Of a stretch of 50,786 bases of DNA, positions 1-50,786 are shown piece after piece (the first letter of the stretch is position 1; each line of letters begins with the position of its first letter). The stretch is taken from the IMG/VR virus record IMGVR_UViG_3300028610_001199, positions 1-50,786 of that record; one strand, 5' to 3'. The notes beneath the pieces were generated by a model. It saw nothing but the letters and a program-made list of their open reading frames with translations. It was not told the origin of the DNA and did not search any database. The stretch comes from a virus. Made by a program: the position numbers and the translations under genes.

Positions 1-144
1 TTAGATAAAATTAAAGAACATATTAATTTAAAGGAGAAAGAATAATATGAGAAAATGGATTAGAAATTGGTTATTAAAAGACGAAGAAGACTATATAAAC
101 TTAAAAGAAAAATTAAAGGATCATAAAGAATATGCAGAACAAGA
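1..144. repeat. Terminal direct repeat, left copy
   Basis: These 144 bases are identical to 50643-50786. The first 45 bases are the end of the gene that begins at 50454, with stop TAA at 43-45, and the rest is the start of the gene at 47. The match shows the sequence is circular or terminally redundant. The overlap length alone cannot tell an assembly overlap from a real packaged terminal repeat. Confidence 0.97.
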
Positions 145-478
145 AATAGAAAGACATACTAATGCAATAAAAGATACCTTAAAAACGAATAAAAAGAATA
201 TTGAAAATCAAACAGATAGAGATGCTGAAAAGCTAGCGGAAATGTTTTACTCTATAATAAACCATACGACAAGGATAGACGTGGGATATCATCGTGATTA
301 TATTTATCGAGAATATGTAAAAGATGCCATGGTTAGAATTTCCGAAGAGTATGCTTTAAAGGCAATTGATGAAAAAATAACTGACGCACAAAGTAAAATT
401 GATGAGATTGTAAATAAAGATAGTTTTATAAGAGAGTTAGTAATTAAAATTAATGAATCTCAATTAAATAAAGGATAG
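47..478 (+). CDS. Hypothetical helical protein
   Basis: This 143-aa protein was not recognised. It is very rich in Lys, Glu, Asp and Asn, looks almost wholly alpha-helical with long coiled-coil-like stretches (about residues 12-60 and 100-140), and starts with a short amphipathic segment, MRKWIRNWLL. A ribosome site AAAGGAG lies about 11 bases upstream of the ATG. It stands between the 77-aa gene that closes the circle and the Rad52-type gene, one base before the latter, so it is cotranscribed with the exonuclease and annealing protein. An accessory role in recombination is only a guess from position. Confidence 0.75.
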   Translation: MRKWIRNWLLKDEEDYINLKEKLKDHKEYAEQEIERHTNAIKDTLKTNKKNIENQTDRDAEKLAEMFYSIINHTTRIDVGYHRDYIYREYVKDAMVRISEEYALKAIDEKITDAQSKIDEIVNKDSFIRELVIKINESQLNKG

Positions 479-479
479 A

Positions 480-1337
480 ATGATGGGAAAAGATTACAGA
501 ACATTGCTATTAGCACCATTCCCTATTGAAGATGTTGAATTTAGAGTAGGATCTACTAATAGGGACAAAACAAAAGGTATGGCGTTGGCCTATATTACAT
601 CTAGAGCTGTTATGGATAGACTAGATGAAGTATTTGGAGTCGGTGGATGGGAAGACGATTATGAGTTATGGCGGGGAAAAGGAGTAAAATGTACAATTCG
701 TGCAAATTTTGATGGTGATTGGATAAATAAAACCGATGGTGCTGATGATACAGACTTTGAAGCGACTAAAGGCGGGTTTTCAGACTCATTTAAGCGTGCT
801 GGTGTTAAGTTTGGTATTGGTAGATACTTATATCAATTACCAGCAGTATGGGTTCCTATTGCGCCAGCAGGGAAATCATTTAAGTTTAGTAATAAGGATG
901 ATATACTAAGAAAGATGAAGGGGTTTTATCCTAAGCCAATTAATATTGTAGATGAGAAGGTACCAGAAAAGCCTAAACCTAAACCCCCGCCTATACCTGT
1001 AGGTAGTTGGGAAGATGCAAGGTTAATAGTTGCACCTTATCCTGATGGGAAAAAGAAGGGTCAATGTTGGGAGAAGTTTACAAAACAAGAAGTATACTTG
1101 TTAAGTTCCTATAGAAATGATAAAAAAACTGATGAATTCAACGATAGAATTAATCTACAATCCACCAAGGAGTATTTATATAAATCATTTTTAGAATTAG
1201 ACTTAGATGAATCTGATTGGGTAGATCTATTGAAGGGAACTTTTGGTGTTGATTCTATAGATAATCTCTATGGGGTAACTAAGGGAGCAGTCGAGAACTT
1301 TTCCAAGCATAAAAAGAAAATAGGAGAACTAGTATAA
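480..1337 (+). CDS. Rad52/Rad22-type single-strand annealing protein
   Basis: This is a likely single-strand DNA annealing recombinase of the Rad52/Rad22 group. Residues about 1-130 fit the family: a segment with ITSRAVMDRLDEVFGVGGW, a beta hairpin, and DFEATKGGFSDSFKRAGVKF followed by GIGRYLYQLP, which is the characteristic central block of phage Rad52-like proteins. A Pro/Lys linker at about 158-172 joins a second, less conserved domain of about 110 aa that may help in DNA binding or partner contact. The start has AAAGGA at the right distance. In the circular genome the PD-(D/E)XK exonuclease lies a few genes upstream in the same operon, the usual exonuclease plus annealase pairing. It probably acts in recombination-dependent replication and concatemer formation. 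Confidence 0.85.
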   Translation: MMGKDYRTLLLAPFPIEDVEFRVGSTNRDKTKGMALAYITSRAVMDRLDEVFGVGGWEDDYELWRGKGVKCTIRANFDGDWINKTDGADDTDFEATKGGFSDSFKRAGVKFGIGRYLYQLPAVWVPIAPAGKSFKFSNKDDILRKMKGFYPKPINIVDEKVPEKPKPKPPPIPVGSWEDARLIVAPYPDGKKKGQCWEKFTKQEVYLLSSYRNDKKTDEFNDRINLQSTKEYLYKSFLELDLDESDWVDLLKGTFGVDSIDNLYGVTKGAVENFSKHKKKIGELV

Positions 1338-1519
1338 TGGACAAGAGAACGATTGATAGAGTAGTCCATGAGATTGAAATAATGGAGTCGATAGCCAGTG
1401 GAGATCATGATAATTCTAATATCAAGGAACATAAAGATGAATGTATAGGTCAAATAGCAGCATTAAGAACATTAAGAAAAGAAATCTTAACTTGGGAGAC
1501 AGAAGATGGAGCTGATTAG
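1337..1519 (+). CDS. Hypothetical small protein
   Basis: This 60-aa, mostly helical acidic protein starts at an ATG that overlaps the TAA stop of the annealing gene by one base, so translation is probably coupled. It has no recognisable domain. The reverse-strand reading frame across the same bases lacks a ribosome site and is a shadow. Confidence 0.6.
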   Translation: MDKRTIDRVVHEIEIMESIASGDHDNSNIKEHKDECIGQIAALRTLRKEILTWETEDGAD

Positions 1520-1724
1520 TAAAGAAGAATTGATGAATCTGTTGAATGTAACAAGGATTGCTGTAGAGCTTTCAATAGATAAAGACGGCTCAGAAGGGAA
1601 AATGTTGACAAGTGGTGCTTTAGCTGTGTTAGAAAAAGTAGAAGAAGAAATTAATAAGCTAGTAATAAAGTTAGAAATTGATATGGCAAAACCAGAAGGA
1701 GAAGAAGATGGCAGACAAGAGTAA
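1506..1724 (+). CDS. Hypothetical small helical protein
   Basis: This 72-aa acidic protein overlaps the end of the previous gene by 14 bases. Its sequence, rich in Glu, Leu and Ile with heptad-like spacing (about residues 35-60), suggests a helical or coiled-coil fold. A site like GGGAGACAGAAG precedes the ATG. It overlaps the next gene by 17 bases in the same coupled series. Function unknown. Confidence 0.6.
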   Translation: MELISKEELMNLLNVTRIAVELSIDKDGSEGKMLTSGALAVLEKVEEEINKLVIKLEIDMAKPEGEEDGRQE

Positions 1725-2004
1725 AATAGACGAAGCTTTAGATACAATTATAGATCAGATAAGAGAGAAAGCAATTACAGGTAGAGTCTTAGGAAATGTA
1801 AAACTGATAGTGGAAGGTGGGATCGCTGGACTAGAAGAAATATTAGCTGAAGGCGGGGAAGAAAGTAGGGAATCTGCTATAGGTGGGCTTAACGCACTCA
1901 CAGCGTTATTAACTATGGTTGAGAACTATCATGATCTCCAAAAGATGTACGATTCTATGAAAGAAACCGTAGATAATGGGAATAACGATACTACAATTAA
2001 TTAA
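1708..2004 (+). CDS. Hypothetical protein
   Basis: A 98-aa protein. The ATG at 1708 was preferred to one 30 bases earlier because AGAAGGAGAAG precedes it directly. Small residues and helices dominate, with a glycine-rich middle (EGGIAGLEEILAEGGEE) and a negatively charged, Asn/Asp-rich tail. It was not recognised. It is the last convincing gene of the operon that crosses the ends of the window. Confidence 0.6.
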   Translation: MADKSKIDEALDTIIDQIREKAITGRVLGNVKLIVEGGIAGLEEILAEGGEESRESAIGGLNALTALLTMVENYHDLQKMYDSMKETVDNGNNDTTIN

Positions 2005-2015
2005 GGAGAAGAACT

Positions 2016-2087
2016 ATGTTAGAATTACTAGAATTATTATTCGGTACCCATCAAGATACAAATGATCCAAAAGTACCGCCCCTATGA
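2016..2087 (+). CDS. Possible 23-aa leader-size ORF
   Basis: A very short frame, MLELLELLFGTHQDTNDPKV and three more residues, starts 4 bases after a good AAGGAGAAG. The ribosome site is the only support, so it may be a remnant rather than a gene. Confidence 0.3.
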   Translation: MLELLELLFGTHQDTNDPKVPPL

Positions 2088-2130
2088 TCGCATATAATTA
2101 TCAACAAAAAGGAGAATTGCCTATAGAAAA

Positions 2131-2184
2131 TAACTAGTTTTAAGGGCTAATATTTACTAGATTAACTAGTTGTAAGGGGCTAAT
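2131..2184. repeat. Short direct repeat before terminator
   Basis: The sequence AACTAGTTTTAAGGGCTAAT is followed about 31 bases later by AACTAGTTGTAAGGGGCTAAT-like sequence. The two copies lie between the last gene of the plus operon and the bidirectional terminator. Role unknown; they could be termination or RNA-processing sites. Confidence 0.6.
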
Positions 2185-2199
2185 TAATCTAAGTCAAAC

Positions 2200-2245
2200 A
2201 AGGGTAGTAGTTGCGTTTAAACTGGTGTACGCGATTGCTACCCTT
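2200..2245. terminator. Bidirectional terminator hairpin
   Basis: Arms 2200-2216 and 2229-2245 pair over 17 bp without a gap, using 14 Watson-Crick and 3 G-U pairs on the plus transcript, with a 12-base loop. T-rich sequence follows on the plus side. The hairpin lies between the converging plus operon (last gene about 2004-2087) and the late minus operon (stop at 2251), so it probably ends both. Confidence 0.85.
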
Positions 2246-2250
2246 TCTAT

Positions 2251-5200
2251 TTAGAATTCAGGCGCTGGTCTAGTTAAGGCTTCAGCTCCAGGAATATTTC
2301 TAGTTCGTCTGCGTAGAAACTTCTCAACTTCATCACCAACACTAACATCCTGACTTTCATCTAACATCCTGTCAATTAATTTAATGCTGTTCTCAACTTC
2401 ATCTACCGCAGTTCCAAGAGTAGGCCCAGCAAGTAAGTCTATAGTTTTCCCATAGCTAGCAGCTTTCCATACATCACTGAAGATTCCTAACGATGCAGCA
2501 GCAGACCAATTATTCAATATCCGCTCCATACCATTGTCTTCTCGCTGATCTTTACCTTTTAAAAGATTCTTTGCCCCAATAATACCTTCTCCAGCTATTT
2601 GTGAAGTTGCTAAGAAAGTCATTAAAGGTGCAAGGTTTCCCCTTTTTGCTGGCTTGAGAACATGTTCTCCCATAAATTTAGCTTGGTTAATAGCAAACGA
2701 TTTGAATTGAAATAATAGGGACCCCATTGGATGGGATGCCCAGTAAGGTAGATCTTCTGGTCTAGCTGAGAATTGGGTCATTCTAGAAAATCTCCACATA
2801 GCATTCTCTACATCACTCTCAATTACCACTGAGACGTCACCAGCCTTAATCTTAGCGATCTTCTCCTTAGTTAGACCCAAGTTCTTCAGGTCTATCTCTG
2901 CTTGCTTTAATTTGCCTGTAGCTTTAGCCCAAACTCTATCCGGATGGGCAACGATATCTACTGCATGGTCAAAATATTGTTTCCCAACATTAGCAGCGAA
3001 TAGCCTGTTCGCTTGTTCAATCTTAGAGAATCCATTAAGTTGTAATAAGGCATTGGCAGACTTAGACGATATTCCTTTTCCAGACAACCCACTGATGTCT
3101 CGTATTGATTGCTGGATAGCTACACCAGATCTTCTTGCAGCATCATTCCCGTTATTAACCACCATCTCTTTTATTGCACCAGCTATAATCTTTGTTCCCC
3201 TAACATATCCTAATGCAGCGGCTTTCGGCACTGTTGTTATTAATGATTGCATAGAGTTTGCTATAGAAGAAAAACCTAATTTTTCTAGAACTTGAATATT
3301 TTTCATTGTACTTGCAACGACTGCTAGAGATGCATCGTTCTCAAGCCCCATAATACGACTCTTCATCTCGCCCAACATTTGTTGAGAAGGCCCGTCAGGT
3401 ATAGATTTTATTAACTCATCACCGGTTCTAAATTCAGGACCAAATACTGCCTTACCGCCATCTTCCAAATATATGTGTTCTCCGAATCTACGATTAGCAC
3501 CTTCCAAGTATTGCTCGATTCCAAGAAGTACATCATTTTTATATCTCTTATTACCACGACGAGTATCAACAAAAGACTTTGGATCTCCTAGCCAGCCGTC
3601 AACATTAAACAATCTTTCACGCTCTAGATGGGGGTCTTTACGGTTCTTGCTCCATTCCATCATCTCATTTAATTTAGCAACAGCGCCAGCTTCATCTACC
3701 CCTTCTTTCTGCATAATACTTTTAATAATCTTTTTTCTTTTCTTAGTAGTTCCCATAAAGTCAGAAGTAAAGCTATGGGGAAAATAGTTGTCAAGACGAG
3801 TAATACCTATTTTATTACCAGAAGAGTTCACAGTTTGTAAGCCTATCTGTTCTTTGAAGTTAGCGTATTTAGTTGTTAACTTCTCTAAGCCTTCACGTAA
3901 TTGGAGTTGTTTAGCAGTTAACTTGCCAATAGCTTCAGGATTCTCTAGAGATTCAACAACATTTCTCCAATCCTTGCCACCAGCTTTAAGAGAGCTGTCT
4001 AAATTCCTAATCTCAGTTAAGTCTTTAGAAAGGTTGCTATCTGTAAATTTTCTCATATTAAGAACTCTTTCAGCAAACTCTACTCCAGATTCACCAAAGG
4101 TCCGTGCCATCCCATCCATCGTTCCAAACGCATTAAATCTCATACGAGTCCAAGCTTCTTTTACTGAACTAGAAACCTCTCTTAAGCTCTCACCTATGCC
4201 TTTAAAACTTACATCAACTTCATTGCCCGTTCGAAGGATAACAGCTTTCTCTTCTGGAGTCATGCCTTTTGTGATCTTCTTTAGACGCTTCTCCATAGTT
4301 AGGATTTGTTCCTGGGTTATAGCATCTTCACCTGTAAATCTAAAATCATCAACGCCTTGACCTTCTTTAAAGGCAAGTTCTAGAGCATCACCATCAACTT
4401 TTTTGCTTTTAGCTATTGCAAACATGCGTTTCTGGTCTTTAGAAAATGACCTTCTTACGTTCCCCTTATTGTCAACTACTTGAACACGAGAAACAAATTC
4501 TTTCGGATTAGGTGGATCTGCTTTCATGGTATTGTTAAAGACCCTAATTCTTTCTTCTTCAACAGCCTTAGCTAGATCATCGCCTTCTTTAAGAAGGATT
4601 CTTTCATTAGTTTTCTTGTCTATATATGTTTCTCTAGTAACTTTCTTAACACCTTGGTTAACAGAACTAGATAATTGATCTGCATTATTTGTAATAACAG
4701 CGTCAGGAACGTCAATAGTATTTGTATTAATAACTCTTCTAACAGTAGTTACTTCATCAGGAGTTAATTCGCTAACCGATTTCTTAGCTAGTTTGCCTAG
4801 ACTCTTTTCAAGTTTAACTCCAATTGTAGCACCACCAACAACTTCTAGGCTGAAACCAACAACATCTCTAACTGATATCTCGGTACCAAACGCTTCTATA
4901 GCTGGACCAGCGGGAACACCTATTTTCTCTAGAGTAGTAGATGCTGCTTTAATTTTTGGAGTTTCTACATCAAAGGTAGTACCGAATACTCCAGGCTGAA
5001 ACGCTTTACCACCAGCTTCTAATGCAGCAGTTAATGGATTCCCACCTTCTACAATAGCTTCAGTAGCGCCTAATGCAGCTTGAATAGGAGCTTCACCTAA
5101 TGCTATAGCGCCTTCAATACCACCTACAACACCAGTAGCTCTACCAACACCTTCCATTATCTGTCCAATAGATAACTTACTAAAGTCTTCAGATGCCTTC

Positions 5201-5562
5201 CTTAACCCTTCCATTAATCCAGGTGGGGTTAAAGGTTGTGCTCTTAATTCTTCAGCAGATCCCGGTTCTGGAGTTACTTCTTGAGCTGGCAATGTAGATA
5301 TAAGGGAATCAATTTCAGTCAACTCATCTGCAGATAAATCAGTTAATTGTCCGCTCTCTCTAAGTTGCTGCAATTCCTTAATATCTGCTACCTTTTGTTC
5401 AGACAAAGGTTCTAATTTTGGAGTTGGTAATGTAGCTATTAATGAATCAATCTCTGCTAATTCACCAGCGTCAAGATCAGCTAATTGCCCACTATCCCTC
5501 AATTGCTTTAGCTCTTGTCTATCAGCTACTTGTTCATCTGTTAATTTATCGCCATTTGCCAC
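2251..5562 (-). CDS. Very large internal virion / DNA-ejection protein
   Basis: This 1103-aa protein is the last gene of the late operon, the usual place of the large ejection (internal virion) protein of T7-like and P22-like podoviruses. The first 90 residues hold two tandem copies of a unit of about 40-45 aa, each with ADRQELKQLRDSGQL-like sequence and ending EIDSLIATLP or EIDSLISTLP. Next comes a Gly/Ala-rich, membrane-seeking stretch (about 130-260) and then a long, mainly helical body with basic clusters. It contains a possible amphipathic region near 740-800 but no lysozyme or transglycosylase motif that I can see. The assignment rests on size, composition, repeats and position. Confidence 0.7.
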   Translation of the reverse strand: MANGDKLTDEQVADRQELKQLRDSGQLADLDAGELAEIDSLIATLPTPKLEPLSEQKVADIKELQQLRESGQLTDLSADELTEIDSLISTLPAQEVTPEPGSAEELRAQPLTPPGLMEGLRKASEDFSKLSIGQIMEGVGRATGVVGGIEGAIALGEAPIQAALGATEAIVEGGNPLTAALEAGGKAFQPGVFGTTFDVETPKIKAASTTLEKIGVPAGPAIEAFGTEISVRDVVGFSLEVVGGATIGVKLEKSLGKLAKKSVSELTPDEVTTVRRVINTNTIDVPDAVITNNADQLSSSVNQGVKKVTRETYIDKKTNERILLKEGDDLAKAVEEERIRVFNNTMKADPPNPKEFVSRVQVVDNKGNVRRSFSKDQKRMFAIAKSKKVDGDALELAFKEGQGVDDFRFTGEDAITQEQILTMEKRLKKITKGMTPEEKAVILRTGNEVDVSFKGIGESLREVSSSVKEAWTRMRFNAFGTMDGMARTFGESGVEFAERVLNMRKFTDSNLSKDLTEIRNLDSSLKAGGKDWRNVVESLENPEAIGKLTAKQLQLREGLEKLTTKYANFKEQIGLQTVNSSGNKIGITRLDNYFPHSFTSDFMGTTKKRKKIIKSIMQKEGVDEAGAVAKLNEMMEWSKNRKDPHLERERLFNVDGWLGDPKSFVDTRRGNKRYKNDVLLGIEQYLEGANRRFGEHIYLEDGGKAVFGPEFRTGDELIKSIPDGPSQQMLGEMKSRIMGLENDASLAVVASTMKNIQVLEKLGFSSIANSMQSLITTVPKAAALGYVRGTKIIAGAIKEMVVNNGNDAARRSGVAIQQSIRDISGLSGKGISSKSANALLQLNGFSKIEQANRLFAANVGKQYFDHAVDIVAHPDRVWAKATGKLKQAEIDLKNLGLTKEKIAKIKAGDVSVVIESDVENAMWRFSRMTQFSARPEDLPYWASHPMGSLLFQFKSFAINQAKFMGEHVLKPAKRGNLAPLMTFLATSQIAGEGIIGAKNLLKGKDQREDNGMERILNNWSAAASLGIFSDVWKAASYGKTIDLLAGPTLGTAVDEVENSIKLIDRMLDESQDVSVGDEVEKFLRRRTRNIPGAEALTRPAPEF

Positions 5563-5564
5563 TA

Positions 5565-6656
5565 TTATTTCCTAGATCTTTTAGCTAATAGTCTAGCACG
5601 TTCTAATGCCGTTAACTTTGTTTCTTCAGTTAGTACTTCTGGTTGACCTTCAAATCCAGATGCTTCTCCAGATGGGGTTAAAGCACTAAGTATTGATTGC
5701 GGTATTTGATTGCGTTGAACTAGTTTTTGAATTAAATCACCACGATTTTTAACAAGGAAAGCAAAATCTAGTAACTCCATAAACTCGGGGCTGATACCTT
5801 CTAATCTTTCTTCAGTTCCTTCTATTTTATCTACAAAATCCTCAACAGAAAAATCCCCTGTAAATAGACTTAAGAATCCCGTCCTTTTTGAAAGTTCCTT
5901 AAAGTCTGAGTGGGCTTTAATCTGTGCCTTAGCTTTTTTGAACAGACTTTCTCTTTCCCCTTTAGGTATAGAGATAAAGGACTTACTGCCTTCTCCCCTT
6001 GACCTAGCATTTAGAAACCCAGGAAGGAAATCTAGTTGCGTAAAATCTCTCTTAGCTTGTCTTTTATTTGTATCTCTAAAAGAATTAATACTTTCAGGAG
6101 TAAATATATTTGAGAACGTGGTTGGAATCTCATCAGTCTCTTTCAACCTTACATTTTGTTTAGCAATCTCCCTTGCAGTTGTTTCTTGTGCTAGTTGTTG
6201 CGGGGTCTCAGTTGTAGTTAATGTTGGTAGTTTTAATCCTAATTGAGTAGCTAATCCTGTTATTGCCCCACGCTCTCCAGGAGTAAACCCTTGTGGCGCT
6301 TGTTGAGATATAAACCCACCTAACCGTTGTTGTGCTTCAGTTTGTTGTTGTGCTTGTATCTGGGCTTGTCTTTGCTGTTCAATCTTAGCCCCGCTAACAT
6401 TTTCTAGATTAAGTTGTCTAAACAATTGTGGTGCTAAAGAAGCGTTACCAGTAATAGCTATAATGTCTGTTATTGTCTCACTTACAGGTTGATTAGATAA
6501 ATCTGTATCTTGTAAAAAACTAGCTAGTGTTTGAGATCGTAATTGAGATTCTTGTTGCTTTTGTTGTCTATCTCGTCGCAATCTTATAGATTCTTGCTGT
6601 CTTGACAATCCCCCTAGTGCTTGACTAAGTGGACCAAACGGATTAGGAATTCCCAT
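5565..6656 (-). CDS. Gln-rich presumed ejection protein
   Basis: A 363-aa protein with a strongly glutamine-rich N-terminal half (runs such as QAQIQAQQQTEAQQRL near 120-140) and a charged helical C-terminal half. It starts at the base where the next upstream gene ends (shared base 6656) and lies two bases before the 1103-aa gene. Podovirus ejection proteins are commonly encoded as three neighbours of this kind, so a role in forming the trans-envelope DNA channel is inferred. No named family was recognised. Confidence 0.6.
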   Translation of the reverse strand: MGIPNPFGPLSQALGGLSRQQESIRLRRDRQQKQQESQLRSQTLASFLQDTDLSNQPVSETITDIIAITGNASLAPQLFRQLNLENVSGAKIEQQRQAQIQAQQQTEAQQRLGGFISQQAPQGFTPGERGAITGLATQLGLKLPTLTTTETPQQLAQETTAREIAKQNVRLKETDEIPTTFSNIFTPESINSFRDTNKRQAKRDFTQLDFLPGFLNARSRGEGSKSFISIPKGERESLFKKAKAQIKAHSDFKELSKRTGFLSLFTGDFSVEDFVDKIEGTEERLEGISPEFMELLDFAFLVKNRGDLIQKLVQRNQIPQSILSALTPSGEASGFEGQPEVLTEETKLTALERARLLAKRSRK

Positions 6657-7243
6657 TATGCGAAACTCCCAAAGAATTGTTGTTGTTCAAATTGATTCCC
6701 TTGATTCCCAAATTGGAATTGGTCTTGATCAAGTTCACTATCTTGGTCAAATTGAAGGAAAGGAGCTAATTGTTGGTTAACTGATTGCATGTTCTGTTGC
6801 CCGAACTGTTGCTGTTGCTGATTTTGTCCAAATTGTTGCCCTAGTCCAAATAAAGCCCCGCCTGCACCTGCTAATCCAGATAAAGCAGCTTGTTTTTGCT
6901 GTTGCTGAAACTGTTGACTCTGAATTTGCTGTTGTCTTAACCTTGCCATAGCTTGATTTCTCCTTCCTTGGAATTGGCCTGCGATACGAGCTTGAGCATC
7001 CTGAATAACAGATTGGATAGATCCTGATTGAGATAATCCGGCAGAAGCGAATCTAGCTTGAGCTCCTGACGCTGCTTGACCAAAAGCCCTTTGCTCTTGC
7101 CCACCAATGCCTTGAAGTAATTCTTGTCGAAGTTGTCCGAAATCTGGACCTCCTTTACCAGCTCCACGAAATGCACCAACTGCACCCGCAGCACTAGATA
7201 TAGCTCCTACTCCTTGTAATATTAATGCTAATGGTAAAGCCAT
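6656..7243 (-). CDS. Gln-rich presumed internal virion protein
   Basis: A 195-aa protein that opens with a hydrophobic Ala/Gly segment (LALILQGVGAISSAAGAVGA), then an arginine- and glutamine-rich helical part and a C-terminal region in which about every third residue is Gln. The composition resembles small podovirus internal virion proteins such as the T7 gp14 type, which insert in the outer membrane. This is an inference from position and composition, not from a conserved motif. Confidence 0.6.
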   Translation of the reverse strand: MALPLALILQGVGAISSAAGAVGAFRGAGKGGPDFGQLRQELLQGIGGQEQRAFGQAASGAQARFASAGLSQSGSIQSVIQDAQARIAGQFQGRRNQAMARLRQQQIQSQQFQQQQKQAALSGLAGAGGALFGLGQQFGQNQQQQQFGQQNMQSVNQQLAPFLQFDQDSELDQDQFQFGNQGNQFEQQQFFGSFA

Positions 7244-7244
7244 G

Positions 7245-9749
7245 TTATCTCCTTTTGTTTTCTAATTCTAAATCTAATTTGATAGAGTTGACTTCAAATA
7301 TTGTATTGTCAAAACCATTAAACTCATTTAGGAAGAACTCTATTTCTAATGTTTCCCCCCTAGCTCCTATAGGGAAATAAAATCTTTTTTCTGTTTCTAC
7401 GGGAGCTTCTGGCAGAACAAGAGTTCCACCAACCCAACTTGTTAACAACACCCCATTTAAGAAAAAACTCACAGACATATTAGTATCACATCTGTAGCGG
7501 ATAACAAACTCGCGTAGTACTAGCTCCTTGCTGATAGCCCCAGGTCTAACATCTAAGGAAGTAATTGTTTTAGTTCTCAATATAGGGGCAAGTGCAATAT
7601 CGCCAGCCTGTTTATCCCCTTTCATAAGAGTAAATATTTCAACACTATTAGTACCTAGTAATTCTCCTATGCGAGTAGGGACAAGGACCAACATTTGGTC
7701 TTCAAAGTCCATCTCAAACATATTAAATTTATTATTAGTAAGGTCTACAAAATAAGTTTTACCATCAGCAGGGAAGTGGAAGATTACCATCCTCTCTCTT
7801 TTTAAATACCCAGCAACACCTAATTCTGGTGCTGTAAGGTTATTAAAATCATCTCTCAATCCTTCTCCAATAGGTACGGATTGCCCAACAACGATAGCTC
7901 TAAACCCAGTACGTGAGATATAAAACAATTTACCTTCAGCTTGTGTAATTGCTTCAGGAGCTATACAGCCTTCTTGAGTTCCAAATCTATCAGTTGAATA
8001 ACTGACAGCAGATCCGGTTGTTACTAATTGCATTGTATATAAGTCATCATCCGTAAACACCATAATACGACGCTTAGGCGATGTTGTTTGCCCACTATCA
8101 GATACTAGAGCAACGCCAGTTATTTCCTTAGACCCATATATGCCTAGATTTAACTCATTGACCAAGGCTAAATTATCATGAGATGGGGCTCCTTCCGCAG
8201 TTACTGTAGACGCTATAAGATGGTTTGCTGTTGGTTCTCCGTCTTCATTTATAATATTTGCAGCGACAAATCTATCGTCAACACTTAGCCCATATTTAAA
8301 ATTTGGTCTTACACCTGTAGCTCCTACAAACTCTGAATAAGTAACTGTAGATATAGGATCGTCAACCATCTCAACTATTCTGCCTAGAGTACCATTAGCT
8401 AAATGGGTAAAGTCACCGTCTTTTTTTTCAAACCCACTAACACTAGATGGATTCCTATCTGGAGTTGTTGTTGTTGTATTTAAAGTATCAATAAACACTA
8501 TAGCATTGCTACCTGGTGCCTTCGCGAAGAGATAAACCCCTGTTATCCTACGTGATATGATATAAGGATTGTATTCATTTGGTATTTTAGTGGGAGTAAG
8601 TGGGGTCGGGTTAGTGTCAAAAGCTATTAGATATTCAGCAGAAACTGTTTCGAAGTTACTTTCAAAACCAAGTTGCATTTGTATTACCAAGGCATTAATA
8701 GCCCCACTCTTATTTATATTAAATGGTTCGGAAAGTGGGCCGACTTGGAACCCATCGTATTGATATGCAATAAATACCTGCCAATCTCCATTGGCTACAT
8801 TTGCTGTCGCAGTTCCGCTTGGGGGGGCAAGGGTAACATTAATTGCGGACCTAAATGGGGAAGGTGGGGCATTGTCTACAAAAGGCATTAACATTTGCTG
8901 CGTATCAAACCAGAAGTCGTCAAACGTTGGTCCAGTACCAGCCGCTAGAGTAGACCCAAACTCTCTATCAATCCACCCATACCAGACTGCTATTTGTCCT
9001 GGGAATTGACTACCAGTTCCCGTTCCACCAATAGACAAATTCTCTCTGTTAATGAACCTAATCATAGATTCGCTAACAGTAAGGCCAGCTAACGTTGGAC
9101 CTATATCTCTATTCCCATGGGCTGGATACCTGCCTAGCATAAAGTTCCCAGTACCAGACGATGGGGATAATCCACCTGTTATGAATGTAAATGTTTTACT
9201 TACTCCAACAACAACTGTGTAATCTAAGACTACAGAGCCAACACTGCCACCAGGCCCAAGGTTATAAGTTACATACCATCTATTATAAGTATCATTAGTA
9301 TCTGAATATAAGCCAAAATTTGGATTGGCAGCTAAAATAACTATTTGACTTGCATTGGTTCCCGCATCGACGGTTGTAAATTTCCCAACTTTATCTGTTA
9401 TTTTACTCAAACCATTATCAAAAGTAGCTGTATCCCTATTGTAATTTGGTCCAACATAGAGATGGTCCTCTTGGACGCCATCAGCCCCATGGAATATAAA
9501 AACGTCTCTAGCTTCAGGTCTTGTTAATGGTACTTCTTTAAATGATTTTATTGCTGTTATATCTGAGCCTAAAGTAGACTGTCCAATCAAGGGTGTTAAG
9601 TCATTAAGATAATTCCCAATCTTAACCATCTTGCCAGGTTGTCTCACAGGAGTTAAATTTACTGACTTTTGGGCAGCATTTATAGGCAGATCAGTTGCCG
9701 CCGTCTTTTTGTCTAGGAACTGGAAGTTATCTATTAATAATTCTGCCAC
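7245..9749 (-). CDS. Tail nozzle / tail-stabilising protein-like
   Basis: This 834-aa protein is rich in beta structure. It starts with a segment about a fixed set of coordinates (LLIDNFQFLDKK...KMVKIGNYLNDL) and later has a propeller-like section with IMVFTDDDLYTMQ, GCIAPEAITQAEGKLFYIS, SRTGFRAIVVG and GKTYFVDLTNNKFNM. These features match podovirus tail nozzle or packaged-DNA stabilisation proteins (T7 gp12 / P22 gp10 type). Members of that class form the hexameric distal tube of the short tail. It overlaps the next upstream gene by 23 bases. Confidence 0.7.
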   Translation of the reverse strand: MAELLIDNFQFLDKKTAATDLPINAAQKSVNLTPVRQPGKMVKIGNYLNDLTPLIGQSTLGSDITAIKSFKEVPLTRPEARDVFIFHGADGVQEDHLYVGPNYNRDTATFDNGLSKITDKVGKFTTVDAGTNASQIVILAANPNFGLYSDTNDTYNRWYVTYNLGPGGSVGSVVLDYTVVVGVSKTFTFITGGLSPSSGTGNFMLGRYPAHGNRDIGPTLAGLTVSESMIRFINRENLSIGGTGTGSQFPGQIAVWYGWIDREFGSTLAAGTGPTFDDFWFDTQQMLMPFVDNAPPSPFRSAINVTLAPPSGTATANVANGDWQVFIAYQYDGFQVGPLSEPFNINKSGAINALVIQMQLGFESNFETVSAEYLIAFDTNPTPLTPTKIPNEYNPYIISRRITGVYLFAKAPGSNAIVFIDTLNTTTTTPDRNPSSVSGFEKKDGDFTHLANGTLGRIVEMVDDPISTVTYSEFVGATGVRPNFKYGLSVDDRFVAANIINEDGEPTANHLIASTVTAEGAPSHDNLALVNELNLGIYGSKEITGVALVSDSGQTTSPKRRIMVFTDDDLYTMQLVTTGSAVSYSTDRFGTQEGCIAPEAITQAEGKLFYISRTGFRAIVVGQSVPIGEGLRDDFNNLTAPELGVAGYLKRERMVIFHFPADGKTYFVDLTNNKFNMFEMDFEDQMLVLVPTRIGELLGTNSVEIFTLMKGDKQAGDIALAPILRTKTITSLDVRPGAISKELVLREFVIRYRCDTNMSVSFFLNGVLLTSWVGGTLVLPEAPVETEKRFYFPIGARGETLEIEFFLNEFNGFDNTIFEVNSIKLDLELENKRR

Positions 9750-10131
9750 CTTGTGTACTCCCGTTGCTTAATGTTTGTATATTGAAAGGCTTGACAATGG
9801 TAGGGAATCTACGTCTATGGATGGCCTTCCCCCTTGCTTCCCTTAGCCCCTCGTCCCACAATCTTTTATGGGTTGCTATTACATCTCTAGGGAATCTAGT
9901 TGATGGATTCATATGGAAATACCAAAAAATCACACCAGACATTAAAACATCTTCAAACTCATCAGGAATTTCTATAAGTTCATTGTCGTTAGTTACTGGT
10001 TCCGGTAAATCGTTTATAACAACATCGATAGTTGTGTTTAGAGATAGCGTCTCACCTTGGCTACCAGTAACACCTATAGACTTAACTTTCCCCTTGTCTC
10101 TTATATAATACAGCGTAGGTTCGTGACTCAT
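9727..10131 (-). CDS. Presumed tail or neck protein
   Basis: A 134-aa protein with a beta-rich first half (YYIRDKGKVKSIGVTGSQGE) and a helical segment containing FEDVLMSGVIFWYFHMNPST, ending in a basic tail. It is translationally coupled to the NHL gene upstream (shared ATGA at 10128-10131) and overlaps the nozzle-like gene downstream. The layout suggests a connector or tail-completion protein. I recognise no family. Confidence 0.5.
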   Translation of the reverse strand: MSHEPTLYYIRDKGKVKSIGVTGSQGETLSLNTTIDVVINDLPEPVTNDNELIEIPDEFEDVLMSGVIFWYFHMNPSTRFPRDVIATHKRLWDEGLREARGKAIHRRRFPTIVKPFNIQTLSNGSTQGGRIINR

Positions 10132-11114
10132 TTTTTACTCCATATAAAATTACCATTCTTTTGTCTTTCTTCTATCTTGAAAAAGATCTTATTGGAAGGG
10201 TTCGTCCCATCTATTCTTAAATCTTCTCCCAATTGTTTACGATCTAACTGCAAATGGGCTGGGTCTACAACTCTATCTTGAAGGAAAGTAAAATCTCTTT
10301 CTGGCTTAAAATTAAACCATATCTTAATAGAATCACTATCCTCATCACCAATATATAGTTTGTTGTTTTTAGCAATTATATGGAACCCAGATCGTATTCT
10401 ATTAATATCATCAGGAGATTGAGATCCTATTGCGACAACTCTAGTTAAAGTAGCCGTATCAAATACTTGTATTCTACCACCTTCTAGGATATATAGATAA
10501 TGGTCATTGACAGCAACTCCACGAGGATTATTAAAAACACCATCAATAGAAGCAGTTTGTGGTACTAATCCTATTTGGTTTAATCCACTATCATACTTAA
10601 GGACTCTATCATTGCCAAGGTCTGCGATATATAGACTATCGTTTAAATTATCCCAGATTATTTGATCAGGTTGGGCCATTTGCCCGTCACCAGTACCAAG
10701 ACTACCACCAGTAGCTACTATAGTTAGATCAGACAATCTTATTTTTACTATCTGATTTGCAGATGAATCAGCGACATATAGGAATTCACCATCATTTGTT
10801 ATTCCTTTTGGCCTTAAAAAAGAAAAGTCAAATGAGTTTATAAAACGAAGATCTCTTTTTCTTAAAGCATAGATTAGCTTCGTCATACTGTCCGTAACGA
10901 ATAATACGTCTTTAACTATAGTTATAGAGTAGGGATCGATTATGCCAATCTCGGCATGACCTATTGTAGCCAATGTGCCAGAAGAGTCAATCTTGCTTAT
11001 AGTAGACGTCCCCCCATCGACAATATAGAAGAACCCATTCTCAACTTCATGGCCGCGAGTAAAAGTACCTAGCCCGATCTCTTTCATTGGTTGAAAGTTC
11101 TTTATGTTTCCCAT
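10128..11114 (-). CDS. NHL-repeat six-bladed beta-propeller virion protein
   Basis: A 328-aa protein made of repeated NHL-like blades: FFYIVDGGTSTISKID, VLFVTDSMTKLIYAL, FLYVADSSANQIVKI, SLYIADLGNDRVLKYD, YLYILEGGRIQVFD and KLYIGDEDSDSIKIW. Each has the pattern of hydrophobic residues, A/G-D and a following turn, about 45-50 aa apart, so six blades can be counted. NHL propellers bind proteins, sugars or RNA. Its place between the tailspike and tail tube genes suggests a tail-tip or receptor-contact role, but no catalytic motif is visible. It ends in a charged region with no signal peptide. Confidence 0.75.
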   Translation of the reverse strand: MGNIKNFQPMKEIGLGTFTRGHEVENGFFYIVDGGTSTISKIDSSGTLATIGHAEIGIIDPYSITIVKDVLFVTDSMTKLIYALRKRDLRFINSFDFSFLRPKGITNDGEFLYVADSSANQIVKIRLSDLTIVATGGSLGTGDGQMAQPDQIIWDNLNDSLYIADLGNDRVLKYDSGLNQIGLVPQTASIDGVFNNPRGVAVNDHYLYILEGGRIQVFDTATLTRVVAIGSQSPDDINRIRSGFHIIAKNNKLYIGDEDSDSIKIWFNFKPERDFTFLQDRVVDPAHLQLDRKQLGEDLRIDGTNPSNKIFFKIEERQKNGNFIWSKK

Positions 11115-11115
11115 A

Positions 11116-13440
11116 TTATGCTATAGTCCTACTTACTTCTTGCCAATAAACACCCGAACTATCACTTTTCTTTACAACAACTAGTTGAGAGTTAGCAGCA
11201 GGAGTCACTAGGCTAACACTACCTGCAAGTCTTAAAGCACCACCGTGGGTTATTGTTGTCAAAGCATCTATAAAGGTTAATCTTTTTTCCCTTCCTAGCT
11301 CCCCACCATCAAAAGCAGATATTGTCGTAGGTGATGTTTGATCAAGTTCAAAGTCACTCTCACCTGTAAGATCAGGAGTTGTATCCCCATCTGTAATTAC
11401 TCGAGTAAGATTTTGGAATGCAGAAGTTTTCCAATTATTATTGCCATAATAAATCTTTTGACCTTGAAGCCTAACATCCCCATTAACAGTATTTGTAATC
11501 ATATTCCCATAGATGCCTATCTCTTCAAGATTAGCAGGAGTCCCGTTGTCTAGAATAGCTATACCAATACTAGCACCATCAATAGTGTTGCAACCTATAG
11601 TAATATTTTTAATACCAGTTAAGTTAGCAGAAAAACATCTAATACCATCACCACTAACGTTTTTAACCGTATTACCAACTATAGTGACATTCTCTGTTAA
11701 ATGGGCATTTGGTGGAACAGCAGCCGAAAGGCCAATAACATTAATTCCAAGGACTAATAAAGGTGTTGCCCTAGTATCTACTATGGTGTTTCCTGTCACA
11801 GCAACTTCACTAGCTCCTGATATAATAATACCAGAATCGTTACCAACCCCATCTGCGTTTGCATTTACAATAACATTCCCAGTAACAGCGCCGTGGTGGA
11901 GATCGACTATGTTAATACCACTTGCTTGTGGCCATTTAATATGGTTTCCTGTGATGGCAAGGTTAAATTGCTTACCAGAAACAACGTCAGCTTGAATCCC
12001 ATGGCCTTGAGTTACTTCTATTTTATTTCCTGTAACAGTTACTTGTTCACCTTCAACATTATCCCCACCATCAGCACGAGACGCAGACGCCACAATGCCA
12101 GCTTCGGTGCAATTAAATATCTCATTGTTAGATATAACCCCACCAATATATGCACCACCAATTGGAGTTCTACAGTTCTCAAGTTTATTGTTTGTAACCC
12201 TAACATTTTTAGAAGCTACTCCTGGTGCTGTTGAACCAAGGAATAAACCTGCCCCACCACCTGGGCCTATTACGTTATATGTGTTGCCAATATTAAACCC
12301 ATTTGACAGTCCATTTATAAGCCCTACACCTTGTAATGTTAATGATGTTGTCGCTACGACGTCCACAACCCCATAAGAGAAGTCTGTTATATTCTTAACA
12401 ACCATCCCCCTAGTAACTCCTAGTGCTACAAAGTCAGCAGCAGTATCATTTAATAACGTTCTACTCCCAGTAGAAGTAACTGTAGCAGTTCTAGATAGAG
12501 AAGTATTGCCTACGAATTTAGAATTTCTGATATTTATATTATCACTACCAGAATCAAAAAATGAACGTGGCGTAGATGAACCAAAGATTGCATTTGTATG
12601 GACCATCCCATCTATAACAGTATCATTGCTTCTTCTTGTAGATAAAGGCCAAACATCTAGTTGATTTGTATCCCAAGAAATGTCTATGAATTTTAGTCTA
12701 TTGCAATCATCTGTTCTTATTAATGGATTTTCTCCAGAAAAAGATGTTATCTGTTGAGTAGGAACAAAAAGTCCTTTAAACCCACCATTACCAACTCCTT
12801 GTATCGTTACATCATCCCTACCTACAATAGAAAGACCTGTCCATCCGTTTGTTCCCAACCCATAGACTCTTGTTAAAAGAACCCTTTGGTTAGCACCACA
12901 CGCTAAAATAGCTCTTGAAATTGCAACTGAGAAATCAGTATTTTCATTTACATACAAATCATACCATTCTGGGTGGATATCACAAGTAGAATCGTTGCCG
13001 AAAACGACAGCAGTTGAATGGGGGGATTGAAATATTGGCTGTATAGGGGCATACAGTTTCCCATTTATAGTAACAACGATTGTATTGTCTATGGCGAGTT
13101 TTGCCCCACCAGAGAACCACAAATTAATATTGCTGGGGATTGTCAAATTACTTGATATCTTGTAAGTACCAGGCGGTATAATTATATTATGACCATTTGG
13201 GATATTACTAATTATACTATCGAAAGCCGGTTTAGAGTCAGCAACACCAGTAGGGTCAGCACCAGTATCCAGAATATTCCTCGCCTCACTCTGCATCCTT
13301 TCGGCTATATCAACTACACCTAGTCCTGTGCGGCTGTCAAAAAATACTTTATTGGGTATCGTAGTCCCAGAAACAATTCCCCCTATTTGTTCCTTAGTCA
13401 TTACAGTCCCATTGCTGTTTAGTAAATTTTCTATACTCAT
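11116..13440 (-). CDS. Tailspike with pectate-lyase-like beta-helix
   Basis: A 774-aa tail protein. Residues 70-145 carry the typical start of phage beta-helix spikes, with ADPTGVADSKPAFDSIIS, then IIIPPGTYKISSNLTIPSNI and LWFSGGAKLAI, as in the Pectate_lyase_3 group. Residues about 230-690 hold many parallel beta-helix rungs such as VTNNKLENC, ISNNEIFNC, VTGNKIEVT, ITGNHIKWP, VTGNVIVNA and IVGNTVKNVSG. Such spikes bind and often cleave host surface polysaccharides; the sugar target cannot be read from the sequence. The C-terminal 90 aa form a separate beta domain (EREKRLTFIDALTTITHGG-like) that may trimerise. Confidence 0.85.
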   Translation of the reverse strand: MSIENLLNSNGTVMTKEQIGGIVSGTTIPNKVFFDSRTGLGVVDIAERMQSEARNILDTGADPTGVADSKPAFDSIISNIPNGHNIIIPPGTYKISSNLTIPSNINLWFSGGAKLAIDNTIVVTINGKLYAPIQPIFQSPHSTAVVFGNDSTCDIHPEWYDLYVNENTDFSVAISRAILACGANQRVLLTRVYGLGTNGWTGLSIVGRDDVTIQGVGNGGFKGLFVPTQQITSFSGENPLIRTDDCNRLKFIDISWDTNQLDVWPLSTRRSNDTVIDGMVHTNAIFGSSTPRSFFDSGSDNINIRNSKFVGNTSLSRTATVTSTGSRTLLNDTAADFVALGVTRGMVVKNITDFSYGVVDVVATTSLTLQGVGLINGLSNGFNIGNTYNVIGPGGGAGLFLGSTAPGVASKNVRVTNNKLENCRTPIGGAYIGGVISNNEIFNCTEAGIVASASRADGGDNVEGEQVTVTGNKIEVTQGHGIQADVVSGKQFNLAITGNHIKWPQASGINIVDLHHGAVTGNVIVNANADGVGNDSGIIISGASEVAVTGNTIVDTRATPLLVLGINVIGLSAAVPPNAHLTENVTIVGNTVKNVSGDGIRCFSANLTGIKNITIGCNTIDGASIGIAILDNGTPANLEEIGIYGNMITNTVNGDVRLQGQKIYYGNNNWKTSAFQNLTRVITDGDTTPDLTGESDFELDQTSPTTISAFDGGELGREKRLTFIDALTTITHGGALRLAGSVSLVTPAANSQLVVVKKSDSSGVYWQEVSRTIA

Positions 13441-13760
13441 GTTGATGTAGTGCTTTCCTGTAATTTAATCACAGTATCTATAGTTGTTTTGCTAGCTTGT
13501 TTACCGTCAATAATGACCCTATCAACTCTTAACGTTTTATCTGGAAGGTCATATTCAACATCTGGGTTACCATCACCACTTGTATCTGTTGTTTGGAAAG
13601 TAATAGTTTGTTCTGATGAGCCAATAATTCTACGGTATTGCGTAATTTTTTGATTAAGATATTTTCTTAAGAGAGTTCTATGGACATTGTCTCTATCCGT
13701 CCCTGGCCTTCCTATCGCTACTTGAAGTTCATCTAAAAATTCACCTACGTTTATAGCCAT
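13437..13760 (-). CDS. Presumed head-tail connector protein
   Basis: A 107-aa protein with an N-terminal helical part containing LLRKYLNQKITQYRRIIGS and a beta-rich second half with DTSGDGNPDVEYDLPDKTLR. It overlaps the tailspike start by 4 bases and is followed upstream by the 241-aa adaptor-like gene. The helix-then-beta pattern and position suggest a connector or tail-completion protein. No family is certain. Confidence 0.55.
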   Translation of the reverse strand: MAINVGEFLDELQVAIGRPGTDRDNVHRTLLRKYLNQKITQYRRIIGSSEQTITFQTTDTSGDGNPDVEYDLPDKTLRVDRVIIDGKQASKTTIDTVIKLQESTTST

Positions 13761-13763
13761 AAT

Positions 13764-14489
13764 TTAACCTTGTTGATTTGAAATTAATTCATCTTGTTTT
13801 CTAGGGAATTCGGAAGACGTCTGGTGGGTTTGATTCTCTACTTTAGCACCTTGTGTTAATGCTATTAATTGTTGTTGAATCTTCCTTTCAACTATACCTA
13901 TCCTCACAAGGTCTGTTTGGTCTGGGCGAAGTCTAAGAAGATCGACTTCAGCAAGCTTAACGACAATATCATGGAGAATAGGGTTAAGTTCGCAATTCTG
14001 AATTGCAGATATATCTTTAGCCTCTCCAACATAATAGAAACTAACTGTTTTAGGATATGAGCCTGGTTCAACCGCTAATATATATTTATTTGCAAAAATA
14101 CTACATATAGGATCTTCAGCAGTTCCTCGGGTAAATCTATTGGCTGTAAATCCTAAATTGCCTGTTTTTACTCTCTTAGGCCATTTTATAAGACCATCAT
14201 TGTCTATAATAGATGAGTTTATAAAACCATTTCTTAGAAACGTCCTTTTCGTCAACCCGCTTAATACAAAGCCTTGAGATGTTACTACAATATCTTCAAT
14301 CTCCTGTATCTCAGATAGAAGGTCAATATAATGTTGGAGTTCCGTACCATTGGCCATTAAAAAAGAGATAACTTCCCTTTGAGCTGTATTTAAAGCTTGA
14401 AATTTAAAGGCATCTGTCCAAACAAGGGAACCAGGATCATTCATCAAATTACCTAGATTACCTGCCATTTGAGCCGCTGTTAACCCCAT
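13764..14489 (-). CDS. Head-tail adaptor-like protein
   Basis: A 241-aa protein whose first 50 residues (AAQMAGNLGNLMNDPGSLVW then FQALNTAQREVISFLMANG) match the helical opening of podovirus adaptor proteins. A beta-rich middle and a helical C-terminal part follow, the latter with NPILHDIVVKLAEVDLLRLR. Proteins of this kind form the ring between portal and tail nozzle. The assignment is by general pattern and gene order after the capsid module. Confidence 0.6.
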   Translation of the reverse strand: MGLTAAQMAGNLGNLMNDPGSLVWTDAFKFQALNTAQREVISFLMANGTELQHYIDLLSEIQEIEDIVVTSQGFVLSGLTKRTFLRNGFINSSIIDNDGLIKWPKRVKTGNLGFTANRFTRGTAEDPICSIFANKYILAVEPGSYPKTVSFYYVGEAKDISAIQNCELNPILHDIVVKLAEVDLLRLRPDQTDLVRIGIVERKIQQQLIALTQGAKVENQTHQTSSEFPRKQDELISNQQG

Positions 14490-14492
14490 CTA

Positions 14493-14759
14493 TTACTTAC
14501 CTTTCCCTTCCCAAGGCCAAGGATCGTTAGCATATATCCCAACCTTCTTATTTTCCCACCCAGGGGCAGTATAGGTAATTTCCCCATAGGAGTCCCTTAT
14601 TTGCCCTTTAACCATAACCTTGAATCCTGATTGGTTCTTAGCATCACGCAATAAACTCCCACACGTAGGACAGTTATGTTTTAATGTTGTAGAAATCCAT
14701 TGACACTCATCATTAACACAGAGTTTTCTCTTAGCTTTACTGAAATTCGTTATAGCCAT
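14493..14759 (-). CDS. Zinc-ribbon virion-operon protein
   Basis: An 88-aa protein with two pairs of cysteines, CVNDEC near residue 14 and CPTC near 29, which would form a four-Cys zinc ribbon. The rest is beta-rich with a Trp-rich end (NDPWPWEGKGK). It starts on the stop of the gene upstream (shared base 14759). A zinc-stabilised structural or assembly protein is likely; its function is not known. Confidence 0.6.
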   Translation of the reverse strand: MAITNFSKAKRKLCVNDECQWISTTLKHNCPTCGSLLRDAKNQSGFKVMVKGQIRDSYGEITYTAPGWENKKVGIYANDPWPWEGKGK

Positions 14760-15235
14760 TAAGCAGCTCCTAGATCTTCAAAAGCAAAAGCACCAGCACC
14801 ACTACCATCAATTGTCATTCTCCACCTATGGGGGGTTCCTTCTTCATCAGTCATAATAAGTCCTAAAGACGCTGATAAGATCTCTTCAAACAATACTCTA
14901 GTCTCTTGAGCATTATTAACAAATAGTTTTTGAGCAAGGAAGCCAGACGTTCTATCGACGACATCAATGAAACCTTGTGTTCCATCATATCCAATACTAG
15001 CCCCACCACCACTCGAAGGGGTGGCAGACGTTCCACGGAACCTAACAGCTTCAGTAAAATCAAAATGTTTATTCTGGTTATTAGTAATACTCATAGTCCC
15101 ATTAGTACTATCATCCAGGTCTATAGTTATAGTATTAGTCCCGTCCGAGAATCTAATCTGACTAGTAGCTGGACCTTGAACTTCAACCCCATTCGGAAGG
15201 AAAGTATTAGCTCCTATTGAATTATATAAACCCAT
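14759..15235 (-). CDS. Fibre-like virion protein
   Basis: A 158-aa beta-rich protein that reads like a phage fibre or decoration shaft: VQGPATSQIRFSDGTNTITI, then GYDGTQGFIDVVDRTSGF and a C-terminal DEEGTPHRWRMTIDGSGAG. The motif GFIDVVDRTSGFLAQKLFV is closely matched by a motif in the exported protein at 28729-29271. Similar sequence in phage fibres describes short beta-strands in a trimeric stalk. Its gene starts directly before the 115-aa gene upstream ends. Confidence 0.6.
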   Translation of the reverse strand: MGLYNSIGANTFLPNGVEVQGPATSQIRFSDGTNTITIDLDDSTNGTMSITNNQNKHFDFTEAVRFRGTSATPSSGGGASIGYDGTQGFIDVVDRTSGFLAQKLFVNNAQETRVLFEEILSASLGLIMTDEEGTPHRWRMTIDGSGAGAFAFEDLGAA

Positions 15236-15583
15236 TTATGCCTCCACTATTCTTACTTTAATTGGACCTGCGTCTTGTATCACATGGAAAAAGACTGTAT
15301 TTCGGTCTTTGCCAGATTTAATGAATAATTTATGTGGGACTCTTATACTAGATAAACCACCAGGATATTTCTGATCATCAGTATCTATTACCGTAGAATT
15401 AGAAGTACTAAATCCAAAGAAGAAACTCCCATCAGCAGAAATAGACAATTCAGCAACATTATCTGAAGTTATTGTATGGTTCTGTGTGGTGCCTGATGTT
15501 GTAATTGGTGTTTTCTTATCCCAACCTACTATTTTAGCAAACCGGACAATAGCCCCTTTGCCTGCTTGTCTACTATCTGCCAT
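15236..15583 (-). CDS. Hypothetical small virion protein
   Basis: A 115-aa, mainly beta-strand protein with IRVPHKLFIKSGKDRNTVFF near the middle and a KVRIVEA end. Its position among the head-completion genes and its lack of charged helices suggest a decoration or fibre component. It was not recognised as any family. Confidence 0.5.
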   Translation of the reverse strand: MADSRQAGKGAIVRFAKIVGWDKKTPITTSGTTQNHTITSDNVAELSISADGSFFFGFSTSNSTVIDTDDQKYPGGLSSIRVPHKLFIKSGKDRNTVFFHVIQDAGPIKVRIVEA

Positions 15584-15601
15584 TACTTTTCTTCCTTTTT
15601 A

Positions 15602-15775
15602 TTATTTCTTTTTCATCATACCTGGACTAGTTCTAGCAGTACCTGAATTAAATGAACCAGTGCCAGTTTTATACATTGTTCCCATAGGCTTCTTGATTTG
15701 AGCACCAGAGCTTCTAATTATACCAGGGGTTTTGCTCATATCCCCCATACCTGGCTTCATGATTTTTGCTGACAT
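15602..15775 (-). CDS. Small basic Met/Gly-rich protein
   Basis: A 57-aa gene with start at 15775 and stop at 15602. The product repeats the motif K-P-G-M or S-P-G-M (IMKPGMGDM, TSPGMMKKK) and is basic. A GGAG site lies within 10 bases upstream. It follows the 43-aa gene by one base. It may be a minor virion or DNA-contacting peptide, but no family is known to me. Confidence 0.6.
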   Translation of the reverse strand: MSAKIMKPGMGDMSKTPGIIRSSGAQIKKPMGTMYKTGTGSFNSGTARTSPGMMKKK

Positions 15776-15776
15776 A

Positions 15777-15908
15777 TTATGATCTCCTTACTCTAGCTGA
15801 AGTTCGTTTTGTTTTTTTCTTTTTAGTTGAGCCTTTAACAACACTTGAATCCTTAGGAAATTTAACGCCTTTTCCTTGATTGCCCTTATTAAGAGACTTA
15901 TGTGGCAT
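15777..15908 (-). CDS. Small highly basic protein
   Basis: A 43-aa gene starting at ATG 15908. The product is Lys/Arg-rich (STKKKKTKRTSARVRRS at its end) and could bind nucleic acid or sit in the capsid interior. It lies between the 99-aa decoration-like gene and the 57-aa gene, with AAAGGAC just before its start. The evidence is the intact frame, ribosome site and tight packing. Confidence 0.6.
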   Translation of the reverse strand: MPHKSLNKGNQGKGVKFPKDSSVVKGSTKKKKTKRTSARVRRS

Positions 15909-15953
15909 TTTTATGTCCTTTATTAAAAAAGGGGGCCGTAACCCCCAATAGCT

Positions 15954-16253
15954 TTATGATGTTACACTAAAATCACGAAAGATGATTTCTGCGTCAATCG
16001 CCATCCCAGATACAGCAGTCGTAGTACGAGTTACTGTAATTGTTCCAGAAGTAATTGACTTGTCTGAATGGAGCCCAATATCAGCTCCTAGTGCCTGGAA
16101 GTTAACGTATTGTACGATATCAACATTTGCTGGCAAAGTAATAGTTAACGTTGCTGCTGTTGTAACGAAAGCCTTGGTAGTGCGAAATGATTTTAAACCA
16201 TTATTCGCCGTTCCCGTCATCGCCCCAGCATTTTCTACAAATTGATTAGCCAT
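15954..16253 (-). CDS. Presumed head decoration protein
   Basis: A 99-aa Thr/Ala/Val-rich beta protein (TKAFVTTAATLTITLPANVD, then GTITVTRTTTAVSGM) directly downstream of the capsid gene. Small beta proteins in this position often stabilise the capsid shell. This is inference from composition and position only. Confidence 0.5.
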   Translation of the reverse strand: MANQFVENAGAMTGTANNGLKSFRTTKAFVTTAATLTITLPANVDIVQYVNFQALGADIGLHSDKSITSGTITVTRTTTAVSGMAIDAEIIFRDFSVTS

Positions 16254-16267
16254 TATTTAATCCTTAA

Positions 16268-17590
16268 TTAAGCTGTGATTCCAAAGAGGTATCCATGGGC
16301 GTCATCATTGACGATGTGGGTAGATTTAGAAGCAAACAACTCATCTGTTCTACCGTGGACGTTATTGTTCTGAACACCAACTTTTAATTGTGGTGGGATA
16401 TATTCTAGCTGCCAGATATAATCAAGATCAACCATTAATACGTCAAGAGCAAAGTCCCCTTGACCAGTTGTTGACATATCTGTAAAGATTGGATGGCGAT
16501 GGAGTAGAGCAAGACCGTGGCCTAGTTCCAACTCAAATACGTTCCAACCATACCTTTCACTTGCTGCATCGTTAATAACCAAGTTAGTCTCTAAATCATC
16601 GTTTAGTTTAGTGAAGAATTTACCCCCACAGAACCAATCTTTAACTCGACGTTGGTTACCAACACGATACAACACTTCTGTATTCTCACGAAGTTTAGGG
16701 AACGAGAAAGCTCCAGCATTATCAAACAAGCGAGTCTCACCATCATGGGAAGTAGCAGCAGTAGAAATACGTTCTACAATACCACCTTCAAAGTACTGGA
16801 CTTTATTACCTTCGACGATGAACTTAGACTGGCGGCCCATAATAGAAGAATATTCTCTCTCACGAAAGAACTGCTCACGTTTCATGTTAGCCTTATCGCC
16901 CATAGACAACTTAGCATAAGAATCAAGGAAACGCTCCTGAGTAGATTCAGCCCAAGTCATTGAACGGAACTGGCAGAAGTTAGAAACCTGACCTTTTTCA
17001 AACGAGATCGGCTCTGGACTCACACCATTATCTGGAATAGTGTTACCAACTTTGTTAAGAACCATTGAAGTTGTTAATGGTTCAACACCAGAAGCAGCAG
17101 TATTTTTACCGTTACCCCGACGTACAACTATTTTAGCATTACTACCACCTAGCGCACCTAGCTCTACAGAAACAATTAACATCGTTTCAAGGGCAGGTTG
17201 TGCAAATTTAGTAGTAGAGAAAGTCGTACCAGCGTTGTTTGCCCAAATATCTTGAGACTGGAGACTATCGTTAGCTTGAAGGAATGTTGCTAGCCCATCT
17301 GCCAAACCAAAAGTATCTTCATCGAAATTTGTAGTAGATGAAACAACTGTAATTGGAAAGCGAATTGGACTTTCTTGTAGCGTATTTAATTTTGGTTCTG
17401 GATCTGTAACTCGGATCTTACGCTGGTTAGCAGTAAGGATAACATCTAATGGGGCTAAAGAACGCGCTTCAAGGATGATGAGGTCAGATTGGTCAAACTT
17501 ACGACTTTCTGTAAGCTGTCCTGCAATCCCCAATGGGCCTTGAGTCGTATACCTCTGGGCACCTGGGGTCGTGGATGGATTATGTGGCAT
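16268..17590 (-). CDS. Major capsid protein
   Basis: A 440-aa protein in the position of the major capsid protein, directly downstream of the presumed scaffold gene. Its size fits an HK97-fold shell protein. It begins with a disordered 30 aa (PHNPSTTPGAQRYTTQGPLG) and then a mixed alpha/beta body. FERQ/EREYSSIMGRQSKFIV-like sequence near 250 and the tail QNNNVHGRTDELFASKSTH resemble capsid proteins of small podoviruses. I see no decisive fingerprint, so gene order and length are the main support. Confidence 0.7.
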   Translation of the reverse strand: MPHNPSTTPGAQRYTTQGPLGIAGQLTESRKFDQSDLIILEARSLAPLDVILTANQRKIRVTDPEPKLNTLQESPIRFPITVVSSTTNFDEDTFGLADGLATFLQANDSLQSQDIWANNAGTTFSTTKFAQPALETMLIVSVELGALGGSNAKIVVRRGNGKNTAASGVEPLTTSMVLNKVGNTIPDNGVSPEPISFEKGQVSNFCQFRSMTWAESTQERFLDSYAKLSMGDKANMKREQFFREREYSSIMGRQSKFIVEGNKVQYFEGGIVERISTAATSHDGETRLFDNAGAFSFPKLRENTEVLYRVGNQRRVKDWFCGGKFFTKLNDDLETNLVINDAASERYGWNVFELELGHGLALLHRHPIFTDMSTTGQGDFALDVLMVDLDYIWQLEYIPPQLKVGVQNNNVHGRTDELFASKSTHIVNDDAHGYLFGITA

Positions 17591-17600
17591 TTTTTAAAAC

Positions 17601-18731
17601 CTATTTATTGTAGGCTATATGGTTCCCCCCAGAAGGGAATGCTATATTATGACCTGAGCCGAACTGGTTGCCGTAGTACCCACGTAGATTATCTAATTGA
17701 GTTTGGGGTCTAGTACCAGTTGCCGCACCGGTCGTAGTTGCTACCGATTGGGGTTGATCTGCTTTAGAAGCTAAGTTGTTAGCTCCACCAACATTACCAT
17801 TATTCATAGCCTGTGGTTGTTGAACCTGTGGTTGGGGAATATTACTTGGTTGCGTTTGCTGGTACATTTGATGCATAATTGTACTAGCATTGTTAGCTGT
17901 TAAATAAGACCCCATGTCTGTTTGGATTTTATTATAGTTAGTTCTGCCAAATGCGTCCTTCAGACCTAGATGGGGATTGTCCGTTGCGAACTTATCCATC
18001 TTACCGTAGAGATCATTCTGAGTTCTAGCTGCTTCATTCTTTTTATTTTCTTCTTGGATAACTTTTCTAGTATTAAAGTTATTAGTTGCCGTAGTCCAAT
18101 CATTGTAAGCATTAAAGGAACTAGTACCAGGGGTTCTACTCTCTTCAGCATCATAATCAATGTTTTTTGTGTAATCATTAAAGTCTGGCGCTTTTTGTTC
18201 TACAATTTGTTGTTGAACTTGAGCTTGTGGTTGTGGTTGTTGAACCATAGCCTGTTGATACATTGTTGCCATCTGAGTGTTTTGCTGTTCCATAAATTGC
18301 AATTTAGCTTGGGTTTCTTTATGGTTATTAACTTCCTTGTCATAACTACCCTGCCAAGTTCTTTGCTCTTCCTGGGGTTGTACACCTTGCTCTACTATAG
18401 GTTGTTGCGGTTGATCTACAGCCTGAGTTTGATTGAAATTCTGCTGGTCAACCTGCATAGTGCCTTGTTCGAATTCTGGAGTACCACCATCGTAATTATT
18501 AGGCAAAACTTGATAGCTCTGCTGTGGTAGGGGTTGTGGCGCTTGTTCTTGTTGTTGTGGGATCGTGACCCCTTCTTGTTGATTAGGTTGCGGAGCTGTT
18601 TGTTGTTCGCTACCTAATGCTTGCTCACCTTGTGCCATAGCGTTTGCAAATGTACCCTGACTTCCACCTGCTGCAACACGTTCTTGCCCAAAGGCTTGTG
18701 TGTTGCTTTGCTCGTTCTTTGCATCTCCCAT
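17601..18731 (-). CDS. Presumed scaffolding protein
   Basis: A 376-aa protein between portal and capsid genes, the standard place of the scaffold in P22- and T7-like phages. It is extremely rich in glutamine (runs such as PQPNQQEGVTIPQQQEQAPQ at 44-63, then QQPQPQAQVQQQIVEQ near 165-180) and has charged helical stretches (about 205-245). The C-terminal 100 residues are Asn/Gln/Gly-rich with no clear fold. Low complexity makes homology search unreliable; the role is inferred from position and composition. Confidence 0.65.
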   Translation of the reverse strand: MGDAKNEQSNTQAFGQERVAAGGSQGTFANAMAQGEQALGSEQQTAPQPNQQEGVTIPQQQEQAPQPLPQQSYQVLPNNYDGGTPEFEQGTMQVDQQNFNQTQAVDQPQQPIVEQGVQPQEEQRTWQGSYDKEVNNHKETQAKLQFMEQQNTQMATMYQQAMVQQPQPQAQVQQQIVEQKAPDFNDYTKNIDYDAEESRTPGTSSFNAYNDWTTATNNFNTRKVIQEENKKNEAARTQNDLYGKMDKFATDNPHLGLKDAFGRTNYNKIQTDMGSYLTANNASTIMHQMYQQTQPSNIPQPQVQQPQAMNNGNVGGANNLASKADQPQSVATTTGAATGTRPQTQLDNLRGYYGNQFGSGHNIAFPSGGNHIAYNK

Positions 18732-18794
18732 AGGATCGTAACCCTACCTTTCTAATTCTTTGACTATTTATGCAAGATCTTGACCTTGCGGTAA

Positions 18795-18947
18795 TTATTT
18801 ATTTTTATTATTATCTATTAAAATATCTAACTTTGTTTCTACTATTGCCATTTGTTTTGTTAATCCTACAATAGAAATAGCCATCCATCCCAATAATGCG
18901 GAGACAGCTAATAATGTTAAAGCGTCACGAATCCATTTCAGTATCAC
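18795..18947 (-). CDS. Small membrane protein, holin-like size
   Basis: The preferred start is the GTG at 18947, which has AAAGGAG about ten bases upstream and lies 7 bases after the portal stop codon. An ATG at 19007, inside the portal gene, is a weaker alternative. The 50-aa product has one strong transmembrane segment (LTLLAVSALLGWMAISIVGL) and a charged C-terminal helix ending DILIDNNKNK. It could be a holin or another membrane factor, but the position between portal and scaffold is unusual for lysis genes. Confidence 0.5.
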   Translation of the reverse strand: MILKWIRDALTLLAVSALLGWMAISIVGLTKQMAIVETKLDILIDNNKNK

Positions 18948-18954
18948 TTCTATG

Positions 18955-20994
18955 TCACTCCTTTGACTGAGAGTCTGAGTCTGATTTTGCTTTTCGTTTT
19001 GCGGCATCTATTTCTTCGTCCCTTATAATATCTTTGAACTTGTTTGATGCTTTATCAACTTCTTGTTTAACTTGAAGAGATTGAGCTGATTGAGTGACAT
19101 GTTGCAATTGTTGACGCAACGCACTATTTTCTTCTTCTTGTTGCTGGATTTGCTGTTGGAGTTGGACGTTAACATCTATAACTTCAACAATCCTTCGTTT
19201 ATCACTATCACTTAATCCTGGTATTTTTTTAATAGCTTCACCAACAAGAGCTGGGTTTAACTGCGCTAGTTGCATCATTAAATCAAGTTCAGCAACATCT
19301 TGACTTGGCATAGTAGAACCTGCTCTAATACGATACGAAGCCTTAATACTAGTCGTTGTATTCAAAGTATTAAACGCATTCAAAGTATCTGTGAATTCTA
19401 CAGGATTAAAAAACCTTACAGAAGGATCTCCATGGGGACCAACTATATGGAACATCTTCTCGCTATCATAGAATTTAGGAATCCATTCAAGGAGAACGTT
19501 ATTAAGACTAGTTAACGCACTTTCCATATAAGTTAATGGGACTCTAAGAAGATCTGTTGCCCATTGCCCTAGCGCCATCGTAGCATTAAAGGTGTGGGGG
19601 GCTGCACTAGCATCACCTGTACGTAGTTGAAGTTGCTGGACTTCAGACATTATCTGCCCTTCTAAATACTGCTGCATAGTAAACCAAGCTTGAGTCAACG
19701 GTTCAGGTCTCACTACTTCTATAGGCCAATTTCCATTAACATCTCTCTTCATATCTATGACTTGTCCAGGCGCAGCCATATTATTGGACAACTCTTCTAG
19801 CGTCTCGTCAGTCATCCTCTCTGTGTCTGCAAAAAATCTTGTGTTAGAACCTAATGCAGCATTAAGAAAACTCAAACGTAAAGACGTGTTTAGGAGCTCT
19901 TGTGGGGCTACTAAGTTATCTACTTCCCCAATAGGATACCCATTCTTAAGATCTTGTCCAATAATCGGCTTTAAGGGGTAATCGGAAATAGGAAGGATAG
20001 TACTTTTACCTATTTGCTTTACTCCTGAAAGGGTCTTAGTAAACTTAATCCTTGGAATAGGAACTTCCTTTGTTTCAAGTCTAAAGAATTCAGGATCTAC
20101 TTGTAATAGAGCTTGAGCTTCTTCTTCTGTCTTAGCAAATTGGAGTATATCTTCCTGAGAAATTGCACCTTTTTTAAGAAATACCTTCTCACTCTCACTA
20201 GGTTCTTCCCCTTCATCCAATACTCTTGTAACTTGCCCAGTAGCAGGTTGAATAATAACAGGTATCTTTCTAATTATCTTCTCGTAACTATCAAGGACAC
20301 GTATAAAGTCCCGTCTCTCACCAGTTATAGAAGTTGTTTGTGGAGTACCATACTCAGCAATATTTCCTTGATCATTAGTAGCATCCCAATAAATCTCATC
20401 ATTAAGAACAAGAAACTGTTCATTTCTCCTTATATTAGGATTAGCTGCATAAAAATCTTCAGGCTTAACCAGCTTGCTGTGGATAATCATTGAAGTATCC
20501 GAATAGTCCCAGTTAGAAGCTGCTGGGTCCATATAGATCTCATTATAAGGTATAAACTTATACTTCAATTCACCACGTCCATAGTCAGCAATATTATCAG
20601 CAAATATCCCCATCCAGCCAATACCAACTTCATGTTGATCATTTACTGCACGAGATAGTTGAATTTGCCCATCACTATTATACCAATGGTAATCAAGGAA
20701 TTCGTTTATTAAACTAGCCATCCCTTCATCTTCCTCATGGAATCCTAGTATCTTACCAACTGGCTTGTTAGCAACTTGTAAAGCAACTCTCATGCGTAAG
20801 ACTTGTCTAATCTTATTAATATGGATATCTACTTCACCACGACTATCAATCTCATCTTTCTTTTGACGATGGGTTTGGAATCCTGCGGCCATCTTCCGCA
20901 TCTTGTCTCGTTCTTGCCTATACGATATTGTGATATCTCTAAGATCTTGATATCGATCCCACATTTGTAAGGCAACTTTATTAGGTGCAGCCAT
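18955..20994 (-). CDS. Portal protein, P22-type
   Basis: This 679-aa protein forms the dodecameric vertex through which DNA is packaged and ejected. The region with DWKYIPYNEIYMDP-like sequence (KFIPYNEIYMDPAASNWDYS) and MIIHSKLVKPEDF is typical of the P22-like portal family. The preceding WMGIFADNIADYGRG region lies in the clip and stem part. The last 90 residues are glutamine-rich and coiled-coil forming (QQQIQQQEEENSALRQQLQH), as expected for the portal barrel. It follows the terminase gene by 3 bases, and the length is normal for the family. Confidence 0.88.
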   Translation of the reverse strand: MAAPNKVALQMWDRYQDLRDITISYRQERDKMRKMAAGFQTHRQKKDEIDSRGEVDIHINKIRQVLRMRVALQVANKPVGKILGFHEEDEGMASLINEFLDYHWYNSDGQIQLSRAVNDQHEVGIGWMGIFADNIADYGRGELKYKFIPYNEIYMDPAASNWDYSDTSMIIHSKLVKPEDFYAANPNIRRNEQFLVLNDEIYWDATNDQGNIAEYGTPQTTSITGERRDFIRVLDSYEKIIRKIPVIIQPATGQVTRVLDEGEEPSESEKVFLKKGAISQEDILQFAKTEEEAQALLQVDPEFFRLETKEVPIPRIKFTKTLSGVKQIGKSTILPISDYPLKPIIGQDLKNGYPIGEVDNLVAPQELLNTSLRLSFLNAALGSNTRFFADTERMTDETLEELSNNMAAPGQVIDMKRDVNGNWPIEVVRPEPLTQAWFTMQQYLEGQIMSEVQQLQLRTGDASAAPHTFNATMALGQWATDLLRVPLTYMESALTSLNNVLLEWIPKFYDSEKMFHIVGPHGDPSVRFFNPVEFTDTLNAFNTLNTTTSIKASYRIRAGSTMPSQDVAELDLMMQLAQLNPALVGEAIKKIPGLSDSDKRRIVEVIDVNVQLQQQIQQQEEENSALRQQLQHVTQSAQSLQVKQEVDKASNKFKDIIRDEEIDAAKRKAKSDSDSQSKE

Positions 20995-20997
20995 TTA

Positions 20998-22689
20998 TCA
21001 AACCCTTAAACTATTAATCGTTGATGGTCCCCATTGCCTAAAATCACTTTTTCTCTTAGGTCTCTTATGGGCATATTGAGAGTATCCTGCTTGCTCTCTA
21101 TGGTAGTTTTCTTTAGTTGTATTTGGATCTTTAGTATTTGTCTCTGTGAATCTTATACCGAATTCAACCGCATCTAGAAGGTTAGGATTTTCTATATGTT
21201 GGAAAGTATCCATCTCTTCCCTAATAAGTTTGCAACCAGCTCCAATAGAAATAGAACCTAGTCTACATAAAGATTGAAGAGAGTTCCATATTCTCATCTT
21301 CTTGTTTGGCGGTTGATACTTAGGAAATATCTCATTTAATGGGTTTTGAGCTATAAAGAAATCTGAAGAAGCCTTCATCTCATAAATGGTTTGAAGTATT
21401 TGCTGACCAGATATTGCTTCTATAACAAACCCTGTTAGATAGTATTTTCTATGGAGTTCAAATAATCTATCAATAACCGCTGCTGGGTCGTCCCAATTCT
21501 TTTCTTCTTCTAGAATCCAAACCATATTATGGTAATAGCTATCACCTGTCAACCCATTGCGTTTTAATACCCTGCCTTTAGCGAAGGTAACAATAGCTCG
21601 TGGATCGTGGAGACTCTCATCTCGTCCAAATGCAGGGTCAATAGACACATAGATGTTAACTGGTACTGGGTTAGGATAATCTTCAAATATTAATACGTTA
21701 GTTCCAGCGTGGCGCTCATAGACCCCCTTGTGAATATCATACCCCTTGATGTTCTTATCTTTAGCTTCAGAGATAATATTCATCCACTCACAATCCCACT
21801 CTTCGCGTCTACCATCAGCTATTAAGTCAGATCTAAGTTTTTGAAGTACTTTAGTTGGGAATTTAGACGGGAATAGAGACTTTTCAACCCCATCACTATT
21901 TACTTCTAGACAAGAATAATGGGACCCTTTCCACATCTGGGATAGCATGATCTTAGCCAACATACAGCCAGAAGATAGAAGGTTGCCAATAATCCTAGCT
22001 CTACCACGCTCAAAATCTAGTCTAGGAATAACATCACGGTTAAGCCAAGATAAGTTATGTTTATGGCGATCTTTAGTTCTACAGTCTTCAATAGATTCAG
22101 GATCGTCTCCAATGAATAGAGTAACCCTTTGCCCCCTTCTTACTGAACCCCTAACCCCATTGCTTCTCCAGGATATACATCTTACTATAGCACGACCGAA
22201 GTTAGGACCAAACTCTAAGAATTTAGCAGAATCTTTTAGCTTCTTATTGCTTTTAATAGAGCCTATAGTTGTTTGTGGGTCTCCATAGACTGCTAGGATC
22301 TTTTCGTTCTCTGTGAATAGGATTCTAATATCATCCAACATACCTTCTGCGATATCCCCCATACCAGAAGCTATTAATGTATAGGGCTCATGGAAGTATA
22401 TAATACTATAGATAGTATATAGTTTTGTGATGATAGTTGATTTGCCAAAGTTTGATGGGCAAGTAATCCAATAGAGCTTGATAGATTGAAACATATCCTT
22501 GACGATATCCCCATGGAACGGGGCAGGTGACTTAGTGATGATGTACTGGCCAAGGTTGTCTTTATCCCCGTAGAAGTAGCAGATAAAGTCTAGGAACTTA
22601 TTACTAGACTCTTGGGCTACGATATTGCCTTTACTGTCTATTATAGGCTTAAATCTATTGTAAAGCTCTTGTCTCTTTTCTAAATCCAA
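20998..22689 (-). CDS. Large terminase subunit (packaging ATPase-nuclease)
   Basis: This 563-aa packaging motor protein has the expected order of parts. A Walker A motif, WITCPSNFGKSTIIT, lies near residues 94-108; a Walker B motif, VTLFIGDDPES, lies near 190; and the C-terminal RNase H-like nuclease contains VNIYVSIDPAFGRDES (acidic residue near 348), TGFVIEAISGQQ and a later LLDAVEFG (acidic residue near 530). It binds the portal and cleaves and translocates concatemeric DNA. It sits immediately upstream of the portal gene. The terminase subtype, and with it the headful or cos mechanism, cannot be told with confidence here. Confidence 0.93.
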   Translation of the reverse strand: MDLEKRQELYNRFKPIIDSKGNIVAQESSNKFLDFICYFYGDKDNLGQYIITKSPAPFHGDIVKDMFQSIKLYWITCPSNFGKSTIITKLYTIYSIIYFHEPYTLIASGMGDIAEGMLDDIRILFTENEKILAVYGDPQTTIGSIKSNKKLKDSAKFLEFGPNFGRAIVRCISWRSNGVRGSVRRGQRVTLFIGDDPESIEDCRTKDRHKHNLSWLNRDVIPRLDFERGRARIIGNLLSSGCMLAKIMLSQMWKGSHYSCLEVNSDGVEKSLFPSKFPTKVLQKLRSDLIADGRREEWDCEWMNIISEAKDKNIKGYDIHKGVYERHAGTNVLIFEDYPNPVPVNIYVSIDPAFGRDESLHDPRAIVTFAKGRVLKRNGLTGDSYYHNMVWILEEEKNWDDPAAVIDRLFELHRKYYLTGFVIEAISGQQILQTIYEMKASSDFFIAQNPLNEIFPKYQPPNKKMRIWNSLQSLCRLGSISIGAGCKLIREEMDTFQHIENPNLLDAVEFGIRFTETNTKDPNTTKENYHREQAGYSQYAHKRPKRKSDFRQWGPSTINSLRV

Positions 22690-22690
22690 T

Positions 22691-23002
22691 TCAATCTTCC
22701 TTAATAAAGCAAATAAAAATACCGCCTTGCCTTAGCGTGGAAATACTATGGATCTTGTACCCATTTACCATATAGTACTTCCATTTCTCTTTTATATCCT
22801 CATCCCCAATATCGTTAAACACACTATTTGTTTCGAAAGAGAACACCCCTTTAGTTAATGTCATGAATCTATAGGGATCTCTAGGCGGCTTCTCTTTTAA
22901 TATCGTCTCCACCACTATTTTCTTCTTCTTTGGTTTTGACTCTACCTTTATTGTATTTCGCTTCAAGCGCGTTTTCGACTGAGTTATCTTCTTCTTTTCC
23001 AT
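22691..23002 (-). CDS. Hypothetical basic protein overlapping terS
   Basis: A 103-aa frame that starts inside the 305-aa gene (overlap 122 bases) and ends two bases before the large terminase gene. Its first 40 residues are unusually Lys-rich (KKKIVVETILKEKPPRDPYR). The rest, from MTLTKGVFSFETN on, looks like an ordinary folded domain. A shorter start at ATG 22864 would give 57 aa and avoid the overlap, but it has no clear ribosome site. Confidence 0.5.
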   Translation of the reverse strand: MEKKKITQSKTRLKRNTIKVESKPKKKKIVVETILKEKPPRDPYRFMTLTKGVFSFETNSVFNDIGDEDIKEKWKYYMVNGYKIHSISTLRQGGIFICFIKED

Positions 23003-23798
23003 CTAATTCTATTTCTCTAGTTGGTGGTATTTTAACTGGTTGGAATGATGTGACTCTAGCACCTTCTGGTTCCCCAATCTCAGTAGATGTTTGGACTTCA
23101 GTATCAATACTATCTACAAACTTATCGCTATAACTAGTTAAAGCATCATTCATAACTTTACCAATTTTAGCAATATCATCCCCTTTACCTTCTTCAATAG
23201 CGTTATCAAGTCCTAGCTGTATTGAATTTGTGAACTTATCCCACTTTGATAAAAACGTTTCTTTACTCATATCTACTATATCCAGCATTGACCCCATACA
23301 CGCTTTAACCATCTTTACTACTTTTGGCTGAGTAAATAAGAACAACGCATGGGAATGGGTTAGGTTAGCTTTCTTGACGGCTTGTAGGAAATCTCCTGTA
23401 TGGACAAGGTACCACACAAATATTGATTGTTTCTTAGAAAGGATAGTATCATGGTAGATTAGGTGGTAGGCTGAATCGTCGTAAAACCTTACTTGCTTTA
23501 TTCCGAAACTTATATCTCTTTTTTTGTAAGTAAGGGAAATGCCTGAATCATTTAAACATCTAAATCTATCATGAGATACTGCGACAACTGGTACAACCCA
23601 CCCATCTGTAGTCTCAATTAAATCGCCGACCTTCAACAGAATTGATTTTCCAAGATATTTTTCCAGCGCTATTGGACTATAGGAAGTTGGTGGGGTACCA
23701 GGATCTTTCAAACAATATACGTCCCCAAAACGCTCTACTAACTTGCCTCTTTTATTTTGAATCCTATAAAAACATTCTCTAGGTTTTATTTTTGACAA
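22881..23798 (-). CDS. Likely small terminase subunit
   Basis: The 305-aa protein contains, at about 120-190, a segment typical of small terminase subunits: ILSKKQSIFVWYLVHTGDF, then LQAVKKANLTHSHALFLFTQ and PKVVKMVKACM, followed by MSKETFLSKWDKF. This follows the L-T-x-K-Q-x-x-F, A-x-x-A-G, PKV pattern and the helical segment after it. The N-terminal 110 residues form an extra beta-rich domain, and the C-terminal part is acidic. It is the first gene after the late promoter and lies just upstream of the large subunit. TerS proteins recognise the packaging start on phage DNA. Confidence 0.7.
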   Translation of the reverse strand: MSKIKPRECFYRIQNKRGKLVERFGDVYCLKDPGTPPTSYSPIALEKYLGKSILLKVGDLIETTDGWVVPVVAVSHDRFRCLNDSGISLTYKKRDISFGIKQVRFYDDSAYHLIYHDTILSKKQSIFVWYLVHTGDFLQAVKKANLTHSHALFLFTQPKVVKMVKACMGSMLDIVDMSKETFLSKWDKFTNSIQLGLDNAIEEGKGDDIAKIGKVMNDALTSYSDKFVDSIDTEVQTSTEIGEPEGARVTSFQPVKIPPTREIELDGKEEDNSVENALEAKYNKGRVKTKEEENSGGDDIKREAA

Positions 23799-23834
23799 AA
23801 TTAATATTCCCCTTGATTCTTATTGCCTATATCT

Positions 23835-23863
23835 CTATTACGAAAATAAAATACAAAAGTCAA
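23835..23863 (-). promoter_or_regulatory. Late operon promoter, sigma70-like
   Basis: On the minus strand, TTGACT at 23863-23858 is followed after 17 bases by TAATAG at 23840-23835. The sequence TTTTACTTGACTT around the -35 element is shared with the plus-strand promoter at 25658. It lies 40 bases upstream of the 305-aa first gene of the late operon and immediately after the terminator of the preceding operon. Confidence 0.65.
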
Positions 23864-23883
23864 GTAAAATCTTTAAAATAACA

Positions 23884-23919
23884 AAAAAAGCCCAGAAATC
23901 GGTGAATTCCCAGGCCTTT
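23884..23919 (-). terminator. Rho-independent terminator of the 24-25 kb operon
   Basis: Read on the minus strand, AAAGGCCTGGGAA pairs with TTTCTGGGCTTT across an 8-base loop (one bulge, three G-U pairs), followed by a T-rich run (TTTTTTTGTTATTTT). It lies between the stop at 24003 and the late promoter at 23863-23835, so it separates two minus-strand operons. Confidence 0.75.
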
Positions 23920-24002
23920 CCCCTTCCTTAAGTTAACGCGACATCAACTTAATTAGGTATATATATCTTCTACAGTTCCCCGGGCATTCTCTTGAACGGG
24001 GA

Positions 24003-24158
24003 TTATCTTCTTTTTAATTTCTGTTTATTTTTCCTTCTATCTCTTCTATTCATTCGCTGCTTAATACGCTTAACTTCTCCTCGCCCCCAACATATGATTC
24101 TTCTCCATTTGGTAATAATATCATATTCTTCACCATTATTACTAGGAACTTTATTCAT
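24003..24158 (-). CDS. Small highly basic protein
   Basis: A 51-aa protein, starting ATG 24158 and overlapping the stop of the upstream gene. Its C-terminal half is extremely basic (RIKQRMNRRDRRKNKQKLKR), and a short Trp-containing stretch (KWRRIICWGRGE) comes before that. RNA or DNA binding is plausible but not shown. It is the last gene before the terminator. Confidence 0.55.
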   Translation of the reverse strand: MNKVPSNNGEEYDIITKWRRIICWGRGEVKRIKQRMNRRDRRKNKQKLKRR

Positions 24159-24597
24159 CTTTCTCTTTAACTACCATATATTTATTACAAAATAATTCCA
24201 GATCTTCATTCTCTCTTATATGGAGTTCTAGCATAGCCAACATATTCCAAGCTGCATGAGATAGATGGAGTATCTCGCTTTCTCTGTCCCCTTCATCTAC
24301 AGCTAGCAAATGTCTCATCATAGCATCGTAATACCTTTCGAATCCATCTTCTACTTCTTCCCATCCATTAGGAGAGTATTTCTCAGCTCCATAGGTAGAT
24401 ACTTTAGCCACTTCCATTAAAGCTCTTCTAAAGCCGGTAAACATCAATCCAGCTCTAACTTTACCTTTATCTAACTTAGCTCCAGGTTCTTTTCTGTCTT
24501 TACCATTAGGGTCTGATTCATTGTATTGCTCAACGACTTCTTTAGTCCAGAAACCAGTTGGTCCCTGAAAGCCTTTAGGATCTATATGATTATCCAT
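24151..24597 (-). CDS. dATP/dGTP diphosphohydrolase-like protein
   Basis: A 148-aa protein that matches the phage dATP/dGTP diphosphohydrolase N-terminal family. It has GAKLDKGKVRAGLMFTGF, EVAKVSTYGAEKYSPNGWEE and FERYYDAMMRHLLAVDEGD, followed by LHLSHAAWNMLAMLEL. The Glu and Asp residues in these all-alpha, MazG-like segments bind metal and the nucleotide phosphates. Such enzymes change the purine dNTP pool during infection; some relatives belong to phages with modified purines, but no PurZ- or DatZ-like gene is present here. Confidence 0.7.
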   Translation of the reverse strand: MDNHIDPKGFQGPTGFWTKEVVEQYNESDPNGKDRKEPGAKLDKGKVRAGLMFTGFRRALMEVAKVSTYGAEKYSPNGWEEVEDGFERYYDAMMRHLLAVDEGDRESEILHLSHAAWNMLAMLELHIRENEDLELFCNKYMVVKEKDE

Positions 24598-24797
24598 TAT
24601 TCAGTCTCCACCATTATAGCTACTTCGTAATATTTCATATCGGGATCAAATTTCTTTTCAACAGCCAGTCTCTTCTCAGCATTTAACTTAGTTCTAAAAC
24701 AAGCAGTATGATGTCCGCTTTTAGTATAGTATGTTGGTTTAAACAAACCTGTTTCGTTATGTCTAAATCCCCAAAGGTGGTTACTCTTTTCCATCAT
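24597..24797 (-). CDS. Hypothetical protein
   Basis: A 66-aa protein; the start at 24797 was chosen because AAGGAGATA precedes it. Two short beta-strands, a His/Lys-rich middle (KSGHHTACFRTKLNAEKRL) and a negatively charged end are visible. It begins within the previous gene and ends on the start of the nucleotide-hydrolase gene (shared base 24597), so they are coupled. Function unknown. Confidence 0.5.
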   Translation of the reverse strand: MMEKSNHLWGFRHNETGLFKPTYYTKSGHHTACFRTKLNAEKRLAVEKKFDPDMKYYEVAIMVETE

Positions 24798-25065
24798 TAT
24801 CTCCTTTATCTCCTTTAAGGCTATATTCCCAATATTTCTCACCATCATAATCCATCTCCCCATTTGGTCCCAACCAATCCATGCTAATCATGGCGACTTC
24901 TTTATCGCGAGAATACTCCCAACTTCCTATTTTAAACTTAGTCTCTAAGGAGTCATCACTAAAAATCTGTATTGGTGGGCTGCAAATTCTAATAACACTA
25001 GTAGTTAATGGATTCTCATAATTAGTTATAAAATTATCAAATTCTTCTTTATTAACTTTCTTCAT
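24781..25065 (-). CDS. Hypothetical acidic protein
   Basis: The 94-aa product was assigned a start at 25065, with AAAAGGAG nine bases ahead; ATG codons at 25074 and 25071 are closer to that site. It is acidic, with EYSRDKEVAMISMDWLGPN in the middle and an acidic tail (KGDKGDNDGKE). The family is unknown. Confidence 0.5.
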   Translation of the reverse strand: MKKVNKEEFDNFITNYENPLTTSVIRICSPPIQIFSDDSLETKFKIGSWEYSRDKEVAMISMDWLGPNGEMDYDGEKYWEYSLKGDKGDNDGKE

Positions 25066-25127
25066 TTCCATCATCTCCTTTTAAAATATACCTACCGACT
25101 CTTCAAAACTATACTCGATTTCCTAAC

Positions 25128-25141
25128 AACATGCACATGTT
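25128..25141. promoter_or_regulatory. Operator-like palindrome
   Basis: AACATGCACATGTT has perfect six-base arms around CA. It lies in the 202-bp gap between the 25558-25268 gene and the next minus-strand gene. The gap also holds a hairpin with arms AAGGGTA (25188-25194) and TACCCTT (25233-25239). No promoter that matches well was found in it. Confidence 0.35.
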
Positions 25142-25267
25142 AATTAAGTTTTTAGTTAAATAGCTAATTAGAGCCAGTAAGTAGTTAAGGGTACAGATAT
25201 CTTACTACCTGATCATTGTAGCTAGGCCGTATACCCTTAGTCGACAATTAATAATACCAAAAATATT

Positions 25268-25558
25268 TTATAATAGCAAGGGGTTATTTAATTTTTTTGA
25301 TTGCCTAATAACACTAGCTATTTTAATATTAATAATTTTAACCAGCTTCAGATATTTTCTATTATTCTCTTGAGTGATTCTAATAACTGATTTTCCTTTA
25401 ATCATCACATTAATAACACCTTTTTTAAGAACCCTAACACTACACCCACTTATCTCATCATATAGACAGTCGTTTATTACGTCCCATCCTTTACTATTAA
25501 CTAATTGAATTAGATCAAGATATATTTTATGGGGCCCATACTTTTTTTCCCATCTCAT
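25268..25558 (-). CDS. Hypothetical basic protein
   Basis: The 96-aa product was given the ATG at 25558, which is preceded by TTGGAG six bases away. It begins MRWEKKYGPHKIYLDLIQLV and has beta-strand-like parts and a Lys/Ile-rich C-terminal region. The first gene after the divergent promoter, it could be a regulator or small nuclease-binding protein. I recognise no fold. Confidence 0.55.
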   Translation of the reverse strand: MRWEKKYGPHKIYLDLIQLVNSKGWDVINDCLYDEISGCSVRVLKKGVINVMIKGKSVIRITQENNRKYLKLVKIINIKIASVIRQSKKLNNPLLL

Positions 25559-25599
25559 AATAATCTCCAAAATTGTTACCAATAGACTTAATGGGAAGG

Positions 25600-25628
25600 A
25601 TTATAAGGATACTTCTAAACAAAGTCAA
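25600..25628 (-). promoter_or_regulatory. Leftward sigma70-like promoter
   Basis: On the minus strand, TTGACT at 25628-25623 and a perfect TATAAT at 25605-25600 are separated by 17 bases. It lies about 40 bases ahead of the ATG at 25558 and is the best promoter in the window. It points away from the rightward promoter at 25658. Confidence 0.85.
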
Positions 25629-25657
25629 GAGAAAATAACTCAAATAAATCTTTTTAC

Positions 25658-25686
25658 TTGACTTATATATATATTATTAGTACCTT
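25658..25686 (+). promoter_or_regulatory. Rightward promoter ahead of structured block
   Basis: TTGACT at 25658-25663 is followed after 17 AT-rich bases by TACCTT at 25681-25686, a weak -10. The TTTTACTTGACTT context is nearly identical to that of the late promoter at 23863. The predicted start, at about 25693, coincides with the first base of the first hairpin of the following block. Confidence 0.6.
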
Positions 25687-25692
25687 GCCTAT

Positions 25693-26033
25693 CTATTCGG
25701 TTTATAGAAGCACAGTTTACACCGAAATAGAACTTTAGAATCGTTCTTATAAAAACTGCGCCTGTAATTATTTAGATTCTACAAGGTCAATTAGGATATA
25801 AGGACGAAGAAGAAGCCCAGGCTCTGTGTTAATGCCCACAACTTGGCACCGTAATAAGAGACTAAAAAACTTCTTTGTCCTAGAAGCTTGATAAAAGATT
25901 TGAAGCCCTTACGGGATGGGGTTCTTAAGTTGGCTAGACTTCAGAGTTTATGTGTAAGTATTAAGATAAAGAAAGCATAGAGTCTGATTTAACCTGTAAT
26001 ATTAGTATATTACGGGAAAGGGCATTCTATGCT
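25693..26033 (+). ncRNA. Candidate structured RNA or leader
   Basis: This 340-base stretch without a gene holds several strong pairings. They are a 9-bp stem with one bulge (25693-25701 with 25721-25730); a 7-bp stem (25736-25742 with 25775-25781); a 12-bp stem including one G-U pair (25801-25812 with 25870-25881); and nested 10-bp stems (25974-25983 with 26024-26033, enclosing 25993-26002 with 26007-26016). The plus strand was chosen because a promoter is placed so that transcription would begin on the first stem. It could instead be a 5' leader of the early operon. I do not recognise a known RNA family. Confidence 0.5.
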
Positions 26034-26068
26034 CAAAAATAAAAACTTACCACCCTTTAATATTTACC

Positions 26069-26097
26069 TTGCATCTCTATTCCCACCTTATTATCTT
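26069..26097 (+). promoter_or_regulatory. Early operon promoter, sigma70-like
   Basis: TTGCAT at 26069-26074 is followed after 17 bases by TATCTT at 26092-26097, forty bases upstream of the first early gene. Its upstream sequence TACCTTGC also occurs at 25681. It would allow the coding operon to be expressed separately from the structured block. Confidence 0.5.
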
Positions 26098-26136
26098 CCC
26101 CTATCCAACAATACAATTTCAAACTAGGAGTACTTT

Positions 26137-26505
26137 ATGGCTGAACAAGACTTATTAACCTACTGGAACTCTAGAAAACTAATAACCCATAGAAGACCCC
26201 CTAAGAACGGTAATAAGAAACTAAAGACTTGCCTTAAGGATGCGTTAGAATATTACTCTACAGAAGAGATAAAGAGTAGTATATTCAATTATAGTGTTGT
26301 ATTGAAGTCTAAGTCATCTTATTTTAAATACAAATGGAATGCTGCTGAATTCTTAGATCGTGGCTTAGAGAAGTTTATGGGCAATCCTGATGAAGTCTAT
26401 GGTACTTATACTGATGGGAAAGTAATGATGGAAGTTATAGAAGATAGCACCCACCCAGATTATCAACAATATAGTAAATTCTCAATGATGGGAGAGATTA
26501 ATTAA
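26137..26505 (+). CDS. Replication protein with DnaD-like C-terminal domain
   Basis: The 122-aa protein matches the C-terminal domain of phage replication proteins of the DnaD / phage replication-protein type. It has LLTYWNSRKLITHRRPPKNG, then LKTCLKDALEYYSTEEIKSS, IFNYSVVLKSKSSYFKYKWN and AAEFLDRGLEKFMGNPDEVY. In larger homologues this domain, with a YxxxIxxW-like motif, contacts the helicase loader or DNA. Here it stands alone, without an N-terminal DNA-binding domain. It is the first gene of the rightward early operon, a usual position for a replication initiator. Confidence 0.6.
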   Translation: MAEQDLLTYWNSRKLITHRRPPKNGNKKLKTCLKDALEYYSTEEIKSSIFNYSVVLKSKSSYFKYKWNAAEFLDRGLEKFMGNPDEVYGTYTDGKVMMEVIEDSTHPDYQQYSKFSMMGEIN

Positions 26506-26506
26506 T

Positions 26507-26740
26507 ATGGTCAAGGAAACAACATGTCCTCTAGAATCTATTGAACACACCCTAGCACTTGCGTCTATAGATTGGAGTCTTAATAAAAACAATGCTTGGC
26601 TTTGGGGAATTACTTGTGGTTGGGATGATGATTGCCTAAGAGAACTATCAGATAGGTTTGGATGGTCTACTAAAACAGTTGAAAGATTAAAAGAACTACA
26701 TAAGTCATTCAATAAATTAAAAATTCAACAATTACTATAA
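26507..26740 (+). CDS. Hypothetical protein with HTH-like end
   Basis: The 77-aa protein starts 1 base after the previous stop. The C-terminal half, DDDCLRELSDRFGWSTKTVE, then RLKELHKS, has the spacing of a helix-turn-helix. The first half is rich in Trp. Possibly DNA-binding; not recognised as a family. Confidence 0.5.
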   Translation: MVKETTCPLESIEHTLALASIDWSLNKNNAWLWGITCGWDDDCLRELSDRFGWSTKTVERLKELHKSFNKLKIQQLL

Positions 26741-26787
26741 ACCTATAGCCTGATAAACTAACTTTAAATTTAAAGGTATAACTTGAT

Positions 26788-27234
26788 ATGGATAGAGAAA
26801 GACGCAGAGAATTAGAAGAAGAAGTCCATAGTAGTCCTCTTACGGGAAGAGAGATAGCTTTAGGATACCATTTCTGTCCAGATTGGGACGGCATGTTAAT
26901 TGGGCCTACTACTGGCATACAATTAGATGTATGTTGTTGTGATATTGCTTTTAAGAAGACTGAAGAGTATGAAAGAATTATGTTTCTGGGTGAGCTTGCG
27001 ATATTACTAAGTAAATACGATGCTTTTCTACATGTAGCAAGCGATAAACCTATTGATTTATGGCATTTAGATCAGTACAGAGAATTCCATGATAACGTAA
27101 CCCATGATGAATTAGTAGATCTTATTGAGAAAGAAATAGAATCAATAGACCATTTAAAACTCAAATGCATAGTAGAAGAGAACAAAACAGGCACTAACCC
27201 TATTGATTGGTTCGGAGATGAAAATGAAGCCTAA
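26788..27234 (+). CDS. Hypothetical Cys/Trp-containing protein
   Basis: A 148-aa protein with a conserved-looking motif GYHFCPDWDGMLIGP followed by LDVCCCD, which may bind metal or form a small disulphide-rich fold. The remaining helical part is acidic and ends NPIDWFGDENEA. The motif is shared by many phage small proteins of unknown role. It overlaps the next gene slightly. Confidence 0.55.
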   Translation: MDRERRRELEEEVHSSPLTGREIALGYHFCPDWDGMLIGPTTGIQLDVCCCDIAFKKTEEYERIMFLGELAILLSKYDAFLHVASDKPIDLWHLDQYREFHDNVTHDELVDLIEKEIESIDHLKLKCIVEENKTGTNPIDWFGDENEA

Positions 27235-27772
27235 AGGTATTAATGACGTTATAGATCTAGTTGTAAAGACTTATCAAGTTGCTAGAAATCCGTCTATGGT
27301 TGCTGAATGGGGGAATACTGATGTACCAGATAGTGAAATATGGGATACGTTCTATAGTTGCCACCATCAACGTGGGGCGAAGAATAGGACGCCTATGACA
27401 GCTAGTGAAATGAATAGCTTCTACCACGCCCAGAAGGAGATTAAGGCCCATAAACAGTCTTCTTTCAGTAAAGCAGATAGTGAAGTATTCTTTGGTAAGA
27501 TTAACTATATGACTAATATTAATAAAGCTCGAAAGGTTGACTACTATATTAGAGATAAAGAGAATATTATTGATAGAGATCCTGCTAAATATTTCCAAAA
27601 TATAGATCTTATGTCTAGTAAATATAAGGAGTATAAAGATAAGGCATTAGCGTACATTGAAGATAAGATCCCCCATAGTTGTGGGTGTGATATGGGATTT
27701 AAATACTATTTCTTTAAAGAAGAGAATATCTCCCTTTGTGTTAATTGTACGACAGAAAGGTTGGCTCTATGA
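27224..27772 (+). CDS. Hypothetical protein with terminal Cys-pair motif
   Basis: The best start is the ATG at 27224, with CGGAG six bases upstream; upstream ATGs at 27203 and 27218 also exist in frame. The product of about 182 aa is mostly helical and ends with HSCGCDMGF and LCVNC, two Cys pairs about 19 residues apart that could form a zinc ribbon. It might be a nucleic-acid-associated protein; it was not recognised. Confidence 0.55.
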   Translation: MKPKGINDVIDLVVKTYQVARNPSMVAEWGNTDVPDSEIWDTFYSCHHQRGAKNRTPMTASEMNSFYHAQKEIKAHKQSSFSKADSEVFFGKINYMTNINKARKVDYYIRDKENIIDRDPAKYFQNIDLMSSKYKEYKDKALAYIEDKIPHSCGCDMGFKYYFFKEENISLCVNCTTERLAL

Positions 27773-28029
27773 GAGACGATGACTATAGAGGAAGTATTAA
27801 ATATGATCAAAGCATCTATAAGGAGAAAGTAAAACTAGGAGAATTTAAAAATCTAGAAAATTGCCATATTGCTAAAAAAGGAGATGATACTAATGAAGAA
27901 TTAATAGTTAAAGCGATAAAAGAATTCAAGGATGAAGATGGCAAGAAAAGGGTTGTCCTTATTTGTTTAGATAAAAAAGGAAATACAGAAATAGTCTTGC
28001 AAGGCGATTACCACATAAAAAGGTATTGA
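27769..28029 (+). CDS. Hypothetical small protein
   Basis: The start at 27769 overlaps the TGA stop of the gene before and has GAAAGG upstream. The 86-aa product is Lys- and Asp-rich, with a beta-rich middle (KKRVVLICLDKKGNTEIVLQ). No family recognised. Confidence 0.5.
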   Translation: MRDDDYRGSIKYDQSIYKEKVKLGEFKNLENCHIAKKGDDTNEELIVKAIKEFKDEDGKKRVVLICLDKKGNTEIVLQGDYHIKRY

Positions 28030-28033
28030 TATA

Positions 28034-28735
28034 ATGGTCAAAAGATTAATTAGATATTTAATTATAGTTTCATTAACAGTTTTGGTAGGTGGGGCAATCT
28101 ATGGGTTCATGAATCCTGTTATGGTGGTGACTTTAAGTTGGGATAGTAACACGGAATCGGATCTTGATGGGTATAAAGTCCATATCGGTACTAAGAGTAG
28201 AGATTATTCTCTTGTTGTTGATATTGGAGATACCACATCATACGAATATACTGTCGCTAATAGTACCTACCCTTACTTCTTCGCAATTACAGCCTACGAT
28301 ACTAGTGGTAATGAAAGTGGGTATTCTATGGAAGTAACTACTGGGATTATTGATAGCGTAGATAATGGGGGTTGCGATACTACATTAATAGTACCTTATA
28401 TGAAAGTTAATAATGGTAGCTGGGAACAAGCTAGTATAGCCCATATGAAGAAAGGCGGTGGGGTTAGTTTTGGTCCCCAACCTATTGACAATAACTGGGA
28501 ATGGGAAGGGCCGGATAACTATGAAAGAACTTCTAGGGAAATAACCTTAGATAATATTCAGAAGAGTAGTAACTATACAGCTATATATACTAATGATTGC
28601 GGGGTTGTAACTACACAATTATTTAGTATTATAATAGACAAAGAACCAATTATTATTAAAGTAACGAAAGCTCCAAAAATTGGGGTTATCACAATAAAGA
28701 AACAACGTAAATGGTGGATACACAGACAATGGTAA
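28034..28735 (+). CDS. Exported FN3-like membrane-anchored protein
   Basis: This 233-aa protein has an N-terminal transmembrane or signal anchor segment (IIVSLTVLVGGAIYGFM near residues 11-27) followed by a fibronectin type III-like domain. That domain has LSWDSNTESDLDGYKVHIGT and then YPYFFAITAYDTSGNESGYS. A second beta domain (about 125-205) with MKVNNGSWEQASIAHMK and YTAIYTNDCGVVTTQLF is immunoglobulin-like. Secreted FN3/Ig-like domains on phages generally bind cell-surface sugars or proteins. It is the first of three exported genes in a row, within the early operon, not the late virion operon. Confidence 0.7.
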   Translation: MVKRLIRYLIIVSLTVLVGGAIYGFMNPVMVVTLSWDSNTESDLDGYKVHIGTKSRDYSLVVDIGDTTSYEYTVANSTYPYFFAITAYDTSGNESGYSMEVTTGIIDSVDNGGCDTTLIVPYMKVNNGSWEQASIAHMKKGGGVSFGPQPIDNNWEWEGPDNYERTSREITLDNIQKSSNYTAIYTNDCGVVTTQLFSIIIDKEPIIIKVTKAPKIGVITIKKQRKWWIHRQW

Positions 28736-29271
28736 GAAATATATTAACTTTATTAGTTTTATCAACTGGGGTGGTTTTTGGGCAAGATACAACTAAGGTA
28801 GTTATTTTTAAGACTAGTGCAAATGTTGAGATGAATTATACTCCTTCAGTATTTAAAATAGGTAGTGCTAGTGCAGACGGTAGTGCGTTACAAGTATCTG
28901 GTGGGGCGGGTAGGTTCTCTGGTGGGGGGCCTGGAATTACTAGCGGTAAAGGATTAGAACTTACATACGATTGGAAAGGTGGGTGGATTAATTCTGTTGA
29001 TAGAAATAGTGGGTTTATGTTAATGCCTTTATTTGTTAGCGCAAGTAAGTTCGCCATTAACGGTAATCAGATCGGGATTGGCCTCTCATCAGACTCTTCA
29101 ATAACTGCCAATTTAGATATTAAGGGCATTAATATTAGACTTAGATTGCCATCTACTCCTTTATCATCTGCTGCTAATGGGAATCAAGGTGAGATGAAGT
29201 GGGATACGAACTATTTTTATATTTGTGTTAGTGCCAATAATTGGAAAAGAATCCCTTTACAAAGTTTCTAG
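28729..29271 (+). CDS. Exported fibre-like protein
   Basis: The start at ATG 28729 gives a good signal peptide (MVRNILTLLVLSTGVVFG, then QDTT). An earlier in-frame ATG at 28711 has no such clear start. The 180-aa product contains GWINSVDRNSGFMLMPLFV, matching 11 of 19 positions with GFIDVVDRTSGFLAQKLFV of the late gene at 14759-15235. It ends in WDTNYFYICVSANNWKR, a motif common at the ends of phage tail fibres. A virion-like protein exported early in infection is unusual. Confidence 0.65.
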   Translation: MVRNILTLLVLSTGVVFGQDTTKVVIFKTSANVEMNYTPSVFKIGSASADGSALQVSGGAGRFSGGGPGITSGKGLELTYDWKGGWINSVDRNSGFMLMPLFVSASKFAINGNQIGIGLSSDSSITANLDIKGINIRLRLPSTPLSSAANGNQGEMKWDTNYFYICVSANNWKRIPLQSF

Positions 29272-29280
29272 GTTAATACT

Positions 29281-29808
29281 ATGGTAAAATCAATAATTGC
29301 AGCTATATTTATATGGGCTAGTATAGGTTCTGGATGGTGCCAAGATACACTCCACGTTGCCCATGGAGATACTTTAAGACTATTAATAACCCCACCAACT
29401 AACTACAAGGATAATACGCCAATAGGCCAAGGTGTTATAGACTCTTTAAGATATAAATTCCTCCTATCTAAAGTAGGCGGTTTCTCTTGGGACGATATGG
29501 TTGACGGGAGATATAGATCTTATCTAGCAAAAAAAGAAAATAATAGTGTTGTTATTAATATAATTATTAATATATTGGGTAAGGATAGGATAGGAGTTAA
29601 GACTCAAGATACTATCAAGAGTAATCCTATTAAAGAAGGGTTGTACAAATTTACTGCTAGTGCGGCGGTTAACGATACTAGTGGGATTAGTGGTGGGGGT
29701 GGGATTAGATTGATATCTTTCCTGCCTGATGACCCAGACTTACCTTGGGAACCTTATCTGCCAAAAGGCAAGTCAAAAGTAGTCAATATAACAATTAACT
29801 TTTACTAA
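29281..29808 (+). CDS. Exported beta-rich protein
   Basis: The 175-aa protein starts with a signal peptide (SIIAAIFIWASIGSGWC then QDTLH). Beta-rich sequence with VVNITINFY at its end and DRIGVKTQDTIKSNPIKEG in the middle suggests a beta-sandwich. Its N-terminus after cleavage, QDT, resembles that of the previous gene (QDTT). The partners at 28034-29271 suggest they form or modify one surface structure. No enzymatic motif is visible. Confidence 0.6.
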   Translation: MVKSIIAAIFIWASIGSGWCQDTLHVAHGDTLRLLITPPTNYKDNTPIGQGVIDSLRYKFLLSKVGGFSWDDMVDGRYRSYLAKKENNSVVINIIINILGKDRIGVKTQDTIKSNPIKEGLYKFTASAAVNDTSGISGGGGIRLISFLPDDPDLPWEPYLPKGKSKVVNITINFY

Positions 29809-29818
29809 AGGAAGATCT

Positions 29819-30157
29819 ATGAGTAGGAAAGAAGTAGTAAAGAGAAATATTAAAGTCGATTATACCAGCGATGAGATTATGGTATTTAAGGCTAATATTG
29901 GTGTTACTGAATTTGAGATTATGGAACTTGAGGATGAAGCATCCCAGATTAAAGCTCCGATTAAAGATATGAAAGAAGCAAAGAAAGATCTTTATACTAA
30001 GATTAAGTTAGGTTTTAGATTTGAAGATGTAGATGTTATTGAATTTAAGAATTTTGAAGATAATATAATTGAGTATACCGATCCTATTACTGGTGAGTTG
30101 TTAGGCAAAAGAGATATGGTGTCTGGAGATCATCAACTTAGAATGGAAGTAGCTTAA
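29819..30157 (+). CDS. Hypothetical phage protein
   Basis: A 112-aa protein with helical first half (EIMELEDEASQIKAPIKDMK) and a beta-rich end with EYTDPITGELLGKRDMVSGD and a final HQLRMEV. The motif TGE...R-D-M...HQ resembles a family of small phage proteins found beside single-strand annealing genes. I cannot name it. A GAAGATC site precedes the start. Confidence 0.5.
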   Translation: MSRKEVVKRNIKVDYTSDEIMVFKANIGVTEFEIMELEDEASQIKAPIKDMKEAKKDLYTKIKLGFRFEDVDVIEFKNFEDNIIEYTDPITGELLGKRDMVSGDHQLRMEVA

Positions 30158-30158
30158 G

Positions 30159-30728
30159 TTGGATTGGAAGAGTTATGATAAGGAGATCGGGGGTCTCCTT
30201 GATAGTTATAATAAGCTCCATTATTCAATAGAAGTACCATTTGTTATGATAACCATGAACAGACTAAAACAATTAAATCCAAGGTTTTGTAAGTATTCTA
30301 GCCTGGTATTGGGTGGTGTTTTTATGGCTATACATTATGGACTTACTCTTAGAGAAGGCAATGGAGTTATTCTTAATAAAGAGAACGCTGAAGAGTTAGG
30401 ATTTCCATTTGAAGCATATAGAAGACGTATAAGGGCGAAAAGGGTAGGCGATCGCAAGTCACTGCCACCCATCCCTAAAGACTTCTTTATACCGCAAAAA
30501 GAGAAAGAGAAAAAAGGAGATAAGGGTCCATTTATTATTAAGATACATGAAACCCGTGTCGCTAGTACTGATTGTGATGGTAGTAGTTACAAAGCTTTAA
30601 TAGACGCCTTGAGATATTGTGGTGTTATTTACGATGACGACAAGAAACATGTTAAATATATATTCAGCAAGTCAGTAAAAGATAGAAGCAAAGAAGAATC
30701 AACTTTAATCAGTATATGGAGAAAATAG
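30159..30728 (+). CDS. RusA-like Holliday-junction resolvase candidate
   Basis: A 189-aa protein starting at TTG 30159. Its C-terminal half resembles RusA-type resolvases: the block STDCDGSSYKALIDALRYCG is followed by IYDDDKKHVKYI, which matches the D-x-D-N-x-x-K-x-x-x-D-x-L and DD-x-x-V pattern of the family. The Asp residues would bind Mg. The N-terminal half has a hydrophobic region and basic segment RRRIRAKRVGDRKS. Close proximity to SSB supports a role in cutting branched DNA before packaging. Confidence 0.65.
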   Translation: MDWKSYDKEIGGLLDSYNKLHYSIEVPFVMITMNRLKQLNPRFCKYSSLVLGGVFMAIHYGLTLREGNGVILNKENAEELGFPFEAYRRRIRAKRVGDRKSLPPIPKDFFIPQKEKEKKGDKGPFIIKIHETRVASTDCDGSSYKALIDALRYCGVIYDDDKKHVKYIFSKSVKDRSKEESTLISIWRK

Positions 30729-30911
30729 ATGGTACTAGTATTATCATTATCATTAATATCGTCCATTGGCTTGCTTTATTTCCACTATGAGATGATGTTT
30801 GAAATTGCCTATTATGAACAAAAACTAAGAAATCACAATATAAAAGATTCTGTTCAAGGAAAGACTTTATGGGCTCTACTTAATAGAAAGGAAGATAATG
30901 AGAGATTCTGA
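30729..30911 (+). CDS. Small membrane protein
   Basis: A 60-aa protein with one N-terminal transmembrane segment (VLSLSLISSIGLLYFHYEM) and a charged helix. It starts immediately after the previous stop and overlaps the next gene by 14 bases. Function unknown. Confidence 0.5.
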   Translation: MVLVLSLSLISSIGLLYFHYEMMFEIAYYEQKLRNHNIKDSVQGKTLWALLNRKEDNERF

Positions 30912-31239
30912 TACTGAGATAGCTAAAATAAAAGAATATCAAGACTCTGATACGGTTGAAGCGCAACTAAGGAATATATTGGAAATTTATAAAGATAGAA
31001 TTGCAGAAAAAATAACATTAGAATTTGAATGTGCCATAGAGCGGAGCAAGTTCCATGGTTATGCGCACTATACCCCTAGAGATACTTTTGCTTCACTTAT
31101 TTTTATGAGAGATAAACTAGATGATGACAGTTGTGATGTAGCTAATCAAATAGAAACTCTTAAGGATGATTTAAACCATAGAATTAAATACACAAAAGAT
31201 GCTAAAAAAGACTATGTAAATGGAGAAAATGATGAGTGA
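30898..31239 (+). CDS. Hypothetical helical protein
   Basis: A 113-aa acidic, helical protein (TLEFECAIERSKFHGYAHYT in the middle) with possible coiled coil. It overlaps the previous and next genes and is cotranscribed with SSB. Not recognised. Confidence 0.5.
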   Translation: MRDSDTEIAKIKEYQDSDTVEAQLRNILEIYKDRIAEKITLEFECAIERSKFHGYAHYTPRDTFASLIFMRDKLDDDSCDVANQIETLKDDLNHRIKYTKDAKKDYVNGENDE

Positions 31240-31648
31240 TTATAAAAGGTTCCCAGAAGGGTCTACTAAAATAACTATCCTTGGCAAGCTATGGAAGGAT
31301 ATTGAAGTTAATGATTATGGCGGCAAGGTAGCTTTAGTAAATAGCCCTTATAGTGGGGGTAAAGGTGATCCAGTTAGTTTGTTTTATGATATATATATTA
31401 GTGAAAAAGAAGTAGAGAGAATGGGTAAATTGGGAGTTGGTAAAGGCTCAAAGCTCTTAGTTACTTGCAATGTTACAGGATACCTTGGCAACGGGGAAAA
31501 GTACGCAAGACATAACTATAAAGCTGTAGATATCCACGTTGAATGGGTTCGTAAGGATGATAAGCAAGCTAATAGTCCAGAAGTTGTAGAAGAAGTTGAT
31601 GATGGTGAATCTGATGATGATAGTGGGGGAGATAGCCTTCCATTTTGA
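31232..31648 (+). CDS. Single-strand DNA-binding protein (SSB)
   Basis: A 138-aa protein with an OB-fold. The start at 31232 has GGAG at the right distance; upstream ATGs at 31220 and 31229 are close alternatives. The protein opens SDYKRFPEGSTKITILGKLW and has repeated beta-strand segments, including DPVSLFYDIYISEKEVERMG and LLVTCNVTGYLGNGEKYARH. A linker follows, ending in an acidic tip with DDDSGGDSLPF. That tip resembles the DDIPF end of SSBs that recruit partner proteins. It would protect single strands in the exonuclease and annealase pathway. Confidence 0.75.
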   Translation: MSDYKRFPEGSTKITILGKLWKDIEVNDYGGKVALVNSPYSGGKGDPVSLFYDIYISEKEVERMGKLGVGKGSKLLVTCNVTGYLGNGEKYARHNYKAVDIHVEWVRKDDKQANSPEVVEEVDDGESDDDSGGDSLPF

Positions 31649-32169
31649 GTAAAACTAGAAAAGATTTAACACAAAAATATTTAAAAAGTATACTTGACTA
31701 TGATTCTACCACTGGGATTTTTCTTTGGAAAGAAACTAGATCTCAGAGAGCTCGTATTGGAGATCAGGCTGGAACAGTAGATAAGTATGGGTATAATGTG
31801 ATAAATATAGATGGGTATCCTAGGAGAGCACATAGATTGGCATGGCTTTATGTTAAAGGGCATTGGCCAAATGGAGATATCGATCATATAAATCAATCAA
31901 AATATGATAATAGGATTGATAATCTAAGAGACGTAGATCATGCTGTGAATGGGAGAAACCAATTAATAAATAAAAATAATACAAGTGGTTTTGCTGGTGT
32001 ATGTTGGAATAAGAAAAGTAAAAAATGGGAAGCTTCAATAATGGTAAATTATAAAACAATGCACTTAGGACGCTTTACCAATAAAGAAGATGCTATTAAT
32101 GCTAGGAAGCAAGCCAATATTAAACATAATTTCCACCCTAACCACGGGACTAAGAAAGTAGGTGTGTAA
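31645..32169 (+). CDS. HNH endonuclease with AP2 domain
   Basis: A 174-aa free-standing homing-type endonuclease. It starts at TTG 31645, in the overlap with the SSB stop TGA. RRAHRLAWLYVKGHW then DIDHINQSKYDNRIDNLR is a complete HNH motif: His in the first part, DH in the second and the last H/N position in NRIDNLR. The AP2 domain follows at about 110-160, with NTSGFAGVCWNKKSKKWEAS and LGRFTNKEDAINARKQA. Such genes occur as mobile insertions next to essential phage genes. The product is intact. Confidence 0.85.
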   Translation: MSKTRKDLTQKYLKSILDYDSTTGIFLWKETRSQRARIGDQAGTVDKYGYNVINIDGYPRRAHRLAWLYVKGHWPNGDIDHINQSKYDNRIDNLRDVDHAVNGRNQLINKNNTSGFAGVCWNKKSKKWEASIMVNYKTMHLGRFTNKEDAINARKQANIKHNFHPNHGTKKVGV

Positions 32170-32171
32170 TT

Positions 32172-32315
32172 TTGAAAGTCTGGGATGATTTTGTAGACAA
32201 TATTATTACAGCCTGGAACGACTTTAAAGATAATGTAGAAACAGAAGAAGTAGAAGACCCTAATAATCAAGTTGACGAGCCCGACTTTAGCAGTAACGAA
32301 GAAGATACGGAGTAA
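32172..32315 (+). CDS. Small acidic protein, TTG start
   Basis: A 47-aa frame starting TTG at 32172, with AAGTAGG upstream. The product is acidic (SSNEEDTE at its end) with two Trp in a helical first part. It sits between the HNH-AP2 gene and the metallophosphoesterase. The intact frame and tight spacing support it, though the start is uncertain. Confidence 0.45.
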   Translation: MKVWDDFVDNIITAWNDFKDNVETEEVEDPNNQVDEPDFSSNEEDTE

Positions 32316-32320
32316 GTATT

Positions 32321-33166
32321 ATGGTAATTAGACCTAGTTGGCAGTTAAGTGAAGATTGTATAGATGTGAGGATCACGCCTACAGGTAATAATTGGGAGCA
32401 ATGGGTGTTGTTACGTGGGGATGCCCATTGGGATAACCCTTGTAATAATAATGATCTGGAGATGGCCCACCTAAAGCAAGCTAAAGAGCGAGATGCGCTT
32501 ATATTTGATGTTGGTGATATGGTTTGTGGGATGCAGGGTAAAGGTGATCCAAGAGCTAATTTATATGATTTAAAACCTGAACATAAAGGTGGGAATTACT
32601 TAGATCTTTTATGTACTACTACTGCTGCTAGGTATGAGCCATATAAAGAGAATTGGGTTATGCTAGCGCAAGGAAACCATGAGAGTGGGATACTAAAGCG
32701 TAAAGAAACAGATATAACTCAAAGGGTAGTTGATATCATCAATTATACTGGCGGGAATATGATAAATGGGCAATTTTTTGGTGCTGTAAGGTTTATATTT
32801 TATAAACGTAACAGTATTAATATGTTTTATTCCCATACCCCTGGAGTTGGTGGTAAGGCTACTAAGGGAACTAGTTCAGTACCTTATAGAGCTGGGTATT
32901 ATCCTGATGCAGATATTGTATGGAGTGGGGATATCCACGACACTTGGCATATGACCCATGGGAGAGTAAAGTTATTACCTAATGGGAAAATGAAACTATG
33001 CAGACAAGACCATATCATTACATCTACTTATAAAGATGAGTTTACAGCCAAAAGAGCTGGATTCCATCATGAGAAGGCGCGTGGACCTAAACCATTAGGA
33101 GCTTATTGGTTAAGGTTCTATCGTAAGGATAAACGTATAGATTATGATATTATACAGGCTAAATAA
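32321..33166 (+). CDS. Calcineurin-like metallophosphoesterase
   Basis: The 281-aa protein has all the metal-binding motifs of the calcineurin-like family in order. They are RGDAHWDN (D-x-H near residue 34), FDVGDMVCG (GD near 66), LAQGNHESG (GNHE near 116), FYSHTPGVGG (His near 173) and WSGDIHDTWH (a GDxH variant near 205). Family members cleave phosphomono- or diester bonds with two metal ions, and some are nucleases. It sits near SSB and RusA-like genes, which makes a DNA or nucleotide substrate plausible, but the sequence does not fix it. Confidence 0.8.
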   Translation: MVIRPSWQLSEDCIDVRITPTGNNWEQWVLLRGDAHWDNPCNNNDLEMAHLKQAKERDALIFDVGDMVCGMQGKGDPRANLYDLKPEHKGGNYLDLLCTTTAARYEPYKENWVMLAQGNHESGILKRKETDITQRVVDIINYTGGNMINGQFFGAVRFIFYKRNSINMFYSHTPGVGGKATKGTSSVPYRAGYYPDADIVWSGDIHDTWHMTHGRVKLLPNGKMKLCRQDHIITSTYKDEFTAKRAGFHHEKARGPKPLGAYWLRFYRKDKRIDYDIIQAK

Positions 33167-33169
33167 TAT

Positions 33170-33460
33170 ATGGATCTACTAGAAGAAGAATATATATGGA
33201 TGAGTGTTAATAGTAGTGAAGAAGAGTTAATTGAGTTTACTCTAGACGAAGAAGAACATCTAATCTACATGTACCTTAGCGATAACGCTACTGACTATAT
33301 TATAGTTAAAAAAGGATATTTTCTTATTGATGGCGAGAAGGTATTTGAATTGCCCGAAGATGAGATCGAACTAGACGATGATAGAGTCTATACTATATCT
33401 CAAATAGGCAAACCCATCCATTATCTTGATATAGATTTTCTAGATAGAAAAAGGAACTAA
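33170..33460 (+). CDS. Hypothetical highly acidic protein
   Basis: A 96-aa protein with many Glu and Asp (ELIEFTLDEEEHLIYMYLSD; FELPEDEIELDDDRVY), beta-rich and close to a DNA-mimic composition. It follows the phosphoesterase by 3 bases. An anti-defence or regulator role can only be guessed. Confidence 0.5.
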   Translation: MDLLEEEYIWMSVNSSEEELIEFTLDEEEHLIYMYLSDNATDYIIVKKGYFLIDGEKVFELPEDEIELDDDRVYTISQIGKPIHYLDIDFLDRKRN

Positions 33461-33475
33461 TTAATAGGAGTTGTT

Positions 33476-33646
33476 ATGGGCAAGTATCGAAGCATTAGCG
33501 AAGGGAAGGTGATCTTTAAGTCTATCCTACCGAAACTGAAGGATAATCCAACTATAACTGTACTTATTGCTGCCCTAGTAATATTGTATCTTCTAGGCTA
33601 CTTAACGGATGAAGTCTTCTTCTCTCTCATAAGTTCCCTTCCCTAA
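33476..33646 (+). CDS. Small transmembrane protein
   Basis: The 56-aa gene starts with ATG 33476 after a TAGGAG site. It begins with a basic segment (KVIFKSILPKLK) and has one strong transmembrane helix, TITVLIAALVILYLLGYL. It is the last gene of the first early unit, and a terminator and a promoter follow. It could be a holin or a small inner-membrane factor. Confidence 0.55.
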   Translation: MGKYRSISEGKVIFKSILPKLKDNPTITVLIAALVILYLLGYLTDEVFFSLISSLP

Positions 33647-33647
33647 T

Positions 33648-33668
33648 CCCTACCTTTAGATTGTAGGG
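33648..33668 (+). terminator. Terminator hairpin
   Basis: CCCTAC at 33648-33653 pairs with GTAGGG at 33663-33668 (loop 9), followed by GGATATTTTT. It ends the unit that finishes with the 56-aa gene and lies just ahead of the promoter at 33683. Confidence 0.5.
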
Positions 33669-33682
33669 GGATATTTTTCCCC

Positions 33683-33711
33683 TTGCAATTCTCCTTTCCC
33701 TATCTTATATT
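33683..33711 (+). promoter_or_regulatory. Internal promoter, sigma70-like
   Basis: TTGCAA at 33683-33688, then a 17-base spacer, then TATATT at 33706-33711. A ribosome site AAAGGAG and the ATG at 33742 follow within 31 bases. It starts a second unit of the rightward operon. Confidence 0.75.
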
Positions 33712-33741
33712 CTCCTAACTACTAATCAAAGGAGATAATTA

Positions 33742-34194
33742 ATGGGTACAAAATTCAAAGTCGGTGACAAGGTCATGGTAACAGATCCTATGTATGCAGA
33801 AGATATTATATATTGTAATAAAGTTTTTACTGTTAATAATGTAGATGATGCTGGAGATTGTTATGTAGATGAGAATGATGATATATGGATTGAGAGTGAA
33901 TTGACTAAAGTAGAAGAGAAGAAACCTATGGAAGAAAACTATGCTATATTACTAGCAGGTGTGTTGGTTAGAGAAAGTAATTTAAAGAAGGAATTAGAAG
34001 AATTAAAAGAAGAATTAAGGAGATCAGACCAAAGTAACACGGATCTTAGAAAACACCTAGAAAGTGAAGACTGTAAAAAGTGTAAGGAATTGGAAGTAGT
34101 GGTTGATGCTTATAAGAGAAAAGTAATTCGATTAGATAGTGAAAAAAATATGTGGTTTAGGGAATATCAAGATTTAAAGGAGACCTTTAGATGA
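33742..34194 (+). CDS. KOW/SH3-like and coiled-coil protein
   Basis: The 150-aa product starts with a small beta domain (TKFKVGDKVMVTD and CYVDENDDIWIESELTKV) that looks like an SH3 or KOW fold. It continues as a coiled coil (ESNLKKELEELKEELRRSD), with CKKCK in the middle. It is the first gene after the promoter at 33683. It may bind nucleic acid or proteins; no named family. Confidence 0.55.
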   Translation: MGTKFKVGDKVMVTDPMYAEDIIYCNKVFTVNNVDDAGDCYVDENDDIWIESELTKVEEKKPMEENYAILLAGVLVRESNLKKELEELKEELRRSDQSNTDLRKHLESEDCKKCKELEVVVDAYKRKVIRLDSEKNMWFREYQDLKETFR

Positions 34195-34484
34195 AGGTAA
34201 TTAATAAGAAAATTATAGTAGAGAACTTTGTAGTAGCAAGAGAAGCTACGGAGAATGGGATTATAACGCTAGGTGTAGTAGATCTTGGATATGGCATAGG
34301 CGTTATCTATGCGGGTGATGAGAAGGCAATGGAAGGAAATGGTTTGGCTGTAGGGGATATGGTATACTATCCTATAGGCGGCGGTATTGAAGAATTTGAC
34401 TATGATGGTAAGGATTTAACTGTTCTCCATGTGAATGCTATTATGGGGAAGAAGGAAGGGGTAGATGAATATGGAAAAGATTGA
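34191..34484 (+). CDS. Hypothetical protein
   Basis: A 97-aa beta-rich protein (GIITLGVVDLGYGIGVIYAGD) overlapping the previous gene by 4 bases. No recognisable domain. Confidence 0.45.
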   Translation: MKVINKKIIVENFVVAREATENGIITLGVVDLGYGIGVIYAGDEKAMEGNGLAVGDMVYYPIGGGIEEFDYDGKDLTVLHVNAIMGKKEGVDEYGKD

Positions 34485-34665
34485 GCTAAACATGTTTGGT
34501 CCAAGCCCTTCTATAGAAGAAGTTATTGATAAGGTTCGTTTCCATAATATAGTTAAAATTGAACGATGTAGAGCTGAAGATGAAAATATTATAGCTATGA
34601 CATTGTCTAGATACCATAAATTACTAGAGAAACTGGCAGAAGGGGTTATAGATAATGAAATATAG
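34465..34665 (+). CDS. Hypothetical small protein
   Basis: A 66-aa protein, possibly starting at the second Met (34471), which has GGAAGGGG upstream. It is mixed helical/beta with MTLSRYHKLLEKLAEGVID. It overlaps the next gene. Function unknown. Confidence 0.45.
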   Translation: MNMEKIELNMFGPSPSIEEVIDKVRFHNIVKIERCRAEDENIIAMTLSRYHKLLEKLAEGVIDNEI

Positions 34666-35116
34666 AGAAAAGAAGTCTTATAAATATGTGGTAGAAGAAA
34701 CCTATATCAAGGAATTACACTTAGACGAATATCCTAATTTAGATAGAGAATGTGATGGAGTGGGTAGTATGGCGCTAGAGAATGCTTTTGGTGAAAGATT
34801 AGGTGGTATTTGTCGATATGCTGGGACCCGTTGCAGTACTATGAGTATACAAGTTAATCCTGGGTATACTTGGGATGGGTGCAGCGGCCCAACTGTAGAT
34901 ACGGCTAACACTATGGCAGCTGGCCTCGTCCATGACTTCCTTTACCAGATGGTTAGAGAAGGAATCATATCCAAAGACTGCAAAGAAGATATTGACAATC
35001 TATTCCATAGTATATTAAGAGAATGTGGGGTAATCAAGATTAGGGCTTGGTATTACCATGAAGCTGTGAAGAGATTCGGCCACAGTAGTCTAGAATCAAA
35101 AGTTATAGAAGTCTAG
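34655..35116 (+). CDS. DUF1353-type phage protein
   Basis: The 153-aa product has PGYTWDGCSGPTVD followed by MAAGLVHDFLYQMVREG, then SILRECGVIKIRAWYYHEAV and KRFGHSS. This is the core pattern of DUF1353 proteins, which are common in phage genomes and of unknown biochemical function. Its position in an early operon gives no further clue. The first 60 aa are extra. Confidence 0.6.
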   Translation: MKYREKKSYKYVVEETYIKELHLDEYPNLDRECDGVGSMALENAFGERLGGICRYAGTRCSTMSIQVNPGYTWDGCSGPTVDTANTMAAGLVHDFLYQMVREGIISKDCKEDIDNLFHSILRECGVIKIRAWYYHEAVKRFGHSSLESKVIEV

Positions 35117-35118
35117 CT

Positions 35119-35307
35119 ATGGGAGAATTATATGAAGAAGATAAAGTTTTTATCGAGCTAACTAAGTCTATCAAAGGAGATGATGACGATTACTACCTAT
35201 TCCTACTAAAGTCTTATCAAGCTACTAATAGCATTGATCTAGTTAGGGATTTAATTGAAGATAGATACTCCCAAAACAAGGGTAATAATTTTAAAGGAAA
35301 TGTATAG
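35119..35307 (+). CDS. Hypothetical small acidic protein
   Basis: A 62-aa protein of mostly helices, with YYLFLLKSYQATNSIDLVRD. It starts two bases after the DUF1353 stop. No recognised family. Confidence 0.45.
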   Translation: MGELYEEDKVFIELTKSIKGDDDDYYLFLLKSYQATNSIDLVRDLIEDRYSQNKGNNFKGNV

Positions 35308-35309
35308 CT

Positions 35310-35561
35310 ATGGTAGGAATTAAATATAAGTTAGTTTGTGATGGGACTGATATCTATGGTAGTGGTGAGCAAATTATTGTCTATGAGAAAGGTTGTAGTC
35401 GATATAACGATCTAATAGCTAGTGTAGATAATAATGATATTGTTACTAAATGTAGATATGTAGCTCGGATTTTTGGATCTTATAATACCACTAGGACATA
35501 CTATATCTTAGTAGGAGAGAGTATAACTGTCGAAGGAACTACTTATTTAGGAGTTGAATAA
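35310..35561 (+). CDS. Hypothetical small protein
   Basis: An 83-aa protein with a predominantly beta pattern (YKLVCDGTDIYGSGEQIIVY; RTYYILVGESITVEGTTYLG). It starts two bases after the previous stop. Family unknown. Confidence 0.45.
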   Translation: MVGIKYKLVCDGTDIYGSGEQIIVYEKGCSRYNDLIASVDNNDIVTKCRYVARIFGSYNTTRTYYILVGESITVEGTTYLGVE

Positions 35562-35563
35562 TT

Positions 35564-35773
35564 ATGGATATGACTGATAATTATGAGTTTGCTTTATTCT
35601 CGTTTATAGTTAAATATGGGGAATGGTGGGTTGATTTAGCTAGAATTGATATTCCTTGCTTTAATGGGGCGTTATTTGGGATAGCTTTTCAATATGGTGA
35701 ATTAGATTATTTCGATATATTGTATCTAGGACAATTCACTTGGCATAAGAAGAAAAAGGAGAAAGAAGAATAA
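35564..35773 (+). CDS. Hypothetical small protein
   Basis: A 69-aa protein with aromatic residues in the middle (GEWWVDLARIDIPCFNGALF) and a Lys-rich end (WHKKKKEKEE). No known fold. Confidence 0.45.
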   Translation: MDMTDNYEFALFSFIVKYGEWWVDLARIDIPCFNGALFGIAFQYGELDYFDILYLGQFTWHKKKKEKEE

Positions 35774-36393
35774 TGGGACCGTTTATAAATAAACTATATG
35801 AAGATTGTTGGAAAGAGAATCAGAAGCTCCATAAAAAGATTGCTGAACTAGAAACTAGTCGTAACTCTTTTAAGGAAATGGTTAAAAGGTATAAGACTAA
35901 AAATGAGTCTATGGGAATTGGTATAAGGAACCTTGAATTACTTAATCGGGAGAAAATTGAAGAATTGGAAGAGTATATTGAAGCAGTAGAAACAGATCGG
36001 GAGTACTATAAAAATGGGAGTGGTTTAAAACAAGCTGAGTTTACAATAGAAGTCCTTAAAAAGGATATTGAAGGGTTAAAAGAGCGACTAAACGAGAGAA
36101 GTTCTATTAAAGAAGATTATCAACTAGAAGAAATAGAAAGGTTAAATGGTACTATAAGGCACCAACGAGAAGAGATGGAAAGGATGGTGGACAGGGGGAA
36201 TGAAGTTATAGAAGGACTAGAAGAAGAAAGGGATAAACTCCTAGGTGCTATCCATGGCAATCGAGTTGATACTGAGAAGTTAGAAGCCCTTGAGTTGGAG
36301 AATAAGGATCTATATGACGCTGTTGATGATTTAGAAGATATGAATAAGATACTATTAATCCATTTACGAAGGATAGAAGGAGAAGGTAAGTGA
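35773..36393 (+). CDS. Long coiled-coil protein
   Basis: A 206-aa protein that is almost entirely coiled coil (LEELEEYIEAVETDREYY-like, then LERLNGTIRHQREEMERMVD). It could be a scaffold-like or structural adapter, but no family is clear. The next gene begins at GTG 36390 within its stop. Confidence 0.5.
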   Translation: MGPFINKLYEDCWKENQKLHKKIAELETSRNSFKEMVKRYKTKNESMGIGIRNLELLNREKIEELEEYIEAVETDREYYKNGSGLKQAEFTIEVLKKDIEGLKERLNERSSIKEDYQLEEIERLNGTIRHQREEMERMVDRGNEVIEGLEEERDKLLGAIHGNRVDTEKLEALELENKDLYDAVDDLEDMNKILLIHLRRIEGEGK

Positions 36394-36704
36394 AAAAGTA
36401 TTCTGTCAAGAAATCTGAGTTAGAAGATGGTGTGGCGATAGACGTAGGTGATGGTGTGGGAATTGAAGAATTAATGGATCTAGTTACTAAACAATATGGT
36501 AGACATAATTGGTATGAGATTCATATAGTTGAAGATGCTAACATCCCTGGTTGGTATAATACCTTAAGTTATATCTCCAATAAGGAATATGTGGCGAAGG
36601 CAAAGGAGAGAAGATATAGCTTGGAAGATTTACTTAAAGAGACCCCACCTGGAAAACAGATAAAACATTTAAAGGGAGAGATTCAGAAAGGGAAGGATAA
36701 ATAA
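36390..36704 (+). CDS. Hypothetical protein, GTG start
   Basis: A 104-aa product beginning at GTG 36390, coupled to the coiled-coil gene. It has KQYGRHNWYEIHIVEDANIP and a basic, helical end. Resembles no family I know. Confidence 0.45.
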   Translation: MKKYSVKKSELEDGVAIDVGDGVGIEELMDLVTKQYGRHNWYEIHIVEDANIPGWYNTLSYISNKEYVAKAKERRYSLEDLLKETPPGKQIKHLKGEIQKGKDK

Positions 36705-36892
36705 TGGAATGGAAAGATCAGCAGTTGATTAACCTTGCAAAAGAGAAGAAAAATGCTACGGAACAAAACGAGAGACTATTTGACGAGGTTACTAGACTTA
36801 AGGAGAGAATAGAAGAAGTAGAGATGGAAAATAGAGTCCATTTAATTACTATGAAAGCATATATTACTTATATAATGGAGATAGAAGAATAA
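36704..36892 (+). CDS. Hypothetical coiled-coil peptide
   Basis: A 62-aa helical product with LFDEVTRLKERIEEVEMENR. It overlaps both neighbours by one base, indicating translation coupling. No known function. Confidence 0.45.
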   Translation: MEWKDQQLINLAKEKKNATEQNERLFDEVTRLKERIEEVEMENRVHLITMKAYITYIMEIEE

Positions 36893-37113
36893 TGGTAATT
36901 AAATATTTCTATGAGTTTAATGAAGATGGAGATGGTGGGGAACATTTCAATGTGACTGTTGATGATGAAGAATTCGTTGACCTTTATTCTCCCGTTGAAG
37001 ATAAAGAGATACTAGGTGTTATTGAAACTTTGATGGGACTTGTAAAGATGGCTTATGCTGCTGGTAAAGCTGGGGAAGAATTAGAGTTTATTGAAGAAAC
37101 AAAAGGATTGTAA
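36892..37113 (+). CDS. Hypothetical acidic protein
   Basis: A 73-aa acidic product (YFYEFNEDGDGGEHFNVTVD) with a hydrophobic helix (VIETLMGLVKMAYAAGKAG). It is the last gene before the convergent terminator. Confidence 0.45.
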   Translation: MVIKYFYEFNEDGDGGEHFNVTVDDEEFVDLYSPVEDKEILGVIETLMGLVKMAYAAGKAGEELEFIEETKGL

Positions 37114-37119
37114 GATAAC

Positions 37120-37156
37120 GGGGCAATTAAGGGGTCGCAAAAACTCCCTAAGCCCC
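37120..37156. terminator. Convergent terminator hairpin
   Basis: GGGGC at 37120-37124 pairs with GCCCC at 37152-37156; TTA and GGG then pair with TAA and CCC, with small bulges. It lies between the last early gene (stop 37113) and the first stop of the minus-strand operon (37164), so it could act on both strands. Confidence 0.55.
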
Positions 37157-37163
37157 ATACTCC

Positions 37164-37373
37164 TTATACCTTCTTACCTTCCCGACTCCCACAACATTTC
37201 AAACATAGTAGTATTTTCTCTCCTACGTTACCAAAGAATTCAATCTCATCAACATTATCTACTACTAGGAATTGTTTGCTATTCTTATCAGTCTTACCAC
37301 AAGATTGGCAAGATAAGCCTTTATACTCTTTATCTAGGTACTTATTCAAATTATCCGTATCGTAATTCTTCAT
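37164..37373 (-). CDS. Zinc-ribbon protein
   Basis: The 69-aa product begins at 37373; further upstream starts would lie deep inside the neighbour. It has CQSC near residue 21 and CLKCC near 57, the usual pattern of a small zinc ribbon (LSCQSCGKTDKNSKQFLVVD). The family is unknown. It is the last gene of the 37-40 kb operon. Confidence 0.55.
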   Translation of the reverse strand: MKNYDTDNLNKYLDKEYKGLSCQSCGKTDKNSKQFLVVDNVDEIEFFGNVGEKILLCLKCCGSREGKKV

Positions 37374-37665
37374 CAGTTCCATTAATTTCGACGTCCTTAT
37401 CATATTTAATTGCTTGTATTTCAAGTAGGTTAATTGTATAGTATACAAACCCACCAGCACTAGAGTCTGGATCTGGGTCTGTAAGTATTTGTATTTCAGC
37501 TATTCTTCTATCTGGATACTTCCTTTCTATGTAGGTTATAATATCTTCAACTTCAAACCCACTATCAACCCATACTCTCTTGGTCTTACTAAGATGGTTC
37601 TTTCTAGTAAACTCCCCCATCAACATTAGTCGGATTCTAGTTAAACGTGAATAGTCTCTAACCAT
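37351..37665 (-). CDS. Hypothetical protein
   Basis: A 104-aa product with RTRIRLMLMGEFTRKN-like basic start and a central RRIAEIQILTDPDPDSSAGG. The intact frame and coupling with both neighbours support it. Not recognised. Confidence 0.5.
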   Translation of the reverse strand: MVRDYSRLTRIRLMLMGEFTRKNHLSKTKRVWVDSGFEVEDIITYIERKYPDRRIAEIQILTDPDPDSSAGGFVYYTINLLEIQAIKYDKDVEINGTDEELRYG

Positions 37666-37801
37666 TATTATAAATCGCCGTAATAGGTTCTGGAACTATA
37701 GGTAATATCTTAGCAGTCTCTTTACAATATTTTAGCCATCGTCGATAAGCTCCAGGGCAAGCTATACCTTTCTTTCTACTCTTCTTTTGTCGTTTTCTCA
37801 T
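37658..37801 (-). CDS. Small basic protein
   Basis: A 47-aa product starting at 37801 (RKRQKKSRKKGIACPGAYRR). Its position, one overlap downstream and another upstream, suggests a real gene. The first 12 residues could bind nucleic acid. No known family. Confidence 0.45.
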   Translation of the reverse strand: MRKRQKKSRKKGIACPGAYRRWLKYCKETAKILPIVPEPITAIYNNG

Positions 37802-38075
37802 TATCTCCCCCATTATTATTTCCCGTAAAAGAATCCCATTGTTCCAGGAAGAGTTTTAGGGCATCTTTAGTGGATTCAGGTGAAGGTATTACAATATTAC
37901 CAGAGACCCTATTCAATACATCAATATCGATCGGGCCAAAGTTTATACCCTGGTTAAGGTTAAATGCCGCTTCCCCTAGATTAATTCCATAATCAGCAGG
38001 ACCGTAGTATACTCTATTCTTTTTCTTAGCAATTCTCTGGTTAGATTTAATAAGGTTGCGTTTCTTAATATTCAT
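37776..38075 (-). CDS. Hypothetical protein
   Basis: A 99-aa product with a basic N-terminus (KKRNLIKSNQRIAKKKNRVY) and a Pro/Ser/Asp-rich C-terminal half (NGGDNEKTTKEE). No domain recognised; it overlaps both adjacent frames. Confidence 0.5.
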   Translation of the reverse strand: MNIKKRNLIKSNQRIAKKKNRVYYGPADYGINLGEAAFNLNQGINFGPIDIDVLNRVSGNIVIPSPESTKDALKLFLEQWDSFTGNNNGGDNEKTTKEE

Positions 38076-38442
38076 ATTTACCCCCCATTATGTAAAGGTA
38101 GTCGTTGACTTTAGCGCGGTCATTACGTTTAGCAGCAGCACGACTTTCCATAGTATTACCCCTATCACTAGGACCACCCAATTTAGCAAGTGTACGATCA
38201 AAACTGTTCCGATCTCTCTGTTCTTCTAATTCTTTCTGTCTATTACCCCCAATTGCTTCACCCAACGTTTCTTCTAATTCCCTTACAGTTGCTTTAAATA
38301 TACAATAATCCCACCTAAGACCACCAAAATCCTTCATACCGCCAGTATAGTGAGCTATCTTATGATTTATATCTTGTAGTATTCCTGGATGGAATTCCTT
38401 TAATTGTTGAATAACATCGATTCTACGTTCTAATTCAGTCAT
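38065..38442 (-). CDS. Hypothetical helical protein
   Basis: A 125-aa mostly helical product (LERRIDVIQQLKEFHPGILQ; LGGPSDRGNTMESRAAAKRN). The end is basic. It may be an assembly or nucleic-acid protein, but no named family is seen. Confidence 0.5.
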   Translation of the reverse strand: MTELERRIDVIQQLKEFHPGILQDINHKIAHYTGGMKDFGGLRWDYCIFKATVRELEETLGEAIGGNRQKELEEQRDRNSFDRTLAKLGGPSDRGNTMESRAAAKRNDRAKVNDYLYIMGGKYEY

Positions 38443-38455
38443 TATCTTTTATCCT

Positions 38456-38620
38456 TTAACTAGTATATATTCTTAGAAAAGATAGGAGAACAAAAAGATT
38501 CATCCCTATCGCTATTAAAAAGATATTAAAACGTTTAACTTTATCTTCATCTAGTATAAGTACTAGAAACGCAGTAGATATAGGCATACACACAAAATAC
38601 ATAAATACTGCCGCTACCAT
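38456..38620 (-). CDS. Small two-segment membrane protein
   Basis: A 54-aa product, start at 38620, overlapping the stop of the next upstream gene. Two hydrophobic segments (VFMYFVCMPISTAFLVLIL; FNIFLIAIGMNLFVLLSFL) flank a short charged loop (DEDKVKR). The shape is typical of a class II holin but the location among small hypothetical genes does not prove this. Confidence 0.55.
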   Translation of the reverse strand: MVAAVFMYFVCMPISTAFLVLILDEDKVKRFNIFLIAIGMNLFVLLSFLRIYTS

Positions 38621-39588
38621 TATTTACTATCCCTTTCCATTATATCGTAACTATACCAGCCTTGAGTACCGTATTCTTTATCAATCTTTGCTGTTATCTC
38701 TTTCTTGTTTAAATTAGCCCTAACATACATACTTTCATTATGTTTATAATCAGAATTAAGATAGATTACAATTTCTATTAAAGGGGTGTTGTATACCCTT
38801 CTCCATTCATCTTTAGGTTGGTTAAGGGCTACGTCCTTAGGATCGTATTGTAGTGGTACGTAGGGGGAGACTTCCCAACGACCGTTAGAGTTGGCAAGGT
38901 CTTCCATTACTAACTCAGCGTCTTTATGTGTATCAAATACTAGAGCGTGGGCAATATCAACAGAAAGATTCCACCCATGGGACTCTGACTGACAATAGTA
39001 TATCCATCCCCCTTCAAAAGATCTCCTTATCACATATTTAGTTTCTGGTTCTTTATAAGGGACAACTTCCCATCTTACTCCTGACATAGAATTCCTTTCT
39101 TCTATTGCGTCTTCCACATCATCAAAAACAGCAGCTTGTTGAAGATTGTCACCAATGTGGTTTTCTACGGAATAGTCGAAGTAACACCATCCAGTAATAT
39201 CAGAAGGCCTTCTTACCACATACTTAGTTCCTAGCTCTTTACGTTTCTTTAATTCTTCTTCAGTTATTGTACTGATACTAACTCCTTTACCTGAACCACA
39301 ATTACCGCAATTATTGACTAAATCATGTCCAAAATACATCTGTGAGATAGGTCTCTCACACTCTCTACAAAATATCTTATCTTCTTCCATTTCCTTCTCC
39401 TTATTAACTTCTAACCATACCTTTAAACTCTTCTCCCCTTCTTCTCGTAAACTATCAATATCTGCCCCAAAGAAATCAAACCCACCACTACCATCATCAA
39501 AGTCTACTTGCCCACGGTACCATCCTTCGTATTCAGTAGGACTAATAGCCGCTAGATATTTATCGCCTATAACCATTGTTCCTTCCAC
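38620..39588 (-). CDS. HicB-like, zinc and tandem-repeat protein
   Basis: The 322-aa product has three recognisable parts. The first 60 aa (YLAAISPTEYEGWYRGQVDF to SLREEGEKSLKVWLEV) resemble the small HicB-like fold. Cysteines CREC near 75 and CGNCG near 96 would form a zinc site. Two copies of a unit of about 65 aa follow, each starting TKYVVRRPSD or TKYVIRRSFE and ending VRWEVVPY or GRWEVSPY. Duplication within a phage gene is notable. HicB-like parts bind HicA toxins or DNA; here no toxin partner is evident. Confidence 0.55.
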   Translation of the reverse strand: MEGTMVIGDKYLAAISPTEYEGWYRGQVDFDDGSGGFDFFGADIDSLREEGEKSLKVWLEVNKEKEMEEDKIFCRECERPISQMYFGHDLVNNCGNCGSGKGVSISTITEEELKKRKELGTKYVVRRPSDITGWCYFDYSVENHIGDNLQQAAVFDDVEDAIEERNSMSGVRWEVVPYKEPETKYVIRRSFEGGWIYYCQSESHGWNLSVDIAHALVFDTHKDAELVMEDLANSNGRWEVSPYVPLQYDPKDVALNQPKDEWRRVYNTPLIEIVIYLNSDYKHNESMYVRANLNKKEITAKIDKEYGTQGWYSYDIMERDSK

Positions 39589-39591
39589 TAT

Positions 39592-39780
39592 CTATTCTCC
39601 TAATAATTCTAATAATTCGTCAAGTGCGTCAATAGCACTATCAGATGATTGCATGCCCTGTAGTTCTTTAATTACTTCTATCAAATCATCTCTATCAATA
39701 TAATCGCCATTCTTATCACCCTCCATACAACCACCACCATAACCATTAACTAATTCCCATCTAGTTATCTTTTCTACCAT
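39592..39780 (-). CDS. Hypothetical small protein
   Basis: A 62-aa product with ITRWELVNGYGGGCMEGD and a helical end (DALDELLELLGE). It lies three bases upstream of the 322-aa gene. No family. Confidence 0.45.
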   Translation of the reverse strand: MVEKITRWELVNGYGGGCMEGDKNGDYIDRDDLIEVIKELQGMQSSDSAIDALDELLELLGE

Positions 39781-39806
39781 TATTAATCATTCCTTATAAG
39801 TTCATT

Positions 39807-40085
39807 CTACTCTTTAAACCAATCTAATGCTTCCTGTAGGCCTAGTTCCAAATCATAATGGTATATCTGTACAGATCCAACTGGAGTATCAGGATGGAAG
39901 CAGATATCTATAATAGTATCTAACTCCACCATCTTATCTATTACTTCCTTACTGGTGAATTGTAAACAAACAGCCCCATTATTTAATCTTTTTTCTGCAG
40001 TCTCGTAGCAGCATCTATGGTCATTTATCCATATATCTACACTCACCTTACAAAGACCAATTAACTCTTGTAGTTTACTGTCCAT
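39807..40085 (-). CDS. Hypothetical protein
   Basis: A 92-aa product with KVSVDIWINDHRCCYETAEK and HPDTPVGSVQIYHYDLELGL. It is the first gene of the leftward operon, with AAAGGAGAAAG before its start. Family unknown. Confidence 0.5.
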   Translation of the reverse strand: MDSKLQELIGLCKVSVDIWINDHRCCYETAEKRLNNGAVCLQFTSKEVIDKMVELDTIIDICFHPDTPVGSVQIYHYDLELGLQEALDWFKE

Positions 40086-40914
40086 TATCTTTCTCCTTTA
40101 ATATTAATTAGTTAATCACCTTCTTATATACTAGTACAACTAGTTTTAGTATAGGGAATATATCTGTTAATTACTACTAAAAAATAGTAAATTCTAGTAT
40201 TGGATTTTAGAGTATTATATATTTAGAGTAGTCTAGTAAAATTGTAATATTTTGTACTATTGTTTTTTATTATAGTATATATTTAGAGAGGCTATACTAT
40301 ATCCCCTGCAGTTCCCTACCCCTATCCTATATCACTCCCATACCCCTTTAAGGTACACCCGGGGGTTAATCCTAATTGTATCTATTACCTATTATAATGG
40401 GTTCTTACTTCGTATTCTTCCCATATTGATAGTACTATACTAGAGCCTAGAGTATAGGTGTGTTCTGCTTACAGCTTCTTCACAACTCCTTCGACACAAT
40501 GCTTTGGTCTCTCTCAAACAAGTGGGTTCTGGCTGTCGCCTTCTCTCCAAGCTATATAGTTACTCGGAATTAGTAATGGTTAGTTCGTTCATAGTGCAGA
40601 ATAGTTAATACTATCCTTTCTATTTACCTGTATTAGTAGTAATACTCTATCTTATTTATTAAAAGTTCGCCCAAAATGCGGGCTAGATAACCTCCTCCCC
40701 TAGGGTAGAGAAATTAAAAATAAAGAGAAACTATCCCCTCCTCCTATATAGAGAGTAAAAGACTATAAGCTACTGTTAATACTAGTAGTTAGCTACTTAT
40801 TATAACTAGTAATTTAAATAGTCCTTGTAGAAGGGGATTTATTTACTAAATTGCATTATGCCTGATTACCACTAGGGTTACTAGTCACATTATTAATTAA
40901 AAAGGAGAGAGTTT
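40086..40914. other. 829-bp gene-free control region
   Basis: This stretch divides the leftward operon (first ATG at 40085) from the rightward operon (40915), so it must hold divergent promoters. A good minus-strand TATAAT is at 40219-40214 without a clear -35, and a weak rightward pair is TTGTAG (40824-40829) and TAAATT (40847-40852). A 13-base direct repeat TATATATTTAGAG occurs at 40216-40228 and 40276-40288. The latter adjoins an inverted repeat TATAGTATA/TATACTATA at 40271-40301. A palindrome-like block, CTATACTAG then CTAGAGTATAG, is at 40435-40457. I see no gene in it. The AT-rich repeat region could include a replication origin, but that is not shown. Confidence 0.6.
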
Positions 40915-41106
40915 ATGTTATCAAGTTTAATTGGTTGGATGTTAGTAGTTATATTCTACATAGTAATAAGTGCTCTTGCTGCGTGTTCTGTAGCTGAGAG
41001 ATATTTTGTTAATAGTGGCGATGAAGATGATGATACTTTAGGTTGGTTAACATTTATATTCTTTTCAATATTATCCTATTTTACATTAAAAGTATTGGGT
41101 TTATAA
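40915..41106 (+). CDS. Small membrane protein
   Basis: A 63-aa product with two transmembrane helices (LVVIFYIVISALAACSVA; FIFFSILSYFTLKVLG) and an acidic loop (NSGDEDDDT). It is the first gene of the rightward operon. It may be a holin-sized protein but has no known homologue to me. Confidence 0.55.
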   Translation: MLSSLIGWMLVVIFYIVISALAACSVAERYFVNSGDEDDDTLGWLTFIFFSILSYFTLKVLGL

Positions 41107-41109
41107 CTA

Positions 41110-41361
41110 ATGGTGTTTAAAAACAAGATGAAGACTAGTATTAAAGCTAGTAAGAAACGATCACAAAGAGCTAGAACAAGAGAACTTAAAAAGAACAATC
41201 TCTCAGGCGTTACAGGAGTCTGGTATAATTCCCATAGATCAAAATGGATAGCTGAGATAACTTACAATAATTATAAATTCAAACTTGGAGCCTATAAATC
41301 AAAAGATAAAGCTATTGAAGAAAGAAAGAAAGCAGAAATCGCACTAAGATTCTATAAATAA
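41110..41361 (+). CDS. Free-standing AP2-domain protein
   Basis: An 83-aa protein made of a basic N-terminal part and an AP2 domain (NNLSGVTGVWYNSHRSKWIA; YKFKLGAYKSKDKAIEERKK). It lacks the HNH nuclease part found with the AP2 domain at 31645-32169. AP2 domains bind DNA. It could be a remnant of a homing endonuclease or a captured regulator. Confidence 0.65.
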   Translation: MVFKNKMKTSIKASKKRSQRARTRELKKNNLSGVTGVWYNSHRSKWIAEITYNNYKFKLGAYKSKDKAIEERKKAEIALRFYK

Positions 41362-41390
41362 TCAAATAACCCACTCAGAAAGGCTTTAAA

Positions 41391-41606
41391 ATGAAGACAA
41401 CTAAAGAAAAAAAAGATGAATTACATATTAGGCTAAGTTATTTAACTAGTTATGTGCAATTACAACAATCTATATTAAACTACTGCGCTAAAAACAAGGA
41501 TTATGAAATAGATAACGTATTAAATATTTTAAGAAAACCACCAATGATGCATGAAACATCTAATGTGCTAGACCTATTAGAATTATATTTCACAATAAAG
41601 GACTAA
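41391..41606 (+). CDS. Hypothetical small protein
   Basis: A 71-aa product, helical, basic at the start (KTTKEKKDELHIRLSYLTSY), with an AAAGG site upstream. Function unknown. Confidence 0.45.
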   Translation: MKTTKEKKDELHIRLSYLTSYVQLQQSILNYCAKNKDYEIDNVLNILRKPPMMHETSNVLDLLELYFTIKD

Positions 41607-41660
41607 AGATACTAAATAACCTGACGATATCTATAGTACAACTTAACAACGGAGTTTATT

Positions 41661-41786
41661 ATGGTAGATATCAGTCCTTCAACAGTATTACTAGCAATCA
41701 AACTAATTAAAACACTAGGATTTTTATGGGGTCTTTATTTATCCCACAGAGTATTTTGTTTTTTTACTAAAGCTTTTAATAAGTAG
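41661..41786 (+). CDS. Small membrane protein
   Basis: A 41-aa product starting at ATG 41661 with GGAG upstream. It has one hydrophobic segment (STVLLAIKLIKTLGFLWGLY) and a basic aromatic end. Function unknown. Confidence 0.4.
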   Translation: MVDISPSTVLLAIKLIKTLGFLWGLYLSHRVFCFFTKAFNK

Positions 41787-41826
41787 GCCGATACCTTTAT
41801 TACACGACTAACAAGGGAGATATAAA

Positions 41827-42174
41827 ATGAGTCTAGACTTTAGCCTATATAGAAACGGCAAGTGGGATGATGGCGAAACGTTTACAACTGCGGTATTTGA
41901 TACAAATATCACCCATAATTTAAATGATTTGGCTGACGCTGTCGGCATTTATAACGCTCTTTGGAGACCTGAAGAAAATAATTTTATCTATGCTAAAGAT
42001 ATTATTCCTGTTGTCGATAAAGGGTTAAAGGAGTTGAAGGATAACCCAGAGAAATACAAGAAATATGACTCGCCTAACGGCTGGGGAGTATATAAAGACT
42101 TCGTCCCATGGGTTGAAGAGCTGTTAAAAGCCTGTAAAGAACATCCTAATTCAAAAATAGAGACAAACCGATAA
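41827..42174 (+). CDS. Conserved hypothetical phage/bacterial protein
   Basis: The 115-aa product has the strongly conserved pattern DTNITHNLNDLADAVGIYNA, then LWRPEENNFIYAKDIIPVVD and NGWGVYKDFVPWVEELLKAC, seen in a widespread phage and bacterial family of unknown function. The stop TAA is part of the repeated intergenic motif ACCGATAACTAAG. Confidence 0.7.
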   Translation: MSLDFSLYRNGKWDDGETFTTAVFDTNITHNLNDLADAVGIYNALWRPEENNFIYAKDIIPVVDKGLKELKDNPEKYKKYDSPNGWGVYKDFVPWVEELLKACKEHPNSKIETNR

Positions 42175-42185
42175 CTAAGGGAAAC

Positions 42186-42226
42186 ATCACACCAGAGCAT
42201 GCAAAAAAGACGCTCCGTTCGGTGAT
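42186..42226 (+). other. Intergenic hairpin
   Basis: ATCAC at 42186-42190 pairs with GTGAT at 42222-42226, and GAGC with GCTC inside, so a nested hairpin forms before the 42278 gene. It may end transcription or form a riboregulator; neither is shown. Confidence 0.4.
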
Positions 42227-42277
42227 ATTGGAATAGAAGACCCAACTCATTAACAAACTAGATTAATGGAGAACATT

Positions 42278-42478
42278 ATGCACATACCGTTCACCTGTAA
42301 ACACGACTGGAAAGTATTATCTGAGACTGTAACTAAATCAAGATTCGAAGTGCTTACTCAAATAGGAGATTTTGAAGGCTTAAAAACGAGGGGAGGTAGT
42401 ATGTTTAAAAGAAAACACATTCAAATAATCACCTGCGATAAATGCGGTAAATTAAAACGATTCGTAGATGAGATATAG
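42278..42478 (+). CDS. Zinc-binding small protein
   Basis: The 66-aa product was given the start at 42278, with GGAG eight bases away. It contains CKHDW near its start and CDKCGK near its end, a treble-clef-like arrangement that could bind zinc. The family is not known. Confidence 0.5.
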   Translation: MHIPFTCKHDWKVLSETVTKSRFEVLTQIGDFEGLKTRGGSMFKRKHIQIITCDKCGKLKRFVDEI

Positions 42479-42480
42479 AC

Positions 42481-42744
42481 ATGAAAAAGCAAGAAATCAT
42501 TGGTAAAGTATTTAAATGCGTACATGAACTCGGCGAAGTTAATCGCGCTCTAGGATTGTTGGATCTAAAAATTATGCTTAAAGAGAATGTTCCGAATGAT
42601 TTAAAAGGCTTTCTTGAGAAGAATATTAAAAATGCTGATAAACTAATATCAGAAAGTAAGAGAATAAGAAAAGAAATAGAAAAAGAATTAAAAACTATTC
42701 TTGAAAATAATATTAAAGATTCTGAAAGCTCTACCAATAACTAA
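42481..42744 (+). CDS. Hypothetical helical protein, paralogue of 43195-43419
   Basis: An 87-aa product that aligns with the 74-aa product of 43195-43419 throughout: MKKQEIIGKVFKCVHELGEV against MNKQELINQILKHVKDLNEI, and LKTILENNIKD against LKTFLENNIKD. Both end S-T-x-N. The duplication extends at DNA level beyond the stop codons (shared CTACCNATAACTAAGATAA). Confidence 0.55.
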   Translation: MKKQEIIGKVFKCVHELGEVNRALGLLDLKIMLKENVPNDLKGFLEKNIKNADKLISESKRIRKEIEKELKTILENNIKDSESSTNN

Positions 42745-42786
42745 GATAATCAATGACATGAGTAGACAAGTTAAGGAGATATAAGC

Positions 42787-43077
42787 ATGCAATTAGGTGG
42801 AGTAATAAAGCACTACAGGAAAAGAGAGAAGATGAGACAGTATGAACTTGCTGAGCTCTTAGAAGTGACTCAAAGCTATTTATCACAAATAGAAAACAAT
42901 AAGAGATATCCAAGCATTGACTTACTAAAAGAATTGGCTGACGCATTCGGCCTTCTAGTGTCTCACATGATATTTATAGCTGAACACAACTTAGAAGAGC
43001 ACGAGATTAGCACTGTTGATAACCATTATCTAGAAATAACTCAACAAATCTTTAGAGACGCTAACAAGGAGCTTTAA
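42787..43077 (+). CDS. XRE/Cro-type transcription regulator
   Basis: The 96-aa protein has a canonical helix-turn-helix of the XRE type: LGGVIKHYRKREKMRQYELA, then ELLEVTQSYLSQIENNKRYP and SIDLLKELADAFGL. A C-terminal dimerising-type extension follows. It probably represses or activates genes in this region. Its gene lies among short genes whose gaps carry the repeated CCGATA motif, which could be an operator, but the link is inferred. Confidence 0.8.
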   Translation: MQLGGVIKHYRKREKMRQYELAELLEVTQSYLSQIENNKRYPSIDLLKELADAFGLLVSHMIFIAEHNLEEHEISTVDNHYLEITQQIFRDANKEL

Positions 43078-43079
43078 CA

Positions 43080-43166
43080 ATGAAAAAATTCATTAATGAC
43101 AACCCAGAAATGACGATTATTGTTGTTATGACAGCGTTAATAATTATTCACGATTTATTAAAATAA
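43080..43166 (+). CDS. Tiny membrane protein
   Basis: A 28-aa frame beginning ATG 43080, two bases after the regulator stop, with AAGGAG upstream. It has a transmembrane stretch (MTIIVVMTALIIIHDLL). Small size makes it uncertain. Confidence 0.4.
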   Translation: MKKFINDNPEMTIIVVMTALIIIHDLLK

Positions 43167-43194
43167 TAACTAACATCATCTAGGGAGCTGTAAC

Positions 43195-43419
43195 ATGAAC
43201 AAGCAAGAGCTTATTAATCAGATTTTGAAGCACGTTAAAGACCTTAACGAAATTACCTACACTTTGGGACAAGCAAAGCAAGCCATGAAAGAAAGGGGAG
43301 TGAAGGATACTAAGGGACTTATTAAAGAAGGAATAGAGATAAAAAAAGAAGCAGAGAAACAATTAAAAACCTTTCTTGAAAATAATATTAAAGATTATAA
43401 AGAGTCTACCGATAACTAA
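43195..43419 (+). CDS. Hypothetical helical protein, paralogue of 42481-42744
   Basis: A 74-aa product that is a copy of the protein at 42481-42744, shorter by about 13 residues in the middle. Glu/Lys-rich and helical (KEGIEIKKEAEKQLKTFLEN). The two are separated by the XRE gene and the tiny membrane gene, so a short block was duplicated. Confidence 0.55.
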   Translation: MNKQELINQILKHVKDLNEITYTLGQAKQAMKERGVKDTKGLIKEGIEIKKEAEKQLKTFLENNIKDYKESTDN

Positions 43420-43457
43420 GATAAGCAACACAACAACTTACACCTTAGGAGGACATT

Positions 43458-43550
43458 ATGATTGAATTCAAACTTGCCCTACAAATCATCCTTTACACAA
43501 TTACTGCCATGTCTACAGTCCTAGCATTTAGCACAATGAAGAAAGGTTAG
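43458..43550 (+). CDS. Tiny membrane protein
   Basis: A 30-aa frame beginning ATG 43458 with a strong AGGAGG site nearby. It is hydrophobic throughout (LALQIILYTITAMSTVLAFS). The ribosome site is the main support. Confidence 0.45.
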   Translation: MIEFKLALQIILYTITAMSTVLAFSTMKKG

Positions 43551-43554
43551 TATT

Positions 43555-43818
43555 ATGAAATCAAGCGAACAATTCCCGAATGGAATAGATAGCTACCTTG
43601 AAACATATTACGAAGTTTGCACAACTATTGAACATGTTATGATTACGAAATGCTCTGACGTGGTGAACGATGCGACAAAAAAAGGCGGTAGAACAGAGTT
43701 ATATAATTTATCTGAAACGCTAACACGCAAATTTGAGACTGAGCACAAGGGTTTCAAGTGGGGTATCTATGGTGAGTTTCTTGATGAAATATGCAGTTTT
43801 ATTGAAAAAGAATTATAG
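43555..43818 (+). CDS. Hypothetical small protein
   Basis: An 87-aa mixed-helix product with IDSYLETYYEVCTTIEHVMI and KGFKWGIYGEFLDEICSFIE. It was not recognised. The gap after it carries the tRNA-like hairpins. Confidence 0.45.
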   Translation: MKSSEQFPNGIDSYLETYYEVCTTIEHVMITKCSDVVNDATKKGGRTELYNLSETLTRKFETEHKGFKWGIYGEFLDEICSFIEKEL

Positions 43819-43844
43819 TAATTAAAAAGCCTGCCGATAATATA

Positions 43845-43955
43845 GTTACAGTTCGAATCTGTAACAGTATCTACAGGGTGAGCGAGTTCGAGTCCCGCAA
43901 AGCTAAAATTCTGGTGAAAAGTAGGCTGTTGTCAGGTGTGCAGCTCTGTAGATAC
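43845..43955 (+). ncRNA. tRNA-like hairpin cluster, candidate RNA or decayed tRNA
   Basis: GTTACAG (43845-43851) and CTGTAAC (43859-43865) form a 7-bp stem around TTCGAAT, a T-loop sequence. A second T-arm-like unit, GCGAG-TTCGAGT-CCCGC, lies at 43882-43898 with one mismatch. A perfect 10-bp inverted repeat, GTATCTACAG at 43867-43876 and CTGTAGATAC at 43946-43955, encloses the second unit and a short GCTG/CAGC hairpin. No complete cloverleaf with anticodon arm could be built, so this is not called as a tRNA. Confidence 0.45.
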
Positions 43956-43985
43956 AATATTTAAAACTTAACTAAGGAGAATACT

Positions 43986-44174
43986 ATGCAAGAATATACT
44001 AACTACATGAATTACCTAGCCTTCAAAATTGGTGCTGAGTTACCTAATGACGTTGCTAAGAAGAGAGATAATATCGGTATATACTACCAAGTAGGTTCCT
44101 ATTGCTTCACTAACCCTAGATATGCTCTTAATTACTCTACTATTTACCAAAACTTAAAGGATGTGTACAAATGA
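43986..44174 (+). CDS. Hypothetical small protein
   Basis: A 62-aa product with AAGGAG upstream, Tyr-rich (GIYYQVGSYCFTNPRYALNY). Family not recognised. It overlaps the start of the next gene. Confidence 0.45.
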   Translation: MQEYTNYMNYLAFKIGAELPNDVAKKRDNIGIYYQVGSYCFTNPRYALNYSTIYQNLKDVYK

Positions 44175-44368
44175 GAAATGAAAAGGGTTTAGGCTGGAAA
44201 CAAAGACAAATTTTAAATTTTATCAAACGAAATCATGTTACAGGCAAAGTATTCTCATTCGGTAGAGACATGTTGCAAGTCATTCAATCGCTACAAGAAC
44301 GTGATTTAGTTAAGATAATAAACATTAGTTACTATGAACATAGAGTTATTCTAAGAATCCATAAATAA
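44171..44368 (+). CDS. Small winged-helix-like protein
   Basis: A 65-aa product with helix and wing pattern: GLGWKQRQILNFIKRNHVTG and MLQVIQSLQERDLVKIINIS. The first part resembles the N-terminal part of the 44805-45191 product. A DNA-binding role is plausible but not shown. Confidence 0.5.
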   Translation: MRNEKGLGWKQRQILNFIKRNHVTGKVFSFGRDMLQVIQSLQERDLVKIINISYYEHRVILRIHK

Positions 44369-44450
44369 ATCATAAAAAAGAACTAAAGTAATTCTACTAA
44401 CTACCGATACTATATTTAGACAACAGAACAACACAACTAAGGAAAACATC

Positions 44451-44786
44451 ATGAAACATCTAAAAGAATTATCAAAAGGCGATGGCTTTATTTACAATCA
44501 ATTAGTTGACTTAAGAAATGCTTTATTGAAAGGCCGCTTTTATTCATCCGTTGAAAGCGTGAGTAAATCAGGTTCAGGTCGTATAATTAAATTCGGTTAT
44601 ATTAAAAACAATAGATTGGTTGTTGTCCATCGGGAAGAAATAAAGAATTTAGCCGGATGTAATAAAAACGGCCGCATTACTGGTGGTGGTATGGATATGC
44701 TTTTCCACTCTCAATATATCCTATTCAGAAAACTATGTCCTAAATCTGACTATAGAACTCACATGAAAGAATACAACAGGCTCTAA
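44451..44786 (+). CDS. Hypothetical protein
   Basis: A 111-aa product with basic helices and beta-strands (FGYIKNNRLVVVHREEIKNL). No recognisable family. Confidence 0.45.
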   Translation: MKHLKELSKGDGFIYNQLVDLRNALLKGRFYSSVESVSKSGSGRIIKFGYIKNNRLVVVHREEIKNLAGCNKNGRITGGGMDMLFHSQYILFRKLCPKSDYRTHMKEYNRL

Positions 44787-44804
44787 AATAAGGATGGTGA
44801 TGCA

Positions 44805-45191
44805 ATGGGTAGGAAGAAAAGAAGGTTCGGGGAAGGTCTAGAGCTAGGAAAACACCAAAAAGATATACTAGCCTATCTAGAGAAAGAAGGTAGTTTTATA
44901 ACTATAAACTCTAGATGTAAACAAACCCTAGCGCTATTAGAAAGAAGAAAGCTGATTACAATTGTTAAAGGTGGGGAGATTGGACAACTGAAATATATAC
45001 AATACAAAGAAAGTTTAAAACTATGGCAAGTCAAGATATATTGTAACCAAAAAATAAAACACATAGGTAATTTTAAAACCAGAGCCGAAGCCGTAGAAGC
45101 TAGGAATGAAAGTGACCTCCTTATCCCCCATACCAGAAAACAAAGAAATAAATCATGCTGGACTGCTTATTTAATTAAAGGACTAATATAA
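44805..45191 (+). CDS. Winged-helix and AP2-like fusion protein
   Basis: The 128-aa product begins with a winged-helix-like part (ELGKHQKDILAYLEKEGSFI) related to the 44171-44368 gene. It ends with an AP2-like unit (LWQVKIYCNQKIKHIGNFKT then RAEAVEARNESDLLIP). AP2-like sequence also occurs at 31645-32169 and 41110-41361. It may bind DNA. The fusion suggests swapping among small parts in this region. Confidence 0.55.
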   Translation: MGRKKRRFGEGLELGKHQKDILAYLEKEGSFITINSRCKQTLALLERRKLITIVKGGEIGQLKYIQYKESLKLWQVKIYCNQKIKHIGNFKTRAEAVEARNESDLLIPHTRKQRNKSCWTAYLIKGLI

Positions 45192-45361
45192 TGGTAATAC
45201 CAATGGGACTTACAGAATTTCTACTATTTTTTATAGGACTACTAAATTGTATCTACGGATATGCAAACAATAACGATACCTATCTAATAATTGCCCATAT
45301 ATTTCTAGTTGGTGGTGTGGTATGTATGAAAATAGAAAGTACAAGACAATGGGAAAGATGA
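45191..45361 (+). CDS. Small membrane protein
   Basis: A 56-aa product, beginning ATG 45191 on the stop of the previous gene. It has two hydrophobic segments (LTEFLLFFIGLLNCIYGY; YLIIAHIFLVGGVVCM) and a basic end. The next gene overlaps its end. Confidence 0.45.
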   Translation: MVIPMGLTEFLLFFIGLLNCIYGYANNNDTYLIIAHIFLVGGVVCMKIESTRQWER

Positions 45362-45537
45362 CTATAGACGAGAAAATAGAGCAATTCAATACTCTATGTG
45401 AAGTAAAAGACGTGCCGGACGAGATAACCCTAGAAACTAATGTGAAACTCCCAACAGGCGAAAACTTAGTTCTTACTGTTAGCTGGAATCATGGGAAAAC
45501 ATTAGCCAAGATGTTGTTTGAAGATCTACAGAATTGA
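45322..45537 (+). CDS. Hypothetical small protein
   Basis: A 71-aa product; starts at 45322, 45349 and 45358 are all in frame and no ribosome site is decisive. It contains DEKIEQFNTLCEVKDVPDEI and then SWNHGKTLAKMLFEDL. No recognised family. Confidence 0.4.
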   Translation: MYENRKYKTMGKMTIDEKIEQFNTLCEVKDVPDEITLETNVKLPTGENLVLTVSWNHGKTLAKMLFEDLQN

Positions 45538-45622
45538 GATAATTAGGCTCTAATATCAATCCTAAGCAACTTTAATAGTTTCTAGGTACTATCTACTTAA
45601 ATAGAGATAAGGAAGGCTTAAA

Positions 45623-45979
45623 ATGGCAGAAATCAGATGGTGTTTTTTCGATAATAGTTCAGGTTGGGAAGTTTGTTCAGAGCCAACGACCACAGATTTA
45701 ATTGATTTAGCTAATAAGAGATTGAAAGACGATGATGAGTTTAAATGTTGTAAGAATTGTCCACCAAAGAATATTGACAATGTTAAAACTTTATTGAATA
45801 CGCTAAATGAAGATGAATTAAAATCACATAATGATAACTTTGAACATACAATAGAATTAGAAATTACTATAAGTCCAGGTACTTCAACGGCTGAAGAGAT
45901 AAAAGAATTATATAACGCGCTAGATCATCTTCATCGTGCTTGTGGCGGGTATGGGATATTAATTAAGGACAGAGAATAA
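45623..45979 (+). CDS. Hypothetical Cys-containing protein
   Basis: A 118-aa product with a WCFFDNSSGWEVCSEP start, CCKNC in the middle and an acidic helical end (LDHLHRACGGYGILIKDRE). The cysteines may bind zinc. No family recognised. Confidence 0.5.
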   Translation: MAEIRWCFFDNSSGWEVCSEPTTTDLIDLANKRLKDDDEFKCCKNCPPKNIDNVKTLLNTLNEDELKSHNDNFEHTIELEITISPGTSTAEEIKELYNALDHLHRACGGYGILIKDRE

Positions 45980-46182
45980 TGGAAAGCTATAGAACAAATA
46001 ACCCTCTACGATCGGCCTTATGTATATTTATGGTTATGATTGTGGCTATTGATACCCTTACAATTAACACAACAATTATTTTTTATTCAATATGTTTTGC
46101 AATAGGTGGTATATTATATTATATGGAAAGGCGATACTATGGAACAAGGAAAGTTTACGCAAGCAGCTGTTATAGATCATAG
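45979..46182 (+). CDS. Small membrane protein
   Basis: A 67-aa product with two hydrophobic segments (ALCIFMVMIVAIDTLTI; TIIFYSICFAIGGILYYM) and a basic Tyr-rich end. It overlaps the next gene by 44 bases. Possible holin-sized membrane protein. Confidence 0.5.
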   Translation: MESYRTNNPLRSALCIFMVMIVAIDTLTINTTIIFYSICFAIGGILYYMERRYYGTRKVYASSCYRS

Positions 46183-46345
46183 TCTATTTGAATTTAAGAG
46201 ACTATTAGAAAGTGCTACTTTTGATAATGACGGCAATATAGAAATTACTTATGATGGCTCTTATTATGAATTTGATGGATATATATTTAAACAGATGGTA
46301 GAAGCTAAAATTAAAGACCTAGAAAAACAATTTAAGGAGTTGTAA
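46139..46345 (+). CDS. Hypothetical small protein
   Basis: The ATG at 46139 was preferred to 46106. The 68-aa product resembles the next gene's product in its central part (DGNIEITYDGSYYEFDGYIF against an IEI-x4-GSY pattern there) and in its helical end. The two may be a diverged tandem pair. Confidence 0.45.
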   Translation: MEQGKFTQAAVIDHSLFEFKRLLESATFDNDGNIEITYDGSYYEFDGYIFKQMVEAKIKDLEKQFKEL

Positions 46346-46346
46346 A

Positions 46347-46565
46347 ATGAATAGAGTAAAAATTAATTTAGCTAATGAATTAGCTGCAGAAATAGACCTT
46401 TTAGACGAAGTTATGGACCGTATAAGAGATGATAAAGGGTACTTGATTGAAATTAATACAACTGGTGGGAGCTATTGCCTAAACAGTGAAGATTTAAAGA
46501 AAGGTATAATGAATTTAATAGATGAGCGATATGACCAGCTTTGTCATGAGCTTGAAGCGCTATGA
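46347..46565 (+). CDS. Hypothetical small protein, possible paralogue
   Basis: A 72-aa product that begins RVKINLANELAAEIDLLDEV and has YLIEINTTGGSYCLNSEDLK. The arrangement of helix, short beta hairpin and helix matches the previous gene. Function unknown. Confidence 0.45.
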   Translation: MNRVKINLANELAAEIDLLDEVMDRIRDDKGYLIEINTTGGSYCLNSEDLKKGIMNLIDERYDQLCHELEAL

Positions 46566-46840
46566 ATAAAAGAGAAGAAATTGAGAAAATCACAACTAGA
46601 GCGGCAGTCGGGCAAATTCTAAAAGGTATTGAAAATAAGAGTAAGCAATATTATGAAGCACAAACAACCTTCACATTAAAAACTATGTTGACTAATAATG
46701 AAATTGTAACCCAAGAGATTGAAAATATGCCAGAAGAAGTTGATAAAGCATTTGGTGCGGATTTATTAGTAATAATATCGACTATATCTTTAAATAATAA
46801 CTATATTATCGAAGTATTAACAGAACGTGGTGAATTATGA
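46562..46840 (+). CDS. Hypothetical small protein
   Basis: A 92-aa product, overlapping both neighbours (ATG at 46562 overlaps the previous stop). Mostly helical, with EIEKITTRAAVGQILKGIEN. No family recognised. Confidence 0.45.
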   Translation: MNKREEIEKITTRAAVGQILKGIENKSKQYYEAQTTFTLKTMLTNNEIVTQEIENMPEEVDKAFGADLLVIISTISLNNNYIIEVLTERGEL

Positions 46841-46998
46841 TAACAGATGAGAAAGTTCAAGAATTAATTAAAGCTATTAGAAACGCTGACGATGATATTA
46901 CTACAGCGGCAAGGAAACAAGATAATCCGCGCATAGAGATTAGAGAGAGAAAGTCGTCTGAACGATTAAAAAGGAGATTGAATAATGGGAGCTATTAA
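46837..46998 (+). CDS. Small basic protein
   Basis: The 53-aa frame begins ATG 46837, inside the previous stop, and overlaps the next gene by 14 bases. It is charged, with SSERLKRRLNNG near the end. The coupling supports it. Confidence 0.45.
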   Translation: MITDEKVQELIKAIRNADDDITTAARKQDNPRIEIRERKSSERLKRRLNNGSY

Positions 46999-47239
46999 AT
47001 TTGAAAAGCCTAAGACCGTGACCGGATATAGTGATAACACTGGGGCTATTCACCAAGACGAGATTAGCGCTAGAGAAGAAAACTTTAACGAAGCTCTTAT
47101 CATATTCACAGAAAAGAGAGACCTTGACTTCGCTGACTTTAAATATGCGATTATCCACCACAGTTATGATATACAAGCTTTTATAGCTGAAATTGAGTTA
47201 ATTGATCAATTATTGAAAGGGAGGTTGAATAATGGCTGA
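46985..47239 (+). CDS. Hypothetical acidic protein
   Basis: An 84-aa product, with AAAAAGGAG upstream. Helical and acidic (EALIIFTEKRDLDFADFKYA). Family not recognised. Confidence 0.45.
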   Translation: MGAIKFEKPKTVTGYSDNTGAIHQDEISAREENFNEALIIFTEKRDLDFADFKYAIIHHSYDIQAFIAEIELIDQLLKGRLNNG

Positions 47240-47621
47240 ATATGAAAAGATAATCGCGTATAAAATAATAGATGGTGATAATTCTTTAGAAATATTTGAT
47301 ACGGAGAAAGAAGCTATTTCCTATTGTAAAATAATTGAACTCGAAGAAGCATTTGAGATTGCTGGCGCGATTATAACATTAGGACATATCAAAGATTGGC
47401 TTGATGAAAATTCTACTATTGTTATTAATTATTTACAAAGAGATGACGATAACAAAGAAGAGACTAAACCTAATATTAGATTGTTAAAAAATAAGGAGCT
47501 TATGAAAGAAGGTGACCTTGATTATGACTTCCATTTAGAAAGTTGGTTCCCTTTTAAATATAGCTTAGTTGATATTAAATACGACCACATAGCCCATGGA
47601 CAAATTGGAAGGTTAATATAA
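47232..47621 (+). CDS. Hypothetical acidic protein
   Basis: A 129-aa product with IEIFDTEKEAISYCKIIELE-like sequence near the start and WFPFKYSLVDIKYDHIAHGQ at the end. The overall composition is acidic. No known family. Confidence 0.45.
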   Translation: MAEYEKIIAYKIIDGDNSLEIFDTEKEAISYCKIIELEEAFEIAGAIITLGHIKDWLDENSTIVINYLQRDDDNKEETKPNIRLLKNKELMKEGDLDYDFHLESWFPFKYSLVDIKYDHIAHGQIGRLI

Positions 47622-47956
47622 TGGCTACTAATAGCGGGACTATTCGACAGACAGCATTTAGAACACTATCAAACCTTAACGACTACGAAAGAGACGCAGC
47701 AATAAGAAGACTAGAAAAGGTGTACTTTAAGATCACAGGTATTGAAGGCCAGATTGACTTTCAAAGAACTATGATAAATGATTTAAGGCTTAAATGGTCT
47801 AATAACGATGGGTTGATTGTAGATCCGGCTACGTTAAGCCTGGGGGCTATAGTCTTCTGGACTGAAGGGGAAAAGCTCCACGCTTCATGCCCTGATATTT
47901 TTGATGCATTTGATATAAAAGATCATAGAGAATTAATAACTTATGGAGAAGAATAA
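47621..47956 (+). CDS. Hypothetical protein
   Basis: A 111-aa product. Helices in the first half (TIRQTAFRTLSNLNDYERDA) are followed by LIVDPATLSLGAIVFWTEGE. It overlaps both neighbours by one base. Function unknown. Confidence 0.45.
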   Translation: MATNSGTIRQTAFRTLSNLNDYERDAAIRRLEKVYFKITGIEGQIDFQRTMINDLRLKWSNNDGLIVDPATLSLGAIVFWTEGEKLHASCPDIFDAFDIKDHRELITYGEE

Positions 47957-48285
47957 TGAAAGAGATAGCTGGATTAGCAATAATCATATTTCTAGGATAC
48001 AGTATTATAGGTACTGGGACACGTGTAGACGAAATAAGAGCTAAAGTCCCTGAATCTATAGCGGGAAGAAGCTGGAAAATTATAAGATATGAAGGATACC
48101 AGTATGGTAGTTGGTGTAACCACGGGGGAAAAGTTTGGTACCATGTAAAAGATTTAAAACAAAAAAATACTTATTACAGGGTTTACGTGACTATTTGGGG
48201 CAATGAATTACAATATAATTATGGAGAACCAGAAACCCTTAACCGTGTAGATCTAGAGATTACAGGTGATTATAATGGGAATTAA
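47956..48285 (+). CDS. Membrane-anchored small protein
   Basis: The 109-aa product has one N-terminal hydrophobic segment (IAGLAIIIFLGYSIIGTG) and a periplasm-like beta-rich part (YEGYQYGSWCNHGGKVWYHV). It may be a signal-anchored protein. No known family. Confidence 0.5.
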   Translation: MKEIAGLAIIIFLGYSIIGTGTRVDEIRAKVPESIAGRSWKIIRYEGYQYGSWCNHGGKVWYHVKDLKQKNTYYRVYVTIWGNELQYNYGEPETLNRVDLEITGDYNGN

Positions 48286-48589
48286 GCAACAACGCGCTAA
48301 TTCACGAGCAACTAAGACTGACTGGGAAGCTCTCGAAAAAGAAGAGCGTAGTATGTATAAGACAGGGTTTGCAATTGAAACAGTACGTCATATTCAAAAT
48401 CTTCTTAATCCAATAGAATCTGATGAGCATGTATATGAAGTAATTGCCCACGAGCTAAAGGTTTTATCAACAGAGTACGATGTATATTGTAGTAGATACA
48501 GAGAATTAAGTAAGTTTGTAATTAAGGATCTACAATTTGAGATTAGTGAGTTTGAAAAAGAAAAGAAGGAGATTGAAGATGGAGTATGA
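48275..48589 (+). CDS. Hypothetical helical protein
   Basis: A 104-aa product; the ATG 48275 has AGGTGA ahead, and an ATG 9 bases earlier is also in frame. Its C-terminus, EKEKKEIEDG, is encoded by the first copy of the 28-base repeat that also carries the next ribosome site. Confidence 0.5.
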   Translation: MGIKQQRANSRATKTDWEALEKEERSMYKTGFAIETVRHIQNLLNPIESDEHVYEVIAHELKVLSTEYDVYCSRYRELSKFVIKDLQFEISEFEKEKKEIEDGV

Positions 48590-48974
48590 TAAATTAAAAA
48601 TTCAAATGGCAATAGTTCTTTGGGATAACCACAAAACAATCGAAGTTGATGTTGGTGGGAACACATGTATCCATTGCGGTAACAGCACTCACTTTCAACC
48701 TCACAAAGTTGATTGTATTATACCAGATGTTAAAGAATATTTAATAACTATTGGAGTTTGAAAAAGAGAAAAAGGAGATTGAAGATGAAGGTTGATAAGC
48801 TCAAAATCAAGATGGCCGCAGCTATTTGGGATAAACACTTAGTTGTAGATCATAATGGTAGCGCTGCCTGCAATTATTGTGGGACAGTTGAAAAGTACTG
48901 GCACGACGATGATTGCCTTGTCTTGGATGTTAGAAGATATTTAATAGAAAAAGAAAAGAAGGAGATTGAAGATG
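48554..48974 (+). repeat. Three 28-base repeats carrying ribosome sites
   Basis: Near-identical 28-base units at 48554-48581, 48760-48787 and 48947-48974 start GAAAAAGA, hold an AAGGAG ribosome site and end GATTGAAGATG, with the final ATG used as a start codon. In the first and third copies they also encode the C-terminus KEKKEIEDG of the preceding gene. The layout suggests duplication of a gene together with its translation signal. Confidence 0.85.
48579..48761 (+). CDS. Small Cys/His protein, paralogue of 48785-48985
   Basis: The ATG at 48579 is placed by the 28-base repeat. The 60-aa product has MEYDKLKIQMAIVLWDNHK and then TCIHCGNSTHFQPHK, likely a small zinc-binding motif. It aligns with the next product (DKLKIKMAAAIWDKH, ACNYCG). 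Confidence 0.6.
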   Translation: MEYDKLKIQMAIVLWDNHKTIEVDVGGNTCIHCGNSTHFQPHKVDCIIPDVKEYLITIGV

Positions 48975-48985
48975 GAAGAGATTAA
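48785..48985 (+). CDS. Small Cys/His protein, paralogue of 48579-48761
   Basis: The 66-aa product starts at the ATG at 48785, which is placed by the second repeat. Its MKVDKLKIKMAAAIWDKHL and CNYCGTVEKYWHDDDC parts match the first copy. Its C-terminus comes from the third repeat. Function unknown. Confidence 0.6.
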   Translation: MKVDKLKIKMAAAIWDKHLVVDHNGSAACNYCGTVEKYWHDDDCLVLDVRRYLIEKEKKEIEDGRD

Positions 48986-49136
48986 AATAATTCAAATTAC
49001 CGCTAGTGAAGATGGAGAGATCCATGGGTTAGGAAGCAATGGGTTGGTTTATTGGCTAGTGTCTAGTTCTAGCGCTAATTACAAAGAAGGTGAATGGCTT
49101 TGTGTTTCTAGTAATGTTTTTAAGGAGAAAAAATAA
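48972..49136 (+). CDS. Hypothetical small protein
   Basis: A 54-aa product from ATG 48972, placed by the third repeat. Beta-rich with GEIHGLGSNGLVYWLVSSSS. It overlaps the next ATG (TAATG). No family recognised. Confidence 0.5.
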   Translation: MEEIKIIQITASEDGEIHGLGSNGLVYWLVSSSSANYKEGEWLCVSSNVFKEKK

Positions 49137-49369
49137 TGGCTGTAATATCAACACTACCGAATGACGCGATGGCTAAAGAACAAGACTATCCTAAATTAAT
49201 GAAGGTAAAGGACACAGGCTTAATTGTACTATTCTCATCAAGAAAGATGGGGCAAGTAGTGTTTGCCGATAAAAATTGGCCTATTGGAGAGACATCCAAC
49301 AATTGAGACATGCACGGATTCGAAGACTATAGCGGATCTGTAACTTTACAAAACAAAAAAGGAGAGTAG
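49136..49369 (+). pseudogene. Small gene with in-frame TGA at 49304-49306
   Basis: The frame from ATG 49136 stops after 56 aa at TGA 49304-49306, then continues in the same frame for 20 more codons (DMHGFEDYSGSVTLQNKKGE) to TAG 49367-49369. The 49136-49306 part reads as an ordinary protein (LPNDAMAKEQDYPKLMK; GQVVFADKNWPIGETSNN). Similar small phage proteins, as I recall them, have Trp here before an M-x-x-F-x-D-Y-x-G-S-x-T-L-x-N run. TGA may be a Trp-codon mutation, a base error or a stop that is sometimes read through. Confidence 0.45.
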
Positions 49370-49371
49370 AT

Positions 49372-50223
49372 ATGGCTTTATACAATTCATACGGCGAACT
49401 AGTCTACGAAGTCCCTACAGCTAAGGGCGATAAGATGAAAAGCGTTAACACTACTGAAATTGCTAGAAGAATTAAAGACCCTAGTATAGGCGGTATGCTG
49501 TATCCTAGAGTATCTGACATCCTATCAGTATGGAATAAGCCAAGTCTAGTACAATGGATTAAAGAACAAGGAATATTGGCTGCATTAACTACAGATAGAT
49601 TAGAAGGAGAAGACGATATAGCTTTTATGAAGAGATTAGAAGTTGATAGTAATGATGCTAGGGATAAAGCTGCTGAAGCTGGTACTATTATCCATAAGTA
49701 TTTACAATTATTAATTATAGAGCAAGAAGTTGAACCATTTCCCCACCGCCATCTTTACGATATAGCTTATCTAGCTTACTATGAAATCGAAAACTACTTA
49801 TACGAGAACTATGGTGCTAAATTTTCTATTGGCAGACTTGAGACCGAAATCCCTTTAGTAAATAGAGAATTAGGTTATGCTGGGACTGTAGATTGCATTA
49901 TTAATTCTGGAGGTAGCTCACCAATTTACCTAGACTTTAAGACAAAAGACCGCCTTGATAAGAAGAATAAAAGTGATTATGTTTTTACTGAGAACGGACA
50001 ACAGCTCTGTGCATATGCTTTAGCTAGAAAAGAATTCGATAATGCTATACTCATAAACGTCTATATCGATAGAGAAACAGGTCATGTAGAGTTTTTTCAG
50101 TGGGTTGAAGGAGACAATAAGCTTCATAGTAAGTGGAGAAAATCTACACAAAAGGAACTGTTCTTAAACGCATTAAATTCTTACCACCTAATGAGAAATA
50201 TCGATTACTCTAAAATATTCTAA
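49372..50223 (+). CDS. PD-(D/E)XK exonuclease, RecB/Cas4-like
   Basis: A 283-aa nuclease. The recognisable core runs from AGTIIHKYLQLL (His near residue 107) through RLETEIPLVNRELGYAGTVD (Glu and Asp), then SPIYLDFKTKD (the D-x-K motif) and GQQLCAYALA (the Q-x-x-x-Y motif). The fold and motifs match phage exonucleases that work with single-strand annealing proteins. The Rad52-type gene follows in the circular operon after a lipoprotein and two small genes. It probably resects double-stranded ends for annealing and recombination. Confidence 0.85.
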   Translation: MALYNSYGELVYEVPTAKGDKMKSVNTTEIARRIKDPSIGGMLYPRVSDILSVWNKPSLVQWIKEQGILAALTTDRLEGEDDIAFMKRLEVDSNDARDKAAEAGTIIHKYLQLLIIEQEVEPFPHRHLYDIAYLAYYEIENYLYENYGAKFSIGRLETEIPLVNRELGYAGTVDCIINSGGSSPIYLDFKTKDRLDKKNKSDYVFTENGQQLCAYALARKEFDNAILINVYIDRETGHVEFFQWVEGDNKLHSKWRKSTQKELFLNALNSYHLMRNIDYSKIF

Positions 50224-50232
50224 GGGAAAAAT

Positions 50233-50451
50233 ATGAAAATATTAATAGTTTTATTGTCTTTAATTATGATAGGTTGTACAGGGAGTCATGGATCAATAAG
50301 GATTAATAACAAAAATTACTCAACTGAAGTGAGTTATAAGGTAGTTAAAATAGATAGATGTGAATATATATTCGTTCAGCCCCCTAGTCGTCGAGGACTT
50401 CAAGTTATCCATAAAGAGAATTGTAATAACCCATACCATAAGGAGAAATAA
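50233..50451 (+). CDS. Small lipoprotein
   Basis: The 72-aa product has a lipoprotein signal (MKILIVLLSLIMIGC, with Cys 15 as the likely lipid-attachment site, then TGSHGS). The remaining 57 aa are basic with CEYIFVQPPSRRG. Such small lipoproteins may act as outer spanins or exclusion proteins. No partner was recognised. Confidence 0.65.
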   Translation: MKILIVLLSLIMIGCTGSHGSIRINNKNYSTEVSYKVVKIDRCEYIFVQPPSRRGLQVIHKENCNNPYHKEK

Positions 50452-50453
50452 TC

Positions 50454-50687
50454 ATGAGCTTAGAGATTACGTATTACAGCTGTGAATTAGAAAAAACTGA
50501 AGTATGTAAAAGCAAAATGACCGGACAAACCTATACTACTTTAACATTAAATAAGAACTTTGAATTTGAATATACAGAATCTATCTACATTATAGAATCA
50601 ATCCTTAAGTCCCATGGGGTTGATATATTTACCGACGAGCAATTAGATAAAATTAAAGAACATATTAATTTAAAGGAGAAAGAATAA
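50454..50687 (+). CDS. Hypothetical small protein at circular join
   Basis: A 77-aa product with a Lys/Glu-rich helical C-terminus (DKIKEHINLKEKE) and a beta-rich start (LEITYYSCELEKTEVCKSKM). Its last 45 bases are repeated at 1-45. It lies between the lipoprotein and the 143-aa protein. No family recognised. Confidence 0.5.
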   Translation: MSLEITYYSCELEKTEVCKSKMTGQTYTTLTLNKNFEFEYTESIYIIESILKSHGVDIFTDEQLDKIKEHINLKEKE

Positions 50688-50786
50688 TATGAGAAAATGG
50701 ATTAGAAATTGGTTATTAAAAGACGAAGAAGACTATATAAACTTAAAAGAAAAATTAAAGGATCATAAAGAATATGCAGAACAAGA
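50643..50786. repeat. Terminal direct repeat, right copy
   Basis: Identical to 1-144. It includes the end of the 77-aa gene and, from the ATG at 50689, the first 98 bases of the 143-aa gene that is complete at 47-478. Confidence 0.97.

Follow-up and report, generated by a model that had tools for sequence, protein, structure and literature searches.

A candidate structured leader RNA and a rut-like segment in the divergent control region of an orphan phage

The locus and its genome

What is carried by a long gene-free stretch between two phage operons that point away from each other: a regulatory RNA, an untranslated leader, a site in the DNA, or a spacer that folds well by chance? The question is raised by a phage genome, referred to here as the window (the whole stretch of DNA analysed, 50,786 nucleotides, 36% G+C), in which a divergent gap of 575 bases separates the last leftward start codon (ATG at 25561) from the first gene of the rightward operon (Table 1). 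A preliminary description had singled out a block in this gap as gene-free and rich in stems, and had read it as either a regulatory RNA or a long leader. No open reading frame longer than 32 aa was found wholly within 25644-26136, in agreement with the absence of genes. The phage genome is complete (about 50.6 kb), since its first 144 bases recur at the end as a direct terminal repeat (1-144 = 50643-50786).

Several other features were recorded along the genome. The listed TTG start of the minus-strand ORF 25268-25582 is probably wrong, and the ATG at 25561 is preceded by a good ribosome site (GGAG). No hairpin in the genome is stronger than the one at 2200-2245 (17 pairs), which lies between convergent operons and is probably a two-way terminator, and a 350-base gap within the leftward block (23799-24150) contains a minus-strand hairpin of 18 pairs, many of them G-U, at 23883-23922. 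Three consecutive secreted-looking proteins with N-terminal hydrophobic segments are encoded in the rightward operon at 28034-29808, one of them with a tail-protein-like domain at its end. A second long non-coding divergent gap of 830 bases, with low G+C and no RNA-like structure, is found at 40086-40914; it may be an origin or the main region of early control, and an HTH repressor-like gene follows further downstream (42787-43077).

Table 1. Features in and around the divergent gap, in window coordinates
Feature	Position	Strand	Description
Leftward gene block	25561-2251	-	terminase (phrog_38), portal (phrog_156), tail spike, virion proteins
Leftward sigma-70-like promoter	25600-25628	-	TTGACT-17-TATAAT, 11/12 consensus, best in region
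Candidate rightward promoter	25658-25686	+	TTGACT-17-TACCTT, 8/12 consensus, poor -10 box; start predicted near 25693
Structured RNA block	25693-26045	+	z = -3.79; 0/100 shuffles as stable
5' hairpin	25693-25730	+	CTATT-CGGT/ACCG-A-AATAG, 9 pairs, one bulge; other pairings compete
Second hairpin	25736-25781	+	7 pairs, 25736-25742/25775-25781, TAGAATC/GATTCTA; context dependent
Long hairpin	25790-25892	+	6-pair base, 12-pair stem, apical helices
Alternative hairpin	25941-25987	+	TCAGAGTTTATGT/GCATAGAGTCTGA; excludes outer stem of 25974-26033
Nested hairpin	25974-26033	+	outer 10 pairs 25974-25983/26024-26033; inner 10 pairs; z = -5.0
32-aa ORF	26029-26127	+	spans C-rich segment; probably not coding
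C-rich, G-poor, rut-like segment	26045-26123	+	26 C, 1 G of 79
Second copy of TACCTTGCNTNTCTATTC	26065-26082	+	first at 25681-25698; 16/18 match
First gene of rightward operon	26137-26505	+	SD AGGAG; no known family

Transcription signals

The leftward promoter (25628-25600) and the candidate rightward promoter (25658-25686) stand back to back, and promoter-like sites in the region are barely above chance (11 against 6.8, sd 3.0). The rightward site, from which transcription had been supposed to start at the first stem, proved weak and fell under the cut of the consensus scan. A second promoter had been placed near 26069 for the coding genes; this was not borne out, as the consensus scan returned none there and no -35 box is present, just the repeat of TACCTTGCNTNTCTATTC, which is itself marginal (16 of 300 shuffles equally good, p about 0.05). 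On the plus strand, a scan between the block and the gene at 26137 found no intrinsic terminator, the sequence after the last hairpin (26033) being CAAAAATAAAAAC, A-rich and not U-rich. Terminator-like sites downstream occur at chance level (7 against 7.4).

Folding of the block

All the stems named in the preliminary description were found on the sequence at their coordinates, and the block is statistically real as a strand-specific clustering of stems beyond chance. Across the genome, single stems of this size are no more frequent than expected (10 observed with a score of at least 24 against 14-19 in shuffles, and 3 against 1-4 at a score of at least 28). The RNA 25687-26045 folds with z = -3.67 and the complementary strand of the block with z = -1.31, and the long stems include G-U pairs, which can form only in plus-strand RNA. 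In a fold scan of the genome with 160-nt windows on both strands, summed in triples to give 1258 stretches, the plus-strand triple 25601-26080 ranked first with a summed z of -8.32 (mean 0.05, sd 2.0; next -6.98), which places it about 4 sd from the scan mean; no other 480-nt stretch of the genome is as strongly structured. The same scan showed no comparable structure in the other long divergent gap at 40.1-40.9 kb. Addition of 26046-26136 to the block weakens z to -1.72, and the folded part is thus clearly set off from the unfolded one. Other structured spots, at 33.6 and 49.2 kb, were set aside, as they lie in or beside small ORFs and show no similarity to the block; at a gene border, 34161-34320, the fold z-scores are low on either strand (-4.9 and -3.9).

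The elements of the block differ in firmness. The 12-pair stem 25801-25812/25870-25881 (AGGACGAAGAAG/CTTCTTTGTCCT, one G-U) is predicted with p 0.95-0.99 in every fold context, and 25801-25881 has z = -4.7; equally robust in every fold is the inner hairpin 25993-26002/26007-26016, with 10 pairs, the loop TAGT and p 0.99. These two are the firm elements, and the outer stem of the last hairpin meets competing pairings. The first two stems (25693-25781) are not robust, with p ranging from 0.01 to 0.91 according to the ends chosen. At the 3' side, 25975-25983 can pair either with 25941-25953 or with 26024-26032, the winner in folding being set by the 3' end of the RNA; in isolation the alternative hairpin 25941-25987 reaches -30.0 kcal/mol and the nested hairpin 25974-26033 reaches -26.0 kcal/mol. 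These modeled competing pairings may represent a switch, or mere ambiguity of single-sequence folding.

The C-rich segment before the operon

Just past 26045, where the folded block ends, the composition shifts abruptly. Ranked by C minus G among the 78-nt windows of both strands, the segment falls in the top 0.13%; the remaining extreme windows are antisense to genes, and 26044-26121 is the most C-rich, G-poor segment of the transcribed strand. It is known that rut sites consist of unstructured, C-rich and G-poor RNA (PMC4496710), and that Rho-dependent terminators are marked by C>G bubbles (PMC9426467). The RNA of 26045-26123 is unstructured, C-rich, G-poor and untranslated, as is the rut site of a Rho-dependent attenuator. 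Judged by its make-up, it is possibly a Rho loading site; alternatively, the segment might be a ribosome binding aid or plain pyrimidine bias. The 32-aa uORF starts inside the last hairpin and its stop overlaps the SD; it was rejected as coding on a codon-usage score of -0.92 per codon, like that of out-of-frame sequence. An anti-rut pairing between the G-rich leader portion 25896-25940 and the C-rich segment was also tried and found at chance level (32 of 500 and 89 of 500 shuffles equally good).

Search for homologs

By its sequence the phage is an orphan lineage, with a terminase and a portal for which these searches found practically no relatives in phage records, IMG/VR and GTDB, collections that may lack very close records. 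The terminase gave zero tblastn matches in 50,697 phage records, the portal gave only 20-23% identical stretches in tblastn against phage records, and the IMG/VR and GTDB scans gave no relative with more than one distant gene in common, HNH endonucleases aside. Relatives were sought with the first rightward gene, the terminase, the portal, the dATP/dGTP hydrolase gene, the metallophosphoesterase, the Erf-like protein and the 1103-aa virion protein; with the same exception, these queries returned only phages sharing a single distant gene, none with a related leader. The block itself, searched as DNA in phages and plasmids, gave either nothing or a single chance match of 35 bases. None of the search routes (DNA, gene-guided, pattern or covariance model) led to a homologous RNA; for the two firm hairpins, covariance models built from the single sequence were run against the window and 1.4 Mb of loci without turning up a second copy. 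A scan with the pattern of the repeated 18-mer returned four viral contigs with extended similarity; as these read as apparent coding sequence, one of them hsdS-like, the matches were regarded as chance. The preliminary description had matched the block to no known RNA family, and this held in an Rfam 15 covariance-model search, with nothing at the gathering threshold and no match at E <= 10 on 25580-26140.

A leader RNA and its alternatives

As in a structured 5' leader, the block is non-coding, is folded beyond chance and runs unbroken to a gene with a ribosome site. We infer that it serves as a structured 5' leader of about 444 nt for the rightward operon at 26137, with cis-acting control of operon entry, possibly through Rho, as the most likely mechanism, and we give this reading about an even chance. 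Transcription would start near 25693, and the RNA would fold into a series of hairpins in which 25790-25892 and 25974-26033 are predicted to be firm. The RNA would then enter the unstructured, almost G-free C-rich segment of 79 nt ahead of the first gene, and this untranslated segment would let Rho halt transcription before that gene. The folded part would set the frequency of read-through, be it through binding of a phage or host factor, through RNase III cleavage or through an effect on RNA polymerase. A bolder version is improbable: a folded domain of about 350 nt would alternate between the hairpins 25941-25987 and 25974-26033 and gate Rho-dependent termination at the neighbouring, almost G-free segment before the divergent operon, and the RNA would represent a new class of phage leader.

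Of the two roles first suggested, the leader is favoured over the free RNA, given that the block is not followed by an intrinsic terminator and that a consensus scan lends no support to the second promoter. A free-standing, trans-acting regulatory RNA of about 340 nt, ending or processed near the hairpin at 26033 with the operon promoter near 26069, would explain why the 3' border of the structure is sharp (26033-26045) and why TACCTTGCNTNTCTATTC is repeated at both presumed starts; however, the last hairpin is followed by A-rich sequence instead of U and no terminator is predicted, and the second copy of the repeat, which is only marginally beyond chance, has no -35 box, so that this reading is unlikely. 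Antitermination of the HK022 put type, in which the hairpins at 25693-25781 would bind RNA polymerase and make it ignore downstream terminators, is suggested by the way a divergent operon opens with two adjoining stem-loops. Yet these two have the lowest stability among the hairpins, the terminator-like sites to be ignored are at chance level, and the 24-31 kb stretch of HK022, within which putL and putR were not pinpointed, shows no sequence similarity; we hold this very improbable.

A site acting in the DNA, either a replication origin or a regulator-binding region whose inverted repeats merely resemble RNA stems, would suit a divergent region that is AT-rich at 25641-25680 and contains the minimum of the cumulative GC skew. 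That skew turns around where genes run leftward, at 37-41 kb, and therefore follows transcription, no exact DnaA box and no iterons occur in the region, although a phage-specific initiator is still possible, and the fold excess is strand specific; there is little to be said for such a site in terms of probability. The same low probability is assigned to chance, in the form of an AT-rich spacer with fortuitously good folding: stems of this size, taken singly, are about as common in shuffled genomes and no conservation is demonstrable, but chance has to account for a 480-nt stretch ranking first of 1258, about 4 sd from the mean, on one strand.

To our knowledge, phage leader RNAs controlling operon entry have been described from few phages. 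If the leader reading is true, a strand-specific, strongly folded leader adjoining a rut-like segment in an orphan lineage would widen the known set; its value now is that of a well-bounded candidate, one sequence without homologs, rather than an established class.

Comparison with known systems

Phage leader RNAs can contain large hairpins, an example being the lambda N leader, which carries an RNase III site. Like the lambda N leader, the block would be a long structured leader that precedes the opening gene of an operon within a divergent control region; it differs in that it has no nut site, no boxB was found and no N-like gene was seen. A lambda-type nut site found no support, the boxA-like CGTTCTTA at 25742 being at chance level (34 against 29.7) with no GNRA-like boxB after it by eye. 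GOLLD and ROOL, large phage non-coding RNAs, are likewise structured, non-coding and phage-borne, whereas the block has no Rfam match at all and the genome has no tRNA genes.

The putL site of HK022 is about 70 nt long and forms two stem-loops just downstream of PL (PMC9378689). With hairpins right after the operon promoter, putL and putR come closest in anatomy to the first two hairpins, but the block is about 350 nt long instead of 70 and does not resemble the 24-31 kb region of HK022. From Rho-dependent leader attenuators, with their C>G bubble and rut site, the block differs in having no convincing coding uORF and in that an involvement of Rho is read from the sequence; what the two have in common is that the untranslated leader contains an unstructured segment rich in C and poor in G.
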